Source: an uncultured Bacillota bacterium
GTDB taxonomy: Bacteria > Bacillota_I > Bacilli_A > RFN20 > CAG-826
Length of the DNA: 64,000 nucleotides
Direction of reading: 5' to 3'
Assembly (NCBI GenBank): GCA_949289845.1
Contig: CASEPN010000001.1
Span: 368,887 to 432,886, forward strand
The notes beneath the pieces were generated by a model. It was given only the letters and a program-made list of their open reading frames with translations. It ran no database searches and was not told the DNA's origin. A program made the translations under genes and the position numbers. How positions within the stretch are numbered: position 1 is the first letter of the stretch; each line of letters opens with the position of its first letter. Below, in pieces: positions 1 to 64,000 of the stretch.

Positions 1-1
1 T

Positions 2-391
2 GTCCTTGTCCTGGAGGGGCTTTATCTTCCCGTCGCCGCCCTTCTCCGGAAAGAGGAAAGGAAGCTCGAGGAAGTAGAGCTCCCTCTTCTCCGGAAGCCC
101 TATGACCCCGGGCGCGGGAAGAAGGCGTCCGTGATGGCGCACTCCCTCGCCCTTAAGTTCCGCCTCCTCGGGGCCCTTTCCTACGTACCGCTCCTCCCCC
201 TTTCCTTCCTCTCCCTATGGGGCTATGAGGAAGGGGGATTCCCGCTCCTTGTCTCTTCCTTCCTCTCCCTCTTCCTTCTGGCCCGTTCCTTCCGCCCCGC
301 GCTCCGCTTTCCCTTCTATAAGGAAGAGAGGAGGCGCCTTCTCGACGCCTTCCACGAGCGCTTCCTCTCCCTTCCTTCCCGGGATTGGTAG
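2..391 (+). CDS. C-terminal part of a membrane protein (cut by window start)
   Basis: The frame is open from the first bases of the window to a TAG, giving about 129 residues with no start. The N-terminal part is charged. The C-terminal half holds two hydrophobic stretches (around GALSYVPLLPLSFLSLW and FPLLVSSFLSLFLLA), followed by a basic, amphipathic tail. An internal ATG lies at 131 but is only one in-frame Met. The gene sits 12 bp before ybeY, where related Bacillota carry phoH or the HD hydrolase gene pgpH. What is visible does not resemble either. Family not recognised; the upstream sequence is needed. Confidence 0.6.
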   Translation, partial: VLVLEGLYLPVAALLRKEERKLEEVELPLLRKPYDPGRGKKASVMAHSLALKFRLLGALSYVPLLPLSFLSLWGYEEGGFPLLVSSFLSLFLLARSFRPALRFPFYKEERRRLLDAFHERFLSLPSRDW

Positions 392-402
392 AATGTCCTT
401 GG

Positions 403-876
403 ATGGAAATCGAATTCGCAAGCCCCTTCGGGGAAGAGTACGAGGCCCTCTTGCCCCGCTACAGGAAGATCGCCGAGGAGGCCTTCCGCCTCCTTGGGAC
501 GCCTTCCGACTACGAGATCGACGTCTCGCTCGTCGACGAGGAAAGGATCCGGGAGATCAACCGCGACTACCGCGGCAAGGACAGCGTCACCGACGTCATC
601 TCCTTCGCCTTCGACGAAGGGGAGGACCCCGTCTCGGACACCTATCTCCCCGGGGCCGTCCAGATGCTCGGCGAGATCCTCATCTGCCTTCCCCGCGCGA
701 AGGAGCAGGCCCTTGAGATCGGGAACTCCCTCGGGAGGGAACTCTGCTTCCTCTTCGCCCACGGGCTCCTCCACCTCCTCGGGTTCGACCATATGGAAGA
801 GGAGGAGGCGAAGGAGATGTTCGCCATGCAGGAGAAGGTCCTCGCGGTCCTAGGAGGTGACTATGGAACCTATTGA
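403..876 (+). CDS. ybeY: endoribonuclease YbeY (rRNA maturation factor)
   Basis: YbeY is a single-strand-specific, zinc-dependent RNase that acts in 16S rRNA 3'-end maturation and 70S quality control. The signature is near the C-terminus: HGLLHLLGFDH, with three histidines that bind the metal. The LVDEERIREINRDYRGKDSVTDV block, in two parts, and the GEILI strand are also typical. Length is 157 aa, normal for the family. ATG at 403 was preferred over an in-frame TTG at 385 because alignable sequence begins there. The last 14 bases overlap cdd. The ybeY-cdd-era order is a Bacillota hallmark; dgkA, usually between ybeY and cdd, is missing. Confidence 0.95.
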   Translation: MEIEFASPFGEEYEALLPRYRKIAEEAFRLLGTPSDYEIDVSLVDEERIREINRDYRGKDSVTDVISFAFDEGEDPVSDTYLPGAVQMLGEILICLPRAKEQALEIGNSLGRELCFLFAHGLLHLLGFDHMEEEEAKEMFAMQEKVLAVLGGDYGTY

Positions 877-1261
877 GCTCATGAAGAAGGCCAGGGAGGC
901 GCGCTCCCTTTCGCATTCGCCCTATAGCAACTTCGCCGTCGGCGCGGCGCTCCTTTGCAAGGACGGGACGGTGTATTTCGGGGCGAACGTGGAGAACGCC
1001 AGCTACCCCCTCTCCATGTGCGCGGAGAGGAACGCCCTCTACCACGCCCTCATGGAGGGAAGGAGGAAGGAGGAGTTCCTTGCCCTGGCCGTCTGCGCGA
1101 AGGGGCGGCCGGTGAGCCCCTGCGGGGCCTGCCGCCAGGTCCTGACGGAGTTCTTGCCGCCCGAGGCCCCTGTTTATCTCGGAAACCTCGAGCTCGAGAT
1201 CAAGGAGACGACGGTGGGAGACCTCTTGCCCTACGCCTTCGAGGAGAAGGACCTCGGATGA
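863..1261 (+). CDS. cdd: cytidine deaminase
   Basis: Cytosolic deaminase converting cytidine/deoxycytidine to uridine/deoxyuridine for pyrimidine salvage. The 132-residue protein shows the zinc-site motifs CAERNALYHAL (first Cys and catalytic Glu) and PCGACRQVL (two further Cys), and the substrate-binding stretch SPYSNFAVGAALL near the N-terminus, all as in the small homotetrameric class. Start ATG 863 follows an AGGAGGT ribosome-binding site at 852-858 inside the end of ybeY; a GTG at 857 is less likely. The stop overlaps the era start (ATGA), so the two are translationally coupled. Confidence 0.95.
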   Translation: MEPIELMKKAREARSLSHSPYSNFAVGAALLCKDGTVYFGANVENASYPLSMCAERNALYHALMEGRRKEEFLALAVCAKGRPVSPCGACRQVLTEFLPPEAPVYLGNLELEIKETTVGDLLPYAFEEKDLG

Positions 1262-2148
1262 AGGTCGGCACCGTCGCCCTCCTTGGGCTTCCGAACGCCG
1301 GGAAGAGCACCTATCTCAACGCCGCCCTCTCCAGGAAGGTCGCGATCGTCACCCCCAAGGCCCAGACGACCCGGGAGGACATCCTCGGGGTGTACCGCGA
1401 CTCGAAGTGCGAGATCGCCTTCCTCGACACTCCTGGTCTCCTCGAGGGGAAGAACGCCCTCGAGAAAGGGATGATGAAGGAAAGCCGGCGCTCCCTCTCG
1501 GGCGCGGACGCCGTCTTCTTCCTCGTGGACGTGACCGTCCCGCTCAAGAAGGCCGCGGAGGCCTTCCGGAAGATCCGGACGGACGCCCCCGTCCTCGTCC
1601 TCCTCAACAAGATCGACCTCATGAGAGCGCCCGACATGGAGAGGCTCCGCGAGGAGGCGAGATCCCTCTTCTCTCCCCACGAGACGATGGAGTGTTCCTT
1701 CAAGGAAGGATTCGGGCTCAAGGAAAGCAGGGAGTGGCTCCTTTCGCGCCTCCCGGAAGGGGAGCCCATGTACGGGGAGGACTTCCTGAGCGACCGCACC
1801 CTTTCCTTCGACATCCGCGAGGTCGTCCGCGAGAAGCTCCTCCATTTCCTCCATGACGAGGTGCCCCACCAGGCGGCGGTCCTCCTCGATTCTCTCGAGG
1901 AAGGGGAGCGCTCCTTCCGCGCGAAGGCGCGGATCCTCCTTGAGAAGGAATCCCAGAAAGGGATCGTCGTCGGACGAGGCGGGGAGATGATCGGCAAGAT
2001 CCGGAGGAGCGCCGAGCAGGAGCTCACCCGCATGAGCGGTAAGGCCGCGCACCTTTCCCTCCAGGTCGTCGCAAGCCCCGGCTGGCGCGAGGATCCCGCG
2101 ATTCTCAGGAAGCTCGGCTATGGCGAGAGGGGCGGAGAGGAAGAGTAG
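1258..2148 (+). CDS. era: GTPase Era
   Basis: Era binds the 3' end of 16S rRNA and checks 30S assembly. Residues 1-170 form the GTPase domain: G1 GLPNAGKS, G2 around QTTRED, G3 DTPG and G4 NKID are all readable. The C-terminal KH domain contains GRGGEMIGKIRR, the RNA-binding loop. Length is 296 aa, normal. The start was fixed by homology: the frame is open further upstream, but the protein begins at MKVGTVALLG. It overlaps cdd by 4 bp and recO by 29 bp, in one operon. Confidence 0.95.
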   Translation: MKVGTVALLGLPNAGKSTYLNAALSRKVAIVTPKAQTTREDILGVYRDSKCEIAFLDTPGLLEGKNALEKGMMKESRRSLSGADAVFFLVDVTVPLKKAAEAFRKIRTDAPVLVLLNKIDLMRAPDMERLREEARSLFSPHETMECSFKEGFGLKESREWLLSRLPEGEPMYGEDFLSDRTLSFDIREVVREKLLHFLHDEVPHQAAVLLDSLEEGERSFRAKARILLEKESQKGIVVGRGGEMIGKIRRSAEQELTRMSGKAAHLSLQVVASPGWREDPAILRKLGYGERGGEEE

Positions 2149-2857
2149 GGGGATCCTCCTCCGCAAGACCCTGTATAAGGAAAGCTCCCTCGTCCTCGAC
2201 TTCCTCGGGGAAGAGGGGCTCCTCGTCGTTTCCTCGCGCCTTCCCAGGATGGGGAAGGGGGCGGGGGACGCCCTTCTTTATGAAGAGGGCCAGGAAAGCG
2301 CGCTCCTCCTCCGCGAAGGCAGGGCCGGAGGGCTCCGCCTCCTGGAAGGGCGCTCCCTCGACTCGCCCCCGCGGGACTTCAAGGGGCTATCCGCCCTTTC
2401 CTTCGTGACGAGGACCTCCTGGCTCGCCCTCCCGGCGATCGAGGGGAAGAGGCTATATCCCGTGCTCTCGCACCTGCGGAAGGTCCTCATCGAGGGAGGG
2501 GACCCCTTGACGACCGTCCTTCTCCTCCTCGCATTCCTTCTTAAGGAGGCCGGCTACGGATGGATGGTGGACGGCTGCCTCCGTTGCGGGGCGACCTCGG
2601 GAATCGCCGCCCTTTCCCCGGAGGAAGGGGGCTTCCTATGCGAGAAGGAGGAGATCCCCGGGGACGCCCTCAGGGGAGTCCCGCTCCTCCGACTTGCGAG
2701 GACGCTCTTCAAGGGCGATCCGCTCCGCTATGAGGGGGACCCGGTCGATCCCTGGGGTGGAAGGAAACTCCTCCTTGCCCTAGAGGGGCACTTCGAACGT
2801 TCCTTCGGGAAGAAGATACCGGGGCTCAAAATGTTCATGAGCGCCATTGACGGGTAG
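2120..2857 (+). CDS. recO: DNA repair protein RecO
   Basis: RecO mediates RecA loading onto SSB-coated DNA and anneals strands in the RecFOR pathway. The protein has 245 residues. An N-terminal OB-fold starts at SRGILLRKTLYKESSLVLDF (residues 9-28), the middle is helical, and a Cys pair CLRCG plus a later Cys in GGFLCEKE suggest a partly kept zinc finger. Sequence conservation is low, as usual for RecO, so position directly after era supports the call. The start lies inside era and has no clear ribosome-binding site, so coupling is likely. Confidence 0.88.
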   Translation: MARGAERKSRGILLRKTLYKESSLVLDFLGEEGLLVVSSRLPRMGKGAGDALLYEEGQESALLLREGRAGGLRLLEGRSLDSPPRDFKGLSALSFVTRTSWLALPAIEGKRLYPVLSHLRKVLIEGGDPLTTVLLLLAFLLKEAGYGWMVDGCLRCGATSGIAALSPEEGGFLCEKEEIPGDALRGVPLLRLARTLFKGDPLRYEGDPVDPWGGRKLLLALEGHFERSFGKKIPGLKMFMSAIDG

Positions 2858-2876
2858 TCCTTCCCACTCTATAGTG

Positions 2877-2904
2877 TTGACAACATCCTTAATAAAGGGA
2901 TACT
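2877..2904 (+). promoter_or_regulatory. probable glyS promoter
   Basis: A perfect TTGACA at 2877-2882 is followed after 16 nt by GATACT (4/6 to TATAAT). It lies in the AT-rich recO-glyS gap. The 91-nt gap is too short for a T-box leader, and no specifier hairpin was seen. Confidence 0.5.
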
Positions 2905-2947
2905 CTCCACGCTTGTGCGGGCTTTTGCCCCTATATCGAGGTATCCC

Positions 2948-4327
2948 ATGGCGAACAGGTTCGACTTCTCCCTCATCCAGTCCCATCTCGTGCAGACGGG
3001 ATTCGTTTTCCCCGGCTCCCAGATCTACGGCGGGCTCGCCAACTCCTGGGACTACGGTCCTCTGGGCGCGGAACTCAAGAGGAACGTCCGCTCCGCCTGG
3101 TGGAAGAGGTTCGTCCAGACGAGCGAACTGAACGTCGGGCTGGACGCCGCGATCCTCATGAACCCGAAGGTGTGGGAGGCGACGGGCCACGTCTCCACTT
3201 TCAACGACCCGATGGTCGACTGCCGGCACTGCAAGGCGCGCCACCGCGCCGACGAGATCATCCGCGAGGAGTTCCCGGAGGCGGACGTCGACGGGATGGA
3301 CTTCGCGGCGATGGACCGCTTCATCAAGGAGCACGGGGTCAAGTGCCCCGCCTGCGGGAGCCAGGACCTCACGCCCATCCGCAAGTTCAACATGATGTTC
3401 AAGACCCACGTCGGGGTCACCGAGGACGAGGCGAGCGTCTGCTACCTCCGCCCGGAGACCGCCCAGGGCGTCTTCGTGAACTTCCGGAACGTCCAGCGCG
3501 CGCTCAGGAAGAAACTCCCCTTCGGCATCTGCAACGCGGGGAAGAGCTTCCGGAACGAGATCACCCCAGGGAACTTCACCTTCCGCACCAGGGAGTTCGA
3601 GCAGCTGGAGATGGAGTTCTTCTGCAAGCCCGGGACCGACCTCGAGTGGTTCGCCTACTGGAAGGAGCACTGCCTTCGCTTCCTCGAGTCGCTCGGGATC
3701 AAGAAGGAGAACCTCCGCTACCGCGACCACGAGCCGGCGGAGCTCGCCTTCTACTCCAAGGCCACGACCGACGTCGAGTACGACTTCCCGACCATGGGCT
3801 GGGGAGAGATCCTCGGGATCGCCGATAGGACCGACTACGACCTCTCGCGCCACCAGGAGCATTCCGGGGAGGACCTCACCTACTTCGACCCGGATACCAA
3901 CGAGCGCTACCTCCCCTACGTCATCGAGCCCTCGATGGGCCTCGACCGCCTCATGCTCATGGTGCTCATGGACGCCTACGACGAGGAGGAGCTGGAAGGA
4001 GGGGACAAGAGGACGGTCCTCCATATCGCCCCCTTCCTCGCGCCCTACAAGGTCGCCGTCCTTCCTCTTTCGAAGAAACTGAATGAGAAGGCCCTCGAGG
4101 TCTTCCGCATCCTCGCCCCGCACCTCTCCGCGACGATCGACGTCACCGGATCGATCGGGAAGCGCTATAGGCGGCAGGACGAGATCGGCACCCCCTACTC
4201 CGTCACCATCGACTTCCAGACCCCCGAAGACCAGACCGTCACCATCCGCGAGAGGGACTCGATGAAGCAGGTCCGCCTCCCGATCCAGGAGCTGGCGACC
4301 TACCTCTCCGTCAAGTGCTTCTACTGA
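2948..4327 (+). CDS. glyS: glycyl-tRNA synthetase, dimeric class II type
   Basis: Charges tRNA-Gly. This is the single-chain alpha2 (archaeal/eukaryotic/Bacilli-Mollicutes type), not the GlyQ/GlyS tetramer. Visible are motif 1 region [14 protein letters not shown], the insertion with two Cys pairs (CRHCKAR, CPACGS) that may bind zinc, motif 2 [20 protein letters not shown], motif 3 [11 protein letters not shown] and the C-terminal anticodon-binding domain. Length 459 aa. ATG 2948 was chosen over an upstream in-frame start because [14 protein letters not shown] is where the family begins and GAGG lies before it. Confidence 0.95.
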
Positions 4328-4343
4328 TGTCCCTTGAGGATAT

Positions 4344-4386
4344 CTAGTAGGGAACTAGTTAACAACTAGTAGATATAGACTAGGAA
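4344..4386. repeat. phased CTAGTAG element, copy a
   Basis: In the AT-rich gap after glyS, the heptamers CTAGTAG (4344), CTAGTTA (4355) and CTAGTAG (4366) sit exactly 11 bp apart, and CTAGG follows 14 bp later (4380). The same pattern recurs at 19380, 28066 and 36753, with a partial copy at 27888. Confidence 0.6.
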
Positions 4387-4415
4387 CCATCGAAAGAAAC
4401 ACCGAATTGGCATCC

Positions 4416-6257
4416 ATGGACGATTCTCTCAAGAACGACATCCTTCGCCACGCGGATATCCTCGCGGTGGTTTCCTCCTACGGCATCCAGTGCCAGAAGA
4501 AGGGCAAGGCCTATGTCGCCCTTTGTCCCTTCCACGACGACCACAACCCCTCGATGAACGTGAACCCCGAGCGCGGCACCTTCATGTGCTGGAGCTGCCA
4601 TACGGGCGGGGATGCGATCACCTTCGTCCGCAAGATGGAGAACCTCGGCTACCTCGACGCCCTTAGGAAAGTCGCCGAGATCGCCGGGATCCAGGACCCC
4701 CGCCTCTCATCCCTCATCCCGGAGAGGAAGGAAGATCCCGAGATCACCTCCCTCCGGAAGACGATCGAGGACCTCCTGGCCTACTACCGCTACGCCATCA
4801 CGACCCCCGAGGGGGAGAGGGCGCTCTCCTACCTCCTCTCCCGCGGGATCGACGAGGAGGCCCAGTCCCGCTTCCAGATCGGCTACGCCCCTCTCGACGG
4901 GGCGAAGACGGTGGAGTTTCTCCTCAAGAAGGGACACTCCCTCCACGACATCGAGGGCATCGGCATCATCGCCGATCCCTCTCGCCCCTACGACATGAAC
5001 TCCGGGCGCGTCGCCTTCCCGCTTTTCGACGCGGAGGGACGCCCCGTCGGCTTCTCCTGCCGCGTCCTGGGGGACGGGAAGCCCAAGTACGTCAATAGCC
5101 CGGAGACCCGTCTCTTCCATAAGAACGAGCTCCTCTACGGCTATCACCTCGCCAAGGAGAAGGCCCGCCACGCCGGACATGTGTACGTCCTCGAGGGCTT
5201 CCTCGACGTCATCGCCCTCCACCAGGCGGGGATCGACGAGGCCGTGGCCCTCATGGGGACCGCCCTCACCGAGCGCCACCTCCGCCTCCTCTCTTCCCTC
5301 AAGTCCGAGGCCTACATGTGCCTGGACGGGGACGAGGCCGGGCGGAAGGGGATGATGAGCGCCGTCATTCCCCTCAGGAACGCAGGCGTCCCCGCGCGCT
5401 TCGTGCACGTCCCGGGCGAGACGAGGGATCCCGACGAGATCTTCCGCCAGGAAGGGAAGGAGAAGCTCCTCGAGACCCTCTCCCACCTTCTCTCCCCCTT
5501 CGAGTTCCAGCTCGAGATCCTTCGCTCCCGGGGCACCCTCCGGGGGAAGGGGGGAAGGGAGAAGGCGGTCCGCTACTTCGCTCCCTACCTCCTCTCCCTC
5601 CCCGCGGGGATCGAGAGGGAGGACGCCCTCGTGAGGCTAAGCCAGGCGACGGGCTACGAGGTCCAGGCCCTTCGGGAAGCGCTCCGGGACGGGTCGCTCC
5701 GCCCCAGGGAGAAGGCCCCGCCCCCCGAGGAAGGGATCCCCGTCTCCAAGGAAAGGGAATGGGAGCTCCGGGACGTGCCCGAGGAGAAGAAGCGCTTCGC
5801 AAGGCTCGAGAGGGAACTCCTGACCTACATGCTCCGGAGCGAGCGCGCGATCGCCCTATACGAAAGCAGGCTCGGGAGCTTCGAGAGGGAGGACTACCGC
5901 GAGATCGCCTCCTTCCTCCTCGACATGAGGGACGAGAGGAAGGCGCTCCCAGGAGAGCAGGAGCTCCACTCCCGCATCGAGGAGGAGACCCTCCGGAAGG
6001 AGGAGGGGGAAGGGAAGGCCGAGAGGCTCGGCGCCATCCTCCTCTCCCTCTACGAGGAGGACTGCTATCCCCCCGAGAGCGAGCAGGAGCTCCTCTCCCT
6101 CGTCGAGGGGCTCCGCGCCGAGCGGAGGGAGGAGCTGGAGAGGAAGAGGCTCGACGGCCTCTCGGAGAAAAGCCAGGAGGAGGCGACGAGGCTCCTCCAG
6201 GGCTACGCCGAGTCGAAGAAAAGGATGTTCGAAAGGAAGAAAGGCCGGAAAGGCTAA
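4416..6257 (+). CDS. dnaG: DNA primase
   Basis: Makes RNA primers at the fork. An N-terminal CHC2 zinc finger (CPFHDDHNPSMNV, then CWSCHTGGDAITF) is followed by the TOPRIM core with VLEGFLDVIAL (catalytic Glu) and CLDGDEAGRKG (DxD), then a helical C-terminal region that would bind DnaB. Length is 613 aa, in the usual range. ATG 4416 is preferred; an in-frame TTG at 4407 is possible. No convincing ribosome-binding site precedes either start. It is followed after 9 bp by rpoD, the classic macromolecular-synthesis pairing. Confidence 0.95.
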   Translation: MDDSLKNDILRHADILAVVSSYGIQCQKKGKAYVALCPFHDDHNPSMNVNPERGTFMCWSCHTGGDAITFVRKMENLGYLDALRKVAEIAGIQDPRLSSLIPERKEDPEITSLRKTIEDLLAYYRYAITTPEGERALSYLLSRGIDEEAQSRFQIGYAPLDGAKTVEFLLKKGHSLHDIEGIGIIADPSRPYDMNSGRVAFPLFDAEGRPVGFSCRVLGDGKPKYVNSPETRLFHKNELLYGYHLAKEKARHAGHVYVLEGFLDVIALHQAGIDEAVALMGTALTERHLRLLSSLKSEAYMCLDGDEAGRKGMMSAVIPLRNAGVPARFVHVPGETRDPDEIFRQEGKEKLLETLSHLLSPFEFQLEILRSRGTLRGKGGREKAVRYFAPYLLSLPAGIEREDALVRLSQATGYEVQALREALRDGSLRPREKAPPPEEGIPVSKEREWELRDVPEEKKRFARLERELLTYMLRSERAIALYESRLGSFEREDYREIASFLLDMRDERKALPGEQELHSRIEEETLRKEEGEGKAERLGAILLSLYEEDCYPPESEQELLSLVEGLRAERREELERKRLDGLSEKSQEEATRLLQGYAESKKRMFERKKGRKG

Positions 6258-6266
6258 GGAGGCACT

Positions 6267-7613
6267 ATGGCTACGAGAAGGAAAAGCGAGGAGACGCGCG
6301 AGGAGAAGGAGCTCCGGAAGGCCGTGGAGGCCTCCGGGGTCGAGGAAGGGGAAGGCGAGAAGGACCGCTACACCCGCATCAAGGAGTCGCTCCTCAAGAA
6401 AGGCAAGGAGGAAGGCTACCTCCTCAGCGAGGAGGTCATGGACGCCGTCCGCGACTTCGACCTCGAGGACAGCGACCTCGAATCCCTCATCGCCTACTTC
6501 GCCGAGAACGGCGTCGAGGTGAAGGGCGAGGACGACGACTTCCAGGAGGAAGAGCAGGAAGGGGAGCCCCAGGACCTTTCCGAGGCCGACATGAAGGCCG
6601 GGGAGACGGAGGCCCTCGAGGACGAGATCGACGCCGAGGCGGAATCGGACGCCCCCAAGGACCCCGACGCCCAGGAGGCGGAGGACTTCGCGCGCTACCA
6701 GGCCGGCGAGGTCAAGGTCAACGACTCCGTCAAGATGTACCTCAAGGAGATCGGCAAGTACAACCTCCTCAAGCCCGCCGAGGAGACCGCCCTCGCCCAG
6801 AGGGTCGCCCAGGGGGACGAGCAGGCCAAGTGCCAGCTGATCGAGGCGAACCTCCGCCTCGTCATCTCCATCGCCAAGCACTACACCGGCCGCGGCATGC
6901 ACTTCCTCGACCTCATCCAGGAAGGGAACCTCGGCCTCATGAAGGCGGTCGACAAGTTCGACTGGCAGAAGGGCTTCAAGTTCAGCACCTACGCGACCTG
7001 GTGGATCCGCCAGGCGATCACCAGGGCCATCGCCGACCAGGCCAGGACCATCCGCATCCCCGTCCACATGGTCGAGACCATCAACAAGATGACCAGGGTC
7101 CAGCGCCAGCTCGTCCAGGAGCTCGGGCGCGAGCCCACCGCCGAGGAGATCAGCGCCAAGATGGAGGGCGCCCTTTCCCCCGAGCGCATCCGCGAGATCC
7201 AGCGCATCGCCCTCGAGCCCGTCTCCCTTGAGACCCCGATCGGCGAGGAGGACGACAGCCACCTCGGCGACTTCATCGAGGACAAGGAGGACCAGAGCCC
7301 CGAGGAGTACGCGACCAAGGCCCTTCTCCGCGAGCGCCTCTATGAGATCATGCAGGACCTCAACGACCGCGAGCAGAGGGTGCTCATCCTCCGCTACGGG
7401 CTCAACGACAACCGCCCCCGCACCCTCGAGGAGGTGGGGCGCGAGTTCAACGTCACGCGCGAGAGGATCCGCCAGATCGAGAGCAAGGCCCTCCGGAAGC
7501 TCCGCCACCCGAGCAGGGCGAAGATGCTGGGGGACTACAAGGATACGAACTTCGGCACCGGCCCTGACGCCCAGACCCCGGGCTCCGGGAGAAGGGGCGA
7601 GGACGAGGACTAG
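6267..7613 (+). CDS. rpoD: primary sigma factor RpoD/SigA
   Basis: Housekeeping sigma-70. A region 1.1-like acidic N-terminus (residues 1-145) is followed by region 1.2 ([16 protein letters not shown]), region 2 with the -10 recognition helix ([20 protein letters not shown]), region 3.0 ([10 protein letters not shown]), which contacts TGn extended -10 elements, and region 4 with the HTH ([20 protein letters not shown]). Length 448 aa. A strong AAGGAGG precedes the ATG. The intact region 3.0 fits the many TGn-extended -10 boxes in this window. A hairpin follows the stop. Confidence 0.97.
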
Positions 7614-7637
7614 GGCTTCCCTCCGGGGGAGCCCTTT
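7612..7637 (+). terminator. rho-independent-like hairpin after rpoD
   Basis: GGCTTCCC pairs with GGGGGAGCC across a 4-nt loop, followed by a weak T run (TTTCC). It ends the dnaG-rpoD unit just before the trmK promoter. Confidence 0.5.
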
Positions 7638-7644
7638 CCTCATG

Positions 7645-7653
7645 TGCTAGGAT
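7645..7653 (+). promoter_or_regulatory. extended -10 of trmK; leaderless start
   Basis: TG-C-TAGGAT ends 6 nt before the trmK ATG at 7660, so the predicted +1 is the A of the start codon. No ribosome-binding site is present. Confidence 0.55.
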
Positions 7654-7659
7654 TTCCCC

Positions 7660-8322
7660 ATGGAATCCCTCTCCCCGCGCCTCCTCGCCCTCCTTTCCCT
7701 CGTCCCGGAAGGAATCGATAGCTTCGCCGACATCGGGAGCGACCACGCCTTCCTCTCCAGGAGGATCCTCGAGGAAGGGAAGGCGAGGAAGGGCTTCGCC
7801 GTCGAGAACAAGGAAGGGCCCTACGGAAGGACGAGGGAGGCCCTCAGGGGAGTAAGAGGCGCCTGCCCCCTCCTCGGGGACGGCCTCTCGCCCCTCCCGG
7901 AGCCAGTCGACCTCCTCATCCTCGCGGGGATGGGCGGGGGGCTCATCGGGAGGATCCTCCTCCAAGAGGAGGAGAAGGCGGGAAGCTGCTCCTACCTCCT
8001 CCTCGACCCACACGGGGAGGAGGGGATGGCCTTCGAGGCGTGCGCCTCCCTAGGCTTCTCTCCCCTCAGGGAGGAGATTGTCTTGGAAAGAGGGCACTTC
8101 TACCGCCTTACTCTCCTTGGGAAGGGGGAATGGAAACCTAAGAGGGAGGACGCGCTCCTGGGCCCGATCCTCCGGAGGGAGAGACCCCCTCTCTGGGGGA
8201 AGTACGTCCTTCATAAGGCGGAGGGGATCGAACCCCTTCTCGAAAATGAAAGCATCCCTTCCTCGAGGAAGAAGGAGCTCCTCGAGGAATTTGCGATATA
8301 CAAGGAGGCTTTGGAAGGATGA
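7660..8322 (+). CDS. trmK: tRNA (adenine22-N1)-methyltransferase TrmK
   Basis: SAM-dependent enzyme that methylates A22 of bacterial tRNAs (YqfN/TrmK family). The SAM site is at the N-terminus (FADIGSDHAFLS), and the family motif LAGMGGGLIG follows near residue 90. The C-terminal third is a helical coiled-coil-like region (KKELLEEFAIYKEAL). Length 220 aa. It follows rpoD and overlaps nif3 by ATGA, exactly the sigA-trmK-yqfO order of Bacillota. Start ATG 7660 lies directly after the -10 box. Confidence 0.92.
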   Translation: MESLSPRLLALLSLVPEGIDSFADIGSDHAFLSRRILEEGKARKGFAVENKEGPYGRTREALRGVRGACPLLGDGLSPLPEPVDLLILAGMGGGLIGRILLQEEEKAGSCSYLLLDPHGEEGMAFEACASLGFSPLREEIVLERGHFYRLTLLGKGEWKPKREDALLGPILRRERPPLWGKYVLHKAEGIEPLLENESIPSSRKKELLEEFAIYKEALEG

Positions 8323-9083
8323 TAAGGACGCGCTCGCTAATAAGGAGGCTCGCCACGCTCTACCCCCAGTCCCTCCGGGAGCCATGGGACCGGGGCGGGC
8401 TCATGTGCGGGACCCTTCCCCTGGAGACGGGGAAAGTGCTCCTTCTCCTCGACCTCGACGAGATCGCGTGGGAGAAGGGGAAGGAGTTTCGTCCCGACCT
8501 CGTCATCACCCACCACCCCTTCCTTTTCGGTCCGAAAGGGAAGGTGTTCCGCGAGGATCCCCGCAAGAAGGCCCTCTACGAGGAAATTTCGGAGTCAGGG
8601 ACTGCGGTGCTTAGCTACCACACGAACTTCGACAGCGCCCCCTACGGGATGAACGAGGCGCTCGCGGAGAGGCTCGGTCTCCTCGACGCCCATCCCGTAC
8701 CCGAGTGCCCGATGATGTGGGGCGGCTCGCTTCCGGAGGAAATGGAGACGGAAGCCTTCGCCAGGCGCGCGGTCGCCCTCCTGGGCTCCGGGCACGGCTC
8801 CCTTATCAAGGGAAGGGAGAGGGTCAGGACCGTCGCAATCATCGGGGGCGGGGGCTCCCGCGAATGGAGGATCGCGATGGAGAAGGGCTTCGACATCTAT
8901 CTCTCGGGGGACTGCCCCCACCACGCGAGGAGGGACATCGTGCGCTACGGCTATAGCTATCTCGACCTCCCGCACGAGATCGAGCGCATCTTCATGGACC
9001 GGATGAGGGAGGTGCTCCTCGGGATGGACCCGACCTTGGAGATCCTCGCCCTCGACCACGAGGAGGAGCCGCTTCTCGTCTAG
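8319..9083 (+). CDS. Nif3-like dinuclear metal centre protein (YqfO family)
   Basis: NIF3 superfamily, often labelled GTP cyclohydrolase 1 type 2; cellular role unsettled. Metal ligands expected in the family are visible in VITHHPFLF and YHTNFDSAPYG near the N-terminus, and in the C-terminal half the motif is DIYLSGDCPHHARRD with HEIE. Length is 254 aa, so the extra PII-like insertion domain found in Bacillus YqfO is absent. The start overlaps trmK (ATGA). Its stop overlaps the convergent ispH stop by 4 bp. Confidence 0.88.
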   Translation: MIRTRSLIRRLATLYPQSLREPWDRGGLMCGTLPLETGKVLLLLDLDEIAWEKGKEFRPDLVITHHPFLFGPKGKVFREDPRKKALYEEISESGTAVLSYHTNFDSAPYGMNEALAERLGLLDAHPVPECPMMWGGSLPEEMETEAFARRAVALLGSGHGSLIKGRERVRTVAIIGGGGSREWRIAMEKGFDIYLSGDCPHHARRDIVRYGYSYLDLPHEIERIFMDRMREVLLGMDPTLEILALDHEEEPLLV

Positions 9084-9925
9084 AGGGAACGGAGGTAGCC
9101 TTCCGCCTCGAGGAAGGGCTCCTCGGGGTAGGAGGCGCCGCTCGTGAGGGCGACCTTGCGATATTTCCCTAGGGGAAGGCCCATTAGCGCCTCCTTCCCC
9201 TCGGCCAGGTAGACAGGAAGGGCGGGGAAGAGGGACTCCGCCCTTTTCCTTAGGGCGATGGTGTTCCGGCTTTCCTCCTTCCCGAGTATGAGGAGCGCCT
9301 CGACGTCCCCCTCGATCTTCCGAAGGGCCTCCTGCCGCTCCTCGGTCGCTTTGCAAGGGAGATGGACCTCTACGGGGGAATGGGTTTTCTCAAGGTTCCT
9401 TCTCGCCTCCTCGACCTCATGGAGCCCCATCGTCGTCTGGGAGACGAGGACGAGGCGTCCTCCTGGAGGGACCTCGTCCCTCCCGTAGAGGGGGAGCCCG
9501 GGGAATTCGGAAAGGACCGCCCTGCACTCGGCGTGCCCCTCTTCCCCGAGGTAGATCGCGTTCTCCTCTTCCTGGAGGGCCCTCCGGATCCTCTCCGCGT
9601 TCATCCTGACGAAGGGACAGGTCGCGTCGATGACCCTTAGCCCCCTCTCCTTCGCGATGGAATCGAGCGCGGGGTCATGCCCGTGGGCGCCGAAAAGGAC
9701 CAATGATCCTTGGGGAACAGATAGGAGCGCCCCCTTGAAGTCCTTCTCCTCGAGGTCGAGGAACATCGCCCCTTCCTTCCCGAGGGAGTCCCTCGCCTGG
9801 GAGTTATGCACAAGCGGCCCTAGGACGTAGGCTTTCCCTTCCTTCCGAAGGGCTTCCCTTGCCAGATGGATCGCCCGGCGGACGCCTCCGCAGAAGCCGT
9901 GGGGAGAGAGGACCTGCACTTCCAT
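9080..9925 (-). CDS. ispH: 4-hydroxy-3-methylbut-2-enyl diphosphate reductase (IspH)
   Basis: Last MEP-pathway step, HMBPP to IPP/DMAPP, using a [4Fe-4S] cluster. The three cluster cysteines are visible in PHGFCGGVRRAI, DATCPFVRM and HLPCKATEERQ; ESRNT and LTSGASYPE are the substrate-binding SxN-like and GASTP-like motifs. Length 281 aa. ATG 9925 is chosen because the family begins MEVQVLSPHGFCGG there; an upstream ATG at 9979 would add 18 unrelated residues. Convergent with nif3. ispG and dxs in the same window complete the picture of MEP isoprenoid synthesis. Confidence 0.93.
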   Translation of the reverse strand: MEVQVLSPHGFCGGVRRAIHLAREALRKEGKAYVLGPLVHNSQARDSLGKEGAMFLDLEEKDFKGALLSVPQGSLVLFGAHGHDPALDSIAKERGLRVIDATCPFVRMNAERIRRALQEEENAIYLGEEGHAECRAVLSEFPGLPLYGRDEVPPGGRLVLVSQTTMGLHEVEEARRNLEKTHSPVEVHLPCKATEERQEALRKIEGDVEALLILGKEESRNTIALRKRAESLFPALPVYLAEGKEALMGLPLGKYRKVALTSGASYPEEPFLEAEGYLRSL

Positions 9926-9931
9926 GGGGAA

Positions 9932-9940
9932 AGGATAGCA
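9932..9940 (-). promoter_or_regulatory. extended -10 of ispH; leaderless start
   Basis: On the minus strand TG-C-TATCCT ends 6 nt before the ispH ATG. The hexamer matches TATAAT at 4/6, helped by the TGn extension. No ribosome-binding site. Confidence 0.45.
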
Positions 9941-9972
9941 TTTCCCGTCGAAATCTCTCTTAGTTGGAAAAG

Positions 9973-10198
9973 TAGGCACGCAGAATTTTCTACTTTCACC
10001 AAATCCTGCGCATGCAGGAAGCGTCTATTTCTTTAATTTTGGCGCATATGGAGTTATTTATTGGTTCATCCCATGGGTATCGGATGGCTTCCAATCCATT
10101 TTTCGCTCAATGGCATGGGATTTAGTTCGGTTTTCTAGGAACCTTCCAAATATAGGCACGCAGGATTTTCTACAAACCGCAGTTTCTGCGTGCGAACT
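9973..10198. repeat. two copies of a structured GGCACGCAG element in the ispH-helicase gap
   Basis: The 331-bp AT-rich gap 9926-10256 carries no convincing gene. It holds two related units, at 9973-10014 and 10153-10195. Each begins TAGGCACGCAG, then RATTTTCTAC, then, after a 22-nt loop, CTGCG that pairs with CGCAG. In the second unit the stem is 8 bp (GCACGCAG/CTGCGTGC). Between them ATCCCATG (10068) and CATGGGAT (10113) form another inverted repeat. Function unknown; operator or RNA structure possible. Confidence 0.55.
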
Positions 10199-10243
10199 TC
10201 CTTTTCGGGCGCCCTTCCGCGGGCAAACGCCCTCCCTCTTCCG

Positions 10244-10249
10244 TATAAT
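10244..10249 (+). promoter_or_regulatory. -10 box of the DEAD-box helicase gene; leaderless start
   Basis: A perfect TATAAT ends 7 nt before ATG 10257. No ribosome-binding site and no clear -35. Confidence 0.7.
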
Positions 10250-10256
10250 CCCGGGC

Positions 10257-11615
10257 ATGGATTTCAAGGGAATGAACCTCTCGCCCCGGATGATCGAGGC
10301 CCTCCGGGGGCTTGGCTACAAGAACGCCTCGCCCGTGCAGGGAAGGGCGATCCCCGCCGCGCTCAGGGGGGAGAGCCTCCTCGTCCAGTCGGCGACAGGC
10401 ACGGGGAAGACCCATTCCTTCCTCATCCCCCTTATCGAGAGGACGGACCTTTCCCTTCCGCGCCTCCAGTCCATCGTCATTTCCCCCACCGCGGAGCTCG
10501 CCCGCCAGACCTACGAGTTCGCCCGCGAGTTCCAGCGCTACTTCCCGTCCTTCAAGGCGAGGCTATACACCGCCGAGGACGAGGTGAGCCAGAACGTCGA
10601 GGGGAAGGAGGTCCCGCCCCACATGGCGATCGGCACTCCCGGCCGCCTCAAGGACATCCTCCTCTCGCGCTCGCTCTTCTCCCTCAGGAACGTCCGCTAC
10701 CTCGTCCTCGACGAGGCGGACATGCTCCTCGACATGAACTTCATGGGGGAGGTGGAGGCCCTGGGGAAGGCGCTCCCTCCCAAATGCGCCTTCCTCGTCT
10801 TCTCGGCGACCCTCCGCCAGAACCTCCGGGACGCCCTCTCCAAGTTCGTCCGCGAGGACTTCCGCTACGAGGCGGAGGAGACGAGGACCGCCTCCGGGGT
10901 GAGGCACCACGTCGTCGACATCGGCCACATGGGGGCGATGAACGCCCTCCTCCAGCTCCTGAGGATCAAGAACCCCTACCTCGCCCTCGTCTTCTGCTCG
11001 ACGAGGGAGGAGGCCTCCTCGCTCCACCGCTTCCTCCATGAGAACGGGGAGGAGGCGCTCCTATATAGCGGGGCGATGGAGAGGCGCGAGAGGAACCGCG
11101 CCCTAAGGAGGATCCGCGAGGACAAGGAGAGGACGATCGTCGCGACCGACCTCCTGGCGAGAGGGATGGACATCGAGAACGTCACCGACGTCTTCTCGCT
11201 CAGCTTCCCCCAGGACCCGGACTTCTACTTCCATAGGGCCGGGAGGACGGGCCGCTTCGGGAAGGAGGGGGACTCCTGGCTCCTATATAACGCGGACTCC
11301 CTCAGGGGACCCAGGCGCCTCCTGGAGGAAGGGGTGACCCTTCATTTCCACTCCCTCAGGAACGGCGTCCTGAAGGACGAGAAGGGAACCGACCTCAGGC
11401 CCCGGAAGATCTCCCGGAAGAAGGAGCTTCCCGAGGAGGAGAGGAAGGAGATCCTCATCGCCAAGGCCATGAGCAGGAAGAAGAAGGTCGAGCCCATGCA
11501 CCGGAAGAAGACCCAGATCGCGATCGAGCGGGTCAAGAGGAAGTACCGGAGGAAGGCCATCAAGGAGGCCGTCCGGGGAGAGCTCGACAAAAAGTTCCGG
11601 AAAGGCGGGAAGTGA
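10257..11615 (+). CDS. DEAD-box RNA helicase (CshB-like)
   Basis: ATP-dependent RNA helicase; by synteny (before nfo, near ispH) the counterpart of Bacillus CshB, linked to cold growth and ribosome/RNA turnover. The protein has 452 residues. Q motif region PVQGRAIP; motif I SATGTGKT; Ia PTAELARQ; II DEAD; III SAT; V DLLARGMDIENV; VI HRAGRTGR. The tail after about residue 385 is rich in Lys/Arg and probably RNA-binding. The frame is open upstream to 10110, but the TATAAT at 10244 and the family start at MDFKGMNLSP favour ATG 10257. Confidence 0.92.
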   Translation: MDFKGMNLSPRMIEALRGLGYKNASPVQGRAIPAALRGESLLVQSATGTGKTHSFLIPLIERTDLSLPRLQSIVISPTAELARQTYEFAREFQRYFPSFKARLYTAEDEVSQNVEGKEVPPHMAIGTPGRLKDILLSRSLFSLRNVRYLVLDEADMLLDMNFMGEVEALGKALPPKCAFLVFSATLRQNLRDALSKFVREDFRYEAEETRTASGVRHHVVDIGHMGAMNALLQLLRIKNPYLALVFCSTREEASSLHRFLHENGEEALLYSGAMERRERNRALRRIREDKERTIVATDLLARGMDIENVTDVFSLSFPQDPDFYFHRAGRTGRFGKEGDSWLLYNADSLRGPRRLLEEGVTLHFHSLRNGVLKDEKGTDLRPRKISRKKELPEEERKEILIAKAMSRKKKVEPMHRKKTQIAIERVKRKYRRKAIKEAVRGELDKKFRKGGK

Positions 11616-12487
11616 TCCCTTATCTTGGCTCCCACGTCCCCATGGCAGCCCCTCTTTTCTACGAGGGCGCCGTGAGGACCGCGCTTTCCTGGGAGGAGGA
11701 CGCCTTCATGTTCTACACGGGCGCTCCCCAGAACATGAGGAGGCGCCCCCTCGAGGAGCTCCGGATCCCCGAAGGGAGGGCGATCCTCAAGGAAGCGGGG
11801 CTCGACGAAGGCAAGGTCTTCGTGCACGCCCCCTACCTCATCAATCTCGCGAACCTCGGGAACAAGGAGACGCGGGATTTCTCCCTCCTCGCCCTCAAGG
11901 AGGAGATGCGAAGGACCAAGGGCTTCGGCCTCTCGCTCCTCGTCCTCCATCCCGGCGCCTCCCTTTCCTTTCCGCGGGAAGAGGCGATGAATGCCGTCTC
12001 CTCCGCGCTGGATGAAGCCTTGTCCGAGATGGACGGGGTCGAGATCCTTCTCGAGACCATGGCGGGCAAGGGGACGGAGCTCGGCCGTTCCTTCGAGGAA
12101 ATCTCCATGATGATCGAGGGCTGCTCCCGGAAGGAGAGGGTGGGCGTCTGCCTCGATACCTGCCACGTCCATGACGCGGGCTACTCCCTTGACGACGCGG
12201 ACGCGCTTCTCAAGGAGTTCGACCGTGCTCTTGGCCTCGGAAGGCTCCGGGCGGTCCACCTGAACGACTCGAAGAATCCCCGGGGCGCTCGGAAGGACCG
12301 GCACGAGAACATCGGGATGGGCGCGATCGGGTTCAATAGGCTCTTCCGCCTCGCCTCGCACCCCCTCCTTAGGGACGTGCCCAAGATCCTCGAGACCCCT
12401 TACGTCGGGGAGAAAGCGCCCTACAAGAAGGAAATCGCGATGCTTCGGGAAGGGATTTTTGAGGAAGGCTGGCGGGAATCCCTCTGA
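11612..12487 (+). CDS. nfo: endonuclease IV (AP endonuclease)
   Basis: Zn-dependent TIM-barrel AP endonuclease that cuts 5' to abasic sites in base-excision repair. Metal-site motifs are visible: HPGASL, LLETMAGKGTELG (catalytic Glu), VCLDTCHVHDAGY, LNDSKN and DRHENIGMG, followed by LETP. Length 291 aa. It starts with GTG overlapping the helicase stop (GTGA); the first residues YLGSHVPM match the family N-terminus, so the later ATG at 11642 is rejected. Same pairing (cshB-nfo) as in Bacillus. Confidence 0.94.
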   Translation: MIPYLGSHVPMAAPLFYEGAVRTALSWEEDAFMFYTGAPQNMRRRPLEELRIPEGRAILKEAGLDEGKVFVHAPYLINLANLGNKETRDFSLLALKEEMRRTKGFGLSLLVLHPGASLSFPREEAMNAVSSALDEALSEMDGVEILLETMAGKGTELGRSFEEISMMIEGCSRKERVGVCLDTCHVHDAGYSLDDADALLKEFDRALGLGRLRAVHLNDSKNPRGARKDRHENIGMGAIGFNRLFRLASHPLLRDVPKILETPYVGEKAPYKKEIAMLREGIFEEGWRESL

Positions 12488-12570
12488 AACCTGTTTGGAT
12501 GATCGGATAAGCCAAGCCGACGTTATCTATGTTTTGAGGGGAGTTCTGCAGGACCCCCAAGGAAGGAAAA

Positions 12571-12601
12571 GGGCGAATCCGCCGGATCCGCCCTCTTTTT
12601 T
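12571..12601. terminator. bidirectional terminator between nfo and ispG
   Basis: GGGCGAATCCG pairs with CGGATCCGCCC with one mismatch; TCTTTTTT follows on the plus strand and CTTTTCC on the minus strand. Confidence 0.75.
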
Positions 12602-12614
12602 CAGGTTCCGCCCG

Positions 12615-13676
12615 CTATTTGCCGAGAAGATCCTCGATAGCCTCGAGAAGCCTCCCGTAGGCTTCCTCCTCGGGGAAGGAGAGGACATGCTCCCCCTTCC
12701 GGTAGAGGGCCCACCTTCCCTTGCCCCCGCATAGGGCGAGGTCGGCGTGTCTTGCCTCTCCTGGCCCATTCACCGCGCAGCCCATGACCGCAACCGTGAG
12801 AGGAATCCTTTTTTCCTCTAGGTAGTCCCTGACTTTCCGAGCGAGGGGGAGGAGGTCCACCTCCGTTCGTCCGCAGGTGGGGCAGCTGATGAAGGTGGGG
12901 TAGTCCGGGAGGAGACCGAGGTCATGAAGGAGGCGGCTGGCGGCCTTGATCTCTTCCTCAGGGGGCTCGGTGAGCGAGATGCGGACGGTGTCCCCGATCC
13001 CGTCGAGAAGAAGGGGGGCGAGGCCCGCGGCGCTCCTCACGAGGCTTGTCTCCATGGGCCCAGCCTCGGTGATACCGAGGTGGAGGGGATAGGGGTATTT
13101 TTCCGCGGCGAGGCGGTAGGCTTCTACCGTCTCGCGGACGTCGCTTCCTTTGAGGGAAAGGACGATGTCATGGAAATCCAAGGACTCAAGAAGGGAGACA
13201 TAGGGGGCGATGGAGGAGAGGAGGGCCTTGGCCCGCACCTTGGGGGACTTCTCCTCCAGTTCCTTCGGGATCGAGCCAGAGTTCGCGCCGATGCGGATCG
13301 CGGCGCGGTGCTTCCTTGCTTCCTCCACGACCGCCTCGACCCGGTCCCTCCCCCCGATGTTCCCGGGGTTGATGCGGACGGCGGAAGCCCCGGAATCAAG
13401 GGCAAGGAGCGCCAGCCGGTAGTCGAAATGGATGTCGGCGACCAGGGGAAGGCCGCTTTCCTTGGAGAGGAAGGAGAAAGCCCGCGCGTCCTCCTCGTCG
13501 AGGACGGAAAGCCGCATCAGGTCTGCGCCAAGTTCCTTGCAGCGGAGGAGCTGCCCCAGGACCTCCTCCTTTCTCGAGGTCTTGACGGAGCACATGCTCT
13601 GGACGAGGGGACGGGGGCTCCCGCCCATCTCGATCGTCCCGATGCGGACCTTCCTAGTCTCTTCGCGCCTTCTCAT
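12615..13676 (-). CDS. ispG: (E)-4-hydroxy-3-methylbut-2-enyl-diphosphate synthase (IspG)
   Basis: MEP-pathway [4Fe-4S] enzyme that reduces MEcPP to HMBPP. The N-terminal TIM barrel contains GGSPRPLVQSM, ADIHFDYRLAL and VRINPGNIGG. The C-terminal reductase domain has the cluster cysteines in SCPTCGRTEVD and MGCAVNGPGEA. Length 353 aa, the short bacterial form. ATG 13676 is the family start; the frame remains open upstream but the extra residues are low-complexity Ser/Pro. The N-terminus overlaps the end of the minus-strand gene upstream. Confidence 0.95.
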   Translation of the reverse strand: MRRREETRKVRIGTIEMGGSPRPLVQSMCSVKTSRKEEVLGQLLRCKELGADLMRLSVLDEEDARAFSFLSKESGLPLVADIHFDYRLALLALDSGASAVRINPGNIGGRDRVEAVVEEARKHRAAIRIGANSGSIPKELEEKSPKVRAKALLSSIAPYVSLLESLDFHDIVLSLKGSDVRETVEAYRLAAEKYPYPLHLGITEAGPMETSLVRSAAGLAPLLLDGIGDTVRISLTEPPEEEIKAASRLLHDLGLLPDYPTFISCPTCGRTEVDLLPLARKVRDYLEEKRIPLTVAVMGCAVNGPGEARHADLALCGGKGRWALYRKGEHVLSFPEEEAYGRLLEAIEDLLGK

Positions 13677-14277
13677 GCCGGAATGATACCTCGGGGAGGG
13701 AGATGGGGCGCCTTCCGCTTCCGGATTCCGGCTCGGGGATGGGCTCGGCCCCCTCAAAATAGGGATCGTCGGGGGAGAGGGAGAGGACGAACCCGGTCGT
13801 GAGGATGTTGTCATCGGAACGGCCCCTTATCCAAAGGTAGGGGTGGGGATCGAGATAGACGTCCCCGTCGTAGGTCCCTGCCTCAAAGACGAGAGGCCCG
13901 TTGAAGGAATAGTGCTCTTCGCCCGTATCCCGGGAGACCTTCACTCCTTTCTCCATGTCGATCTCGAGGCTCATATGAAACTCCTGGCCCTCGTTCGCGC
14001 CGTGGCTCCACCTTCCCGAGAGGAACGTCAGCCTGTAGTAACGGCCTTCCTCCTTGAGATGGGCCTCTTCCTCGCCATCCGGGACGCCTTCCCGAAGATG
14101 ATCGTCTTCTTCGGGGAAGGAAGGACATGGAGGGACGAGGACGGGATCCTTCGCGTCCCCCTCAAGGATTTTCTCGCCGGGGATTTCCTGAACAGCCTTG
14201 AGAGGACGACCTTCTGAGTGGGCGCTGGCCCTCTTCCTTCGACGAGGCATACGCTTTTGCCTTGGGGGTTTGGGCAT
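13654..14277 (-). CDS. hypothetical protein upstream of ispG
   Basis: Not recognised. The C-terminal 130 residues look like a real soluble domain with alternating beta-type sequence (YYRLTFLSGRWSHGANEGQE, HPYLWIRGRSDDNI, TTGFVLSLSPDDPYFEG). The N-terminal about 85 residues are basic then acidic and proline-rich, and may not be translated. The start is therefore uncertain: ATG 14277 is one option, and an in-frame ATG at 14298 is another. It ends 22 bp inside ispG. A weaker ORF on the opposite strand (13843-14217) cannot be fully excluded. Confidence 0.45.
   Translation of the reverse strand: MPKPPRQKRMPRRRKRASAHSEGRPLKAVQEIPGEKILEGDAKDPVLVPPCPSFPEEDDHLREGVPDGEEEAHLKEEGRYYRLTFLSGRWSHGANEGQEFHMSLEIDMEKGVKVSRDTGEEHYSFNGPLVFEAGTYDGDVYLDPHPYLWIRGRSDDNILTTGFVLSLSPDDPYFEGAEPIPEPESGSGRRPISLPEVSFRHEKARRD
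13683..13688 (-). promoter_or_regulatory. -10 box of ispG; leaderless start
   Basis: TATCAT on the minus strand ends 6 nt before the ispG ATG; no ribosome-binding site. It lies within the 3' end of the upstream gene. Confidence 0.5.
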
Positions 14278-14331
14278 TCGGCACGCTTGCCCATGCATGT
14301 AGGTTCATGGAAGCCTAGAGAAGTGAAAACT

Positions 14332-14390
14332 CTGCACCTCTTGAAACATGAGGTGCAAATCCTGCACCTTTTCTAACTCAAGGTGCAATT
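14332..14390. repeat. two tandem 30-bp palindromic units upstream of rpmG
   Basis: Unit 1 (from 14332) is CTGCACCTC, 9-nt spacer, GAGGTGCAA. Unit 2 (from 14362) is CTGCACCTT, 9-nt spacer, AAGGTGCAA. Each is a 7-bp perfect inverted repeat, and the period is exactly 30 bp. They lie in the AT-rich gap 14278-14534 between divergent genes, about 110 bp upstream of the rpmG -10. They look like paired operator sites for a dimeric regulator. Confidence 0.6.
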
Positions 14391-14494
14391 TCTCGGTTCC
14401 TTATCCATTTCTTGCCAGTTTTCGGGACGGATGAGGCTCTTTCCGGCCTTCCCTGCCAATCGGGGACAATCTTGTGGCGCGACCCTTTCTCTTG

Positions 14495-14503
14495 TGCTAC
14501 TAT
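14495..14503 (+). promoter_or_regulatory. extended -10 of rpmG
   Basis: TG-C-TACTAT with a leader of about 25 nt containing GAAGGAAGTG and AAGGA before ATG 14535; a leadered gene, unlike many neighbours. Confidence 0.5.
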
Positions 14504-14534
14504 CACGCCCGCAACGAGAAGGAAGTGATAAGGA

Positions 14535-14699
14535 ATGGCCAAGGCGAAGAAGCGCGAGAACACGACGCTCAAGTGCTCCGAGTGCGGGGAGCACAACTAC
14601 ATCAGCACCCGCAACAAGAAGACCCACCCCCAGAAGCTGGAGATCATGAAGTTCTGCTCCCGCTGCGGGAAGATGACCCTCCACAAGGAGGCGAAGTAA
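14535..14699 (+). CDS. rpmG: 50S ribosomal protein L33
   Basis: Small zinc-ribbon ribosomal protein of the 50S subunit; 54 residues starting MAKAKKRENTTLKCSECG. Two Cys pairs, CSECG and CSRCG, make this the zinc-binding (C+) paralogue; the ISTRNKKTHPQKLEIMKFC core is typical. Read directly from the sequence because it is short. A ribosome-binding site precedes the ATG, and an intrinsic terminator begins 4 bp after the stop. The usual partners secE and nusG are not adjacent. Confidence 0.96.
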   Translation: MAKAKKRENTTLKCSECGEHNYISTRNKKTHPQKLEIMKFCSRCGKMTLHKEAK

Positions 14700-14702
14700 G
14701 GG

Positions 14703-14723
14703 AAGGCCTCCGGGCCTTTTTTT
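14703..14723 (+). terminator. intrinsic terminator of rpmG
   Basis: AAGGCC / GGCCTT stem with loop TCCG, followed by seven T residues. Confidence 0.8.
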
Positions 14724-14730
14724 CTTGGCG

Positions 14731-15363
14731 ATGGAAGTCCTGCCCTACTGCCCCGGAGGACTCGTGGGGAACAGCTACCTTCTTCGGTCCGAGAAAGGCT
14801 CCCTCCTCGTGGACGCGGGCCTCGCCCCGGGGAAGGGGCTCCGTTCCTTCCTGGAGAAGGAAGGGGCCTTCCCCCTCCTCGCCATCCTCCTCACGCACGG
14901 CCACTTCGACCACATGGGAGGCCTCCTTTCCCTTCCCAAGGACGTCCCCCTCTATCTCGGGGAAGAGGACCTTCCTTTCCTCGGGGATCCCCGGTTGAAC
15001 GGCACCCTCCTCTTCGGGGAAGAGCCCCTTTCCCTTTCCTGGGAGAAGGCCCTTTTCCCTCAGGACGGGGAAGAAGTCAGGATCGGAGGGCTCCTCGTCC
15101 GCTTCCTGAAGGTCCCATACCACACGCCCGGGAGCCTCGCCTTCTATCTCCCTGAGGAAGGGATCCTCTTCAGCGGGGACGCCCTTTTCCGGGACGGCGT
15201 CGGGAGAAGCGACCTCCCAGGCGGGGAGCCGAGAAAGGAGAAGGGCTCCCTCAGGAAGATCCTCTCCCTCCCGGGGGAGACGGCCGTCTACCCGGGGCAC
15301 GGGAGGAGGACGACGATCTTCCGGGAACGAGGAAATCTCTTCCCCGGATGGGACGGGCGATAG
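14731..15363 (+). CDS. metallo-beta-lactamase-fold hydrolase (glyoxalase II-like)
   Basis: Soluble MBL-fold enzyme of the YqgX/glyoxalase II-like group; substrate not predictable, thioester or lactone hydrolysis is typical. Metal ligands: THGHFDHMGG, HTPGS, SGDALF (bridging Asp) and PGHGR. Length 210 aa. ATG 14731 lies only 7 nt after the rpmG T-run, with no ribosome-binding site or obvious -10, so how this gene is transcribed is unclear; read-through of the terminator is one option. A bidirectional terminator follows the stop. Confidence 0.88.
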   Translation: MEVLPYCPGGLVGNSYLLRSEKGSLLVDAGLAPGKGLRSFLEKEGAFPLLAILLTHGHFDHMGGLLSLPKDVPLYLGEEDLPFLGDPRLNGTLLFGEEPLSLSWEKALFPQDGEEVRIGGLLVRFLKVPYHTPGSLAFYLPEEGILFSGDALFRDGVGRSDLPGGEPRKEKGSLRKILSLPGETAVYPGHGRRTTIFRERGNLFPGWDGR

Positions 15364-15372
15364 GGACAAGAA

Positions 15373-15407
15373 GAAAAAAGGCGGGACTTCGGATCCCGCC
15401 TCTTTCT
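15373..15407. terminator. bidirectional terminator
   Basis: GGCGGGA / TCCCGCC stem with a 7-nt loop, flanked by AAAAAA on one side and TCTTTCT on the other, between two convergent genes. Confidence 0.8.
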
Positions 15408-15409
15408 AA

Positions 15410-16058
15410 TCAGGCCTCTTCGGAAGCTTCCGTCCTCGTTTTCTCTTTCCTGGGAGACTTCTTACAGGGAATGACTCCCCGGACGTCCAGGAGAAGGAGG
15501 GCGAGGAAGAGAAGGGTTCCCGCGGCGGAGAGGAAGTAGCCCACCTGGGCGAGGTTGAAGGAGCTCTCGGTGTCCCTGAGGACGATGAGAAGCGGGTGGC
15601 TGGGGTCCTCGGCGGCATTCTCCATCGGCTCGAGGACATAGGTCCGGATATAGAACCCGGACGTGACGATCGTTTCCCTCACTTCCCACCCCACGGCGGT
15701 CCCGCCTTCCACCGCATTGGGACGGAACCCCGTGTCCATCGCGATCGCCTGGACCAAGGAATAGGCTCCCAAGACGAGGGTCAGGGCCATCATGCAGGAG
15801 GGAACAGCGAAGTCCCACCATCTCCGCCTTTTCCTCGTGAATACGGCGTAGACGAGGAGCAGGGCCTCTATCGCGAAGGACGAGAGGTAGACCGCGCCCA
15901 GTTGCTCGGGGAGGAAGGTCCCGCCCGTGAAGGCCATCAGGAGGGAATCCAGGAGAAAGGGGATCGCGGCGGCGACAAGCGCGAAGAGGAAGCGCGATTC
16001 CCTCGGACGAAATGCCCCCCATGCCCCTCTTCCTCATGCCTTCCTGCGACTTGCCCAT
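15410..16058 (-). CDS. four-TM membrane protein with a frameshift in a G6 run
   Basis: The clear reading frame (175 aa from ATG 15937) begins in the middle of a transmembrane helix. Reading the same frame further upstream gives FRPRESRFLFALVAAAIPFL, a natural first helix, but no start codon. A start with a GGGGGAAGGGGA ribosome-binding site and a CATAAT -10 exists at 16058 in another frame (MGKSQEGMRKRGMGG). The two frames meet at a run of six G (plus-strand C 16015-16020); removing one G joins them into about 215 residues with four predicted helices. Family not recognised. Either phase variation, a decaying gene or a sequencing error. Confidence 0.6.
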
Positions 16059-16167
16059 GGCGGAATCCCCTTCCCCCTTGATTATGGCAAAGAAAAAAAC
16101 GGGGCAACCCCCGGGAAAAGGGCGTCCTAATCCGCCCCTTCCTATGGAAGGACGCCTCCCCGCGCGC

Positions 16168-16173
16168 TACAAT
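16168..16173 (+). promoter_or_regulatory. -10 box of efp
   Basis: TACAAT, then a leader of about 28 nt with GGAAAGGAG before ATG 16208. Confidence 0.55.
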
Positions 16174-16207
16174 CCCCTTCGGTTTTCCAACGGAAAGGAG
16201 TTTTCTT

Positions 16208-16765
16208 ATGAACGTAACCGAGCTTAGGCCGGGCAACTACTTCGAGGACGAGAACACCCTCTACCAGGTGATCGACATCCTCCTCAACAAGACCGCGATG
16301 CGGAAGATGGTCGCGAAGATCAAGGTGCGCAACGTCCGCACCGGCGCGATCACCGAGCTTGCGAGGAACAGCGGCTACGACGTTGAGCAGGTGTCCGTCA
16401 CCAAGCAGAACATGCAGTACCTCTACGACGCCGGCGAGACCCTCGTCTTCATGAACCCCGACACCTACGAGCAGATCGAGATCGGGAAGATCGCCCTCGA
16501 GCGCGAGATCCCCTACCTCGCCCCCAACGGGAACGTCATCGTCCAGAGCTACGAGGACGAGGTGCTCGGCATCGAGCTACCCGCGAAGGTCACCCTCGAG
16601 GTCGTCGACACCGAGCCCGGGGTGCGCGGGGACACCGTCACCAACGGGGGGAGCAAGGACGCCAGGCTCGAGACCGGGCTCACCATCAAGGTCCCCCTCT
16701 TCGTCAACATCGGGGACAAGGTGCTCGTCGACACCGCCTCCGGGAAGTACGACAAGAGGGCCTAG
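16208..16765 (+). CDS. efp: elongation factor P, with a non-canonical tip loop
   Basis: EF-P relieves ribosome stalling at polyproline. The 185 residues show the KOW-like domain I, OB domain II (YDAGETLVFMNPDTYEQIE) and OB domain III with the signature around ETGLTIKVPLFVNIGD. The domain I loop that normally reads PGKG, with the modified Lys/Arg at its tip, is here KTAMRKMV (residues 28-35). By counting from the TG that ends the strand, Met31 occupies the usual modified position, with Arg32 and Lys33 next to it. A strong ribosome-binding site is present; yneF follows by 2 bp. Confidence 0.93.
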   Translation: MNVTELRPGNYFEDENTLYQVIDILLNKTAMRKMVAKIKVRNVRTGAITELARNSGYDVEQVSVTKQNMQYLYDAGETLVFMNPDTYEQIEIGKIALEREIPYLAPNGNVIVQSYEDEVLGIELPAKVTLEVVDTEPGVRGDTVTNGGSKDARLETGLTIKVPLFVNIGDKVLVDTASGKYDKRA

Positions 16766-16767
16766 CC

Positions 16768-16992
16768 ATGATGGAGATCGCCATCTGGCAGTTCGTCCTC
16801 TACCTCGTCCTTCTCTTCCTCGTGGGGGCCGTCGGGGCCTTCTTCCTCGCCCGCTGGCTCTTCAAGCGCGAGCTTGAGAAGCACCCGCCCATCGGCGAGG
16901 CCCAGATCCGCGCGATGTTCCAGGCCATGGGCAGGAAGCCCAGCGAGGCCCAGATCCGCGCGGTGATGAAGTCGATGAAGAAGGGGCAGTAG
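16768..16992 (+). CDS. yneF: UPF0154/YneF-family membrane protein
   Basis: 74-residue single-pass protein. A membrane helix near residues 8-30 (FVLYLVLLFLVGAVGAFFLA) is followed by the family signature HPPIGEAQIRAMFQAMGRKP and a basic tail. UPF0154 is conserved in Bacillota and Mollicutes; function unknown. It starts 2 bp after the efp stop; a second Met immediately follows the first. The intrinsic terminator lies inside the 3' end of the convergent gene. Confidence 0.9.
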   Translation: MMEIAIWQFVLYLVLLFLVGAVGAFFLARWLFKRELEKHPPIGEAQIRAMFQAMGRKPSEAQIRAVMKSMKKGQ

Positions 16993-16996
16993 GGAG

Positions 16997-19150
16997 CTAC
17001 TCTTCCTCAGGGGAGCCCTCCGGGGCTCCTTTTCTCTTGGCTTCGAAGTAGCTGAAGACGGGCGTCCCTATGAGAAGGACGCCCAGGGAAGCCCAGGCGA
17101 CGGGCTCGAGGATCCTCCTCGATAAGGGGCCGGGGTAGCGGAGCTCGAGCGTCCATTCCCCTTCCGGGATCTCGAGGGCCAGGAAGCCGTCGACGGAGGA
17201 GATGGGGGCCAGGACCCTCTCCCCGTCCTTCCCGACGAGCGTCCCCTCGTAGCCGTCGTAGTAGATCTGGGGGAACTGGACGAGGGAGCCCGAGCGCGCG
17301 ATGAGGGAGAAGTCCGCCTCGGGGGTGTTGAGGGAGAGGATCTCGATATCGCCCTCCCCTTCCAGGAACACGGGGGAGACGTACTCCTCGATCCCGAAGG
17401 GCGGCTCCTCGTGCTCGACGATGTCCTTCCCGAGGGTGTGGACGAGGCTATCGGGGTACTCGCTTTCCGCCTTCCCGTCGAAGATGTCGTAGATGATGCG
17501 GGGGAAGTACTCGTTCTGGTGGCCGAAGTGGTCGATCTCGCTGACCGAGGAGACGGTGGGCTCGACATTATGGCCGTTCCCCTTCTCGACCGCCCAGATC
17601 CTCTTGTCCACCGTCGCCATCTGGATGACGAGGAAGAAGATCGAGAGCCCGAGGGCGATGGGCGCGGCCTCCTTCCTTCCTCTCCCGAGGCGCAGGAGGG
17701 GGAGAAGGAAGAGGAGGAAGCCCATCCAGAAGAACCCCCACCAACGGAACGGGAACTGGCAGAGCCTAAGGAAGGAAGGCGCGATCCTCCAGAAATAGGG
17801 GACGAAGAGGGCGATGAGGGCGAGCCCCATCGTCAGGATGCCGGAGAAGAGCTCCCCTTCCCCGAGGAGCATCCGGAAGTCGATCTTCTCCTGCATGGCC
17901 CCGCGCGAGAGGAGGGAGAGCCTCTCCCTTTCCTCCTCCCCGGGCGGAAGCATCACCATCACGAGGTAGCAGAGGAAATAGAGGAGGAAGGCGAGGAAGA
18001 GCTCGAGCCTCGCCCCCATGAGGAGGGGAACCCCGAGGGTGAAGAGAAGGAGCGCCAGCGCGCGCGTGAGGAAGAGCGTCCATCCCTCGAGGCCGCTCCT
18101 TTTCCTAAGGAAGAGGTCGAGCGCATAGGAAAGCCCGATCGCGACGGGATATAGGACGAGCCCCAATGTCCAGGAGAGGAAGGTGTCGCCCGCGCCTCCC
18201 GGCTGGTACTGGTCGCGCCAGGGGAAGTTGAGGAAGCCCGCGTACTGCATGCTCATCGGGACCGTCCCGACGAGATGCCCCGCCTCCGTCCACATGACCT
18301 CCTCGTCCGAGACGAGGTAGGACCCCGAGGAAAGGGCGCCCGCCATCGGGACGAGGAAGGGGAGGACGAGGAAGAGGGCAAGCCCTGCCGCGGGGAGGAT
18401 TCGTACCCAGAAGCCCTTCTCCTTCACGAGGCGGATGCAGTCCTTGTAGCGGAATGCCGCCATAAGAAGGAGCGCCAGCACCTCGAGGAAGGCGGTGTAG
18501 GGGTGGCTAAGCGCCGTCCCGGCGATCGCCAGGGCGAGGATCGAATAGGGAAAAGCCCGCGGGGACTCGTCCGTGAAGATCCGGTAGGCCCCGTAGAAGG
18601 CGAGGGGCGGGAACATGAGGGCGAAGGCCTCGCTCAGGGAGAAGCGGTAGAGGAAGCAGAAGAGGCGGTAGGGCATGAAAACGTAGAAGATGCCCACTGC
18701 GAGGGAAAGGCTCCTCCTGCCCGTCGCCTTGTAGGCGAGGAGGTAGGAGAAGACGCCTGAAACAAAGAGGGAGAGCACGGCGACCGCCTTGATGGAGCCG
18801 ATGAGCGTCGCCCCCGCCCATTCGAAGAGGTAGGCGAGGATCGCGGCGAGGTACTGGAAGAGGAGCCCGTAGAACATCCCCATGTTCATCGCGTAGTTCC
18901 CCATGTAGACGTGGTTCGTCGAGAAAAGGAACCCGTGTTGGAGCCCGTAGTAGATGTCGTAGGTCATCGCCAGCTGCACCGTCCCGTCGTCCCCGTCGGT
19001 GATCCAGGGGAAGAGGACCCATACCCAGAGGGCGATGAGGGAGCAAAGAAGGATCACCGCGTAGGGGAAGAGGCGGTGGAGCCAGGAGAGGGCCTTGCTC
19101 TCCTCTTTGGTGGCCACCGAGGACCCTTCGTTCCTGAGGCGGATGCTCAT
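16997..19150 (-). CDS. large polytopic membrane protein, GT-C-like
   Basis: 717 residues with roughly 13-14 hydrophobic helices and an extracytoplasmic C-terminal domain of about 130 residues before a final helix and a basic tail. The first loop after helix 1 carries PWITDGDDGTVQLAM, in the place where GT-C glycosyltransferases hold acidic metal or substrate ligands. The overall architecture resembles YfhO or other polyprenyl-linked sugar transferases. No confident family assignment. ATG 19150 is preferred over 19186 because a TATAAC -10 ends 7 nt upstream, which would make it leaderless. Confidence 0.6.
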   Translation of the reverse strand: MSIRLRNEGSSVATKEESKALSWLHRLFPYAVILLCSLIALWVWVLFPWITDGDDGTVQLAMTYDIYYGLQHGFLFSTNHVYMGNYAMNMGMFYGLLFQYLAAILAYLFEWAGATLIGSIKAVAVLSLFVSGVFSYLLAYKATGRRSLSLAVGIFYVFMPYRLFCFLYRFSLSEAFALMFPPLAFYGAYRIFTDESPRAFPYSILALAIAGTALSHPYTAFLEVLALLLMAAFRYKDCIRLVKEKGFWVRILPAAGLALFLVLPFLVPMAGALSSGSYLVSDEEVMWTEAGHLVGTVPMSMQYAGFLNFPWRDQYQPGGAGDTFLSWTLGLVLYPVAIGLSYALDLFLRKRSGLEGWTLFLTRALALLLFTLGVPLLMGARLELFLAFLLYFLCYLVMVMLPPGEEERERLSLLSRGAMQEKIDFRMLLGEGELFSGILTMGLALIALFVPYFWRIAPSFLRLCQFPFRWWGFFWMGFLLFLLPLLRLGRGRKEAAPIALGLSIFFLVIQMATVDKRIWAVEKGNGHNVEPTVSSVSEIDHFGHQNEYFPRIIYDIFDGKAESEYPDSLVHTLGKDIVEHEEPPFGIEEYVSPVFLEGEGDIEILSLNTPEADFSLIARSGSLVQFPQIYYDGYEGTLVGKDGERVLAPISSVDGFLALEIPEGEWTLELRYPGPLSRRILEPVAWASLGVLLIGTPVFSYFEAKRKGAPEGSPEEE
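17012..17036 (+). terminator. terminator of efp-yneF
   Basis: GGAGCCC / GGGGCTCC stem followed by TTTTCTC, embedded in the coding 3' end of the convergent minus-strand gene. Confidence 0.65.
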
Positions 19151-19157
19151 GGAGGGA

Positions 19158-19163
19158 GTTATA
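19158..19163 (-). promoter_or_regulatory. -10 box of the GT-C-like gene; leaderless start
   Basis: TATAAC on the minus strand ends 7 nt before ATG 19150; no ribosome-binding site. Confidence 0.5.
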
Positions 19164-19379
19164 AGCAATGCGCGCGCGTGAGACAAGGGGAGAGGGAAGA
19201 AAGAGGCCTCGGGGGAATGGCTGCCTATGGGACTAGGGAAGAGGGTGCGAGGGCCCTTCGGAACAGCTATTCAAAGGGGGTAAACCGCTAGGAATTTCTG
19301 CAACACTATAATTTGGAGAACTAATTCGATACACTTCTTATAAGTGTCGATGAATACTCGCTAGATTAGTTTTTGAGTG

Positions 19380-19397
19380 CTACTAGAAAACTACTAG
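19380..19397. repeat. phased CTAGTAG element, copy b
   Basis: On the minus strand CTAGTAG occurs twice with an 11-bp period (ending at plus 19391 and 19380). The first copy contains the plsY stop codon. A 6-bp hairpin (ACACTT/AAGTGT) lies downstream at 19331-19347 in the AT-rich 243-bp gap. Confidence 0.55.
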
Positions 19398-20143
19398 TTT
19401 CTCTCCACTTCTCTCGTAGACCAGTCCGCGGCCTTCTCCGTCCCGGCGCGGAGCCTCCTGATGTTGGGGATGTGCCGGATCACGAGCACGAGATAGGCCA
19501 GGAAGGTGGCCCCGAGGCTCCACCAGCCGAAGGAGAGCCCGCCGGGGAGGAGGCCGAAGGTCCAGGTGAGGATCCCCCCGTCCCAGCCCGTCCCGAGGGC
19601 GATGCTCCCGAGGACGATCTCGAAGAGGAGGAGGATTGCCCCGGAGACTAGGCTCGAGAAGGAGACGACCTTCTTCCTGATCGCGAGGACGAGGAAGAAG
19701 CTCAGGAAGCAAAGGAGGAAGCCGAGCCAGCTCGTGCCCCCGACGATTGCCATGAAGCAGGCGACCCCCTTCCCGCCCTTGAACTTGAGCCAGACGGGGT
19801 AGCAGTGGCCAAGGGAGGCCATGAGGGCGCTCGCCCAGGGGAGGTAGGCCCCCTCGAGCCAGAGGACGCCCTCCCCGTACGGGAAGGCGAAGCGCGCGAC
19901 GGCCCAGCTCGCCCAGAAGACGAGCGCGGTCTTGAGGATGTCGAGGACGATGACGAGGAAGCCGATCTTCTTCCCGAACACCCTCCCGGCGTTCGTCCCC
20001 CCGGGGTTCCCGGAGCCATATTTCCTTAGGTCCTTCTTGTAGAGCCACTTCCCGAGGAGGAGGCTCGTCGGGATGGAGCCGACGAGGTAGCCCCCGAGGA
20101 GAAGTGCGAGGAGCAGGAGGAGGTTCATGAGCCAGTTTTCCAT
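19394..20143 (-). CDS. plsY: acyl-phosphate:glycerol-3-phosphate acyltransferase PlsY
   Basis: Membrane enzyme that makes lysophosphatidic acid from acyl-phosphate, the partner of PlsX. Signatures: GYLVGSIPTSLLLGKW, the glycerol-3-phosphate site GSGNPGGTNAGRVFG, the acyl-phosphate loop HCYPVWLKFKGGKGVA, and a C-terminal RHIPNIRRL. 249 aa, longer than the usual about 200 because of an extended middle loop. Start ATG 20143 lies 7 nt after TATAGT. Divergent from parE, the same plsY-parE-parC neighbourhood as in Bacillus and Staphylococcus. Confidence 0.93.
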   Translation of the reverse strand: MENWLMNLLLLLALLLGGYLVGSIPTSLLLGKWLYKKDLRKYGSGNPGGTNAGRVFGKKIGFLVIVLDILKTALVFWASWAVARFAFPYGEGVLWLEGAYLPWASALMASLGHCYPVWLKFKGGKGVACFMAIVGGTSWLGFLLCFLSFFLVLAIRKKVVSFSSLVSGAILLLFEIVLGSIALGTGWDGGILTWTFGLLPGGLSFGWWSLGATFLAYLVLVIRHIPNIRRLRAGTEKAADWSTREVERN

Positions 20144-20150
20144 CCCCTGC

Positions 20151-20156
20151 ACTATA
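20151..20156 (-). promoter_or_regulatory. -10 box of plsY; leaderless start
   Basis: TATAGT on the minus strand ends 7 nt before ATG 20143. Confidence 0.55.
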
Positions 20157-20228
20157 CAGCATGCGCTTTCTTTCCAAAAAGCGGGGAGCCTGCGGAGGTT
20201 TCCCCCTAGGGGAAGCCCCGATCCGGGT

Positions 20229-20234
20229 TATAAT
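20229..20234 (+). promoter_or_regulatory. -10 box of parE; leaderless start
   Basis: A perfect TATAAT ends 7 nt before ATG 20242; no ribosome-binding site. Confidence 0.7.
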
Positions 20235-20241
20235 CCGCACG

Positions 20242-22212
20242 ATGCCAGAGCTAGAACTTGACAAGGTCCTCCCGGAAGAGGACTACGACGCTTCCTCGAT
20301 CGAGGTGCTTTCCGGCCTCGAGGGGGTGAGGAAGCGCCCGGGGATGTACATCGGCTCCACGGGGCCTTCCGGACTCCATCACCTCGTGTGGGAGATATTG
20401 GACAACGCCGTCGACGAGGCCGTGAACGGCTACGGGAAGAAGATCAGCCTCACCATGCATAAGGACGGCTCGATCTCGATCGAGGACGAGGGGAGGGGCA
20501 TGCCCGTGGACATCCACCCCAAGACGGGGATCCCTGCGATCCAGCTCATCTTCACCGCCCTCCACTCCGGCGGGAAGTTCAATAGCGCCGCCTACAAGGT
20601 ATCCGGCGGCCTCCACGGCGTGGGGGCGACCGTCACCAACGCCCTTTCCGAGCGCGTGAAGGTGAACGTCTGGCGGAAGGGGAAGGCCTACGAGATCTCC
20701 TTCAAGGACGGGGGCAAGCTCGAGGAGCCCCTCAGGGAGACCGGGGACACCTGGAAGCACGGGACGATGGTGACCTTCAAGCCCGATCCCCAGATCTTCC
20801 CCAACACCCGCTTCTCCTACGAGACCATCGCCCACCGCCTCGAGGAGAAGAGCTACCTTCTCACCGGGGTGCGCTTCATCCTCGTCGACGAGAACACCGG
20901 GCAGAAGAAGGAGTTCTACTGCGAGAACGGGCTCCGGGAGTACGTCCTTTCCCTTACGAAAGGAAAAACCCCCCTCGGGGACGTCATCGACTTCTCCGGG
21001 GAGAAGGAGGGCATCCGCATGGAGGTCGCCCTCCGCTGGAGCCAGGGGGACTACCAGGAGAGCATCTACAGCTACGCCAACGACGTCCGGACCGGGGACG
21101 GGGGCACCCACGAGAGCGGCTTCAAGAGCGGCCTCACGAAGTGCCTCAACGAATGGGCGCAGGCCAACGGCCTCCTCAAGGGCCAGGCCCTCGAGGGGTC
21201 GGACATCCGCGAGGGGCTGACCGCCGTCGTCTCCGTCAAGGTGCCCGAGGGCATGAACGAGCTCGAGGGCCAGACGAAGGGGAAGCTAGGGACCCCCGCC
21301 GCCCTCCCCGCCGTGAGCGCCCTCGTCCAGGAGAAACTCCCCTACTTCCTCGACGAGCATAGGGAGTTCGGCCTCGAGCTCGTCAGGAAGTGCGAGGCGA
21401 GCCGCCACGCGAGGGAGGCCGCGAGGAAAGCCCGCGAGGCCGTCCGCGGCACGAGGAAGAGGACGCCGGAGGCCATCATCTCCGACAAGCTCGCCGCCGC
21501 CCAGGGGAAGGACTACAAGAAGAACGAGCTCTTCATCGTCGAGGGCGACTCCGCCGGGGGCACCGCCAAGACGGGGAGGGACAGGAGCCACCAGGCGATC
21601 CTTCCTCTGAGAGGAAAGCCCCTCAACACCTATGGGCTTCCCATAGGGAAGGTCATGGAGAACGTCGAGTTCGCCACCCTCGTCCAGACCATCGGCGCCG
21701 GGGCGGGCGAGGAGTTCGACCCCAAGGAGAGCCACTACGGCAAGATCATCATCATGACCGACGCCGACACGGACGGGGCCCATATCCAGACGCTCCTCCT
21801 CACCTTCTTCTGGAACTTCATGCGCCCCCTCGTCGACCAGGGGATGGTCTACGTCGCCCAGCCGCCCCTCTACCGCGTCTACAAGAAGAGCGACCCCTCG
21901 CGCCACGTCTACTGCTGGAGCGAGGAGGAGCTGGAGGCGGCGCGGAAGAAGATCGGCGCCGGCTACGGCATCAACCGCTACAAGGGGCTTGGCGAGATGA
22001 ACGCCCAGCAGCTGGCGGAGACGACGATGAACCCAGGGACGAGGCAGCTCCTCCGCGTGGTCGTGGAGGACCCCCTCGCCCTCGAGAAGAAGATGGGCGT
22101 CCTCATGGGGAAGGACTCCCTCCCGCGCTGGGACTGGATCCAGGAGAACGTCACCTTCGTCCTCGAGGACGAGTTCCAGGAGATCCTGAAGGGGGAGGAA
22201 AGCCATGGCTAG
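20242..22212 (+). CDS. parE: DNA topoisomerase IV subunit B
   Basis: ATPase subunit of topoisomerase IV, which decatenates daughter chromosomes. GHKL ATPase motifs are seen (LVWEILDNAVDEAVNGYG, EDEGRGMPVDIHP, KVSGGLHGVGATVTNALS), the transducer follows, then the TOPRIM domain with FIVEGDSAGGTAKTGRDR, MTDADTDGAHIQTLLLTF and the C-terminal YKGLGEMNAQQL. 656 aa. Called ParE rather than GyrB because of the plsY-parE-parC neighbourhood. ATG 20242 chosen from the -10 position and family alignment; the frame is open to 20161. Overlaps parC by 8 bp. Confidence 0.93.
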   Translation: MPELELDKVLPEEDYDASSIEVLSGLEGVRKRPGMYIGSTGPSGLHHLVWEILDNAVDEAVNGYGKKISLTMHKDGSISIEDEGRGMPVDIHPKTGIPAIQLIFTALHSGGKFNSAAYKVSGGLHGVGATVTNALSERVKVNVWRKGKAYEISFKDGGKLEEPLRETGDTWKHGTMVTFKPDPQIFPNTRFSYETIAHRLEEKSYLLTGVRFILVDENTGQKKEFYCENGLREYVLSLTKGKTPLGDVIDFSGEKEGIRMEVALRWSQGDYQESIYSYANDVRTGDGGTHESGFKSGLTKCLNEWAQANGLLKGQALEGSDIREGLTAVVSVKVPEGMNELEGQTKGKLGTPAALPAVSALVQEKLPYFLDEHREFGLELVRKCEASRHAREAARKAREAVRGTRKRTPEAIISDKLAAAQGKDYKKNELFIVEGDSAGGTAKTGRDRSHQAILPLRGKPLNTYGLPIGKVMENVEFATLVQTIGAGAGEEFDPKESHYGKIIIMTDADTDGAHIQTLLLTFFWNFMRPLVDQGMVYVAQPPLYRVYKKSDPSRHVYCWSEEELEAARKKIGAGYGINRYKGLGEMNAQQLAETTMNPGTRQLLRVVVEDPLALEKKMGVLMGKDSLPRWDWIQENVTFVLEDEFQEILKGEESHG

Positions 22213-24793
22213 GAAGAAGGAAGAATCCCGCCCCGTCGAGGAAGTCCTCCACGAGAGCGAGATGGACTCGCTCCTCGGGGAGCGCTTCGCCATCTACGCG
22301 AAGGACGTCATCCAGAACCGGGCGATCCCCGACGCCAGGGATGGGCTGAAGCCCGTCCAGCGCCGCATCCTCTACGGGATGTGGGTCGCGGGGAACACGC
22401 ACGATAGGCCCACGAAGAAATGCGCCCACATCGTCGGCGACGTCATGGGCAAGTACCATCCGCACGGCGATAGCTCGATCTACGAGGCGCTCGTGCGCCT
22501 TTCGCAGCCCTGGAACACGAGGGCGCCCCTCGTCGACTTCCAGGGGAACAACGGCTCGATCGACGGGGACAGCCCCGCCGCCTACCGCTACACGGAGGCC
22601 AGGCTCAGCGCCCTCAGCGAGGAGATGCTCGAGGACCTGGAGAACGACACGGTCGACATGGCCCTCACCTTCGACGACACCCTCGAGGAGCCGACCGTCC
22701 TCCCCGCCCATTTCCCGAACCTCCTCCTCAACGGCGCGGAAGGGATCGCCGTGGGGATCGCGACGAACATCCCGCCCCATAACCTGAGGGAGCTCGTGGA
22801 GGCGATCTGCCACCGCATCGAGCACCCCGACTGCCCGGGGGAGGAGCTTGCCGATCTTCTCGGGGGACCCGACTTCCCGACCGGAGGGATCCTCTACAAG
22901 GGCGAGGGGGTCAGGGAGATGTACCTCACCGGGCGCGGGCGCTTCCTCATCGAGGCGAAAGCGCACCGCGAGGAGGAGAAGGGGCACGCCCTCCTCGTCG
23001 TCGACGAGATCCCCTACCAGGTGAACAAGGGCCAGCTCGTGAAGTCCCTCGACAAGATCCGCCACGATAAGGAGCTCCCCGGGATCGAGGAGGTGAGGGA
23101 CGAGAGCGACCGCGACGGCCTCCGCATCGTCGTCGAGCTCAAGAGCGGCACGAACGAGGAGGCAGTCCGGAACTACCTCTTCCAGAAGACCCAGCTGCGC
23201 ATCAGCTATAGCGCCCACATGGTCGCGATCGTCGAGGGAAGCCCGCGGACGCTCTCCCTCCAGGAATACTGCGACTCCTACATCCAGCACGCCCTCGAGA
23301 TCGTCGCCAGGAGGAGCCGCCACCTCCTCGAGAAGGACAAGGCGCGGCTCCTCATCGTCGAGGGTCTCCTCCGGGTCGCGGAGGACCGCGCCCTCCTCGA
23401 CCAGGTCGTCGAGACCATCAAGAGGAGCAAGGACAAGGCGGAGGCGAAGGAGAACCTCGTGAGGGAGTTCGGCTTCGTCCCCGAGCAGGCCGAGGCCATC
23501 CTCATGATGCCCCTCCACCGCCTCACCCACGGGGACGTCGTCCTCCTTTCCAAGGAAGGGGAGGCGCTCCGGAAGGAGATCCGCGAGCTCGAGTCCCTCC
23601 TCCAGAGCCAGAAAAGGAGGGAGAGCCTCATCGCCAAGGGGCTCCGCCAGATCGCGGATAAGTACGGGGACGAGCGGAGGACGGAGCTCCGGGACGGGGA
23701 GCCCGGGAAGCTTTCGATCGACCGGCGCGACCTCATCCAGAGCGAGGAGTGCTACCTCGTCTGCACGAGGCACGGCTACTTGAAGCGGAGCTCCCTCATG
23801 AGCTACCAGAAGAGCAAGGGCCACGAGGGGGTGCGCCCCGGCATCAAGAGCGAGGACACCTTCCTCTACCTGGGGCGCTGCACGACGAAGGACTTCCTCC
23901 TTCTCTTCACCGACCGGGGGCGCTACCTCCAGATCCCGGTGAGCGAGATCCGGAGCGCCAAGTGGAACGAGGAGGGCTTCCACGTCTCCTCCCTCGTCCA
24001 GCTCCAGGACGGGGAGCGGCTCGTGGGCGCCTTCGCCCTCTCGCGCTTCCGCGAGGACGTGCCCGTGCTCATGCTCACGAGGAACGGAACCATCAAGAGG
24101 AGCCTCCTCTCGGAGTTCCCCCTCCAGCGCTGGAGCAGGCCCGGCCAGGCCATCTCCTTCGGGCGCCAGGAGCAGGACCGCCTCCTCCTCGCCCTCCCGA
24201 CCTCGGGGGAAGACGAGCTCCTCGTCATGGGGGAGGAGGGGACCTACCTCCGCTACCCCGAGCGCGAGGTGCCACTCACCCACATCCGCTCCGGCGGCGT
24301 CATGGCCGGGAAGTTCAAGGGGAGGCCCTTGGCCGCGCTCCTCGCCTTCCATCCGGAAGAGAAGAACCGGAAGTTCGTCCTCATCACCGACGGGGGCCAT
24401 CTCCGGGTGTGCTCATTGGACCGCTTCGAGGAAGGCCATAGGACGGGCGCGGCCAAGATGATGTACCCGACCTTCAAGGGCAGCCCCCAGAGGCTCCTCT
24501 TCGCCGACAAGTGCCTCGGGAAGATGACGCCCTTCTCCTACGACGCCGTCATCCTCGAGGACAAGAGCAGGATCGACCTCACCTTCGAGGACTTCCTCCT
24601 CACCGACTACCAGAGCTACGCCCGCCCCGCGGAAGGCTTCGGCAAGAAGCGCCACGTGGGCGCCGTCTCCCTCGAGAACGGGGAGTACGTGGACGAGGCC
24701 TTCCTCGCCCATCCCGCCCCCATCGGGGAGGAGGCCCCGCCGAAGGAAGAGGAAGAGGACGGGGAGATCTCCCTCCTCGACGAGCTCGAATGA
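22205..24793 (+). CDS. parC: DNA topoisomerase IV subunit A
   Basis: Breakage-reunion subunit. The winged-helix CAP domain has the quinolone-determining segment [18 protein letters not shown] with the sensitive-type Ser and Glu, and the catalytic Tyr in [13 protein letters not shown]. Six beta-pinwheel repeats fill the C-terminal third and lack a clear GyrA box, consistent with ParC. 862 aa, acidic tail. The start lies inside parE with GGGGGAGG upstream. The stop overlaps yqeG (ATGA). Confidence 0.93.
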
Positions 24794-25323
24794 GACTCCG
24801 ACCCGCCTACAAGGGGAAGTCCCTCTTCCATCTGGAGCCATGGATGCTCCATGAGATGGGGAAGGACGTCCTCCTCCTCGACCTCGACAACACCCTCGAC
24901 CCCCATGACGTCCCCCTCCCTTCCCCAGGAAGGAAGGAATGGGCGGACGGGATGAAGGAGGAGGGGGTCCTTCTCCTCCTCGTCTCCAACAACCGGGGGA
25001 GGAGGGTGAGGAAGTACGCGGAAGCGCTCGGGATCCCCTTCCTATCGGGCGCCGGGAAGCCCTTCCCCTGCCGGACGAGGCGCTTCCTTAGGGAAAAGGG
25101 CATCGACCTCTCGCGCTGCCTCCTATGCGGGGACCAGGTGCTCACGGACCTATGGGGAGCGAGGAACCTAGGCGTCCCGGCGATCCTCCTCGAGCCGATC
25201 TCCCGTGAGGAGGCGGTCTGGACGAGGATCAACCGGGTTTTGGAGAAACGCGCGCGAAGACGCATAATGGAGGACACGGGAATCCCCGTCTTGGAGGAAA
25301 CATGGGCGAGATCGGAATCGTAA
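24790..25323 (+). CDS. yqeG: YqeG-family HAD phosphatase
   Basis: HAD-superfamily IIIA phosphatase, 177 aa. HAD motif I is LLLDLDNTLDPHD (nucleophile Asp), motif II VSNNR, then K in GKPF and motif III LLCGDQVLTDLWGARNLG. The B. subtilis homologue sits in the same ribosome-assembly cluster; substrate unsettled, phosphatidylglycerophosphate phosphatase activity is reported for relatives. It begins inside the parC stop and ends 22 bp inside yqeH. Confidence 0.9.
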   Translation: MRLRPAYKGKSLFHLEPWMLHEMGKDVLLLDLDNTLDPHDVPLPSPGRKEWADGMKEEGVLLLLVSNNRGRRVRKYAEALGIPFLSGAGKPFPCRTRRFLREKGIDLSRCLLCGDQVLTDLWGARNLGVPAILLEPISREEAVWTRINRVLEKRARRRIMEDTGIPVLEETWARSES

Positions 25324-26438
25324 GGCGCTGCAGCATCTGCGGGGCGATCCTGCAGACGGAGAGGAAGGGGGAGCCGGGCTACATCGACCCGGAGATCCTC
25401 AAGGGCAAGCCCCTCGACGCGCTGGTGAGCTGCGAGAGCTGCTACCTGGAGAACATGCAGGCGCTTTCCCCGCGGGGAAGCCGGGTCAGCGAGGACTTCC
25501 TCACCATCCTCGACGATGCCAGGGCGACGGAGGCGCTCATCGTCTATCTCGTCGACCTCTTCTCCTTCGAATGCTTCTTCAGCCCGGAGGTGAACGAGCG
25601 CATCAAGTCGCTCCCGATCCTCGTGCTCGGGAACAAGAGGGACCTCCTCCCCCGGAAGATCAAGGACGAGGACCTAAGGAAGTACGTCGCCCACCGCTTC
25701 CGGGTCGGGGGGCTCCCCGTCAAGGAGGAGGACGTCCGCCTCCTCTCCCTTTCCGAAGGGGCGAGGATCGAGGAGATCCGGGACGAGATCGAAAGAAGGA
25801 GGGCCGCCCACGACGTCTACATCATCGGCGCCCCCCTCTCCGGGAAGTCCCTCTTCTTCAATGCCTTCCTGAGGACCTACCGGAACCGTTCCGGCAGGAA
25901 CATCGAGACGAGGCGCTACAAGGGCACGGACCTCCGCCTCATGGCGATCCCCCTGGATAGCTCCTCCTATCTTTACGACACCCCTGGGGAAGGGGGCGAC
26001 AACGCCCTCCCCCTCCGCCTCCCCGAGGTCGGGAGGTGGACCTACTACCCCGCCGGGGAGACGAAGGCCCGCTCCTTCGCCCTCGAGAAGGGGGAGTCGC
26101 TCCTCCTCGGGGGAGGGGTGAGGCTCGACCGCCTGGAAGGGGAGGGGAAGGCCCAGCTTAGGTGCTACTTCGCCCCCCGGGTCGAGATCCAGAAGGCCAA
26201 GGGGAAGAAGGCCGAGGAGCGCTACCTTACGAGAAGCGCCCCCCATCCCCAGATGAAGGAGGGGACCACCCTCAAGGACATCGACGTCTTCGACATCAAG
26301 GTCGAGGAGGAAGGTCCCCGCGACATCATGGTGGCGGGCTTCGGCTGGATCGAGTGCCAGGCGAAGGGAAGCCTCTTCCGTATCTACGTCCCCCGCGGCG
26401 TCGGCGTCAGCTACGGCCGCGCGAAGGTGGGGAAGTGA
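25302..26438 (+). CDS. yqeH: circularly permuted ribosome-biogenesis GTPase YqeH
   Basis: GTPase needed for 30S assembly. An N-terminal zinc finger (CSICG and CESCY) precedes the permuted G domain: G4 NKRD comes first, then G1 GAPLSGKS and G3 DTPG, the order that defines YqeH/RbgA-like proteins. A C-terminal TRAP-like domain binds RNA. 378 aa. GGAGGAAAC precedes ATG within the end of yqeG. The stop overlaps the nadD GTG start. Confidence 0.94.
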   Translation: MGEIGIVRRCSICGAILQTERKGEPGYIDPEILKGKPLDALVSCESCYLENMQALSPRGSRVSEDFLTILDDARATEALIVYLVDLFSFECFFSPEVNERIKSLPILVLGNKRDLLPRKIKDEDLRKYVAHRFRVGGLPVKEEDVRLLSLSEGARIEEIRDEIERRRAAHDVYIIGAPLSGKSLFFNAFLRTYRNRSGRNIETRRYKGTDLRLMAIPLDSSSYLYDTPGEGGDNALPLRLPEVGRWTYYPAGETKARSFALEKGESLLLGGGVRLDRLEGEGKAQLRCYFAPRVEIQKAKGKKAEERYLTRSAPHPQMKEGTTLKDIDVFDIKVEEEGPRDIMVAGFGWIECQAKGSLFRIYVPRGVGVSYGRAKVGK

Positions 26439-27541
26439 GCGAGAGCCGCCCCCTCCTCCTTTTCGGGGGATCCTTCGATCCCGTCCACGGGGGTCATCTC
26501 AGGATGGCCTCCTATTTCGCGAGGAGAGGCTACGACGTCCTCCTCCTCCCCGCGGGAAGCCCGAGGTGGAAGAAGACGGAGTCCTCGGGGGAGATGAGGC
26601 TCCTCTTGCTCCGGCTCGCCCTCGCCTCCCTCGGGGAGGAAGGGATCGAGATCGACCCAAGGGAGCTTCATCGGGAAGGGGAAAGCCGGACGATCGACAC
26701 CGTCCTCGAGATCCGTGAGGAGAATCCCGGCCGGGAGCTCGCCCTCCTCTTGGGGGCCGACCAGGCGATCCGCTTCCCCGAATGGAGGGAGGCGGAGAGG
26801 CTTTCCAGCCTCGCGAAGGTCCTCTATATCCCCCGGGACGGGATCGAGGTGCCGGGGGACATCAAGGAGCGCTTCCATATGGAGGAGGTCCCCTACAAGG
26901 GGGCGGGACTCGTCTCGAGCACCTCCATCAGGGAGATCCATTCCCTCGACCTTCCCGGGCAGGAGCTCGTCGCGATCGAGGGGCACCGCCTCTACCTGTG
27001 GGGCAAGATCGCGGAGAGGATGGGGGAAGGGCGCTACGAGCATTCCCTTTCCGTCGCCCACCTTTGCCGCGAGATCGCCTCCTATAACCGCCTCGGGGAA
27101 AGGATGGAGCTACTTGCCTATCGGGCCGGGCTCCTCCATGACCTCGGGAAGGACCTCAGGGAAGAGGAGGAAGGCAGGCTCCTTGAGGGGGAGAGGATCC
27201 CCGAGGGGATGCCAGGGTATTCGCTTCACCAGTGGACGGGCGCGAAACTCGCACGGGAGCTTGGGGAGGAGGACGAGGATGTCCTCGACGCGATCAGGGT
27301 CCACTGCACGGGGGACTCCGGGATGAGCCCCCTGGCGAAGATCCTCTACGCGGCGGACAAGATCGACCCGGGGAGAGGCTGGGACTCCAGGAACTACGTC
27401 CGGGCGATGATGAGGGACTACGAGGAAGGGTTCCGGGAAGTGCTCCGGGCCAACCGCGAGTACCTGAAGGAGCACGGAGGGGAGAAGAACCCCATGAGCG
27501 AGAGGGCCTACCTCGCCTATCTCGGGAAGGAAGGAGAATAG
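26435..27541 (+). CDS. nadD: NadD-YqeK fusion: nicotinate-nucleotide adenylyltransferase plus HD hydrolase
   Basis: Residues 1-185 are NadD, which makes deamido-NAD from NaMN: LLFGGSFDPVHGGHLRMA (nucleotide-binding HxGH-like site) and VSSTSIREI near the end. Residues about 190-368 are YqeK, an HD domain of the Ap4A-hydrolase type: YEHSLSVAH, LLHDLGKDL, and HCTGDSGMSPLAKILYAAD. In Bacillus these are two adjacent genes; here one frame covers both without a stop. GTG start overlapping yqeH (GTGA). 368 aa. Confidence 0.92.
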   Translation: MSESRPLLLFGGSFDPVHGGHLRMASYFARRGYDVLLLPAGSPRWKKTESSGEMRLLLLRLALASLGEEGIEIDPRELHREGESRTIDTVLEIREENPGRELALLLGADQAIRFPEWREAERLSSLAKVLYIPRDGIEVPGDIKERFHMEEVPYKGAGLVSSTSIREIHSLDLPGQELVAIEGHRLYLWGKIAERMGEGRYEHSLSVAHLCREIASYNRLGERMELLAYRAGLLHDLGKDLREEEEGRLLEGERIPEGMPGYSLHQWTGAKLARELGEEDEDVLDAIRVHCTGDSGMSPLAKILYAADKIDPGRGWDSRNYVRAMMRDYEEGFREVLRANREYLKEHGGEKNPMSERAYLAYLGKEGE

Positions 27542-27543
27542 AT

Positions 27544-27891
27544 ATGGAAGAAAGGAAGCAGGAGACCACCATCGCGGAGAGGGCGAAGGCCCTCCTCGAG
27601 GAGAGGAAGGCGGAGGACGCCCTCCTCATCTCCGTCGAGGGGATCTCGCCCTACGCGGACTGGATCCTCATCGCGACGGCGCCCAACGAACGCGCCCTCG
27701 GAGCCTACGCGGATGCCCTCCAGGAATATTGCGAGGCCGAGGAAAATATAACTCCGCGTATAGAAGGCAAAGGGACGTCCGGCTGGGTGCTCGTCGACTG
27801 CGGGGATCTCATCTGCCACCTCTTCCTGAGGGGCAAGAGGGAGGAGGTCGCCCTCGAGGAACTCCTGGGGAAGAGCGTCCGCCAGGACTAG
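27544..27891 (+). CDS. rsfS: ribosomal silencing factor RsfS
   Basis: RsfS binds L14 and blocks subunit joining in starvation. 115 residues with the family core DALLISVEGISPYADWILIA and the end GWVLVDCGDLICHLF. AAGGAGA lies before ATG 27544, just after the nadD-yqeK stop. The TAG stop is part of the CTAGTAG element. Last rightward gene before the gene-direction switch. Confidence 0.94.
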   Translation: MEERKQETTIAERAKALLEERKAEDALLISVEGISPYADWILIATAPNERALGAYADALQEYCEAEENITPRIEGKGTSGWVLVDCGDLICHLFLRGKREEVALEELLGKSVRQD

Positions 27892-27905
27892 TAGTTCTCT
27901 TAGGA
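27888..27905. repeat. phased CTAGTAG element, partial copy e
   Basis: CTAGTAG at 27888, including the rsfS stop, then the degenerate CTTAGGA 11 bp on. It is oriented toward the dif-like site 41 bp away. Confidence 0.4.
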
Positions 27906-27908
27906 CGG

Positions 27909-27938
27909 GGCGTGCCGAAAGGCTCGCCTGTCTCTTTT
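27909..27938. terminator. imperfect hairpin after rsfS
   Basis: GGCGTGCC / GGCTCGCC with one T-T mismatch and loop GAAA, followed by TGTCTCTTTT; a plausible weak terminator. Confidence 0.45.
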
Positions 27939-27945
27939 CCAATAT

Positions 27946-27973
27946 ACTTCGCATAATGCCTATTATGTATAGT
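27946..27973 (+). other. dif: dif-like XerC/XerD recombination site
   Basis: 28 bp made of two 11-bp arms and a 6-bp centre. The left arm ACTTCGCATAA matches the B. subtilis arm ACTTCCTAGAA at 8/11. The right arm TTATGTATAGT matches TTATGTAAACT at 9/11. The centre is TGCCTA. The arms are inverted repeats of each other at 8/11. It is intergenic, AT-rich, and sits exactly where gene orientation reverses, as expected for the chromosome-dimer resolution site at the terminus. Confidence 0.72.
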
Positions 27974-28065
27974 AAGGCTAATAAATTGCGTGTTTCCATC
28001 GAAGGAAACATAATTTATATATATGGTTTGCACGTAATCTCTTCACCGTTATCCACAAAGGATTT

Positions 28066-28097
28066 CTCCTAGATAGAAACTACTAGTTATCTACTAC
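28066..28097. repeat. phased CTAGTAG element, copy c
   Basis: On the minus strand GTAGTAG, CTAGTAG 11 bp on, and CTAGG 14 bp further. The CTAGTAG to CTAGG distance equals that of copy a. GATAACTAGTAGTTT is identical to 15 bases of copy d. Confidence 0.6.
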
Positions 28098-28231
28098 TTT
28101 TGAATCTCATGGTTTCTGGCTTCCTTGTATAGGAACCTTGGGACAAAGGCCGTCCTTGGACCATGTGGTTCGTTGCGTCAGCCCTCCTGATGAACACTTT
28201 CGTTCCTTGGAACCATACGTTTCTTGAGTAA

Positions 28232-29119
28232 ATTCATATTTCGACGCTTCCTTCCACTCTCGTCTCCTGCCGCAGATGGAAGGGCGCTCCCAGCGGGCCA
28301 TTCGTTCTCCTGAAAAGGAAGGAACGGAAGGGCAGCATCCTCTCCCAGATCGCCTTCCTTCAGGGCTTCGTCGAGGAATTCTCCAGCATCGGGCTTGAGA
28401 AGATGGACTATGGGAACCGCGAGATCCGTTCCTACCCCGCTCGCGCGATCCTTGAAGCGGCCTCAACCGCCTTCGTCCACCGGGACTATCGGATCGAGGA
28501 TGCTCCTATCGAGCTCGACATTTATGACGACCGCCTTGTGCTCAGCATCCCGGGGCTCTTTCTGCGGGAAAGGGCTCCTCCTTCTCGAGGGAAGACCCTC
28601 CGTTCCTTCCCTTCAGGGAGAAGGAACCCCCTCGTCGCGGACGTCCTTTCCCTTTGCGGGCTTATGGACAAAAGCGGCTCCGGCTTCCTGAGGATCGCCG
28701 AATGCTATAAGGACGCTCCCAAGGCCAAGAGGCCCTGGTGGAGCGCTTCGGGCGCCACCTTCTCGTTGGCCCTCCTGGACCTCCTCTGCGAATCTCCGCG
28801 CCTGCCCCCGCCCCATCGTCCTCTCTTCTTTCTTCCCATCCCAGGGAAAAGGAAGCGGGACCGGGCCATCCTTTCCTATTGCTTCGAGTCCCCCAAGAGG
28901 GCCGTGGACATCGCCGAAGCGCTCGGCCTATCGCGGAGCGCATACTTCTATAAGGCCGTCCTCGCCCCCTTGCTGAAGGCCGGCTACATCGTCGAGTCCC
29001 GGGACGGGTATCTCACGAACCGCGACCTAGTGAAAGAGGAGCAGGGGCTGCGCTTCGCGAAGTCCTGCGAAGTGTTTGCGAAGTCCTGCGAAGTAATTCT
29101 GCGAAGTGAATCTACCTAG
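28232..29119 (+). pseudogene. truncated Schlafen/AlbA_2-type ATP-binding regulator
   Basis: The C-terminal half of a family of putative transcriptional regulators with an N-terminal AlbA_2 domain. Recognisable are AILEAASTAFVHRDYRIED, YDDRLVLSIPGLF, RNPLVADVLSLCGLMDKSGS and a C-terminal winged-helix (AVDIAEALGLSRSAYFYKAV). The frame is open only from 28232 and the whole AlbA_2 domain is missing; upstream DNA looks decayed. ATG 28403 is the first in-frame Met. The tail repeats FAKSCEV, encoded by copies of TGCGAAGT at 29056-29110; such tails are common in this family. Its stop shares CTAG with the convergent permease stop. Confidence 0.75.
29056..29110 (+). repeat. tandem TGCGAAGT repeats
   Basis: Five GCGAAGT copies in 55 bp, arranged as a 21-bp unit (GCGAAGTCCT, GCGAAGT plus 4 nt) present about 2.5 times at the 3' end of the truncated regulator. 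Confidence 0.7.
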
Positions 29120-29940
29120 AGCACCTCCTTCTCAAGCTTCCTCTTAAGAAAGGCGAGCGCACCGTCGGCAAGAAGGACGAGGAGGATGGCGATGAGGGAG
29201 TAGGCGAGGATTCCCCCCATGTCGTATATAGGAGCGGTGTTCTCGCGGATCAGCTCCCCGAGCCCTTCCCCGACGGAGCTTCCGACGGTGATCTCCGCCA
29301 TGAGGATGACCTTGAGGCCGAGCCCGAGGGACTGGGCGAAGGAAAGGAGGAGGTAGGGGAGCGCCCCTGGCCCATATACCTGTCTAAGAGCAAGGAAGGA
29401 GCGCTCCCCTCCCTCCAGCCGGAGGGCCTCCCTTTCTTCCTTTCCTACCCCGTCGAAGCCGGAAAGCACCGCCTCGTACTGGATCGGGAAGATGACGAGG
29501 AGTCCGAGGAAGACAGGGATGTAGGGCGCCCTTTCCCCGTAGCCGGGCCCGAAGAGAAGGCTTGAGAGAAGGACCGCCGCGGCGATCGTCGGGACCGCCT
29601 TGAGGAGGGTGACCCCGGGGCGGAACAGAGTCCTGAGGGAAGGGAAAAGGCCCGCCAAGGTGCCTAGGACAAGGGCGAGCGCGAGCGAGAGAAGAAAGGA
29701 CAGGAACAGGCGGAACGTCGTCCAGCCGATCCCAAGCCACGTCTTCCCCGCTTCCCCAGGGATAAAGAGGCACTCGAAGGCCCTCCCGATCGTCTTCCAG
29801 GGATCGGGGAGGTTGAGGTTCCCGCCTGCCTCTAGGGAAAGGGAGAGGATCCACCACGCGAGAAGGGCGAGAAGCGAGCCCATGAGAAGGAGAGAGCTTC
29901 CCTTGGCCCAGGACCAGTTCCCTTTCTTCCTCTTCTCCAT
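29116..29940 (-). CDS. ABC transporter permease (SsuC/TauC/ThiX type)
   Basis: 274-residue inner-membrane permease with about six helices. The EAA loop region is ESDxxG-like: EREALRLEGGERSFLALRQV. Family: binding-protein-dependent transport system inner membrane component, of the taurine/nitrate/HMP import group. The matching binding lipoprotein lies 590 bp upstream. No ATPase gene is present in the window; the place where it would be expected, downstream, is occupied by the truncated regulator. Start ATG 29940 follows a TGn-extended TATCAT by 9 nt. Confidence 0.85.
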   Translation of the reverse strand: MEKRKKGNWSWAKGSSLLLMGSLLALLAWWILSLSLEAGGNLNLPDPWKTIGRAFECLFIPGEAGKTWLGIGWTTFRLFLSFLLSLALALVLGTLAGLFPSLRTLFRPGVTLLKAVPTIAAAVLLSSLLFGPGYGERAPYIPVFLGLLVIFPIQYEAVLSGFDGVGKEEREALRLEGGERSFLALRQVYGPGALPYLLLSFAQSLGLGLKVILMAEITVGSSVGEGLGELIRENTAPIYDMGGILAYSLIAILLVLLADGALAFLKRKLEKEVL

Positions 29941-29949
29941 AGCCTCGTG

Positions 29950-29958
29950 ATGATATCA
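29950..29958 (-). promoter_or_regulatory. extended -10 of the ABC permease
   Basis: Minus-strand TG-A-TATCAT ends 9 nt before the ATG, so the leader would be about 2-3 nt. Confidence 0.5.
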
Positions 29959-29994
29959 CCTCGCTTCCTTGAGACGGAGGAAGGCGCTTCCGCG

Positions 29995-30000
29995 TATTAT
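29995..30000 (+). promoter_or_regulatory. -10 box of the small lipoprotein gene; leaderless start
   Basis: TATTAT ends 7 nt before ATG 30008; no ribosome-binding site. Confidence 0.55.
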
Positions 30001-30007
30001 CAAGCGT

Positions 30008-30472
30008 ATGAAAGCAAGGACCCTCCCGCTTCTTCTCCCCCTTCTCCTTCTTTCCTCCTGCAAGGATCCCTTCCAGGGGATTCCCTCCGGAGGGCATACG
30101 GAATTCCGCTCGGACTCCCTGCCTTCCGAGCCTTACGAAGGCGAGATCCGGCGGACCATCGAAGGCCATGAGTTCCTCTTCCAAGGCGTCCTCTCCGACG
30201 GAGAAGGGGGCTTCCTCCTCGTCGAGGAGGAGGCTCCCGCCTACATCCGGAACAAGGACATCCAGTTCGGGCTTCGCTTCAAGGCCAGGGAAGGCGTCAT
30301 CCTCCGGGAATGGGACGAGGAGGAAGGCCCGGGAGAGACGATCGGGCCGATGCAGGTGGAGGACGGGATCGTCTACTACGCGGTCTTCGTCGGATTCGAG
30401 ATCACCTTCGACCCCGTCTTCGACAAGATATTCCCTCCCACCTCGATCGGGACCATGGTCCACTGGTGCTGA
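30008..30472 (+). CDS. small lipoprotein between the ABC importer genes
   Basis: 154 residues. Signal peptide MKARTLPLLLPLLLLSSCKD with a lipobox (LSSC, Cys18), then a soluble domain with many acidic residues (GVILREWDEEEGPGETIGPM, VYYAVFVGFEITFDP). Not recognised. It lies on the opposite strand between the binding protein and the permease, which suggests insertion rather than a shared operon. ATG 30008 is chosen over an upstream in-frame start because the signal peptide and the -10 box fit. Confidence 0.7.
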   Translation: MKARTLPLLLPLLLLSSCKDPFQGIPSGGHTEFRSDSLPSEPYEGEIRRTIEGHEFLFQGVLSDGEGGFLLVEEEAPAYIRNKDIQFGLRFKAREGVILREWDEEEGPGETIGPMQVEDGIVYYAVFVGFEITFDPVFDKIFPPTSIGTMVHWC

Positions 30473-30478
30473 GGGCAT

Positions 30479-30517
30479 AAGGAAAGGGCGGGCATCCCAA
30501 GCGGCCCGCCCTTTCCT
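30479..30517. terminator. strong bidirectional terminator
   Basis: A 14-bp perfect stem (AGGAAAGGGCGGGC with its complement) and a 10-nt loop between two convergent genes; the ends read as T-rich on both strands. Confidence 0.8.
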
Positions 30518-30529
30518 GTCCCTCTCCCC

Positions 30530-31534
30530 TCAGAGGAAGAGCGATTCCCCGAAGAGGGTCGTCCCCTCGCCCTCGAGGTCCTGGAGGAAGCCGTTCACGA
30601 ACTCCCTGTTGTCCTCGATGGCACCGGGGAGGATCGCGCCGAAGCCATTGTCCTCCTGCACCTCGCGGAGGGTCGAGGCGCTATAGCCCCACCTCCCCTG
30701 CTGCTCCTGGGGATCCTCGGAGTAGGATTCCATCGCCTCCGCGGCTTTCTCCGGGTCCTCGATCGCAAGGGCCAGGTTCTTGTCCACCCTCTCGAGGAAG
30801 GAGGAGAAGCCTTCCTCGTTCGCCTCGTAGGCGCTTTTCCTCAGGAAAAGGGCGGCCTGGGGGAGGGCGGGGCTTCCCGTGGCCTTCTCCCATTCCTCGC
30901 GGAGGTCATATATCTCATGGACGGGGTTCTCCTCCCCGAGGGCGTTCCTCGCCGCGGTGAGGGCGGGCTCGGCGATGAAGTAGTAGTCGTAGGATTTGCT
31001 CCCCGCGCCCCGGAGGGCGGTCGCCACGTCCTGGACCCCGTTCCCGTACTCGATCGAGAGGTCGGCGAGGTCGATCCCGAGCTCCTCGGTCAGGAGATGA
31101 CGGAAGACAAGGTCCGGGAGCGCACCCTCGTTGAAGGAGAAGACGGTCTTCTCCTCCCCCGGGAGGAGCGATTCCTCGGTCCTCGAGACGAGGTGGAAGT
31201 TCCCGCCGGTGAGCCAGCGGGCGAGCGCGAAGTCCTCGTTCTCGTTCTTGACGAGGTTCCGGAGGCCGTTGACCCCGTCGAAGACGATCGCGTCGTAGCC
31301 GGGCGCCTGGAAGGCCGCCGGGATCTTCGTCGTCTGGCTCTCCACGTCCCAGCTCTCCTCCCCTCCCATGTCGGTGAAGGCGATCGTCGGGGCCCCGGAA
31401 GGGGTGAGGAGGGCGGGGACGAAGGAAGATTCCCCCGCCTCGGAGGAGGAAGAGGAGAGGCTCCCCTCCCCGTCCCCCCCGCAGGCGGCGAGGAGGAGCG
31501 AGGAGAGAAGAAGGATCGGCAGCTTCTTGGTCAT
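30530..31534 (-). CDS. ABC transporter substrate-binding lipoprotein
   Basis: 334 residues. N-terminal signal MTKKLPILLLSSLLLAACGG with lipobox LAAC (Cys18), a Ser/Glu-rich linker, then a two-lobed binding protein of the NMT1/THI5/SsuA-like class (IAFTDMGGEESW, YDAIVFDGVNGLRNLV). Ligand not predictable; thiamin precursor, taurine or nitrate importers share this fold. GAAAGGAAAAACATCGC gives a ribosome-binding site. The permease likely belongs to the same importer although 590 bp and an opposite-strand gene separate them. Confidence 0.82.
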   Translation of the reverse strand: MTKKLPILLLSSLLLAACGGDGEGSLSSSSSEAGESSFVPALLTPSGAPTIAFTDMGGEESWDVESQTTKIPAAFQAPGYDAIVFDGVNGLRNLVKNENEDFALARWLTGGNFHLVSRTEESLLPGEEKTVFSFNEGALPDLVFRHLLTEELGIDLADLSIEYGNGVQDVATALRGAGSKSYDYYFIAEPALTAARNALGEENPVHEIYDLREEWEKATGSPALPQAALFLRKSAYEANEEGFSSFLERVDKNLALAIEDPEKAAEAMESYSEDPQEQQGRWGYSASTLREVQEDNGFGAILPGAIEDNREFVNGFLQDLEGEGTTLFGESLFL

Positions 31535-31556
31535 GCGATGTTTTTCCTTTCGAAAA

Positions 31557-31585
31557 GGGCAGGGATTTCCCTGCCCAGGATTATA
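31557..31585 (-). terminator. deoB terminator overlapping the binding-protein promoter
   Basis: On the minus strand GGGCAGGG / CCCTGCCC (31557-31576) with loop AAAT, followed by TTTTC. A perfect TATAAT for the next gene is at 31580-31585, immediately before the hairpin, so its predicted transcription start falls inside the stem. Confidence 0.65.
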
Positions 31586-31597
31586 GGAGCCTTTCCC

Positions 31598-32791
31598 CTA
31601 GAGGGCTTCCTTGATGCTTTCCCCGATGAGATGGGAGGGCATCCTGATCCCGAAGTTCTCGAGTATGGTCGCCCCGATGTCCCCGAAGGAACTCCGTTCG
31701 GGCAGGACCCTCCCTTCCCCGAGCCCCTTCCCGCGGATGAGGAGAGGGACCCTCTCCCTCGTGTGGTCGGTGCCCTTGTGGACCGGGTCGTTCCCGTGGT
31801 CGGCGGTCAGCATGAGGAGGTCCCCCTCCCCGAGGAGCGGGAGCGTCCTCCCGAGCTCCTCGTCGAGCTCCTGGATGCAACGGGCGTAGCCCGGGGCGTT
31901 CCTCCTGTGCCCGTAGAGGGAGTCGAAGTCCACGAGGTTGACGAACCAGAGGCCTTCCTCGCCCCTCCTGGTCTCGATCGCCTTCCGGAGGGAGGCCATC
32001 CCCGCGCGGTTGTTCCCCGTGTGGTCGCTTTCCCGGAGGCCCTTCATGTCGAAGATGTCCCCGATCTTGCCGATCCCGGAAGTCAGGAAGCCTTCCTTCA
32101 TGAGGACGTCGAGGACGGTGTCCATGGGCGGGGGCACGGTGTAGTCCTTCCTGTGCTCCGTCCGGACGTAGCCCTTCTCCTTGTTCCCGAGGTAGGGCCT
32201 TGCGATGACGCGCCCCACGAACCACTCGGGGCGCATCGTGAGCTCCCGCGCGATCTCGCAGCAGCGGTATAGCTCCTCGAGCCCCGTTACCTCCTCATGC
32301 GCGGCGATCTGGAGGACGCTGTCGGCGGACGTGTAGACGATGAGGGAGTTCTCCTTCATCTGCCTCTCCCCGAGCTCGACGAGGATCTCCGTCCCGGAGG
32401 CGGCCTTGTTCCCGATGACCTTGTGGCCGGTCTCCTTCTCAAGGGCCTCTATGAGTTCCTTCGGGAAGCCGGTGTCCGTGAACGTCTGGAAGGGGACCTT
32501 GGTCTCGATCCCCATCATCTCCCAGTGGCCGGTCATCGTGTCCTTGCCGGCGCTTCTTTCGTTGAGGGCCATCGCGAGGGTGTCCCTCCCGATCCGCGGG
32601 GAGTTTCCCGGCATCGCGGAGAGACACCCGAGTCCCATCCCCTCGAGGATAGGGAGATGGATCCCTCCCACGCTAGCGAGGGCGTGCTCCAGGGTGCTCG
32701 CCCCCTCGTCCCCGAACTTCCCCTGGTCCTTGGCCCCGCCGATGCCCATGGAGTCGGCGACGACAAGGAAGACGCGCTTCCACTTTCCCAT
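31598..32791 (-). CDS. deoB: phosphopentomutase
   Basis: Interconverts ribose/deoxyribose 1- and 5-phosphates in nucleoside salvage. Alkaline phosphatase superfamily, two Mn ions: VVADSMGIGG, GKDTMTGHWEMMG (Thr nucleophile region), VDFDSLYGHRRN, and TADHGNDPVHKGTDHTRERV. 397 aa, normal. GAGGAG precedes the ATG. Directly downstream of xerD, as in Bacillus (xerD-drm). cdd elsewhere in the window belongs to the same salvage route. Confidence 0.95.
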   Translation of the reverse strand: MGKWKRVFLVVADSMGIGGAKDQGKFGDEGASTLEHALASVGGIHLPILEGMGLGCLSAMPGNSPRIGRDTLAMALNERSAGKDTMTGHWEMMGIETKVPFQTFTDTGFPKELIEALEKETGHKVIGNKAASGTEILVELGERQMKENSLIVYTSADSVLQIAAHEEVTGLEELYRCCEIARELTMRPEWFVGRVIARPYLGNKEKGYVRTEHRKDYTVPPPMDTVLDVLMKEGFLTSGIGKIGDIFDMKGLRESDHTGNNRAGMASLRKAIETRRGEEGLWFVNLVDFDSLYGHRRNAPGYARCIQELDEELGRTLPLLGEGDLLMLTADHGNDPVHKGTDHTRERVPLLIRGKGLGEGRVLPERSSFGDIGATILENFGIRMPSHLIGESIKEAL

Positions 32792-32816
32792 GCGTTTCTC
32801 CTCCTCTGCCCCGATT

Positions 32817-33701
32817 TTATTCGTCCTTCCCCTCGAAGAGCAAATCGTAGGCCTCGAGGATGCTTTCCCTCCGGAGGTGGGTGTAGATCTCGGTCGTCGA
32901 GATCTTCTCGTGGCCGAGGAGCTCCTGGACCGCCCGGAGTCCCGCGCCTCTTTCCAGGAGGTGGGTGGCGAAGCTATGGCGGAGCGCGTGGGGGCTCACC
33001 CTCTCCCGGAGCCCTGCCTTGAGGGCGTACTCCCTTATCGCCTTGTAGAAGTAGTCCCTGGTGAGGGGCCTTCCCCTTTGGGAAAGGAAGAGGACGGGGC
33101 CCTTCCTCCCGGGGTTCCGGGCGCGCCATGTCTCCTCATAAAGGAGGATCTCGTCCCGCGCCTCCTCGGCGAGGGGGAGCACCCTGTCCTTCCTTCCCTT
33201 GCCCCGCACCCGGAGGAGGAGCCCCTCGCGGTCGACGTCCCTTCTTTTGAGGGAGAGGAGCTCGGACACCCGGAGCCCTTCCTCGTACATGAGGAGAGCC
33301 ATCGCGCGGTCCCTTGCGGCCCTTTCCCCCTCCCTTCCGATGGAGTCGATGAGGCGCATCGCCTCCTCGTGCGTGAGGAAGGAGGGAAGCTTCCTCTCCC
33401 CCTTGGGAGCCGGGATCTCCTTCAGCCCTTCCTCGAGGAGCCCCTCTCCCTCGAGGTAGGAATAGAAGCCGCGGATGCTCGAAAGGGCGCGCGCGACGGT
33501 CGCCCTCGCCTTCCCCTCCCGGAGGAGGAGGCGGAGGTGGAGGAGCACTTTCTCCGTATCGAGCGATGAGGTGTCCTCGACCATCCCTCTTCTCAGGAAC
33601 GCCCGCAGGTCCTCGTCATAGGAAAGGACGGTGGAGGGGAGGAGCCCCCTCTCCGTGAGGAGCGTCCTCTCGTAGGCTCTGAGGGCCTCAAGGGCGTCCA
33701 T
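32817..33701 (-). CDS. xerD: tyrosine recombinase XerD
   Basis: Site-specific recombinase that resolves chromosome dimers at dif. 294 residues: SAM-like N-terminal domain, then a catalytic domain with Arg in EGLRVSELLSL, Lys in KGRKDRVLP, HALRHSFATHLLE (His-x-x-Arg), GHEKISTTEIYTH and the nucleophile Tyr in that last motif. XerD rather than XerC because deoB follows. Overlaps dinB by 14 bp. Its presumed target is the dif-like site 5 kb away. Confidence 0.92.
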   Translation of the reverse strand: MDALEALRAYERTLLTERGLLPSTVLSYDEDLRAFLRRGMVEDTSSLDTEKVLLHLRLLLREGKARATVARALSSIRGFYSYLEGEGLLEEGLKEIPAPKGERKLPSFLTHEEAMRLIDSIGREGERAARDRAMALLMYEEGLRVSELLSLKRRDVDREGLLLRVRGKGRKDRVLPLAEEARDEILLYEETWRARNPGRKGPVLFLSQRGRPLTRDYFYKAIREYALKAGLRERVSPHALRHSFATHLLERGAGLRAVQELLGHEKISTTEIYTHLRRESILEAYDLLFEGKDE

Positions 33702-34878
33702 CCCTCTCCTTCCTGAGGGCGCCCAGGAGCAGGAGGTTCGCCCCCGGGAGCTTCCGGTTCCATTCCTTCACGAGGGTCCTCGTCTGGTCGAGCCTCTTGT
33801 ACTCCTCGTAGTTCCAGAAGGTGAGCTGGACGTCCTCCTTCCTTGGATCGACGAGCCCCTGGAGGGTGATCCCCACCAGGCGCAGGTCCATCCCGAGGAA
33901 GTTCCGTTCGAAAAGCTCCTCCGCGCGCGAGAAGATTTCCTCGAAGGAATCCGTCGACTCCTTCATGGTGATCGAGCGGCTGTGGTTATGGAACTCGCTG
34001 TCGCGGACGAGGAGGACGACGGTCTTCCCTCTCCTTCTCCTCGCCTTGGCGCCCTCGGAGACGCTCCTTGCGAGGGAGAGGAGGTGGTCGCGGATCCTCA
34101 GCCAGTCGGAGGTGTCGTAGGGGAAGGTCTCCGAGTGCCCGATGGACTTCGGGCCGAAGGGACGGGGATCCACCCGGTCGTCCCCCTTGCCCTCGAGCCA
34201 CTCCCTCGCCGTGTCGACGAACTTCCCGAGCCTTTCCCGGAGGAGGGGCTCTTCCTCCTTGAGGGCTCTGTCGAAGTCCCCGATCGTCATGACCCCGATC
34301 GCGCGGAGGCGCTCCGCCCCCTTCCTTCCGATTCCCCAGAAGTCCCCGATGGGGAGGGGATAGAGGACCGCGGGGATGTCGCGCTTCCTGAGTATGGTGA
34401 TCCCCAAGGGCTTCCTGAGGTCGCTTGCCATCTTCGCGAGGAACCTTGTCGGGGCCACCCCGATCGAGCAAGGGAGCCCGATCTCGTGGAGGATGTCCCC
34501 CTGGATCTTCCTCAGGTAGGGAAGGGGGTCCTTCCGGGGGATCCTGTCCGTGAGGTCGAGGTAGCCCTCGTCGATCGAGACTTCCTCGACGAGGGGGGCG
34601 TAGCGCTCAAGATGCGTGAAGAAGGAGCGCGAGAGCATCTCGTAGAAGCGGAAGTCAACCGGGCAGTAATGGGCCCTGGGGGCCCTCCTCCTCGCCTCGA
34701 ACATCGGCATCCCCGAGTGGACCCCGAGCTTCCTTGCCTCGTAGCTGGCGGTGCTCACGACCGCGCGGGGCCCTTCCCCGCCCACGACGATGGCCTCGCC
34801 CTTCCATTCCGGGTGGCGGAGCCTTTCCGCGCTGGCGAAGAAGGCGTTGAGGTCCACGTGGGCGAGGATGCGGCTCAT
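33688..34878 (-). CDS. dinB: DNA polymerase IV
   Basis: Y-family translesion polymerase. Palm motifs AHVDLNAFFASAERLRHPEW and EVSIDEGYLDLTD hold the catalytic acids; the fingers contain YEARKLGVHSGMPMFEAR; helix-hairpin-helix thumb FWGIGRKGAERLRAIG; little-finger domain at the C-terminus. 396 aa. The C-terminal clamp-binding motif is not obvious. ATG 34878 overlaps the dxs stop (ATGA); the upstream frame is dxs antisense-free filler and is rejected. Confidence 0.93.
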   Translation of the reverse strand: MSRILAHVDLNAFFASAERLRHPEWKGEAIVVGGEGPRAVVSTASYEARKLGVHSGMPMFEARRRAPRAHYCPVDFRFYEMLSRSFFTHLERYAPLVEEVSIDEGYLDLTDRIPRKDPLPYLRKIQGDILHEIGLPCSIGVAPTRFLAKMASDLRKPLGITILRKRDIPAVLYPLPIGDFWGIGRKGAERLRAIGVMTIGDFDRALKEEEPLLRERLGKFVDTAREWLEGKGDDRVDPRPFGPKSIGHSETFPYDTSDWLRIRDHLLSLARSVSEGAKARRRRGKTVVLLVRDSEFHNHSRSITMKESTDSFEEIFSRAEELFERNFLGMDLRLVGITLQGLVDPRKEDVQLTFWNYEEYKRLDQTRTLVKEWNRKLPGANLLLLGALRKERDGRP

Positions 34879-36734
34879 CTTCTCTCCCTGAAGGCCTCGA
34901 GGGCCTGCTCCGGATGCGCCCCGCACTCCCGGAGCTGCTCCTCGAGGGATCCCTGGAGGACGTATTTCTCCGGAAGGGCGATCCCCCAGACCTTCCCCTG
35001 GTAGCCCTTTTCCTCGAGGGCGGCGAAGAGCCTCGTCAGGAACCCGCCTTTCGTCCCGTAGGGGTCGTAGACGAAGATCTCCCTTTCCTCAAGGAGAGCG
35101 TCGATCTCCTCCTCATGGAAGGGCCATAGGCGCGTCGCCTTCCCCGCGCGGAAGGGGATCCCTTCCTTCCTGAGGAGTTCCTCTAGCCTCCTTCCGAGGG
35201 GGCCGAGGGCGAGTACGAGGGGCCCTCCCCCTCGCTCGGGAAGCCTCCAGGAGAAGGGGTCCTCGGAGGGAAACTCCTTCTCCTCTTCCCTTTCCAGGCT
35301 ATGGGGGTAGCGGATCGCGAGGATCCTGCCTTTCATGGAAAGGGAGGATTCGAAAAGGTCATGTCCTTCCCTAAGGGTCCGGGGCATGTAAACCTCCACC
35401 CCGGGGATGCTCATGAGGAAGGCGGGGTCGTAGATGCCCTGGTGGGTGTCGCCGTTGGCCCCCGCAAGCCCGGCCCGGTCGACGAGGAGGGTGAGCCCCG
35501 CCTTCATCCTCGCGCAGTCGTGGAGGAGCTCGTCGTAGGCCCTTTGGAGGAAGGTCGAGTAGATGGAGACGATGGGATGGAGGCCCTGGAGCGAGATCGC
35601 GCCCGCGTAGGTGAGCGCGTGCTCCTCGGCGATCCCCGGGTCGAAGGAGCGGTCCGGGTATTTCCGGAAGGCTTCCTCCATGTGACTCCCCTTCATCATC
35701 GCCGGGCAGATGAGGACGTTCTTCGCCTCCTCCATCGCCTTGAGGGTCTCGTCCCCGAAGAAGTGGGACCACGAGATCATCCCGGGGTGTTCCTCCCTGG
35801 GGGAGCCGGAGTCCGGGTCGAAGGGGGTGACCCCGTGCCAGTAGCCGACCTTGTCCTCCTCGGCGGGAAGGTAGCCCTTCCCCTTCTTCGTCTTGATATG
35901 GACGATGACGGGGCCATCCGCGCGGAGCGCCCTCCGGAAGGCCCGCTCCATCGCCTCCACGTCATGCCCGTCCACGGGCCCAAGGTAGAGGAGCCCGAGG
36001 TCGTCGAAGAGGTTCGAGCCAACGAGGACGTTCTTGAGCCAGTCGCGGATCTTCCGGAGGGAGCGGAGTGTCCTTCCCCCTCCCCAGGAACGGGAAAGGA
36101 GCATCTTCGTCCGTTCCTTGAGGCGGAGGTAGCCCTTGGAGACGGAGATGAGGCGGAGCCTCTCGGAGATCGCCCCCCGGGAAGGGGAGATCGCCATCTC
36201 GTTGTCGTTGAGGACGAGGATCGCCCTTTCCTTCCTCCTCCCGAGGTCGTTGAGGGCCTCGAGGGTGAGGCCGCACTGGAGGGAGCCGTCCCCGAGGAAG
36301 CCGATGATCTCGCCTTCCCCTCCCTGGATCCTCCGGGCGTCGAGCATCGCCAGGACCGCGCTTGCCGCGGTGCCCGCGTGCCCGGCCTCATAAGGGTCGT
36401 AGGGCCCTTCCCCCATCTTCTGGAAGCCGCTCGTGCCTCCTCTCCCGTTCAGGTTCTCGAGGCTCCTTCCCGTGAGGAGCTTCCAGGCGTAGCACTGGTG
36501 GCCGACGTCGAAGACAAGCCGGTCCTTAGGGAAGTCGAACACGCGGCATAGCGCGATCGTGGCCTCCACCGTCCCGAGGTTGCTCGAAAGATGGCCGCCC
36601 CGGGAGGAGGTCGCCTCGATGATCTTCTTCCTGAGGTAGTCCGAAAGCGCGGGAATCGCCTCCTTGGGGAGCGATTTCGCCTTCTCCGGGCTATTTACCG
36701 CGGAAACATCGATGGCGACTTTCTTCCTTGACAT
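34875..36734 (-). CDS. dxs: 1-deoxy-D-xylulose-5-phosphate synthase
   Basis: First MEP-pathway enzyme, TPP-dependent, joining pyruvate and glyceraldehyde 3-phosphate. Visible: GGHLSSNLGTVEATIAL, DVGHQCYAWKLLTGR, the TPP-binding GDGSLQCGLTLEALND, NDNEMAIS, and the pyrimidine-binding central domain PDRSFDPGIAEEHALTYAGA, VDRAGLAGANGDTHQGIYD. 619 aa. With ispG and ispH here, the pathway is partly covered. The farnesyl diphosphate synthase gene ispA, usual between xseB and dxs, is absent. Confidence 0.95.
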   Translation of the reverse strand: MSRKKVAIDVSAVNSPEKAKSLPKEAIPALSDYLRKKIIEATSSRGGHLSSNLGTVEATIALCRVFDFPKDRLVFDVGHQCYAWKLLTGRSLENLNGRGGTSGFQKMGEGPYDPYEAGHAGTAASAVLAMLDARRIQGGEGEIIGFLGDGSLQCGLTLEALNDLGRRKERAILVLNDNEMAISPSRGAISERLRLISVSKGYLRLKERTKMLLSRSWGGGRTLRSLRKIRDWLKNVLVGSNLFDDLGLLYLGPVDGHDVEAMERAFRRALRADGPVIVHIKTKKGKGYLPAEEDKVGYWHGVTPFDPDSGSPREEHPGMISWSHFFGDETLKAMEEAKNVLICPAMMKGSHMEEAFRKYPDRSFDPGIAEEHALTYAGAISLQGLHPIVSIYSTFLQRAYDELLHDCARMKAGLTLLVDRAGLAGANGDTHQGIYDPAFLMSIPGVEVYMPRTLREGHDLFESSLSMKGRILAIRYPHSLEREEEKEFPSEDPFSWRLPERGGGPLVLALGPLGRRLEELLRKEGIPFRAGKATRLWPFHEEEIDALLEEREIFVYDPYGTKGGFLTRLFAALEEKGYQGKVWGIALPEKYVLQGSLEEQLRECGAHPEQALEAFRERR

Positions 36735-36752
36735 CGTGAAACAGCAAATAAA

Positions 36753-36773
36753 CTACTAACAAACTACTAGTTA
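36753..36773. repeat. phased CTAGTAG element, copy d
   Basis: On the minus strand CTAGTAG then TTAGTAG 11 bp on, in the xseB-dxs gap; the first copy contains the xseB stop codon. Confidence 0.55.
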
Positions 36774-36964
36774 TCTTCTTTTGGCATTTCGTCGATGATT
36801 CGCTTCCTGGCCTCCTCGAGCTCCTCCTCGAGAGCCTTCCCGAGAGCCCTCCCCTCCTCGGTGAGGCGCACCGATTCCTCGAGGGACAGGTTCCCCGACT
36901 CCACCTTGGCGACGATCTCCTTGAGTCTCTCGAGCCTTGCCTCGAAGCTATCCTTCTTCTCCAT
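36767..36964 (-). CDS. xseB: exodeoxyribonuclease VII small subunit
   Basis: 65 residues. All-helical protein with the family signature FEARLERLKEIVAKVESGN, LSLEESVRLTEEG, and a charged C-terminal coiled coil. Subunit of ExoVII, which degrades single-stranded DNA. The start overlaps xseA by 17 bp, so the two subunits are coupled. The stop is embedded in the CTAGTAG element. Confidence 0.94.
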   Translation of the reverse strand: MEKKDSFEARLERLKEIVAKVESGNLSLEESVRLTEEGRALGKALEEELEEARKRIIDEMPKEDN

Positions 36965-38159
36965 CTTCCCTTACCTCCGCGCGGGAGAGCACCTCCCCCT
37001 TCATGAGCCTTGTCCTCAGGATGGCTCCCGGGAGCACGTCCTTCGCCTTCCTCAGGATCCTCCCGTCCTCCATCGTAGTGATGGAATATCCTCTTTCAAG
37101 CGTTCTTTGGGGCGAGAGGGACTCGAGGACGTCCTTCAGCCGGAGCACCTCCCTTCCCCTTCCTTCCAGTCCGTTCCTCGCAAGGAGGGCGAGGCGTCCC
37201 CTGAGGGAAGACACCTTTTCCATCAGGGGCAGGAGATGGCCCGCGCCTTGGAAGAGGGGCCGGGAGAGGATTCTCCGCAGCTCCTCCTCTCCCCTCTCGA
37301 TCTTCCGGAGGGAGGCCCCGCCGAGACGTTCCTCGAGGGAGAGGATCTCGGGGACGATTTCCTCCATGTCCGCGGTGATGGCCTCGGCGGCCGCGGTCGG
37401 GGTGGACACGCTCATGTCCGCGGCGAGGTCGGCGAGGCTCTTGTCGATCTCGTGCCCGATCGCCGCGACGAGAGGCGTCCTCATCCTGAGGATCGCCCTC
37501 ACGATCCCTTCCTCGTCGAACACCGCGAGGTCCTCCTTGGAGCCGCCTCCTCTGGCGAGGACGACGACCTCGTGGCGATTCTCGTCCGCCTCCCCAAGGG
37601 CCTTCTCGATCTCAGGGAGGCTCCTCTTCCCCTGGACAGTCGTCCCATAGGTCGTCACCTTCGCGAGGGGCCACCTCCGGAGGATGTTCCTCCTGAGGTC
37701 CGCCTCGGCGGCGCTCCCTCTTGCAAGCACGAGGGCGATGTCCGTCGCGAAGGAGGGGACCTTCTTCTTCCTCTCCGGGGAGAAGGCCCCTTCCTTATAT
37801 AGCCTCTCCTTCAGGAGGCGGAGGGCGAGGAGACGCTCCCCCTCCCCCTTCTTTTGAAAGGAAGAGACGCGGAAGGAAAGGCTGCCTCTCTTCTCATAAA
37901 GGGTGAGGTCCCCGGAAAGGAGGACCTGCTCCCCTTCTTCCGGGGGGTTTTCCCCCATCCTTCCGGGCCAGTAGGAGCAGGACAGGGAGCTCTCCCCGTC
38001 CCGGAGGTCGAAGAAGTAGGCGCCCTTCCATTCCTTGACCCTTCCTACCTCGCCTTCGACGAGGAGGGCATGGAAAAGCCTCTCCTTCGAGAAGAAGAGG
38101 CGGAGGGTCCTGAGGAGCTCCCCGACCTTGACGGGCGAGGGGAAGGGCGATTCCATCAT
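36948..38159 (-). CDS. xseA: exodeoxyribonuclease VII large subunit
   Basis: Catalytic subunit. N-terminal OB fold (VEGEVGRVKEWKGAYFFDLRD), catalytic domain with ARGSAAEADLRRNIL, VVVLARGGGSKEDLAVFDEE, and MRTPLVAAIGHEIDKSLADL, a coiled-coil middle, and the C-terminal LERGYSITTMEDG. 403 aa. A second Met follows the first; GAGGAAGGG is upstream. Overlaps nusB by 4 bp. folD, usual between nusB and xseA in Bacillus, is not here. Confidence 0.94.
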   Translation of the reverse strand: MMESPFPSPVKVGELLRTLRLFFSKERLFHALLVEGEVGRVKEWKGAYFFDLRDGESSLSCSYWPGRMGENPPEEGEQVLLSGDLTLYEKRGSLSFRVSSFQKKGEGERLLALRLLKERLYKEGAFSPERKKKVPSFATDIALVLARGSAAEADLRRNILRRWPLAKVTTYGTTVQGKRSLPEIEKALGEADENRHEVVVLARGGGSKEDLAVFDEEGIVRAILRMRTPLVAAIGHEIDKSLADLAADMSVSTPTAAAEAITADMEEIVPEILSLEERLGGASLRKIERGEEELRRILSRPLFQGAGHLLPLMEKVSSLRGRLALLARNGLEGRGREVLRLKDVLESLSPQRTLERGYSITTMEDGRILRKAKDVLPGAILRTRLMKGEVLSRAEVREDGEEG

Positions 38160-38605
38160 CCCTTCCTCTTGCCGGGGAGGACGTTGTCGAGGATGGCGTT
38201 CACGAAGCGGTAGTCGCCTTCGCCGAGGTACTTCTTCGCGAGCTCGACGGCGTTATCGATGACGGCGGCCCTCGGGGCGTCCTTCTCCACGTAGGAGATA
38301 TGGACGAAAGCGAGGACGAGGATCGCCTGCTCGACCTTGTCGAGGCGCTGGAACTTCCAGTCCTTCATCTTCCTCTCGAAGAGAGGGACGATCTCGGGAA
38401 GGTGGCGGATCGCCGCCAGGAGCGTCCCCTTTAGGAAGGGGTCGACCTCCTCGTAGGGCTCGCCGGTGAGGCCGGACAAAGTCGCCTCGACGTCGAGGGG
38501 CTCCCCCATGTAGGCGTAGGTGAGGGCGTCGTAGATCGCGGTCATCGCGATCTCCTGCGTCTCCGTCCTCGTCCTCGTCCCGCCGTCCTTCTTCTCAAAG
38601 ATCAT
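38156..38605 (-). CDS. nusB: transcription antitermination/rRNA factor NusB
   Basis: 149 residues, helical NusB fold: RTETQEIAMTAIYDALTYAY, and the C-terminal signature RAAVIDNAVELAKKYLGEGD, YRFVNAILDNVL. Binds boxA with NusE during rRNA transcription. It starts with an ATGA overlap with the upstream membrane gene and ends in an overlap with xseA. Confidence 0.92.
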   Translation of the reverse strand: MIFEKKDGGTRTRTETQEIAMTAIYDALTYAYMGEPLDVEATLSGLTGEPYEEVDPFLKGTLLAAIRHLPEIVPLFERKMKDWKFQRLDKVEQAILVLAFVHISYVEKDAPRAAVIDNAVELAKKYLGEGDYRFVNAILDNVLPGKRKG

Positions 38606-39060
38606 TTCCTAGCGCTCCTCGCCAAGAGCCGTAGTCTAGCATAAAGACCCCACCGAAGGAGGAGGGCGAGAAGAAGGATCCCGCGATATATCCAGAAAAG
38701 CGCGAGCATTCCGTCCAAAGGAAGCGCGTCCTCCCCCTGAAGGGGAAGGAAGGGAAGGATGGTGTCGAGGAGAAGATAGAGATCCCCGGGCAGGGTCCAC
38801 CAGGGGGTGCCTTTCCTATAGACAGGGAGGAGGGCGAGGACCGAGTAGACGAGGAGGATCCCCATGATCCCCCAGGAAAGGAGGTCCTCCCCGTGGAGAG
38901 CGAGGATCCGGACCGAGAAAGGCGCCATGAGGAGGGCGTCCCCCTGGAGATAGGAGAAGGCGAGCGCCAATGTCCCCACCAAGGGGAAGAGCAGGAAAAG
39001 GAAAGCCGCCCCCCAGTAGCGGAGGAGCGGCCTCTTGAGCGGACTTCCCTTCCCTTCCAT
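38602..39060 (-). CDS. four-TM membrane protein between yqhY and nusB
   Basis: 152 residues with a basic N-terminus and about four hydrophobic helices (WGAAFLFLLFPLVGTLALAF, WGIMGILLVYSVLALLPVY, FWIYRGILLLALLLRW). Family not recognised. Coupled on both sides by one- and four-base overlaps (yqhY stop/ATG, ATGA with nusB), so it is expressed with them. In Staphylococcus and some streptococci Asp23 is membrane-anchored by AmaP; a similar anchoring role is possible here but not shown by sequence. Confidence 0.7.
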   Translation of the reverse strand: MEGKGSPLKRPLLRYWGAAFLFLLFPLVGTLALAFSYLQGDALLMAPFSVRILALHGEDLLSWGIMGILLVYSVLALLPVYRKGTPWWTLPGDLYLLLDTILPFLPLQGEDALPLDGMLALFWIYRGILLLALLLRWGLYARLRLLARSARK

Positions 39061-39401
39061 CAGGAAAGGGAGCTCACCCTCACCTCGATCGAGAAAGGAA
39101 GGGCTTCCGCCATCATGCGGACCGCGGAGTCCACGGCCTCCTGGATGGAGGAGCAGACCGCGCCTACGTCCTTGACGTCCCGGGAGATGCTGACGTCGAG
39201 CCGGAGGTCGATCCTCCCGTCCTTCCGGAAGCTCGCGCGGACGGGGCTTTCGAGAGCGAAGAGGCTCTTCTTCCTTCCCTGGACCTTCGCCCCGGGGACG
39301 GTGTCGGCGGCGATCGTCGCGATATGCTCGATCGCGTGGCGCCCGATCGCGAGGTCCCCTGCGTTCTCGAAGTTATTGATGTAGTAGTAGTCGCGCTTCA
39401 T
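39060..39401 (-). CDS. yqhY: Asp23/Gls24-family protein (YqhY)
   Basis: 113 residues of the Asp23 family: LAIGRHAIEHIATIAADTVPG, then the conserved beta strands and AVRMMAEALPFSIEVRVSSL. YqhY of B. subtilis is linked to acetyl-CoA carboxylase control; other members lie under the membrane. The place before nusB is conserved. The start is 9 nt after the tkt stop without a ribosome-binding site; TAGAAT ends 6 nt before the ATG, so an internal leaderless start is conceivable. Confidence 0.88.
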   Translation of the reverse strand: MKRDYYYINNFENAGDLAIGRHAIEHIATIAADTVPGAKVQGRKKSLFALESPVRASFRKDGRIDLRLDVSISRDVKDVGAVCSSIQEAVDSAVRMMAEALPFSIEVRVSSLS

Positions 39402-39410
39402 AAGGACATT

Positions 39411-41390
39411 CTAAGCGTTTTCGCTCTCCTCGTGGTAGAGCGCCTCGATCCGTGAGGCGATGTTCTCGGGGGTAAAGCCGTAGCGCGCGAGGACGTCCTT
39501 CATGGGCCCGCTCGCGCCGAAGCCCTCCACTCCGATCGGATGCTCCGCCCATTCGTGCCAGAGGAGGGGCGAGAGCATCTCCAGCGAGAAGCGGAAACGG
39601 TAGGGCAGGGGGAGGACCTTCCTTTGGTACTCCTTCCCTTCCTTCCGGAAGCGCTCCATCGAGGGCATCGAGCAGACGAGGGCGGGAATTCCCTTCTCCT
39701 TGAGGATCCTCGCCGCCTCGAGGGCGAGCGTCACCTCGCTCCCGGTGGCGATGATCTCGATCTTGGCCTCCTTCTCCTCGTTCACGAGGTAGGCTCCCCT
39801 GAGGGCGCCTTCGAAGGAGGACCTCTCAAGAGTCGGGAGGTCCTGGCGGGACAGGACGAGCGCGGTCGGCCCTTCCTTATTCCCGCATCTTTCGTAGAAA
39901 CGATAGTAGCCGGCCATGAGCTCACGGATGTCCGCGGGGCGCCAGCACTCGAGGCTCGGGATGGCGCGGAGGGCGCTAAGCTGCTCGATCGGCTGGTGCG
40001 TCGGCCCGTCCTCCCCGACGGCGAGCGAGTCATGGGAGAAGAGGTAGAGAGTCCCGGTCCTCATGAGGGCGCTCATCCTGATCGCGTTCTTCATGTAGTC
40101 GCTGAAGACGAGGAAGCATCCTCCGTAGGGACGGACGCCCCCGTGGAGGGCGATGCCGTTGTTCATCGCGGCCATGAGGAACTCCCGGATCCCGTAGCGG
40201 ACCACCCTTCCCCCGGGATTCTCCTTGGAGATCGGCTCTTCCCCCTTGATGTCGGTGAGGACGCTCGAGGCGACGTCCGCGGATCCCCCGATGAGGAAGG
40301 GGTCGATCCCGGCAAGCGCGTTCAGCGCCCTCCCGGAAAGGCTCCTCGTGCTTTCCTTCTCCTTCGAAGGAAGCGCCTCGAGGAGGGCGCGGACTTCCTT
40401 CAGGGAGGGACCCTCGAGGGCGCGCTCCGCCTCCTTGGCCTTCTCAGGGGGGAGCGAGCCAAGCCAAAGGTCCCAGGTTTCCCTCGCCTTCCTTCCTCTC
40501 TCGAAGAAGGGGAGGAGGGCCTCCTTCGCCTCCATGGGGACCTCGAAGGGACCCCAGGATATCCCGAAGTTTTTCTTCGCCTCGTTCCCGAGCTCCTCCC
40601 CCAGGGGCTTCCCGTGGGCCTTCGGGGATCCTTCGTAGGCGGTCCCCTTCCCGATCCTCGTATGGAAGATGAGGAGGGAGGGCCTTCCCTTCCTCTCCTT
40701 AAGGATGGAGAGCGCCTCGCTGACCTTATGCCAGTCCTCCCCGTTTTCGACGGTCTCGACGTTCCATCCGGCCGCGAGGAAGCGGAGGGCGACGTCCTCC
40801 TTCATAGAGACGGGCGTCTTCGCGTCGAGGGTGCTCCCGTTCGCGTCATAAAGGACGAAGAGGTTCCCGAGCCCCTCCTTCCCGGCGAAGGAAATCGCCT
40901 CCTGGCTCACCCCTTCCTCGAGGCAGCCGTCCCCGAGGAGGCAGTAGGTGCGGTGCTCTGGCATCCCCTCTAGCCCCAGCCGGGCGCGGATCGTCCTCTC
41001 GGCGAAAGCCATGCCCACGGCCTCCGCGAGCCCCTGGCCAAGAGGCCCGGAGGTCGCCTCGACCCCCGGGGTCTCGAGGACCTCGGGGTGGCCGGGGGTC
41101 CTGCTTCCCAGCTGGCGGAACCCCATGAGGTCCTCCTTCGAGAGAAGGCCGGTCAGATAGAGCATCGCGTATAGGAGCGCGGAGACGTGGCCGGCGCTAA
41201 GGACGAAGCGGTCCCTCCCCATCCAGGAAGTCCCATTCTCCCCCGGGTCGAGGACGAGGTGGTCCCGGAAGAGGGCGAAGAGGGCCGGCGCGGCGTCGAG
41301 CGCCATCCCGGGGTGGCCGCTATTGGCCTTGTTGGTCATGTCGATGACGAGGCCCCGGAGGGCGCTGACGGCGATCTCTTCCTTCTTCAT
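39411..41390 (-). CDS. tkt: transketolase
   Basis: TPP-dependent transfer of two-carbon units in the pentose phosphate pathway. N-terminal SGHPGMALDAAPALFALF, GPLGQGLAEAVGMAFAER, the TPP motif GDGCLEEGVSQEAISFAG, the middle domain with PYGGCFLVFSDYMKNAIRMS and SLAVGEDGPTHQPIEQL, and a C-terminal domain EIIATGSEVTLALEAA. 659 aa. Ribosome-binding site ATAGGAGAG precedes ATG. Nine bases downstream of aspS. Confidence 0.95.
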   Translation of the reverse strand: MKKEEIAVSALRGLVIDMTNKANSGHPGMALDAAPALFALFRDHLVLDPGENGTSWMGRDRFVLSAGHVSALLYAMLYLTGLLSKEDLMGFRQLGSRTPGHPEVLETPGVEATSGPLGQGLAEAVGMAFAERTIRARLGLEGMPEHRTYCLLGDGCLEEGVSQEAISFAGKEGLGNLFVLYDANGSTLDAKTPVSMKEDVALRFLAAGWNVETVENGEDWHKVSEALSILKERKGRPSLLIFHTRIGKGTAYEGSPKAHGKPLGEELGNEAKKNFGISWGPFEVPMEAKEALLPFFERGRKARETWDLWLGSLPPEKAKEAERALEGPSLKEVRALLEALPSKEKESTRSLSGRALNALAGIDPFLIGGSADVASSVLTDIKGEEPISKENPGGRVVRYGIREFLMAAMNNGIALHGGVRPYGGCFLVFSDYMKNAIRMSALMRTGTLYLFSHDSLAVGEDGPTHQPIEQLSALRAIPSLECWRPADIRELMAGYYRFYERCGNKEGPTALVLSRQDLPTLERSSFEGALRGAYLVNEEKEAKIEIIATGSEVTLALEAARILKEKGIPALVCSMPSMERFRKEGKEYQRKVLPLPYRFRFSLEMLSPLLWHEWAEHPIGVEGFGASGPMKDVLARYGFTPENIASRIEALYHEESENA

Positions 41391-41399
41391 GCTTCTCTC

Positions 41400-43112
41400 C
41401 TATCCTTCGATCTTGATCCCGAGGGCCGAAAGGGCCTCTGGCGAGGCCGGCCCCGGCGCGTCCGACATCCGGTCGACCGCCATGAGGTTCTTCGGGAAGG
41501 CGATGACCTCGCGGATGTTCTCCGTCCCGGAGTAGATCATCGCGAGGCGGTCGAGCCCGAGGGCGAAGCCCCCGTGCGGGGGCGCCCCGTAGCGGAAGGC
41601 GTCGAGGAACCAGCCGAAGCGGCGCCTCCTCTCCTCCTCCCCGAGTCCGAGAAGCGAGAACACCTTGTCCTGGACCTCGGGGTCGTAGATGCGGAGGGTG
41701 CCTCCCCCCGCCTCATAGCCGTTCATGACGATGTCGTAGGCGTAGGCGAGCACCTTCTCCGGCTCCTTCTCGAGGAGCGGGAGGTCCTCGTCCCTGGGGC
41801 GCGTGAAGGGGTGGTGCTCGGCGACGATCCCCCCTTCCTCGCTCCTGGTGAACATCGGGAAGTCGACGACCCAGAGGAGGTCGTATGTCCCTTTCCTGAT
41901 GAGGGAGAAGTCCTTCGCAAGGCGGCTTCGGACCGCCCCCAGGGCGAAGTCCGCCTTCCTCCTGTCCTTATTCCCAAGGAAGAGGAGGGAGTCCCCCTCC
42001 CCCATGAGGGAGAGGATCCTTTCCTTGTCTTCCTCCCCGAGGAGCTTGAGGATGCTTCCCTTGAGCTCCCCTCCCTCCTTCCGGATGTGAAGGAGAGGGA
42101 AGGCGCGCATCTTTTTCGCCTCCTCGCCGAGCTCCTCGGCCTTCTTCCTCGAGATCTGCCCAAGGGAGGCGGGGACGAGGATCCCCCGCGCGTAGCCTTC
42201 CTCCATTCCGGGAAGTCCTTTCCCAAGGAGGAAACCAAGGTCGATGAGCTCGAGCCCGTAGCGCGTGTCGGGCTTGTCCGAGCCGTAGCGGTCCAAGGCC
42301 TCCCAGTAGGGAATCCTCCGGAGAGGGAGGGGGAGGTCCTCGCCGAGGATCTCCTTATGGAGCCTGGCGAAGAGCCCCTCGCAGATCGAGAGGACCTCCT
42401 CCTGGCCCATGAAGGACATCTCCACGTCGATCTGGGTGAACTCCGGCTGGCGGTCCGCCCGGAGGTCCTCGTCGCGGAAGCAGCGGGCGATCTGGTAGTA
42501 GCGGTCCACGCCCCCGACCATCAGGAGCTGCTTGAAGAGCTGGGGCGACTGCGGGAGGGCGTAGAAGCTCCCCTTCCGGATCCTCGAGGGCACGAGGTAG
42601 TCCCTGGCCCCCTCGGGCGTCGCGAGATTGAGGATCGGAGTCTCCACCTCGAGGAAGCGGTTCTTCTCGAAGTAGCCCCTTGCGATCGAGCAAATCTTCG
42701 CGCGGATCTCGAGGTTCCTTAGGAGCGCGTGCCTCCTGAGGTCGAGGTAGCGGTACTGAAGCCTCGTGTCCTCGAGCGCCTCCGTCTCCTCCTTCACGGG
42801 GAAAGGGGTGGGCTCGCTTTTGCTCAGGATCTCCATATGGGTCACCTCGAGCTCGAGGTCCCCCTTCTCCATCCTGAGGTTCGGGACTTCCTTCTTCCGG
42901 AGGATGCCCGTGGCGGAGACGCAGTACTCGTTCCTTGCGTCGGGCACCTTCGAGGCGTCCGCCCTAAGCTGGAGGACTCCCGTCCTCTCGCGAAGCTCGA
43001 AGAAGGTGATCGCCCCCATCTTCCGGACCGCCTTGATCCAGCCGGCGAGCGTCACCTCTTCCCCGAGGAGCGACTCGTCCAGCTCCTCGATCCACTTATT
43101 CCTCATGCCCAT
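41400..43112 (-). CDS. aspS: aspartyl-tRNA synthetase
   Basis: Bacterial-type class II AspRS. An OB-fold anticodon domain (residues about 1-110), motif 2 PQLFKQLLMVGGVDRYYQIA and FRDEDLRADRQPEFTQ, a GAD insertion domain, and motif 3 GFALGLDRLAMI. 570 aa, normal. Whether it also charges Asn cannot be told from sequence. Overlaps the end of hisS by 17 bp; two possible starts, ATG 43112 and 43106. Confidence 0.95.
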   Translation of the reverse strand: MGMRNKWIEELDESLLGEEVTLAGWIKAVRKMGAITFFELRERTGVLQLRADASKVPDARNEYCVSATGILRKKEVPNLRMEKGDLELEVTHMEILSKSEPTPFPVKEETEALEDTRLQYRYLDLRRHALLRNLEIRAKICSIARGYFEKNRFLEVETPILNLATPEGARDYLVPSRIRKGSFYALPQSPQLFKQLLMVGGVDRYYQIARCFRDEDLRADRQPEFTQIDVEMSFMGQEEVLSICEGLFARLHKEILGEDLPLPLRRIPYWEALDRYGSDKPDTRYGLELIDLGFLLGKGLPGMEEGYARGILVPASLGQISRKKAEELGEEAKKMRAFPLLHIRKEGGELKGSILKLLGEEDKERILSLMGEGDSLLFLGNKDRRKADFALGAVRSRLAKDFSLIRKGTYDLLWVVDFPMFTRSEEGGIVAEHHPFTRPRDEDLPLLEKEPEKVLAYAYDIVMNGYEAGGGTLRIYDPEVQDKVFSLLGLGEEERRRRFGWFLDAFRYGAPPHGGFALGLDRLAMIYSGTENIREVIAFPKNLMAVDRMSDAPGPASPEALSALGIKIEG

Positions 43113-44400
43113 CTTCCTCTTCCTCCTCGCCGAATATCTGGTCGAGACGTTCCTGAAGCCTTTCCAAGGGGACGTCCTCCTGCTCCTCGCTGAGCATGTC
43201 CTTGAGCCTCGCCTTCCTCTCCTTCATCTCCTCTTCCCCGAGGATGAGGGCGACCCTCGCCCCCTTCCTTTCCGCCCGGCGGAACTGGGCGCCGAGCTTC
43301 CCGGCCCGGAGGGGGGTCTCCGTGGCGAAGCCCATCCCCCTTAGGAGATAGCTCACTTCCTGGGCGTAGGGAAGGGCCTCCTCCCCGACGGGGAGGACGG
43401 CGATTTCGATCTCGCGGGCCTTCTCTTCCCCGAGCCCCAGCTCCTTCATGAGGGCGAGGACGCGCTCGGCGCCGATGGCGAAGCCGACGCCCGGGAGGTC
43501 GGGCCCCCCGAGCTCCTTGAGGAGCCCTCCGTAGTGGCCCCCGCCCCCGAGGGCCCCGTAGTCCTTCCCGGAAGGCGAGAGGAGGTGGACCTCGTAGACG
43601 GTCTCGCTGTAGTAGTCGAGCCCTCTCACGAGCCCGGGGTCGATCTCATAGGGGATCCCGAGGGAGTCGAGGATCCGGAGCGTCTCCTCGAACCTCTTCC
43701 TGCTTTCCTCCCCGAGGTAGTCCTGGAAGGAGGGCGCGCCTTTTGCCAGCTCCTGGTCTCCCATCACCTTGCAGTCGAGCATGCGGAGGGGGTTCAGGCG
43801 GAAGCGCTCCTTGCAGTCCTCGCACATCTCCTCGAGGTGCGGCCGGAAGTAGTCCCTGAGGGCTTCCCGGTAGCGGTCCCTGCTCCCCTTGTCCCCGAGG
43901 GAGTTCACGAGGAGCCTGAGGTCCTGGAACCCGAGGAGGCGGAAGCCTGTCACGAGGAGGGCGATCGTCTCCGCGTCGAGGGCTGGGGAGTCGGCCCCCA
44001 CCGCCTCGACTCCGAACTGGTGGAACTCCCGGAGGCGCCCCAGCTGCGGGCGCTCGTAGCGGAAGGCCGGGCCGAAGTAGGAAAGCCGGAGCGGCATGTC
44101 GGGGAGGCTATGGAGCTTCTCGCTCATGATCGCGCGCATGATGCCCGCGGTGAGCTCGGGGCGGAGGGCGAGAGGGCGCCCGCCCTTGTCGAGGAGCTCG
44201 TACATCTCCTTCCTCACGATGTCGGTCCCTTCGCCGGCCCCCCGGCGGAAAAGCTCGACGTTCTCAAGGATAGGGGTCTCGATTTCCTGATAGCCATATA
44301 GCGAGGCGGCGCCGAGGAAGGTGTCCTCGATCCTCCGGAGGAGGCGCATGTCCTCCCCGAGGTAGTCGCGCATGCCCTTGACGGGGTTCATCTCTCCCAT
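43096..44400 (-). CDS. hisS: histidyl-tRNA synthetase
   Basis: Class II HisRS. N-terminal MGEMNPVKGMRDYLGEDM, motif 2 PLRLSYFGPAFRYERPQLGR followed by EFHQFGVEAVG, the HisA motif LVRGLDYYSETVYEVH and a C-terminal anticodon-binding domain. 434 aa. AAGGAG precedes ATG 44400; the frame extends upstream into relA but without homology. hisS-aspS downstream of rel is a classic Bacillota order. Confidence 0.95.
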   Translation of the reverse strand: MGEMNPVKGMRDYLGEDMRLLRRIEDTFLGAASLYGYQEIETPILENVELFRRGAGEGTDIVRKEMYELLDKGGRPLALRPELTAGIMRAIMSEKLHSLPDMPLRLSYFGPAFRYERPQLGRLREFHQFGVEAVGADSPALDAETIALLVTGFRLLGFQDLRLLVNSLGDKGSRDRYREALRDYFRPHLEEMCEDCKERFRLNPLRMLDCKVMGDQELAKGAPSFQDYLGEESRKRFEETLRILDSLGIPYEIDPGLVRGLDYYSETVYEVHLLSPSGKDYGALGGGGHYGGLLKELGGPDLPGVGFAIGAERVLALMKELGLGEEKAREIEIAVLPVGEEALPYAQEVSYLLRGMGFATETPLRAGKLGAQFRRAERKGARVALILGEEEMKERKARLKDMLSEEQEDVPLERLQERLDQIFGEEEEEDGHEE

Positions 44401-44410
44401 GTCGTTCTCC

Positions 44411-46624
44411 TTAGTGCGTGTAGCGGTTGGCATCGTATACGCCCTTCACCGAGCGAAGGGCGCGGAAGGTGTCCTCGAGGGCGTCCTTGTCCCTCACGTA
44501 GAGGAGGAGGGTGAGGACGACGTTCCCGGTCCGGGGAACGAGGTTCGCCCGGAGGCTGCTCACCTTCGTCCCCCTGCTCTGGAGGAGGGCCAGTATGTCG
44601 GCGACGAGGCTTTCCCTGTCCTGGGCGTACACCCGGCAGGAGGCGGGGAAGCTCTCCTTCCCCTCGACCGCCCTCCAGGAGACGGCGATGAGCCGGCTCT
44701 CCCCTCCCCTGAGGTTCGGGCAGTCCTTCCGATGGACGGTGACGCCTCTCCCCTTGCTCACGTAGCCGACGATCTCGTCCCCGGGGACGGGGGTGCAGCA
44801 GTGGGCGAGCTGGGAGAGGACGTTCGAGGCCCCCTCGACCTCGACGGGCGAGGAGCCCGGGGGGAGCGGCTTCTCCAGCCGGAAGTCCCTTTTCTTCCGG
44901 AGGTGGAGGGCGCTCACGACCTGGAAGGGGGCGGGGTTCTTGAGGTTGACCCTCTGGTATAGCTCGCTCAGGGAGCGGACGTTCCAGCGCTGGAGGACGC
45001 GTTCGTCCCCAAGGAGGCGCTCCATCTCCTCCTCCCCGACGTCGACCTGGCGGAAGGCCTCGAGGAGCTGCTCCTTCCCCCTCCGCTCGGCCTCCTCGGG
45101 CGGGATCTCGGACCCGGCCTTCTTCTGGAGGTAGCGCCGGATGTGGGTCTTCGCCCCGCTCGTCCTGACCATGTCGAGCCAGTCGCTTGAGGGCCCGGGG
45201 GCGTTCTTCGCCGTGCGGATCTCGCAGACGTCCCCCGTGTGGAGCTCGGCGCCCAGGGGGACGTTCGCCCCGTTCACCGTTGCCCCGACCGCCGTGTCCC
45301 CGACGTGGGTGTGGATCTTGTAGGCGAAGTCGAGGACCGTGCCCCCCGTCGGGAGCTCGATGACCTTCCCGAGGGGCGTGAAGACGTAGACGTTCGCGTT
45401 GAAGATGTCGTGGGAGAGGCCCTGGACGTATTCCTTGGCGGACTCGCTTTCCTCCTCGCCGGCCATCGAGACGAAGTCGCGGAACCAGTGGAGCTTCTCC
45501 TCGATGTCGCGCTGCTCCTCGCGGGCGCTCCTCGCCCCTTCCCCTTCCTTGTAGCGCCAGTGGGCGGCGATCCCCTCCTCGGCGACCTCGTCCATCTCCT
45601 CGGTGCGGATCTGGACCTCGTATATGTTCCCGTCCCCGGCGACGATCGTCGTGTGGAGGGACTGGTACATGTTGGGCTTGGGCATCGCGATGTAGTCCTT
45701 GAAGCGGCCCGGGATCGGCTTGTAGGTCTGGTGGATGATGCCGAGGATCTCGTAGCACTCCATCTCCTCATGGCAGATGATCCTCACGGCGAGGACGTCG
45801 TAGATCTCTTCGAAGGAATGGCCCTTCTGGTACATCTTCCGATAGATGGAGTAGATGGACTTGACCCTGCTTTCGATGCGGAAGGGGATGCCGCGGGCGT
45901 AGAGGATGTCGGCGATCTTCTTCTTGAGGGCGAGGAGCGAGCCCTGGCGGTCCTCCTCCTTCTTGTTGAGGAGGGCGAGGATCTCCTGGTACTTCTGGGG
46001 CTCGAGGTACTTGAGCGAAAGGTCCTCCATCTCCGACTGCATCTGGTAGATGCCCAGGCGATGGGCGATGGGGGTGTAGACCTCGAGCGTCTCCTCGGCG
46101 ATGGCCTTCTGCCTCTCCGGGGAAAGGGCGTCCAAGGTCCTCAGGTTATGGAGCCTATCGGCGAGCTTCACGAGGATGACTCTGACGTCCCTCGCCATCC
46201 CGAGGAAGATCTTGCGGTGGTCCTCCGCCTCGAAGTCCTTGGAGGTGCGGTGCGAGAGCTTCATCCGCTGGATCTTGGTGAGGGAGTCGACGATGAGGGC
46301 GACCTCCTCCCCGAACTCCTTCCGCACGTCCTCGACGGTGAGGTCGGTGTCCTCCACCGTGTCGTGGAGGAGGGCCGAGGCGAGGGTGGGGGGCCCGAAC
46401 TTCAGCTCGGCGAGGATGTAGGCGACCTCGATCGGGTGCTGGATGTAGGGCTCCCCGGTCCTCCGGAACACCCCGCGGTGCTTCTTCTCGGCGAGGCGAT
46501 ACGCCTTCTCGATGAGGGCGCGCCCCTCCTCGTCGTGGATGTAGAGGAAATAGCGGGCCCGGAGGTCCTGGAAGCTATGCATGGGGTAGCCCCCGTTCGG
46601 GACGAGCTTCTTCTCCTCTTCCAT
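44411..46624 (-). CDS. rel: bifunctional (p)ppGpp synthetase/hydrolase Rel
   Basis: Stringent-response alarmone enzyme. The HD hydrolase domain has its metal motifs (YIQHPIEVAYILAELKFG, LLHDTVEDTD); the synthetase domain has SIYRKMYQKGHSF, YDVLAVRIICH, GRFKDYIAMPKPNMYQSLHT and VQIRTEEMDEVAEEGIAAHW. C-terminal TGS, helical, Cys-containing zinc-finger (LAHCCTPVPGDEIVGYV) and ACT domains follow. 737 aa. TATAAT ends 7 nt before the ATG, so it is probably leaderless. Confidence 0.96.
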   Translation of the reverse strand: MEEEKKLVPNGGYPMHSFQDLRARYFLYIHDEEGRALIEKAYRLAEKKHRGVFRRTGEPYIQHPIEVAYILAELKFGPPTLASALLHDTVEDTDLTVEDVRKEFGEEVALIVDSLTKIQRMKLSHRTSKDFEAEDHRKIFLGMARDVRVILVKLADRLHNLRTLDALSPERQKAIAEETLEVYTPIAHRLGIYQMQSEMEDLSLKYLEPQKYQEILALLNKKEEDRQGSLLALKKKIADILYARGIPFRIESRVKSIYSIYRKMYQKGHSFEEIYDVLAVRIICHEEMECYEILGIIHQTYKPIPGRFKDYIAMPKPNMYQSLHTTIVAGDGNIYEVQIRTEEMDEVAEEGIAAHWRYKEGEGARSAREEQRDIEEKLHWFRDFVSMAGEEESESAKEYVQGLSHDIFNANVYVFTPLGKVIELPTGGTVLDFAYKIHTHVGDTAVGATVNGANVPLGAELHTGDVCEIRTAKNAPGPSSDWLDMVRTSGAKTHIRRYLQKKAGSEIPPEEAERRGKEQLLEAFRQVDVGEEEMERLLGDERVLQRWNVRSLSELYQRVNLKNPAPFQVVSALHLRKKRDFRLEKPLPPGSSPVEVEGASNVLSQLAHCCTPVPGDEIVGYVSKGRGVTVHRKDCPNLRGGESRLIAVSWRAVEGKESFPASCRVYAQDRESLVADILALLQSRGTKVSSLRANLVPRTGNVVLTLLLYVRDKDALEDTFRALRSVKGVYDANRYTH

Positions 46625-46631
46625 GCGCTCG

Positions 46632-46637
46632 ATTATA
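46632..46637 (-). promoter_or_regulatory. -10 box of rel; leaderless start
   Basis: Minus-strand perfect TATAAT ends 7 nt before ATG 46624; no ribosome-binding site. Confidence 0.7.
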
Positions 46638-46670
46638 CGCGGGCACGCGCCCCCGTGAGGAGCGAAGAGG

Positions 46671-48218
46671 CTAGCCTTCCCTGAGGATCTTCTCCGCGAG
46701 GTAGGTGTAGCGGAGCGTCCCGCGGAAGCGTTCCTCCCTCGCCCGGGCGAGGAGGGCGACCCTCTCCCCGGGCCGGAAGTCCTTGATCCCGAGACGGAAG
46801 CTGAAAAGGCGCGCGCCTTCCAAGAGGGTGGAGAGGTACTTCCCCTCCTTCACGAAGGAAAGGGAGTCGGCGGGAACCCCCTCGATCCTGAGGAGCGGGT
46901 TCCTCCAGCCTTCCCCGAAGGGGGCGAGGCTCCTTATGAGGCGGGCGTTCTCCCCGTTCGCCTCCCGGAGGGACATGGGGAGGGAAGGCTCCGCGGGGGG
47001 CTTCTCCCCCAGGGAGCGCTTGCCGGCCTCGAAGAGGAACTCCTTCCGGAACTCCTCCAGGTCCTCCGGGCGGATCGAGCAGCCCGCGGCCCCCTTATGC
47101 CCCCCGAAGGCGAGGGGCTTCCTCTCCATGTTCCTTAGGAAGGAGACCGCGTCCATCCCCTGGCCCGTCCTAAGGCTTCCGACGAGGAGGTCGCCCCTTC
47201 TCGCGAAGATGGCGACGGGGACGCCCCGCTCCTCGAGGAGGCGCGAGGCGATGAGCCCCGAGAGCCCGTCCTTCACGGGGAGGAGGTGCACTTCCCCGAT
47301 GCCCTGGGAAGGCGGAATCGAAAGCGCCGCCTCCTGGGCCAGGCGCTTCCGTTCCTCGTTCGTCTCCTTGAGGAAGAGGGCGATCCACTCTTCGTCCTTC
47401 CGGTCCGCGAAGTAGGTCAGGAGGCGATTGATCCTCCCCTCCTCGTCGAGGCGCCCCACCGCGTTGATCTTGCCGTTTACCTCGATCGCGACGTCCTCCT
47501 CGCTTCGCCCCTCCTTCTCCATGAGACGGAGGATCTCGGGGGGTTCTCCTTCCTCAAGGCGATGGAGCATCCTCCTGACCACCTGGCGGTTCGGCCCCCG
47601 GAGGGGCATGAGGTCGGAAAGGACGCTCAAGGCGGCGAGGGACTCGAGGTAGGGATCCTCCCTCTTTAGGAGGTTCGCGGCGAATAAATACGAATAGAAG
47701 CCCGCGCTCACCTGGGGCTCCACGTAGCCGTCGAGGAGAGGGTGGAGGATCCCCTCGCATTCCGGGAGACTCTCCGGAGGCGTGTGGTGGTCGAGGACGA
47801 GGACCTTGAGGCCAAGGGACCTCGCCTCCTGGATGGCCGCATACTGGCTCACCCCGTTATCGACGAGGAAGAGGAGGGAGTAGCCCGCCTGGGCGATCTT
47901 CCGGGCGTTTTCGATGGTCAGCCCGTAGCCGTCCTTGTAGCGCGTGGGAAGATACCCGCGCGACTCGATCCCGAACTCCCGAAGAGCGCGAAGGAGGATC
48001 GAGGCGCCCATCGCCCCGTCGACGTCATAGTCCCCGTAGACGAGGGCCCTCCCCTTGCTGGCGCGGGCCTCTTCGAGGACTTCCCTCGCCCTACGGAAAG
48101 AGGCCCCCTCCCCCATCTTCAGGGGAAGAGGCCTTTCCCAAGGGTCGATCAATAGGGCGGGCAGCTCTTCCTCCTTGACATGGAGGAAGGCAAGGAGCCG
48201 TTCCCGGAACCCCTCCAT
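46671..48218 (-). CDS. recJ: single-strand DNA exonuclease RecJ
   Basis: 5'-3' exonuclease of the DHH/DHHA1 family. Motifs: VYGDYDVDGAMGASILL, LVDNGVSQY, LVLDHHTPPE, then DHHA1 with GGHKGAAGCSIRPEDLEEF. About 515 aa, shorter than Bacillus RecJ because the C-terminal extension is missing. The start overlaps the secDF stop by one base (TGATG); the long upstream frame is inside secDF and is a shadow. In Bacillota recJ and rel are often near secDF. Confidence 0.93.
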   Translation of the reverse strand: MEGFRERLLAFLHVKEEELPALLIDPWERPLPLKMGEGASFRRAREVLEEARASKGRALVYGDYDVDGAMGASILLRALREFGIESRGYLPTRYKDGYGLTIENARKIAQAGYSLLFLVDNGVSQYAAIQEARSLGLKVLVLDHHTPPESLPECEGILHPLLDGYVEPQVSAGFYSYLFAANLLKREDPYLESLAALSVLSDLMPLRGPNRQVVRRMLHRLEEGEPPEILRLMEKEGRSEEDVAIEVNGKINAVGRLDEEGRINRLLTYFADRKDEEWIALFLKETNEERKRLAQEAALSIPPSQGIGEVHLLPVKDGLSGLIASRLLEERGVPVAIFARRGDLLVGSLRTGQGMDAVSFLRNMERKPLAFGGHKGAAGCSIRPEDLEEFRKEFLFEAGKRSLGEKPPAEPSLPMSLREANGENARLIRSLAPFGEGWRNPLLRIEGVPADSLSFVKEGKYLSTLLEGARLFSFRLGIKDFRPGERVALLARAREERFRGTLRYTYLAEKILREG

Positions 48219-50944
48219 CAGTCGTTGATCCCGATGAAGACGGATTCCTCGGGCTCGCCCCCGCGCTTCTTGGCAAGGACGTCGTTCCCGCGGGGCTCCC
48301 CGCTTTCCCTGTCCTTCCGGAACTCCACCTTGATCTTGGAGAAGAGGCGCGCGAGGAGCGTGGAGCAAGGCTCGAGGAGGAGGAGCGGGAGCCCGATCGA
48401 AAGGAGCGTCCCCGCAAGAGTCATGAGGAAGCCCATCTCCCAGGCGACGGGCCCGAGCCCGAACTCGAAGAGGAGGACGCCGAGCGACGTCCCGAGGAAG
48501 AGGAGCGCGTCGAAGGCGCTTTCCTGGACGCCCTTCCGGAGCGCCTCCTCCCGGAAGGCGAGGGAGCGCTTGTCCTTCTCGCGGGAATCCTGCTCGATCT
48601 CGCGCGCCCTGTGGAGCGGCATGAGGAGCAGAAGATAGGCGAGGAAGGCAGTCCCGAGCATCGCGATCGAGGCGGTCGGGCTGACCGGGATCCGGCAAAG
48701 AGCGAGGATCCCTGCGGGGACGAAGGACATCCCGGCGAGGAGGAAGGAGGCGGAAAGCCCCTTCGCGGGCCGGTAGCGGAGCACGAGGTAGAGGGCCATC
48801 GCGAGGAGCCCGATCCCGAGCCCGAGGGAGGCCGTCCCGAAGGAGGGGAGCCCCGGGGTCACCCGGACGTCCTGGGCGAGCGCGGTGAGGTCGGACCCCA
48901 CGGCGCTGTCGGCGGCGGCGGTCGCCGCGTCCTGGAGGCTCGTGAACTCCTGGCCCTCGACGGCGAACTTATATTCCTTGGCGGGGTCGAAGTACTCGGG
49001 AAGGTCGATCGTGAAGTAGTAGACCTCGAAGTAGCTCTCCTCCTCCGTGAGGTAGGAGGCGCTCTCCTCGAGGACGATGTCCCACTCGCTCCCGTCGAAG
49101 GGGGTGCCGTCCAGCTCGATGAGAGGGAGGTACTTCGTCCTCACGTTGTCGACGGTCGCCATGGCGAGGGTCGCGGTGTTCCCCGCGGGGACGCGGTACT
49201 CGAGCGCGAGGACGGTCTTGTCCTCATAGAGGGAGCCGAAGGAATAGGGCTCCCCGTCGAGCGCGCTGAAGGCGCTGAGCCCGGCGATCGAGGCGAGGAA
49301 GAGGGCGCCGTAGACGATCGCCCCGGGAAGGGCGCCCTTGCGGAAGTTGGCCTTGGCGAAGGGCCCCTCGCGCCCTTCCTTGAGGACCAAGGCGCCCGTC
49401 TCGTCCCGCTCGGGGAGCTTCTGGGGATCGGCGCCCCAGGTGGAGAGCACCTTCGTCGAGGCGCACTCGTCCCCCGAGAGGATGTTCCCGAGGAGACGGA
49501 CGAAGAGGAGGTTCCCCGCGCCGGAGAAGAAGGAGCCGAGGACGAGGGCGAGCCCGAGCTGCCCGAAGGCGCCCGGGATGAGGGAATAGACGCAGACCCC
49601 GAGGAGGATCCCGCCGATCGAGCCGTCCATGACGGGCCAGAAGGTCTTCTTCATGGCCTCCTGGTGGGCCTTCTTCGCGGAGCGCCCGAGGTAGAGCGAC
49701 TCCTTGACCTTGGAAAGGTACCAGATGGTGCCGTAGAAGGAGAGGAGGAGGGCGAGGATGAGTCCGACGAGCGTCCCGATCCCGAACTGGGCGCCGAAGT
49801 AGGAAAGGAGGAGGAGCGCGCCCATCAAGGTGATCGTCCCGTTGGCGAGGATCATGAGGGAGCCGAGGCGGTAGAAGGCGGCGCTCACGACGATGCCCAC
49901 GAGAAGCGCGCAGAGGGAGGCGATCATCGTCGCCCCCATCGCGGGGGCAAGATGCCACTCTCCGGCGGAGACGAGGGGCTCCACCGTCGGCTCGACGATC
50001 GTCGAGTAGGCGAAGGTGACGTCGTAGCCGGCGCCGATCTCGGCGTAGGAGCTCGCGTTCAGGAGCGACTCGTAGTAGAGGGCGGCCTTGTAGGCGGCCC
50101 CGGCCTTGCTCTCGTCGAACTGGCCCGACTCGATCGCGGTGCTGTTGGGGATGATCTGGAGGCGGGTGTAGTCGAGATCGTCGTCATCGTCGTCCCACCA
50201 CGCCTGCTCGGCGGGCTCGCCGAAGATGAGGCGCATCGACATGTTCGCGTCCCATTCCTCGTTATCGGAGTCGGCGGCGACGGCGAAGCTGTCCCCTTCC
50301 TGGTAGTTGCTCCAGAAGGCGAGGTAGGTGGTCTGCCCTTCCGTCCCGGCGGAGCTATCGGGCGCGGTCGTGTTCTCCTGGCAGTAGTCGATGAGCTGGG
50401 CGAGCTCCCCGTCCTCCCCGGGCTGGTTGACCCCGATCGTGACGACCGGGATGCCGTTCAGGTAGCGGATGTCGGCCTCCTGGCCGTCGAACATGAGGTT
50501 GTTCCGGTAGGAGTCGAAGGAGGGGGCGTTGGCGAGGATGTCCTCGTCCGTGGTGCCCGCCATGAGGGAGAAGTTCCCGCCGGAGAAGGGGAGGTAGCGC
50601 TGCAGATAGCCGTACTCCGTCTCGTCGGCGCTCTGGCTGCGGATCGTCACCTTGACGGTGCTGTAGCCCTCCTTCTCGACGGTCCCCTCGATCCCCCAGT
50701 GGGACAGGCGGGACTCCATCTCCTCGGCGACGAGGTCGACGGCCTGGTAGCCGTCCTCCTCGACGTAGTTCTCCGGATAGACCCCGTTGAGGGTCGTCCC
50801 TTCCTCGCTCACCCGGAAGTAAAGGGCTCGTCCCGTCCCGTAGGTCACGTCCGTGTCGAGGCTCGTGATGGTCGAGGCGATCGTGGCCGCTCCCCCGAAG
50901 AGGACCGCGGCGCTCAAGAGTATGTAGGCTAGCTTCCGACGCAT
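48218..50944 (-). CDS. secDF: fused SecD-SecF protein translocase subunit
   Basis: Proton-driven factor that helps pull secreted proteins out of SecYEG. 908 residues: TM1, a large periplasmic-type P1 domain with many acidic residues, the SecD five-helix bundle (FGIGTLVGLILALLLSFYGT), a second TM set with the SecF periplasmic domain, and the SecF helices (ASIAMLGTAFLAYLLLLMPL). Sequence is divergent from textbook SecDF but the duplicated topology and the gene order support the call. ATG 50944 has GGGAG; ATG 50983 follows TAAGAT by 9 nt and is an alternative leaderless start. Confidence 0.88.
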   Translation of the reverse strand: MRRKLAYILLSAAVLFGGAATIASTITSLDTDVTYGTGRALYFRVSEEGTTLNGVYPENYVEEDGYQAVDLVAEEMESRLSHWGIEGTVEKEGYSTVKVTIRSQSADETEYGYLQRYLPFSGGNFSLMAGTTDEDILANAPSFDSYRNNLMFDGQEADIRYLNGIPVVTIGVNQPGEDGELAQLIDYCQENTTAPDSSAGTEGQTTYLAFWSNYQEGDSFAVAADSDNEEWDANMSMRLIFGEPAEQAWWDDDDDDLDYTRLQIIPNSTAIESGQFDESKAGAAYKAALYYESLLNASSYAEIGAGYDVTFAYSTIVEPTVEPLVSAGEWHLAPAMGATMIASLCALLVGIVVSAAFYRLGSLMILANGTITLMGALLLLSYFGAQFGIGTLVGLILALLLSFYGTIWYLSKVKESLYLGRSAKKAHQEAMKKTFWPVMDGSIGGILLGVCVYSLIPGAFGQLGLALVLGSFFSGAGNLLFVRLLGNILSGDECASTKVLSTWGADPQKLPERDETGALVLKEGREGPFAKANFRKGALPGAIVYGALFLASIAGLSAFSALDGEPYSFGSLYEDKTVLALEYRVPAGNTATLAMATVDNVRTKYLPLIELDGTPFDGSEWDIVLEESASYLTEEESYFEVYYFTIDLPEYFDPAKEYKFAVEGQEFTSLQDAATAAADSAVGSDLTALAQDVRVTPGLPSFGTASLGLGIGLLAMALYLVLRYRPAKGLSASFLLAGMSFVPAGILALCRIPVSPTASIAMLGTAFLAYLLLLMPLHRAREIEQDSREKDKRSLAFREEALRKGVQESAFDALLFLGTSLGVLLFEFGLGPVAWEMGFLMTLAGTLLSIGLPLLLLEPCSTLLARLFSKIKVEFRKDRESGEPRGNDVLAKKRGGEPEESVFIGIND

Positions 50945-51024
50945 TGTTCGCTCCCATGTCCACGCGAGAAAAGGCGCTCGCATGCAGGGCGTATCTTAGC
51001 GCGCAGGCACGTGGGAGGGAAGAA

Positions 51025-51105
51025 GAGAACGCACGCGCCTTTTGCGCTTTCCGGAATATCCGGAAATGCAGGGGGTTTCTGAAGGGTTCTTGCGAAAGCC
51101 CTGAG
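51025..51105 (+). repeat. 80-bp cassette repeat, copy A
   Basis: Begins GAGAACGC and ends GGGTTTCTGAAGGGTTCTTG, with the central palindrome TTTCCGGAATATCCGGAAA. It lies just past the stop of the first small lipoprotein. Related copies are at 53980 and 56829. Confidence 0.75.
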
Positions 51106-51127
51106 CGTCGCAGGAGTCTCCGGAGCG

Positions 51128-51718
51128 TTACTTCAGGTGGAAGGTCAGCTCCCATCCTTCTTGGTTCAGGAAGAACGTGCTGCCCTTTCGAATGGTCGCT
51201 TCCCCATAGATTGTCTGCGGATCGAAATGGAGAGGGCTTGTCTCGCTATTCCCTTCGAGGGCCCAGGAAAGGATGCCGAACTTGTTCGGGAGGATGTATA
51301 TGTCGACGTTCTCAAGGCCTTCTCCTTGGTCGATTCGCAATTCTATGAGGTCGATGCAAGAGGAGGAGTCAAAGATAGGATTCGCCGCTGGTGCGTGGTT
51401 TCCCATCGCGTTCTTGAGGAGGCTTTGGGTGCGGGAGCGGACCTCGCCCTCCTCATCCGTGTACCAGTAGGCAACATCCTCGTAAGGGATGTCCTTTTCC
51501 TGGACCGGGGTCGCCCGGATCGTTCCATTCCAATCAAGTTCCGCGGTTCCGTGCAAGTCCCGATACGTGAAATAGGCGATCTCGTTCGTCCCCAAGGGAA
51601 TGTAGTAATTGGCGCCGATCTGTTGGAACAGAAGAAACAAATCGCAGGAAGTCAGGGAAAGCGCCCCCAATAGAAGGAGGCTCAAGGAAAGCGCTCGCCG
51701 TGGTGAAATCCTATTCAT
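51128..51718 (-). CDS. small lipoprotein LP1 of the peptidase cassette
   Basis: 196 residues. Signal peptide with lipobox SLTSC (Cys25), then a conserved about 165-residue domain: YYIPLGTNEIAYFTYRDL, YWYTDEEGEVRSRTQSLLKN, AMGNHAPA, ILSWALEGNSE and a C-terminal GWELTFHLK. Not recognised. Three intact paralogues exist in the window (also 54086 and 57250). ATGA overlap with the peptidase gene, so the pair is co-expressed and probably acts together outside the membrane. Confidence 0.8.
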   Translation of the reverse strand: MNRISPRRALSLSLLLLGALSLTSCDLFLLFQQIGANYYIPLGTNEIAYFTYRDLHGTAELDWNGTIRATPVQEKDIPYEDVAYWYTDEEGEVRSRTQSLLKNAMGNHAPAANPIFDSSSCIDLIELRIDQGEGLENVDIYILPNKFGILSWALEGNSETSPLHFDPQTIYGEATIRKGSTFFLNQEGWELTFHLK

Positions 51719-53238
51719 AAGGCCCCTTGGAGATGCAGTTCGACCTCAGAAGGATTGATCCAGATTCGAAGCTCGTTTATCACGAACCGCCCCTTGTTGG
51801 AGTCGCCGACAGCAAGAGAGGAAACATCAATTCGTAGCCCATAATGTCCAAGCGCGAAAGGAATCGTGCATGGCTTCGTCCTATCTTGCGGAATCCGATC
51901 GAGCTTCGAGGTGTAGTCCTTCACGACAACGAACGACATATTCGTCCCGCTTCTCCAACTGAATTTGAGTTCGTAGTTGTTACCATCGATATTTTCCTTG
52001 TCCCACGAACGCCAGAAAGAAACATCGAGCTCTGCGCGAGCAAGACGCACAGGGGAACGGAATTCGATCCAAGCGCTTCCGAAGTTCTCGCGGCGCGGGG
52101 AGAGCACGATGCATTCGTTCTCGTAGTTCTGAGTGCGAAGACGCCTGGTCTCGATCTCGAATGTGCCTCCCGAGGTCTCGACCGGGACGTAGTCCGTCGT
52201 GTCGAGGCCGGGATAGCCGGTGCCAAAAGGCATGTCTTCCGCAGAAATGGAAACCTCCTCCATCGCCGAGACCTCGCCGTCGGGTAGCAGGACCCAGACA
52301 TCATCGAAAGCGTACTGCCCCAGCCAGTCCATGTCGTAATAGCAAGGCTCGGAGAGCATCCAGTTTTCGTTCACGCGAAACATGACCTTCTTCTTGACGT
52401 CATGCATGGTCCGGACGTTCCACTCCTCGTAGCCTGTCACGGTGATGTAGTGGTTGCCATAGAAACGAGAGGAGGGCCCGCAGTTGATGACGAAGGGATA
52501 TCCCGCGTCGATAACGGACATGAAGAAGGCCTCGCGGTCTGGATAGACGCTGTCGATATAGTCCAGGTTCTTCATGGTCCAAAGGCCATCCAAGCCCTTC
52601 TTCTCCATCATCAGCGAAAGCGCATTGCCGAACCAAACGGGCAGCATCCCTGTCCCAGTGTCGCCCGGCCCAACGAAAACCTGGGAACAGTTCCATATCA
52701 GCTTCATCAGTTCGACTTGGTTCTCAAAGATCAAGTCGTCCTGCTGCCACTCGTATATCCAAGGGCAACCGCCCTCTCGTGCAAAGTAGTCGAGCAGAGT
52801 GAACAATGCGATTGGACCGCACCCTAGGCTTTTGCCTTCTCCTAAATTACCTTCTTCAATCAATTGCTGCCTTGCCTCGTAGAGCACATTCTCGGAAGCG
52901 GCGTGCGGAAGGTATTCATCATAGGAAGCGCTGTATGGGTAAACATTTTCCACAAACCCCGGCACAAAACGCGAGTCCTCTGTGTAGTAAGCGAGGTTTG
53001 GAGAGCCATTGATGCCAGGGAATAACTCATCTAGGTAGTCATATAGATGGAACTGAGGATTTTCTTTGTCGATATATGCGTCTCGGTTGCCGTTCACCGC
53101 GGCAAGATCAAAATCGGTGAGGCGCAAGCATCCTTTACTAAAGGACGCCCCCTCCGGCATCAAGGTTTCCTCAGGAAACGAAGGGCCACTAGAGGAAAGG
53201 CAGCAACCCGCAACCATCAGCAAACTTATGATTTCCAT
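51715..53238 (-). CDS. secreted papain/C39-like cysteine peptidase lipoprotein, copy 1
   Basis: 507 residues. A very short lipoprotein signal (MEIISLLMVAGCC, lipobox MVAGC) is followed by a papain-like domain: nucleophile candidate Cys140 in KSLGCGPIALFTLL, His263 in YGNHYITVTGY and Asn290 or Asn292 in FRVNENW. The order Cys-His-Asn matches C39/C10-type peptidases. After about residue 340, a beta-rich domain with GRFVINELRIW at the end resembles a jelly roll or adhesion module. Near-identical paralogue at 54676. Start uncertain: ATG 53253 would add MVYKD; ATG 53238 fits the extended -10. Confidence 0.75.
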   Translation of the reverse strand: MEIISLLMVAGCCLSSSGPSFPEETLMPEGASFSKGCLRLTDFDLAAVNGNRDAYIDKENPQFHLYDYLDELFPGINGSPNLAYYTEDSRFVPGFVENVYPYSASYDEYLPHAASENVLYEARQQLIEEGNLGEGKSLGCGPIALFTLLDYFAREGGCPWIYEWQQDDLIFENQVELMKLIWNCSQVFVGPGDTGTGMLPVWFGNALSLMMEKKGLDGLWTMKNLDYIDSVYPDREAFFMSVIDAGYPFVINCGPSSRFYGNHYITVTGYEEWNVRTMHDVKKKVMFRVNENWMLSEPCYYDMDWLGQYAFDDVWVLLPDGEVSAMEEVSISAEDMPFGTGYPGLDTTDYVPVETSGGTFEIETRRLRTQNYENECIVLSPRRENFGSAWIEFRSPVRLARAELDVSFWRSWDKENIDGNNYELKFSWRSGTNMSFVVVKDYTSKLDRIPQDRTKPCTIPFALGHYGLRIDVSSLAVGDSNKGRFVINELRIWINPSEVELHLQGAL

Positions 53239-53243
53239 GTCTT

Positions 53244-53252
53244 TATATACCA
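53244..53252 (-). promoter_or_regulatory. extended -10 of peptidase copy 1
   Basis: Minus-strand TG-G-TATATA ends 5 nt before ATG 53238. Confidence 0.5.
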
Positions 53253-53370
53253 TTACTTTTCAGATTAAACAAGAGATTAACCCGTTAGTTGACATCGGGA
53301 ACGCAACGTCGGGCCGGCGGCGGAATCGCAGCCGCTTCTGTGCCATACTTTGCTTGCCCCCCGCCTCGGA

Positions 53371-54062
53371 ATGGAAAAGCGAAAGAGCAAGAAGGCAAGG
53401 AGGGGCGGGGCGCCGCAAGGACCGCCGCCTCGACTTCACCGACCGCATCATCATCGAGGCATGCACCCTGGACCACCGGACCCTCGGGCAGATCGCCTCG
53501 CGGCCAGTCGATTCACCTCATCTACGCCTCCCCCGCCTCCGCGGGATCTGCTCCGAGAGGACGGTGAGGCGCCTCCTCTCCGCCAAGCCCCACCAGCTCC
53601 GGCGCTACGTCCGCTTCAGCCACCGGCTCCCTCCTACAGCGGAGGGAGGAGAGGCGCAGTGAGTGCCTTGTCCAGCCGAGTTCTGTGATCGGAAGGCCTT
53701 CCTGAACGCCATCGGCATCCGGCGGGTGCCGAAATGGTCAGGCTCCTACCCATAGCCTGACCTAGCTGGAGAGGCGGGGAGGGTGCCGCATCAGTGCTCG
53801 GACGACCGTTGCGCTGAGTTAGCCACACCTGCGCTCCGGCCCCTTTCCTCTCGCCCGGATTATGCCCCTGGGGCGCCCCCAAGGGCAAACTTTGCCGGGG
53901 TGAGCGCAACCTAGGCGCCCTTCCAGCCCGAAACACCCTAATCAGAGCCCCGGGGTTGCGACGGCTCTGTCATCTGACAAAGAGAACGCGCGTGTTTTCT
54001 GTAGTTTTCCGAATAATCGGAAAAGCGCGGGGTTTCTGAAGGGTTCTTGAGCAAATAGAGAA
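53371..54062 (+). pseudogene. IS30-family transposase remnant B
   Basis: The 847-bp gap 53239-54085 holds a decayed IS30 transposase. It starts MEKRKSKKARR, then, after a frameshift, RLDFTDRIIIEACTLDHRTL, the HTH start. A piece like ERTVRRLLSAKPHQLRRYVR resembles the next IS30 segment. Around 53660 CLVQ and SVIGR correspond to the first catalytic-Asp strand (DSVIG) but with the Asp lost. It ends in the 80-bp repeat (53980-54062). Several frameshifts and stops; not functional. Confidence 0.7.
53980..54062 (+). repeat. 80-bp cassette repeat, copy B
   Basis: Same element as at 51025: GAGAACGCGCG, the palindrome TTTTCCGAATAATCGGAAAA, then GGGTTTCTGAAGGGTTCTTGA. It stands 24 bp past the LP2 stop. 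Confidence 0.75.
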
Positions 54063-54085
54063 GCATTCCCAGCGCATCCGGCGGG

Positions 54086-54679
54086 CTACTTCAGGTAGAA
54101 GCTAAGCTCCCATCCCTCCCGGCTCATGACGAATTCGTTGGACTCCCGGTATGACCTGGCACCATAGGTCGCCATCGGGTCAAAGAGAAGGGGGTTTTCC
54201 TCGCTATTGCCCTCGAGGGCCCAGGAGAGGATGCCGAACTTGTTCGGGACTGCATATATGTCGACCTTCTCGAGCCCTTCCCCGCGGTCGATCTTCAGCT
54301 CTACGAGGTCGATGCATCGAGAAGTATCGTAAACTGGATCCGTTGCGGGCGCATGGTTTCCCAAGGCGTTCTTGAGGAACGTCAGGGTCTCGGAGAGGAT
54401 GTTTCCCTGCTCGTCGGTGTACCAATAGGTCACGTTCTCATAGGGGATCTCCTCCTTATCCACCCGGGAGGCGCGGATGGTCCCTTTCCAGTCGAGCTCC
54501 CTGTTCCAATCGGGGCTCCTGTACGTGAAACGCGCGATGACGCTCGTTCCCAAAGGAATGTAGTAGGTGGCTCTCATCTGGCAGTAGAGGTAGTAAAGTG
54601 CGTACCCGCCAGCGGCCAGGGCAAGCGCCACCGCCAGAAAAAGGACGGAACAAAGGGCGAAGCGGAAGCCCTTGCTCAT
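54086..54679 (-). CDS. LP2: partner protein with a membrane anchor instead of a lipobox
   Basis: 197 residues, the same domain as LP1 (YYIPLGTSVIARFTYRS, YWYTDEQGNILSETLTFLKN, ALGNHAPA, ILSWALEGNSEENPL, GWELSFYLK). The N-terminus differs: MSKGFRFALCSVLFLAVALA continues as an uninterrupted hydrophobic helix with no lipobox, so it should be a single-pass anchor. ATGA overlap with peptidase copy 2. Confidence 0.78.
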   Translation of the reverse strand: MSKGFRFALCSVLFLAVALALAAGGYALYYLYCQMRATYYIPLGTSVIARFTYRSPDWNRELDWKGTIRASRVDKEEIPYENVTYWYTDEQGNILSETLTFLKNALGNHAPATDPVYDTSRCIDLVELKIDRGEGLEKVDIYAVPNKFGILSWALEGNSEENPLLFDPMATYGARSYRESNEFVMSREGWELSFYLK

Positions 54680-56199
54680 AAAGTCCCCTGGAGATGCCTT
54701 TCCACATCCAAGGGATCGACCCAGACACGGAGCTCGTTTATGACGAATCGCCCCTTATTGGAGTCTCCGATCCCCAGACATCCGGTTTCAATCCGCAGCC
54801 CATAGTTGGGGACGCCGAAAGGAATAATGCAGGGTTTCGCTCTTTCTTGCGATATTCGGTCGATCTTTCCCATGTAGTCCTTGTCGACCATGAAGAGCGA
54901 GGCGGGGGCGCTTCGCGTGCCAAATTCCAGGTTGTAGGCGTTTTCCTCGATATATTCCTTTTCCCAGGATCGCCAGAAGGAAACATCGAGCTCGGCTCGA
55001 TAGAGGGGCACCGGCGAACGGAACTCGATCCAAGCGTTTCCGAAGTTCTCCCGACGCGGCGAGAGGACGATGCATTCGTCCTCGTAGTTCTGGGCGCGAA
55101 GGCGCCTGGTCTCGATCTCGAATGCGCCTGCAGAAGTCCCTACCGATACGTAATCGGGCGTTTCCACTCCGGGATAGCCGGTGCCGAAAGGCATGTCTTC
55201 CGCGGAAATGGCGATCTTGTCCAGGATGGAGACATCGCCATCTGGCAGGAGCACCCAGACGTCGTCGAGCAAATCTTGCCCCAGCCAGTCCATGTCGTAA
55301 TAGCAAGGTTCGGTCCGCATCCAGTTCTCGTTCACGCGGAACATCAGCTTCTGCTTCGTGTCATGCATCGTCCGGACTGTCCATTGTTCGTAGCCTGTCA
55401 CGGTGATGTAGTGCATCCCATAGAAACGCGAGGAGGGGCCGCAGTTGATGACGAAGGGATATCCGGCGTCGATCACCGACTTGAAGAATGCCTCCCGGTC
55501 GGGATATGCGCCATCGATGTAGCTAAGTCTCTTCATGGTCCAAAGCCCGCCCATTTCCTTCATGTTCATCATTCGCGAGATGGCGTCGCTGAACCAGAGG
55601 GGCAGCATTCCGGTCCCCACGTCGCTCGACCCGACGACGACCCATGAGCAATCCCAAACCTGCTTCATCAGCTCGACCTGGCTCTCGAAGACAAGTTCCT
55701 CCTGCTGCCATTCGTAAATCCAAGGGCACCCGCCCTCCCGGGCGTAGTAGTCGAGGAGGGTGAACAAGGCGATAGGCCCGCAACCGAGGTTCTCCCCCTC
55801 CTCCAGCTCCCCTTCTTCAATCAGTTGACTGTAGGCTTCGGTAAGGGGATTTTTAGTGGCGGCGTGCGGCAGAGGCTCGTTGTAATAAATGTCGCGAGGA
55901 TAGACGTTTTCCACGAATCCAGGGACGGAGTTGGAGCTGGATACGTAATAGGCAAGGTTCGGCGCTCCGTTGATGCCCGGGAACAATTCATCAAGGTAGT
56001 CGAACAGATGGTACTGAGGACGCGTCCCGTTCATATATTTGTCGCGGTTTCCGTTTGCGGCGTTCAGATCGAAATTCGTAAGACGCATGCATTCCTTGCT
56101 GAAGGACGCTCCTTCCGGCATCGCGACCTCTTCGGGAAAAGAGGGGCCGCTTGAGGAAAGGCAGCACCCCGCCACCATCAGTAAACTTAGTAGTTCCAT
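54676..56199 (-). CDS. secreted papain/C39-like cysteine peptidase lipoprotein, copy 2
   Basis: 507 residues, closely similar to copy 1 over its whole length, including MVAGCC lipobox, NLGCGPIALFTLLDYY, YGMHYITVTGY and FRVNENW, so the presumed catalytic triad is kept. Differences cluster in the loops of the peptidase domain (VSSSNSVPGF, SSDVGTGMLPLW) and in the beta-rich C-terminus. The frame is open upstream to 56508 through the transposase antisense, but ATG 56199 follows TG-T-TATATT by 5 nt and matches copy 1. Confidence 0.75.
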   Translation of the reverse strand: MELLSLLMVAGCCLSSSGPSFPEEVAMPEGASFSKECMRLTNFDLNAANGNRDKYMNGTRPQYHLFDYLDELFPGINGAPNLAYYVSSSNSVPGFVENVYPRDIYYNEPLPHAATKNPLTEAYSQLIEEGELEEGENLGCGPIALFTLLDYYAREGGCPWIYEWQQEELVFESQVELMKQVWDCSWVVVGSSDVGTGMLPLWFSDAISRMMNMKEMGGLWTMKRLSYIDGAYPDREAFFKSVIDAGYPFVINCGPSSRFYGMHYITVTGYEQWTVRTMHDTKQKLMFRVNENWMRTEPCYYDMDWLGQDLLDDVWVLLPDGDVSILDKIAISAEDMPFGTGYPGVETPDYVSVGTSAGAFEIETRRLRAQNYEDECIVLSPRRENFGNAWIEFRSPVPLYRAELDVSFWRSWEKEYIEENAYNLEFGTRSAPASLFMVDKDYMGKIDRISQERAKPCIIPFGVPNYGLRIETGCLGIGDSNKGRFVINELRVWVDPLDVERHLQGTL

Positions 56200-56204
56200 G
56201 CCAA

Positions 56205-56213
56205 AATATAACA
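56205..56213 (-). promoter_or_regulatory. extended -10 of peptidase copy 2
   Basis: Minus-strand TG-T-TATATT ends 5 nt before ATG 56199, the same arrangement as copy 1. Confidence 0.5.
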
Positions 56214-56332
56214 ATATTTTCCATATGCTACAAGAATGTGATGCCTTGCCGTTAAGTGACACTGGGAACACAACGCCCGCCCTGCCTGCTTCATGCTTGC
56301 TCGCCCTCCCAAGCCTCGGAAAGGAGACAGCC

Positions 56333-56905
56333 ATGAAGAAGAGAGGGCACACCCACCGCCTGGACATGGAGGACCGGATGGTCATCCAGGCATGCATCGC
56401 CAAGGGGGACGGCCTCGGGCGGATCGCCGCGAGGCTCAAGGCCAACAAGTCGACAGTCCCCGGCGAGATCGCGCGGGGTTCCACCGTCGTGCCGGGCCTC
56501 TCGGACATCTGGGTCCTAGTCGGCCGGACCTACAGCGACTTCCTCGAGAGGAGGGAGGCGAGGCCGGGCGAGTGCCTGGTCCAGCTGGACTCCGTGATCG
56601 GGAAGGCCTCCGGCAGGAGGGCCATCCTGCCAATCACCCTCCCGAAGTACGGCTTCCAATTCGGCAGGATCGTCGGGAAAGGGCGGCCCGCTTTCCCCTC
56701 GCCCGGATCATTCCCCTGGGGCGCTCGCGGGGTCAAGCTTGGACGCTTCCAACGCAACGCGAGGACGCGGACCGCCTCCGAAAGGTCCTGGTCAGCGCCT
56801 CCGCGTTGGGTTCCCGGCGTCACCTGGCAAAAGAACGCGCGGGCCTTTCTTGATTTCTTGAATATCCCAAAATTCAGAAGGTTTCTGAAAGGTTTCCTAG
56901 AATAA
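56333..56905 (+). pseudogene. internally deleted IS30-family transposase D
   Basis: An uninterrupted 190-codon frame with AAGGAG before ATG 56333. It begins like IS30 (THRLDMEDRMVIQACIAKGD, GRIAARLKANKSTVPGEIAR), then jumps to GRTYSDFLERREARPGECLV and QLDSVIGKASGRRAILPITL, the first catalytic-Asp strand. The rest of the DDE core is missing; the last 25 codons are the 80-bp repeat (NARAFLDFLNIPKFRRFLKG). A deletion derivative, unlikely to transpose. Confidence 0.7.
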
Positions 56906-56912
56906 TGGGAAG
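56829..56912 (+). repeat. 80-bp cassette repeat, copy D
   Basis: Begins AAGAACGCGCGG and ends GGTTTCTGAAAGGTTTCCTAG; the central palindrome is broken here. Most diverged of the three copies. Confidence 0.65.
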
Positions 56913-56929
56913 CAGTTTTCATCACTTCC

Positions 56930-57200
56930 CTCTTCATTTCGACCGGAAGCCAGGAACTGGCCCTCTCGGTCCATCAGGAAGGGGTAACAACTAAAGTCCG
57001 CCTGCGAATGTATCGTCACCGGGCCGCATGGGTGCCGGCGGAATCCGATTGCGTGAACATTGCTTCATTCGTCCCCAAGGGAAGGCAGTACCGGACAAAT
57101 GGCTCTCCGACGAGGTCGCAGGAGGAAAAGAAGAGCGCTCCAGGAAGGAAGGGCGGCTAGGGAAAGCACCTATGCGAAACCTTCCTTATAGGTCCTCCTA
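56930..57200 (-). pseudogene. decayed copy of the small lipoprotein gene
   Basis: Between repeat D and the LP3 gene, the sequence aligns to both ends of LP3 but not to its middle. CGGTCCATCAGGAAGG near 56971 matches the LP3 3' end, CATTCGTCCCCAAGGGAAG near 57067 matches the codons for PLGTNE, and GGTCGCAGG near 57112 matches the lipobox Cys-Asp codons. Internal deletion and many substitutions; no open frame. Confidence 0.6.
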
Positions 57201-57249
57201 TGGATGAGGCCTAGGGCACCGAAGTTCATGTTCTGCGCGTTCCCATCCC

Positions 57250-57873
57250 TCACTCATGCCTCTCCAGCCAGAAGGTCAGCGTCCATCCTTCCCGGTTCAT
57301 GAGGAAGTCGTGCCTCCGGTACCAGCCGGGCTCGTGGATCGTCATCGGGTCGAAGAGAAGGGGGTTTTCCTCGCTGTTCCCTTCGAAAGCCCAGGAAAGG
57401 ATGTAGAACGTCTGGGGAAACACGTAGATGTCCACGTCCTCCATGCCCTCCCCGCGGTCGACGTCGAGCTCGACGCGGTCGATCCACTGCGGGGCGTCGT
57501 AGATCGGCGAATGGCCGCCGGCATGGTTCCCCATCGCGTTCTTAAGGAGGGTTTGGGTGCGGGAACGGACCGCGCCTTCCTCGTCCGTGTACCAGTAGCT
57601 CACCTCCTCCCAGGGGATGTCCTCCTCGTCCACGAGGAAGGCCGAGATAGTCCCCTTCCAGCCGAGCTCCGCCGTTCCGTAGAAATCGGTATAGGTGAAA
57701 TATTCGATTTCGTTCGTCCCCAAGGGGAAGACCCGGTAGTACCCCCTCAGGGTGGAAAGGAAGTTCGGGTCGCAGGCGCTCAGGAAAGACAGTGCCGCAA
57801 AGAAGGCCGCGACGAGCGAAAGGTTCCTCCAGAAAGGGATTGCTCGGCGCCGCGCTCTGCCCCTTTTCTCCAT
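57250..57873 (-). CDS. LP3: solitary small lipoprotein paralogue
   Basis: 207 residues. Longer, Arg-rich signal sequence with lipobox SFLSAC (Cys34), then the LP domain: VFPLGTNEIEYFTYTDFYG, YWYTDEEGAVRSRTQTLLKN, AMGNHAG, ILSWAFEGNSEENPL, GWTLTFWLE. No peptidase gene is attached. GC content is closer to the core genome than in LP1/LP2. A weak extended -10 (TG-C-TAGCCT, 57879-57887) ends 5 nt before ATG. Confidence 0.8.
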   Translation of the reverse strand: MEKRGRARRRAIPFWRNLSLVAAFFAALSFLSACDPNFLSTLRGYYRVFPLGTNEIEYFTYTDFYGTAELGWKGTISAFLVDEEDIPWEEVSYWYTDEEGAVRSRTQTLLKNAMGNHAGGHSPIYDAPQWIDRVELDVDRGEGMEDVDIYVFPQTFYILSWAFEGNSEENPLLFDPMTIHEPGWYRRHDFLMNREGWTLTFWLERHE

Positions 57874-57914
57874 GCCTTAGGCTAGCATTTCGGGGTAGGA
57901 AAGGCAAAACCTCC

Positions 57915-58919
57915 TCAGAAGAGGGGCTTCTGGAAGGATTTCCGGAGGTGGCGGTACGCCTTCTCGGTCGCGACCCTTCCCCTGGGCGTGCGGTCGATGA
58001 GGCCGATCATGATGAGGTAGGGCTCGTAGACGTCCTCGAGGTTCGTGATCTCTTCCCCGATCGCGGAGGCGATGGACTCGAGGCCCACCGGCCCCCCGCG
58101 GTAGCGCTCGATGATGGCCTCGAGGTAGCGGAGGTCGACGTCGTCGAGCCCGAGCTCGTCGATGTGGAGGGCGGAGAGGGCCATCCTCGAGATCTCCTCG
58201 TCGATCGTCTCGTGGCCGAAGAAGGAGGCGAAGTCCCGCACCCTCTTGTAAAGGCGGTTGGCGATCCTCGGGGTGCCGCGGCTCCTTTGGGCGAGGATCC
58301 TGACGCTTCCCTCGTCGATGGGGGTCCCGATGACCCTCGAGGTGCGGCGGATGATGTCCTCGATCTCCTCCTCGCTATAAAAGTTCAGCTTCGCGGAAAT
58401 GCCGAAGCGGTCGCGGAGAGGGGCGGCGAGGTCGCCCGCCCTCGTGGTGGCGCCCACGAGGGTGAAGGGCGGGAGGGGCAGCGTCAAGGTCCTCGTCGAG
58501 CCCTCGCGGTTCATCACGATCTGGAGGCGGAAGTCCTCCATCGCCCCGTAGAGCACCTCCTCGACGGCCCTTGAGAGGCGGTGGATCTCGTCGATGAAGA
58601 GGATGTCCCCTTCCTCGAGCTCCGAGAGCACGGCGGCCAGGTCCCCCGTCTTCTCGACGGAAGGCCCCGAGAGGGTCCTTACCTGTCCCCCCATCTCCGC
58701 GGCGATCACGTAGGCGAGCGTCGTCTTCCCGAGGCCCGGGGGGCCGTAGAGGAGCACGTGGTCGAGGGGCTCCTCGCGCTTCCTGGCCGCCCCGATGAAG
58801 ATGCGGAGGTTCTTCTTGAGCTCGGTCTGGCCGATGTACTCGGAAAGGGTGCGGGGCCGGAGGGTCTCGTCTACCCCGAGGTCTTCCTTGTCCTTCTTCG
58901 CGTCGAGGAGGCGGCTCAT
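57915..58919 (-). CDS. ruvB: Holliday junction helicase motor RuvB
   Basis: AAA+ branch-migration motor. Walker [21 protein letters not shown], Walker [12 protein letters not shown], sensor 1 [18 protein letters not shown] and the winged-helix C-terminus ([17 protein letters not shown]). 334 aa. Starts in an ATGA overlap with ruvA. Confidence 0.97.
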
Positions 58920-59497
58920 TGCACGGTTCCTTTCCTAAGGTGGCGGAGGGCGAGGCGGAGGATCTCCTCGTTGGAGAGGTTCGGGGCGTCGATCTTGGCG
59001 AGGGCCTCGTCCACCTGCCTCGCCTTGAAGCCAAGTCCGCGGAGCGCCTCCCGCACCTCCTCGAAGCGCGCCGGGTCGTTCTTCGCCTTCTTCCTCCCGG
59101 CTTCGCTCGCGAGGTGGCCCTTGAGGTCGAGGAGGATCTGGCTCGCGGCCTTCGGGCCGATCCCCGGGAGCTTCCGGAGATAGGCGGTGTTCCCCGCCTC
59201 GATCGCGCGGTAGAGCCCGTCCGGGGTCGACTCGCGGAGCGCCCCGAGGGCGGTCCTCGGCCCGATCCCCTTCACCGAGCATAGGAGAAGGAAGGCCTCC
59301 TTCTCCGCCTTCGTCGCGAAGCCGCATAGGTAATGCTCGCTCTCGCCGAAGACCTCGTGGCAATAGACGGTCCTCCTCTCGCCCATGAGGAAATCGGAGC
59401 CGCGGGGGACGGATAGCTCGTAGGCCACCTCTCCCGCCTGGAGGGCGATCTGCTCTTCCTTCGCCTCGAGGATGGTGCCGGTCAGGGAATAGAACAT
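58916..59497 (-). CDS. ruvA: Holliday junction binding protein RuvA
   Basis: 193 residues: N-terminal OB fold ([20 protein letters not shown]), a tandem helix-hairpin-helix domain ([37 protein letters not shown]) and the flexible-linked C-terminal UBA-like domain that contacts RuvB. TATAAT ends 9 nt before the ATG. Confidence 0.96.
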
Positions 59498-59506
59498 CTC
59501 TACTGG

Positions 59507-59512
59507 ATTATA
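59507..59512 (-). promoter_or_regulatory. -10 box of ruvAB; near-leaderless start
   Basis: Minus-strand TATAAT ends 9 nt before ATG 59497, in a 40-bp gap after obgE. Confidence 0.6.
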
Positions 59513-59537
59513 CCTTTCGCAGGAAGAGCCGCGCGGG

Positions 59538-60806
59538 CTAGCTCACGTAGTCGAAGCGGAACGAGAGGAGCCTCACCTCGTCCCCGTCCTGGATCCCCAT
59601 CTCGCGGAGCTTCCTCTCCACCCCGATCTTCTCGAGGTAGCGGAAAAGCGAAGCGAGCCCCTGGTCGGTCGTGAGGTTCCATTCCCTGGCCTTCTCCTCG
59701 GGGCCTTTCCCAGAAATCCGGAAGATCCCGGGGGATTCGCGGGCGATTTCGAAGAGGGGCTCTTCCTTTTCCAAGGAAAACACCATCCAGGCCTCGCTCT
59801 CCTCCCCCTTGAGAGGGAAGCGCGGGGCGTCCTTGAGGAGGGCGACGGATTCCTGGAGGATCTCCTCGAAGCCCGTCCTCTCGAAGCTTGAGAGAGGGAA
59901 GACCTTCTTCCCGAGGGCCTTCTCAAAGGAAGAGAGCCGTTCCCCGGCCCCTTCCATGTCCATCTTGCTCGCGACGACGACCTCGGGCCTTTCCTCGAGC
60001 CTGGCCCCGTAGCCGACGAGCTCCTTCCTAATGCTTTCGTAAGCCTCCAGGGGATCCCGCTCCCCGTCCATCGCGACGAGGTGGACGATGAGGCGGCAGC
60101 GCTCGATGTGCCTTAGGAAGCTGATCCCGAGGCCCCGTCCTTCGCTCGCCCCCTCGATGAGGCCGGGCATGTCGGCGATCACGTACCTCTTGTAATCCTC
60201 CCCGACGAACGTCCCGAGGTTCGGGCTGATCGTCGTGAAGGGGTAGTCCCCCGTCATCGCCCTGGCGTTCGTCACAAGGTTAAGGAAGCTCGTCTTGCCC
60301 GCGTTCGGGAAGCCCACGAGGGCGATGTCCGCGGCAAGCTTCAGCTCGAGGCGGAGCCGCATCCTCTCCCCTTCCCGCCCGTTCTGGGCGATGCGGGGGA
60401 TCCTTCTCCTGGAGCTCTTGAAGGAGGCGTTCCCCCTTCCTCCCCTGCCCCCCTCGGCGATGAGGGCCTTCGCCCCGGGCTCGTCGAGGTCGGCGATGAG
60501 GCGCATGTCCTCCTCGCGATAGACGGAAGTGCCCACGGGAACCTTGACGATGACGTCCTCCCCGTCCTTCCCGTGCATGAGGGTCTTCCTGCCCTTGCCT
60601 CCGTCCGGGGCGATGAAGACGCGCGAGTGCTTGAAGGCGAAAAGGCTGTTCACGTCCTCGGCGGCGAGGAAGTAGATGGACCCCCCTCGTCCCCCGTTCC
60701 CGCCGTCGGGACCGCCGAACTCGGTGTTCTTGTCGTGGAGGAAGCTGATGGCCCCGTCGCCCCCCTTCCCCGCCCGGACCTCGACTGTCGCCCGGTCGAT
60801 CAGCAT
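59538..60806 (-). CDS. obgE: GTPase ObgE/CgtA
   Basis: Essential GTPase of 50S maturation. N-terminal glycine-rich Obg fold (AGKGGDGAISF, GGPDGGNGGRGGSIYF), G domain with G1 GFPNAGKTS, G3 DMPGLIEGAS and G4 SKMD, then a C-terminal OCT domain with DGDEVRLLSFRFDYV. 422 aa. It overlaps the end of the glycosyltransferase gene by 7 bp, so the two are coupled. Confidence 0.96.
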   Translation of the reverse strand: MLIDRATVEVRAGKGGDGAISFLHDKNTEFGGPDGGNGGRGGSIYFLAAEDVNSLFAFKHSRVFIAPDGGKGRKTLMHGKDGEDVIVKVPVGTSVYREEDMRLIADLDEPGAKALIAEGGRGGRGNASFKSSRRRIPRIAQNGREGERMRLRLELKLAADIALVGFPNAGKTSFLNLVTNARAMTGDYPFTTISPNLGTFVGEDYKRYVIADMPGLIEGASEGRGLGISFLRHIERCRLIVHLVAMDGERDPLEAYESIRKELVGYGARLEERPEVVVASKMDMEGAGERLSSFEKALGKKVFPLSSFERTGFEEILQESVALLKDAPRFPLKGEESEAWMVFSLEKEEPLFEIARESPGIFRISGKGPEEKAREWNLTTDQGLASLFRYLEKIGVERKLREMGIQDGDEVRLLSFRFDYVS

Positions 60807-61555
60807 CCGAGCCCCTCCTTCTCCTCATCCGTCAGGAGGTAGGAGTCCTTATGTTTCCTGATCTCGAGGAGCTCCTTCAGGAAGTTCCAGGAGGAGCGGA
60901 ACGCCCCCTTGACGGTGCTGTCCGGGTCGTCGGTCCAGCGGACGGGGACTTCGAGCACCGGGATATCGTTCTTCTGGAGCATGTAGAGGTACTCGCTATC
61001 GAAGGCGAACCCGTCGATCCTCTGGCGGGAGGCCAGGAGAAGGGCGATGTCCCTCCTTATGAGCTTATAGCCGCACTGCATGTCCTCGATGCCCTTGATT
61101 CCGAGGAGCGCGCGGATGAGGAGGCGCGAGCCCTTCCCCATGAGCCTCCGGAGGAAGCCCTGGGGCACGGGGAGCTCCGCCCCTTCCTTGTAGCGCGAGG
61201 CGATGATCACGGGGTATTCGTCGATATAGGGGCGGAACTTCGTGAAGCTCTCCAGATCCGTCGCGAGGTCCGCGTCCATGAAGAGGACGTAGTCCCCTCT
61301 CGCCTCCTCGATGAGCCTCCTCACGTTATGGCCCTTCCCCTTCTTGCTTTCGTAAGGAAGGAGATGGAAATGGTCGGGGAGCATCCGCATGCCCCCTTCC
61401 ATCGCCCGGCGGTTGACCTCGTCCGACCCGTCCATGCATATGAGGACCTCGTAGTCGACCCCGCATCCCTCGAAGTAGCGCCACAAGGGGCCCTTGAGGT
61501 TCTTGAGGGTCTTCTCCGACTGGTCTTTCGTAGGAATGAGCACGCTGAGGAACAT
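60800..61555 (-). CDS. GT2 glycosyltransferase (ALG5/DPM1-like)
   Basis: 251 residues, GT-A fold: SVLIPTKDQSEKTL, KGKGHNVRRLIEEARGDYVL, the DxD metal site FMDADLATD, then AFDSEYLYMLQ and VPVRWTDDPDSTVK. Closest in design to dolichyl/undecaprenyl-phosphate sugar transferases; no membrane helix is evident, so it would act at the inner face of the membrane. TATAAT ends 8 nt before the ATG. Coupled to obgE. Confidence 0.82.
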   Translation of the reverse strand: MFLSVLIPTKDQSEKTLKNLKGPLWRYFEGCGVDYEVLICMDGSDEVNRRAMEGGMRMLPDHFHLLPYESKKGKGHNVRRLIEEARGDYVLFMDADLATDLESFTKFRPYIDEYPVIIASRYKEGAELPVPQGFLRRLMGKGSRLLIRALLGIKGIEDMQCGYKLIRRDIALLLASRQRIDGFAFDSEYLYMLQKNDIPVLEVPVRWTDDPDSTVKGAFRSSWNFLKELLEIRKHKDSYLLTDEEKEGLGC

Positions 61556-61563
61556 ACGGGGAA

Positions 61564-61569
61564 ATTATA
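61564..61569 (-). promoter_or_regulatory. -10 box of the glycosyltransferase-obgE operon; near-leaderless
   Basis: Minus-strand TATAAT ends 8 nt before ATG 61555; no ribosome-binding site. Confidence 0.65.
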
Positions 61570-61602
61570 GGAATTCCCCCCGAAGAAGGAAGGGGAAGGA
61601 AA

Positions 61603-61628
61603 AGGCGCCCTCCCTCGGGAGAGCGCCT
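61603..61628 (-). terminator. terminator of the amylase gene
   Basis: GGCGC-TCTCCC pairs with GGGAGGGCGCC, followed by TTTTCCTT on the minus strand, directly after the amylase stop. Confidence 0.7.
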
Positions 61629-61634
61629 GGCCCC

Positions 61635-64000
61635 CTAGCGGCGGACGACGACGGCCGAGAGGGGCGGGAGCGTCTTCTCGCTCGCCCCTCCATAGGAGAG
61701 GACGCATTCGCCCTCCAGGGCGATCACGTCCCACTTCGCCGTGGGATGGAAGTTGATGACGACCTCGTAGGTCTCCTCCCCGAGCGTCCTCAGGAAGTGG
61801 AGGACGTAGGGCGCGGGCTGGGTGCCGCCGGAAGGAAGCTGGACGTCCCAGCCGACGGGGACGTAGTTCCCGTGGGTGAGGGTCGCGCTCGATGCCTTGA
61901 GCCGCATCGCGTCGCGATAGGCCTTCCAGGTGGACGAGGTTTCCCTTTCCTCGACGCTCGGGACGAGGGAGGAAGCGTTCAGCTCGTCCATCCGGACGCT
62001 CTTCCCGTAGGAGCCGGTGACGCCGTAGCCCGTCGTCATCGACCCGTCCCCTGGCTCTCCCCCCTGGACCCACTTCATCGGCTGGCGGTAGCTGAGGTCG
62101 CTGTAGTCGCTCTGGGAGGTCGCCCCTTCCCCGTAGTTCCCGCTCATCCCGAGCTCGTCCCCGTAGTAGACCCAGGTTAGCCCAGGGAGCATGAGCTCGG
62201 CGATCGCGACGAGGGTCGCGGAGGGAAGGTAGGTCCCGTAGGTCTCCTCGGTGAGCCGCCCTTGCTCGCTGATGTCGCTGTTGCCGCCGCCCCTGGTCCC
62301 GGCGATGCGGTTCACCAGGCGCGAGATGTCGTGGTTGGAGGTGAAGGAGCCGCCGATGAAGGTGTAGCCGTCACCGGCCTCCTTGCCCCCCGAGCGGTAG
62401 CGCTCGTAGGCCTCGTAGACGGACTTGATGTCCCAGCCTCCGCCGTATTGGATCGCGCAGCCTTCCCCCGTGTTCCCGGCAAGGCCCTTGTTCGGGTCGG
62501 TGTCGCCCGCGGCGCTATAGCCGCTCCCGGAGGAGTAGGCCCCGCCCCAGTTGGCCACGGCCCCTCCGACCTCGCCGTTCCTGAGGGCGTGCGCGGCCCC
62601 GTTCGTCAGGTTGTAGTACGTATAGAAGTCAAACATCGAGTCGAAGCCCTCGTAGAAGGGGGCGACGTGGTAGGCGTGGCCGTCGAAGTTCTCGCCGACG
62701 AAGAAGCAGTCGGGGTGGGTCTTCTTCACCTCCCCGATGAGGTACTGCCAGAAGTGGAGGTTCTTCGTGAGGTTGCTCGAGTAGTCCTGGATCCTCCCGG
62801 TCTCGGGGTTCGTGCTGACGTCGAGGATGATGGTGTCCTCGGGGTCCCGCTCGACCTCGTCGTCCATGAAGATGTGCTTGACCGCGTCGATGCGGAAGCC
62901 GTCGACCCCGATCTCGCACCACTGGCGGGCCATGGTCACGACCGCCTCCCTCGTCGCCACGTAGCTGTAGTTCAGCTCCGGCATCCCCGAGCCGAACTTC
63001 GCGTAGTAGCTGTAGGGGTGGTCCCCGTAGGGATACCAGAAGCGCTCCTCGCTGATGTGCTCGGGATCCGTCTCGTGGTTCCCCCACTGGTAGAAGCCGC
63101 GGTAGTCCTCCGAGAGCTGGGCGCTATCGAGGAACCAGACGTTCCCCTTGGAGGTGTGGTTGATGACGAGGTCCATCACGACGGCCATCCCGCGGGAATG
63201 GGCCTCCTCGAGAAGGTCCTTGTAGTCCTCCATCGCCGAGGAAGCCGTCACGAGGCCGTTCTCGCAGTTGGGGGAAGCCTTACTCCCGAACTTCGGGTCG
63301 ACCTGGGTGTAGTCGCTGATGTCGTAGCCGTGGTAGCTGTCCGAGAGCTGGATGGGGGTGAGCCAGAGCACCTCGACCCCGAGCTCCTCGAGGTAGTCGA
63401 GCTTGCTCGTTATGCCGTAGATGTCCCCGAAGCCGTCCCCGTCGGAGTCGGCGAAGCTCGATACCATGATCTGGTAGCCGACCCCCGCCCCGGAGGAAAG
63501 TGTTCCTTCCGAGGAAGCCCCCTCCCCCTTGAGGAAGAGAGGCGAGGTCGCGGGGCGCTCGACCGTCTCCGTCCAGTCGACGTCGCTATATTTCTCGTTC
63601 CCGTAGGTGACGTTCGTCCCGTCGTCATCGGCGAAGGGGTCCTCCACGTCCGCGTGCGGGCGGGCGGAGGGCTTCTCCACCGCGTCCTGGACGAGGAAGG
63701 CGTGGTAGCTCGTCGAGCCGTCCTTGTTCTCGAGGGCCATGTCCTCGAGGAGGAAGCTCTGGTCGCCCCCGTCGTTCCGCCAGAAGCCGGAGCCCTCCGT
63801 CCTCGTCTTGCTCTCGACGATCTGGACGCCGATCTTCTCGGCGGGCTCGCCCTCGGCCATGTAGGAGACGGGAACCCCGCCGATCGACTTGCTTCCGCTG
63901 TTCCAGCCCCCGTCGTAGGAGCCCCCGAGGTCGATCTCGACGTAGGCGCCGCCGTAGGCGTCGATCCTTGCGTTCCCGGAGGCGCTCAGCTTGTCCCCCG
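61635..64000 (-). CDS. large GH13 alpha-amylase-family glycosidase (5' end outside window)
   Basis: The frame is open past the window end, giving at least 788 residues. The first part (to about residue 165) is beta-rich, probably a carbohydrate-binding module (YGGAYVEIDLGGSYDGGW). The GH13 barrel follows with region I DLVINHTS, region II GFRIDAVKH (nucleophile Asp), region III FVGENFD (acid/base Glu) and region IV FTSNHD. A small beta-sandwich domain C ends it (KTLPPLSAVVVRR). Likely secreted starch or maltodextrin hydrolase; signal peptide not in view. Confidence 0.9.
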   Translation of the reverse strand, partial: GDKLSASGNARIDAYGGAYVEIDLGGSYDGGWNSGSKSIGGVPVSYMAEGEPAEKIGVQIVESKTRTEGSGFWRNDGGDQSFLLEDMALENKDGSTSYHAFLVQDAVEKPSARPHADVEDPFADDDGTNVTYGNEKYSDVDWTETVERPATSPLFLKGEGASSEGTLSSGAGVGYQIMVSSFADSDGDGFGDIYGITSKLDYLEELGVEVLWLTPIQLSDSYHGYDISDYTQVDPKFGSKASPNCENGLVTASSAMEDYKDLLEEAHSRGMAVVMDLVINHTSKGNVWFLDSAQLSEDYRGFYQWGNHETDPEHISEERFWYPYGDHPYSYYAKFGSGMPELNYSYVATREAVVTMARQWCEIGVDGFRIDAVKHIFMDDEVERDPEDTIILDVSTNPETGRIQDYSSNLTKNLHFWQYLIGEVKKTHPDCFFVGENFDGHAYHVAPFYEGFDSMFDFYTYYNLTNGAAHALRNGEVGGAVANWGGAYSSGSGYSAAGDTDPNKGLAGNTGEGCAIQYGGGWDIKSVYEAYERYRSGGKEAGDGYTFIGGSFTSNHDISRLVNRIAGTRGGGNSDISEQGRLTEETYGTYLPSATLVAIAELMLPGLTWVYYGDELGMSGNYGEGATSQSDYSDLSYRQPMKWVQGGEPGDGSMTTGYGVTGSYGKSVRMDELNASSLVPSVEERETSSTWKAYRDAMRLKASSATLTHGNYVPVGWDVQLPSGGTQPAPYVLHFLRTLGEETYEVVINFHPTAKWDVIALEGECVLSYGGASEKTLPPLSAVVVRR

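What the first reader, a model, noticed from the sequence alone, without database searches (positions are those of the whole stretch)
51025..57873. Tandem peptidase-lipoprotein cassettes of unknown function
A two-gene unit (secreted papain/C39-like cysteine peptidase plus a small anchored partner, ATGA-coupled) is present twice in about 2.9-kb direct repeats. A third intact and a fourth ruined copy of the partner are beside it. Catalytic Cys, His and Asn are kept in both peptidases, and the beta-rich C-terminus could bind a surface or a substrate. The fixed pairing suggests enzyme plus inhibitor, chaperone or receptor, for example in competition, host interaction or a surface-processing system. 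I know no described system with this pair.
Basis: partly seen in the sequence, partly recalled or inferred. Interest (0 to 1): 0.64.

Follow-up and report, generated by a model that had tools for sequence, protein, structure and literature searches.

The report
Secreted proteases paired with guardian lipoproteins
A probably wall-less gut bacterium carries two tandem copies of a secreted papain-like protease gene, each followed directly by a gene for a small membrane-anchored protein that is probably the protease's own inhibitor; the same arrangement, with one shared C-terminal module but four different protease classes, recurs across its relatives.

Summary
In detail: two peptidase-partner units in ~2.96-kb direct repeats between ruvB and secDF, a third intact partner and remnants of a fourth. 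The peptidase is a papain-fold enzyme (model closest to interpain A/SpeB, Z about 12; Cys145-His268-Asn297) with a C-terminal jelly-roll module (resembling CBM29, gingipain K2/K3, MAM). That 160-residue module, with no Pfam match, is the real theme: it occurs on over 50 secreted peptidases of four classes (cysteine, HExxH metallo, subtilisin, trypsin) in related gut MAGs. 37 of 52 of these genes lie next to a small lipoprotein gene (control 28/256; p=2e-18). Lipoprotein families follow the catalytic class (8/9 class-pure; 0 of 100,000 permutations), whereas the module tree needs at least 12 class changes, so the lipoprotein probably acts on the protease, not the module. Intact partners persist beside broken peptidases or alone; never the reverse in the window's family. 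Best reading: exported protease plus cognate surface inhibitor, working like Bacteroides bfp-bfi (C10 protease plus staphostatin-like lipoprotein). The arrangement is thus known in kind; shared module, four classes and lineage are new. Inhibition is inferred, not shown.

The parts
51128..51718 (-). partner 1: 196-aa lipoprotein (lipobox LTSC), ATGA-overlaps peptidase 1
51715..53253 (-). peptidase 1, 512 aa from 53253 (probable start 53238); papain-like, Cys145/His268/Asn297
52282..52977 (-). papain-fold catalytic domain of peptidase 1 (residues 93-324)
   Evidence: model pLDDT 79; interpain A Z 12.6, SpeB Z 12.2
51760..52239 (-). C-terminal jelly-roll module of peptidase 1 (residues 339-498)
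   Evidence: module HMM and alignment A1; pLDDT 84-96 per block; matches CBM29, gingipain K2/K3, MAM chains
54086..54679 (-). partner 2: 197 aa, N-terminal hydrophobic anchor but no lipobox Cys
54676..56199 (-). peptidase 2, 73% identical to peptidase 1, catalytic triad kept
54721..55200 (-). C-terminal module of peptidase 2
57250..57873 (-). partner 3: intact lipoprotein (lipobox LSAC) without its own peptidase
   Evidence: dN/dS 0.12 against the G026 ortholog
56945..57150 (-). remnants of a fourth partner (N- and C-terminal pieces, middle lost)
56351..56479 (+). IS30-type transposase HTH_38 remnant in the spacer, antisense to the cassettes; spacer 53260-54085 shares three blocks with this spacer
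   Evidence: Pfam HTH_38 E 1.6e-6; spacer similarity
51023..51097 (-). ~70-nt element with palindrome TTTCCGGATATTCCGGAAA, about 30 nt 3' of partner 1
53980..54054 (-). second copy of the ~70-nt element, 3' of partner 2
56829..56903 (-). decayed third copy of the ~70-nt element, 3' of the ruined fourth partner

Best explanation
Each cassette makes an exported papain-like protease and, from the next overlapping gene, a small membrane-anchored surface protein that binds the protease's catalytic part and keeps it from digesting the producer (and perhaps its kin). The C-terminal jelly-roll module, shared by proteases of four classes, would deliver the enzyme to a common target such as a glycan or surface. 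SHOWN: gene pairing, intact triad, folds of both peptidase domains (predicted model), shared module, lipoprotein enrichment, partner families tracking catalytic class rather than module, partners outliving peptidases, no PBP transpeptidase or MraY found in the own genome. INFERRED: secretion, partner-protease binding, inhibition, protective role, the module's ligand.
For: (1) 37 of 52 non-edge module-peptidase genes have a small lipoprotein gene within 250 nt on the same strand, against 28 of 256 control genes (Fisher p 1.9e-18); several known pairs are missed by this count (e.g. window partner 2, which has no lipobox). (2) Lipoprotein families follow the catalytic domain: 8 of 9 families are class-pure and none of 100,000 permutations reached 8, while the module tree needs at least 12 class changes. 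Two natural swaps agree: L105 has the catalytic domain and lipoprotein family of L099/L077 but a module closer to L076/L106; L082 has the catalytic domain and lipoprotein family of L076 but a module closer to metallo-type L081. (3) In the window's family, partners stay intact where the peptidase is truncated (L044, catalytic Cys lost), reduced to module fragments (L064, L065) or not detected nearby (partner 3, L063, L067); partner 3 is under purifying selection (dN/dS 0.12). No intact peptidase of this family lacks a partner. (4) Partner arrays of 2-3 beside one peptidase (L051, L056, L048) or on both sides (L060, L117). (5) The closest solved folds of the catalytic domain are SpeB and interpain A; SpeB and Bacteroides C10 enzymes have adjacent inhibitor genes, predicted lipoproteins up- or downstream in Bacteroides.
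Against: No inhibition or binding was tested and no complex could be predicted. The partner model is poor (pLDDT 50), so its fold is unknown; its PDB matches, mostly lipocalin-like barrels at Z up to 5.4, are below noise. The partners match no inhibitor family in Pfam or NCBIfam. About 15 module peptidases have no lipoprotein found within 250 nt. Class tracking could partly reflect co-inheritance of linked genes. A chaperone or activator would also track the catalytic domain.
Confidence: 0.55

Rival explanations
1. The lipoprotein is a dedicated folding chaperone, activator or substrate-presenting partner of the protease, as MIB is for MIP in mycoplasmas, and the protease needs it to work.
For: It would also track the catalytic domain and be co-encoded; the likely wall-less lineage and multi-copy arrangement recall MIB-MIP, where MIB recruits and activates the protease and most species carry several copies (PMC8593674).
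Against: A helper without its enzyme should decay, yet partners persist beside broken peptidases or alone and partner 3 is under purifying selection. Arrays of 2-3 partners per enzyme are not needed for a helper. Partners are about 170 residues when mature, far smaller than MIB, described as an enlarged version of the 62-kDa protein M.
Confidence: 0.2
2. The lipoprotein is a surface receptor that docks the shared C-terminal module and so keeps the protease on the cell.
For: The module has a ligand-binding type fold and the partner is membrane-anchored.
Against: One conserved module is paired with many unrelated lipoprotein families, and the families follow the catalytic class rather than the module, including two natural module swaps.
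Confidence: 0.08
3. The partners are fast-changing surface antigens or decoys that merely lie in the same mobile, IS-associated variable loci as the proteases.
For: The locus is hypervariable: flanks about 99-100% identical to G018, partner 1 down to 69%; IS30 remnants and deletion derivatives; many unrelated lipoprotein families.
Against: Tight gene coupling (ATGA), class-pure pairing over distant genera and purifying selection (dN/dS 0.12-0.33) argue for a specific shared function.
Confidence: 0.12

Closest known systems
Bacteroides C10 protease - staphostatin-like inhibitor pairs (bfp/bfi, btp/bti; PMC2873492, PMC3462683)
   Same: Papain-fold secreted protease; small predicted inhibitor genes within 35 bp, up- or downstream, sometimes both (bfi1A-bfp1-bfi1B); several inhibitors predicted lipoproteins, some not; paralogous gene sets; some on mobile DNA.
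   Different: Different phylum and envelope; partners here are longer (196-207 aa against 116-138 aa) and match no staphostatin profile; peptidases carry a C-terminal jelly-roll module also found on metallo, subtilisin and trypsin-type enzymes; inhibition untested.
SpeB-Spi (Streptococcus) and staphopain-staphostatin (Staphylococcus)
   Same: Papain-like protease with a co-transcribed adjacent gene for a specific inhibitor; SpeB is among the closest solved folds to the catalytic domain (Z 12.2).
   Different: Spi and staphostatins are thought to act in the cytoplasm (PMC3462683); here the partners carry lipoprotein or membrane-anchor signals. No Pfam C10 hit above cut-off and no staphostatin hit.
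MIB-MIP (mycoplasma immunoglobulin binding protein and protease)
   Same: Surface two-protein protease systems of wall-less bacteria, often in several copies.
   Different: MIP is a serine protease recruited and activated by the large Ig-binding MIB; here the window enzyme is a cysteine peptidase and the partner is small and outlives its peptidase.
Polymorphic toxin - immunity loci (PMC3482391)
   Same: Variable catalytic domains with adjacent family-specific small proteins, partner arrays and orphans, a constant shared part.
   Different: The constant part is C-terminal and the variable catalytic part N-terminal, the reverse of the C-terminal toxin layout; partners are surface-anchored whereas most immunity proteins there are cytoplasmic; no antagonism shown.

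Membership tests
Peptidase family C10 (streptopain/interpain) | papain fold with catalytic Cys and His (and Asn) | tested here: met
   Model residues 91-324 align with interpain A (Z 12.6) and SpeB (Z 12.2); Cys145, His268 and Asn297 present and conserved in relatives. Active-site geometry was not inspected.
Peptidase family C10 (streptopain/interpain) | match to the curated C10 profile above cut-off | tested here: not met
   No C10 hit for window proteins; relatives only below cut-off (L109, L112, L069). Peptidase_C39_2 is also below cut-off. Filed only as C10/C39-like papain fold.
Protease plus adjacent cognate lipoprotein inhibitor (Bacteroides bfp-bfi type) | inhibitor gene adjacent to the protease gene | tested here: met
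   ATGA overlap in both window units; 37/52 module peptidases with an adjacent lipoprotein gene, control 28/256. Adjacency only; that the neighbour is an inhibitor is not shown.
Protease plus adjacent cognate lipoprotein inhibitor (Bacteroides bfp-bfi type) | partner is a staphostatin-like inhibitor | tested here: inconclusive
   No inhibitor family hit in Pfam or NCBIfam and no credible sequence match to a solved inhibitor; low-confidence barrel model with lipocalin-like matches up to Z 5.4.
Protease plus adjacent cognate lipoprotein inhibitor (Bacteroides bfp-bfi type) | partner inhibits the protease | not testable with these tools
   needs a biochemical assay
MIB-MIP | serine protease with a large Ig-binding partner | tested here: not met
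   The window enzyme has a papain fold with a Cys active site; the partner is 196-207 aa. Description of MIB-MIP from PMC8593674.
Polymorphic toxin systems | variable toxin domain at the C-terminus of a shared delivery part | tested here: not met
   Catalytic domain is N-terminal, the shared module C-terminal.
Carbohydrate-binding module / gingipain adhesin / MAM domains (C-terminal module) | beta-sandwich jelly-roll fold | tested here: met
   Z about 9-10.5 over 120-137 residues with CBM29, CBM8, gingipain K2/K3 and MAM-containing chains.
Carbohydrate-binding module / gingipain adhesin / MAM domains (C-terminal module) | sequence membership in a named family | tested here: not met
   No Pfam, NCBIfam or PDB sequence match to the module above cut-off.

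The most novel reading that the evidence does not exclude
Probably wall-less gut bacteria of this group share a modular peptidase armoury: one C-terminal targeting module recombined with cysteine, metallo, subtilisin and trypsin proteases, each guarded by its own lipoprotein immunity protein on the cell surface, with orphan immunity lipoproteins protecting non-producers. It would be an interbacterial antagonism and kin-protection system based on secreted proteases.
Probability: 0.22. Interest if true: 0.82.

Novelty: new variant of a known kind. Interest (0 to 1): 0.55.

Why it matters
It links a family of unnamed secreted proteases and unnamed lipoproteins in uncultured, probably wall-less gut bacteria into one system with a testable logic: shared module for delivery, swappable catalytic domain, and a class-specific surface guardian. 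If the guardians are inhibitors, it extends cysteine protease-inhibitor gene pairs to metallo and serine proteases, offers a set of new protease-inhibitor families, and explains the otherwise puzzling orphan lipoproteins.

Tried and rejected
Pfam and NCBIfam for all five window proteins: only sub-threshold C39_2 and one DUF hit. Structure of the partner from 4 sequences: pLDDT 50, not interpretable; its PDB comparison gave only weak barrel matches. Profiles of module and partner against PDB sequences: nothing credible. An earlier downstream-only count of lipoproteins (27 of 60) underestimated pairing because many partners lie upstream. The idea that the partner is the module's receptor was considered and set aside because lipoprotein families follow the catalytic class. 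A recent tandem duplication was rejected: dS between the copies is about 1.3. The ~70-nt element 3' of each partner is not a genome-wide repeat (only these copies and one 17-base match). Literature searches for a description of this pair in this lineage found none; the paper library is partial. Catalytic classes of some module carriers were assigned by motif (HExxH, GGQSGSP), which is weaker than a profile match.

Full report
OBSERVATION. The window (G000:C1:368887-432886 of a 1.30-Mb, 4-contig assembly, 98% complete) has, on the minus strand between ruvB (57915-58919) and secDF (48218-50983), the order partner 3, remnants of a fourth partner, peptidase 2, partner 2, peptidase 1, partner 1. 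Repeats lie 2957-2961 bases apart. The two peptidases are 73% identical with dS about 1.26 and dN/dS 0.14, the partners 52-58% identical with dN/dS 0.22-0.33: an old, constrained duplication, not a recent one. Spacers contain the remnant of an IS30-type transposase HTH and a ~70-nt palindromic element 3' of each partner.

WHAT THE PEPTIDASE IS. AlphaFold2 on an alignment of 34 sequences gave mean pLDDT 79, the module mostly over 90 and residues 1-63 under 50. Residues 91-324 match interpain A (Z 12.6), SpeB (Z 12.2) and a C39-like peptidase (Z 10.7); residues 326-505 match CBM8, CBM29, gingipain K2/K3 adhesin and MAM-containing chains at Z 9-10.5. Cys145, His268 and Asn297 are conserved. No curated family is matched above cut-off, so it is filed only as a papain-fold, C10/C39-like peptidase.

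THE SHARED MODULE. The C-terminal 160 residues define a profile found on 43 ORFs in the first set of loci and 62 unique ORFs after the named-genome scan. Sampled searches found it in 29 of 395 genomes of the class; in the phylum sample no listed hit lay outside the class. Named carriers are MAGs mostly labelled Erysipelotrichaceae, Acholeplasmatales, Anaeroplasmataceae, Bacillales or Bacilli. Catalytic parts are papain-like (39 genes), HExxH (9), trypsin (3) and subtilisin (4) by profile or motif. The own genome has a third carrier, an HExxH protein with its own adjacent small partner. No PBP transpeptidase or MraY was found in the own genome although controls rang, so it is probably wall-less.

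PAIRING. Using a lipobox rule, 37 of 52 non-edge module genes have a small lipoprotein gene within 250 nt on the same strand, up- or downstream, against 28 of 256 other genes of the same loci (p 1.9e-18). The lipoproteins fall into many unrelated families, some in arrays of two or three, and match no Pfam family beyond a weak lipid-attachment hit and one chance-level hit. Of nine families that span two or more distinct peptidases after collapsing near-copies, eight contain one catalytic class only; 100,000 permutations gave at most seven. The ninth is the metallopeptidase partner family, one member of which sits as an orphan behind a cysteine cassette in G018. The module tree needs at least 12 changes of class, so the module has been exchanged between classes while the lipoprotein stayed with the catalytic part; L105 and L082 show this directly.

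FATE OF PARTNERS. In the near relative G018 (ruvB 99.7%, secDF 99% identical) the same locus is a deletion derivative in which the start of a partner 3-type gene is joined to peptidase codon 236, losing the catalytic Cys, while the partner remains open. In G026, two loci keep an intact-looking partner beside short module remnants. Partner 3 has dN/dS 0.12 against its G026 ortholog. Identity to G018 falls from 99-100% in the flanks to 69-79% in partner 1 and returns to 97% in the end of the peptidase, which points to exchange or fast change of the partner.

MECHANISM. The most economical reading is protease plus cognate surface inhibitor. It explains co-encoding, class tracking, arrays, orphans and the surface anchor, and it is how the closest fold relatives are organised: SpeB-Spi, staphopain-staphostatin, and in gut Bacteroides C10 proteases with small predicted inhibitors, several of them predicted lipoproteins, up- or downstream and co-transcribed (PMC2873492, PMC3462683). 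A helper or activator role (as MIB for MIP, PMC8593674) is the main rival; it fits class tracking but not the survival of partners without peptidases. Whether the enzymes act on hosts, food protein, or neighbouring bacteria is open.

LIMITS. No partner fold, no complex, no biochemistry. Gene calls and the lipobox rule are simple scripts. MAG assemblies are fragmentary, so some absences may be artefacts. Near-identical loci were collapsed only partly. Class labels of some carriers rest on motifs.

Noticed in passing
L044 (G018:C3:246000-257000), about 6836-6848: Deletion junction joining a partner 3-type gene (first 63 codons) to peptidase codon 236, equivalent to loss of about 5.1 kb between window 52549 and 57686.
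   Followed up: partly
window 51023-51097, 53980-54054, 56829-56903: A ~70-nt element with the palindrome TTTCCGGATATTCCGGAAA follows each partner gene; elsewhere in the genome only a 17-base match was found. Function unknown (terminator, regulatory site or insertion scar).
   Followed up: partly
G249:C9:88016-88246: A partial module match (E 4e-11) in an open frame reported as 24,217 aa, a possible giant protein in the same class.
   Followed up: no
window 53238 and 56199; L043, L045, L047, L066, L073: Module peptidases often start with a short hydrophobic stretch without a positive n-region (e.g. MELLSLLMVAGCC, MISELLCTLVAAVSYA), an odd signal sequence.
   Followed up: no
L048, L053, L056, L059, L060: Some cysteine-type module peptidases carry a further domain after the module (motif HWYRQNSDGTWSHKPG; weak DUF7689 match).
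   Followed up: no
L043 6079-6807: A probably damaged second copy of the metallopeptidase partner upstream of the own-genome metallopeptidase, closest to the orphan copy in G018 (75% identical).
   Followed up: partly
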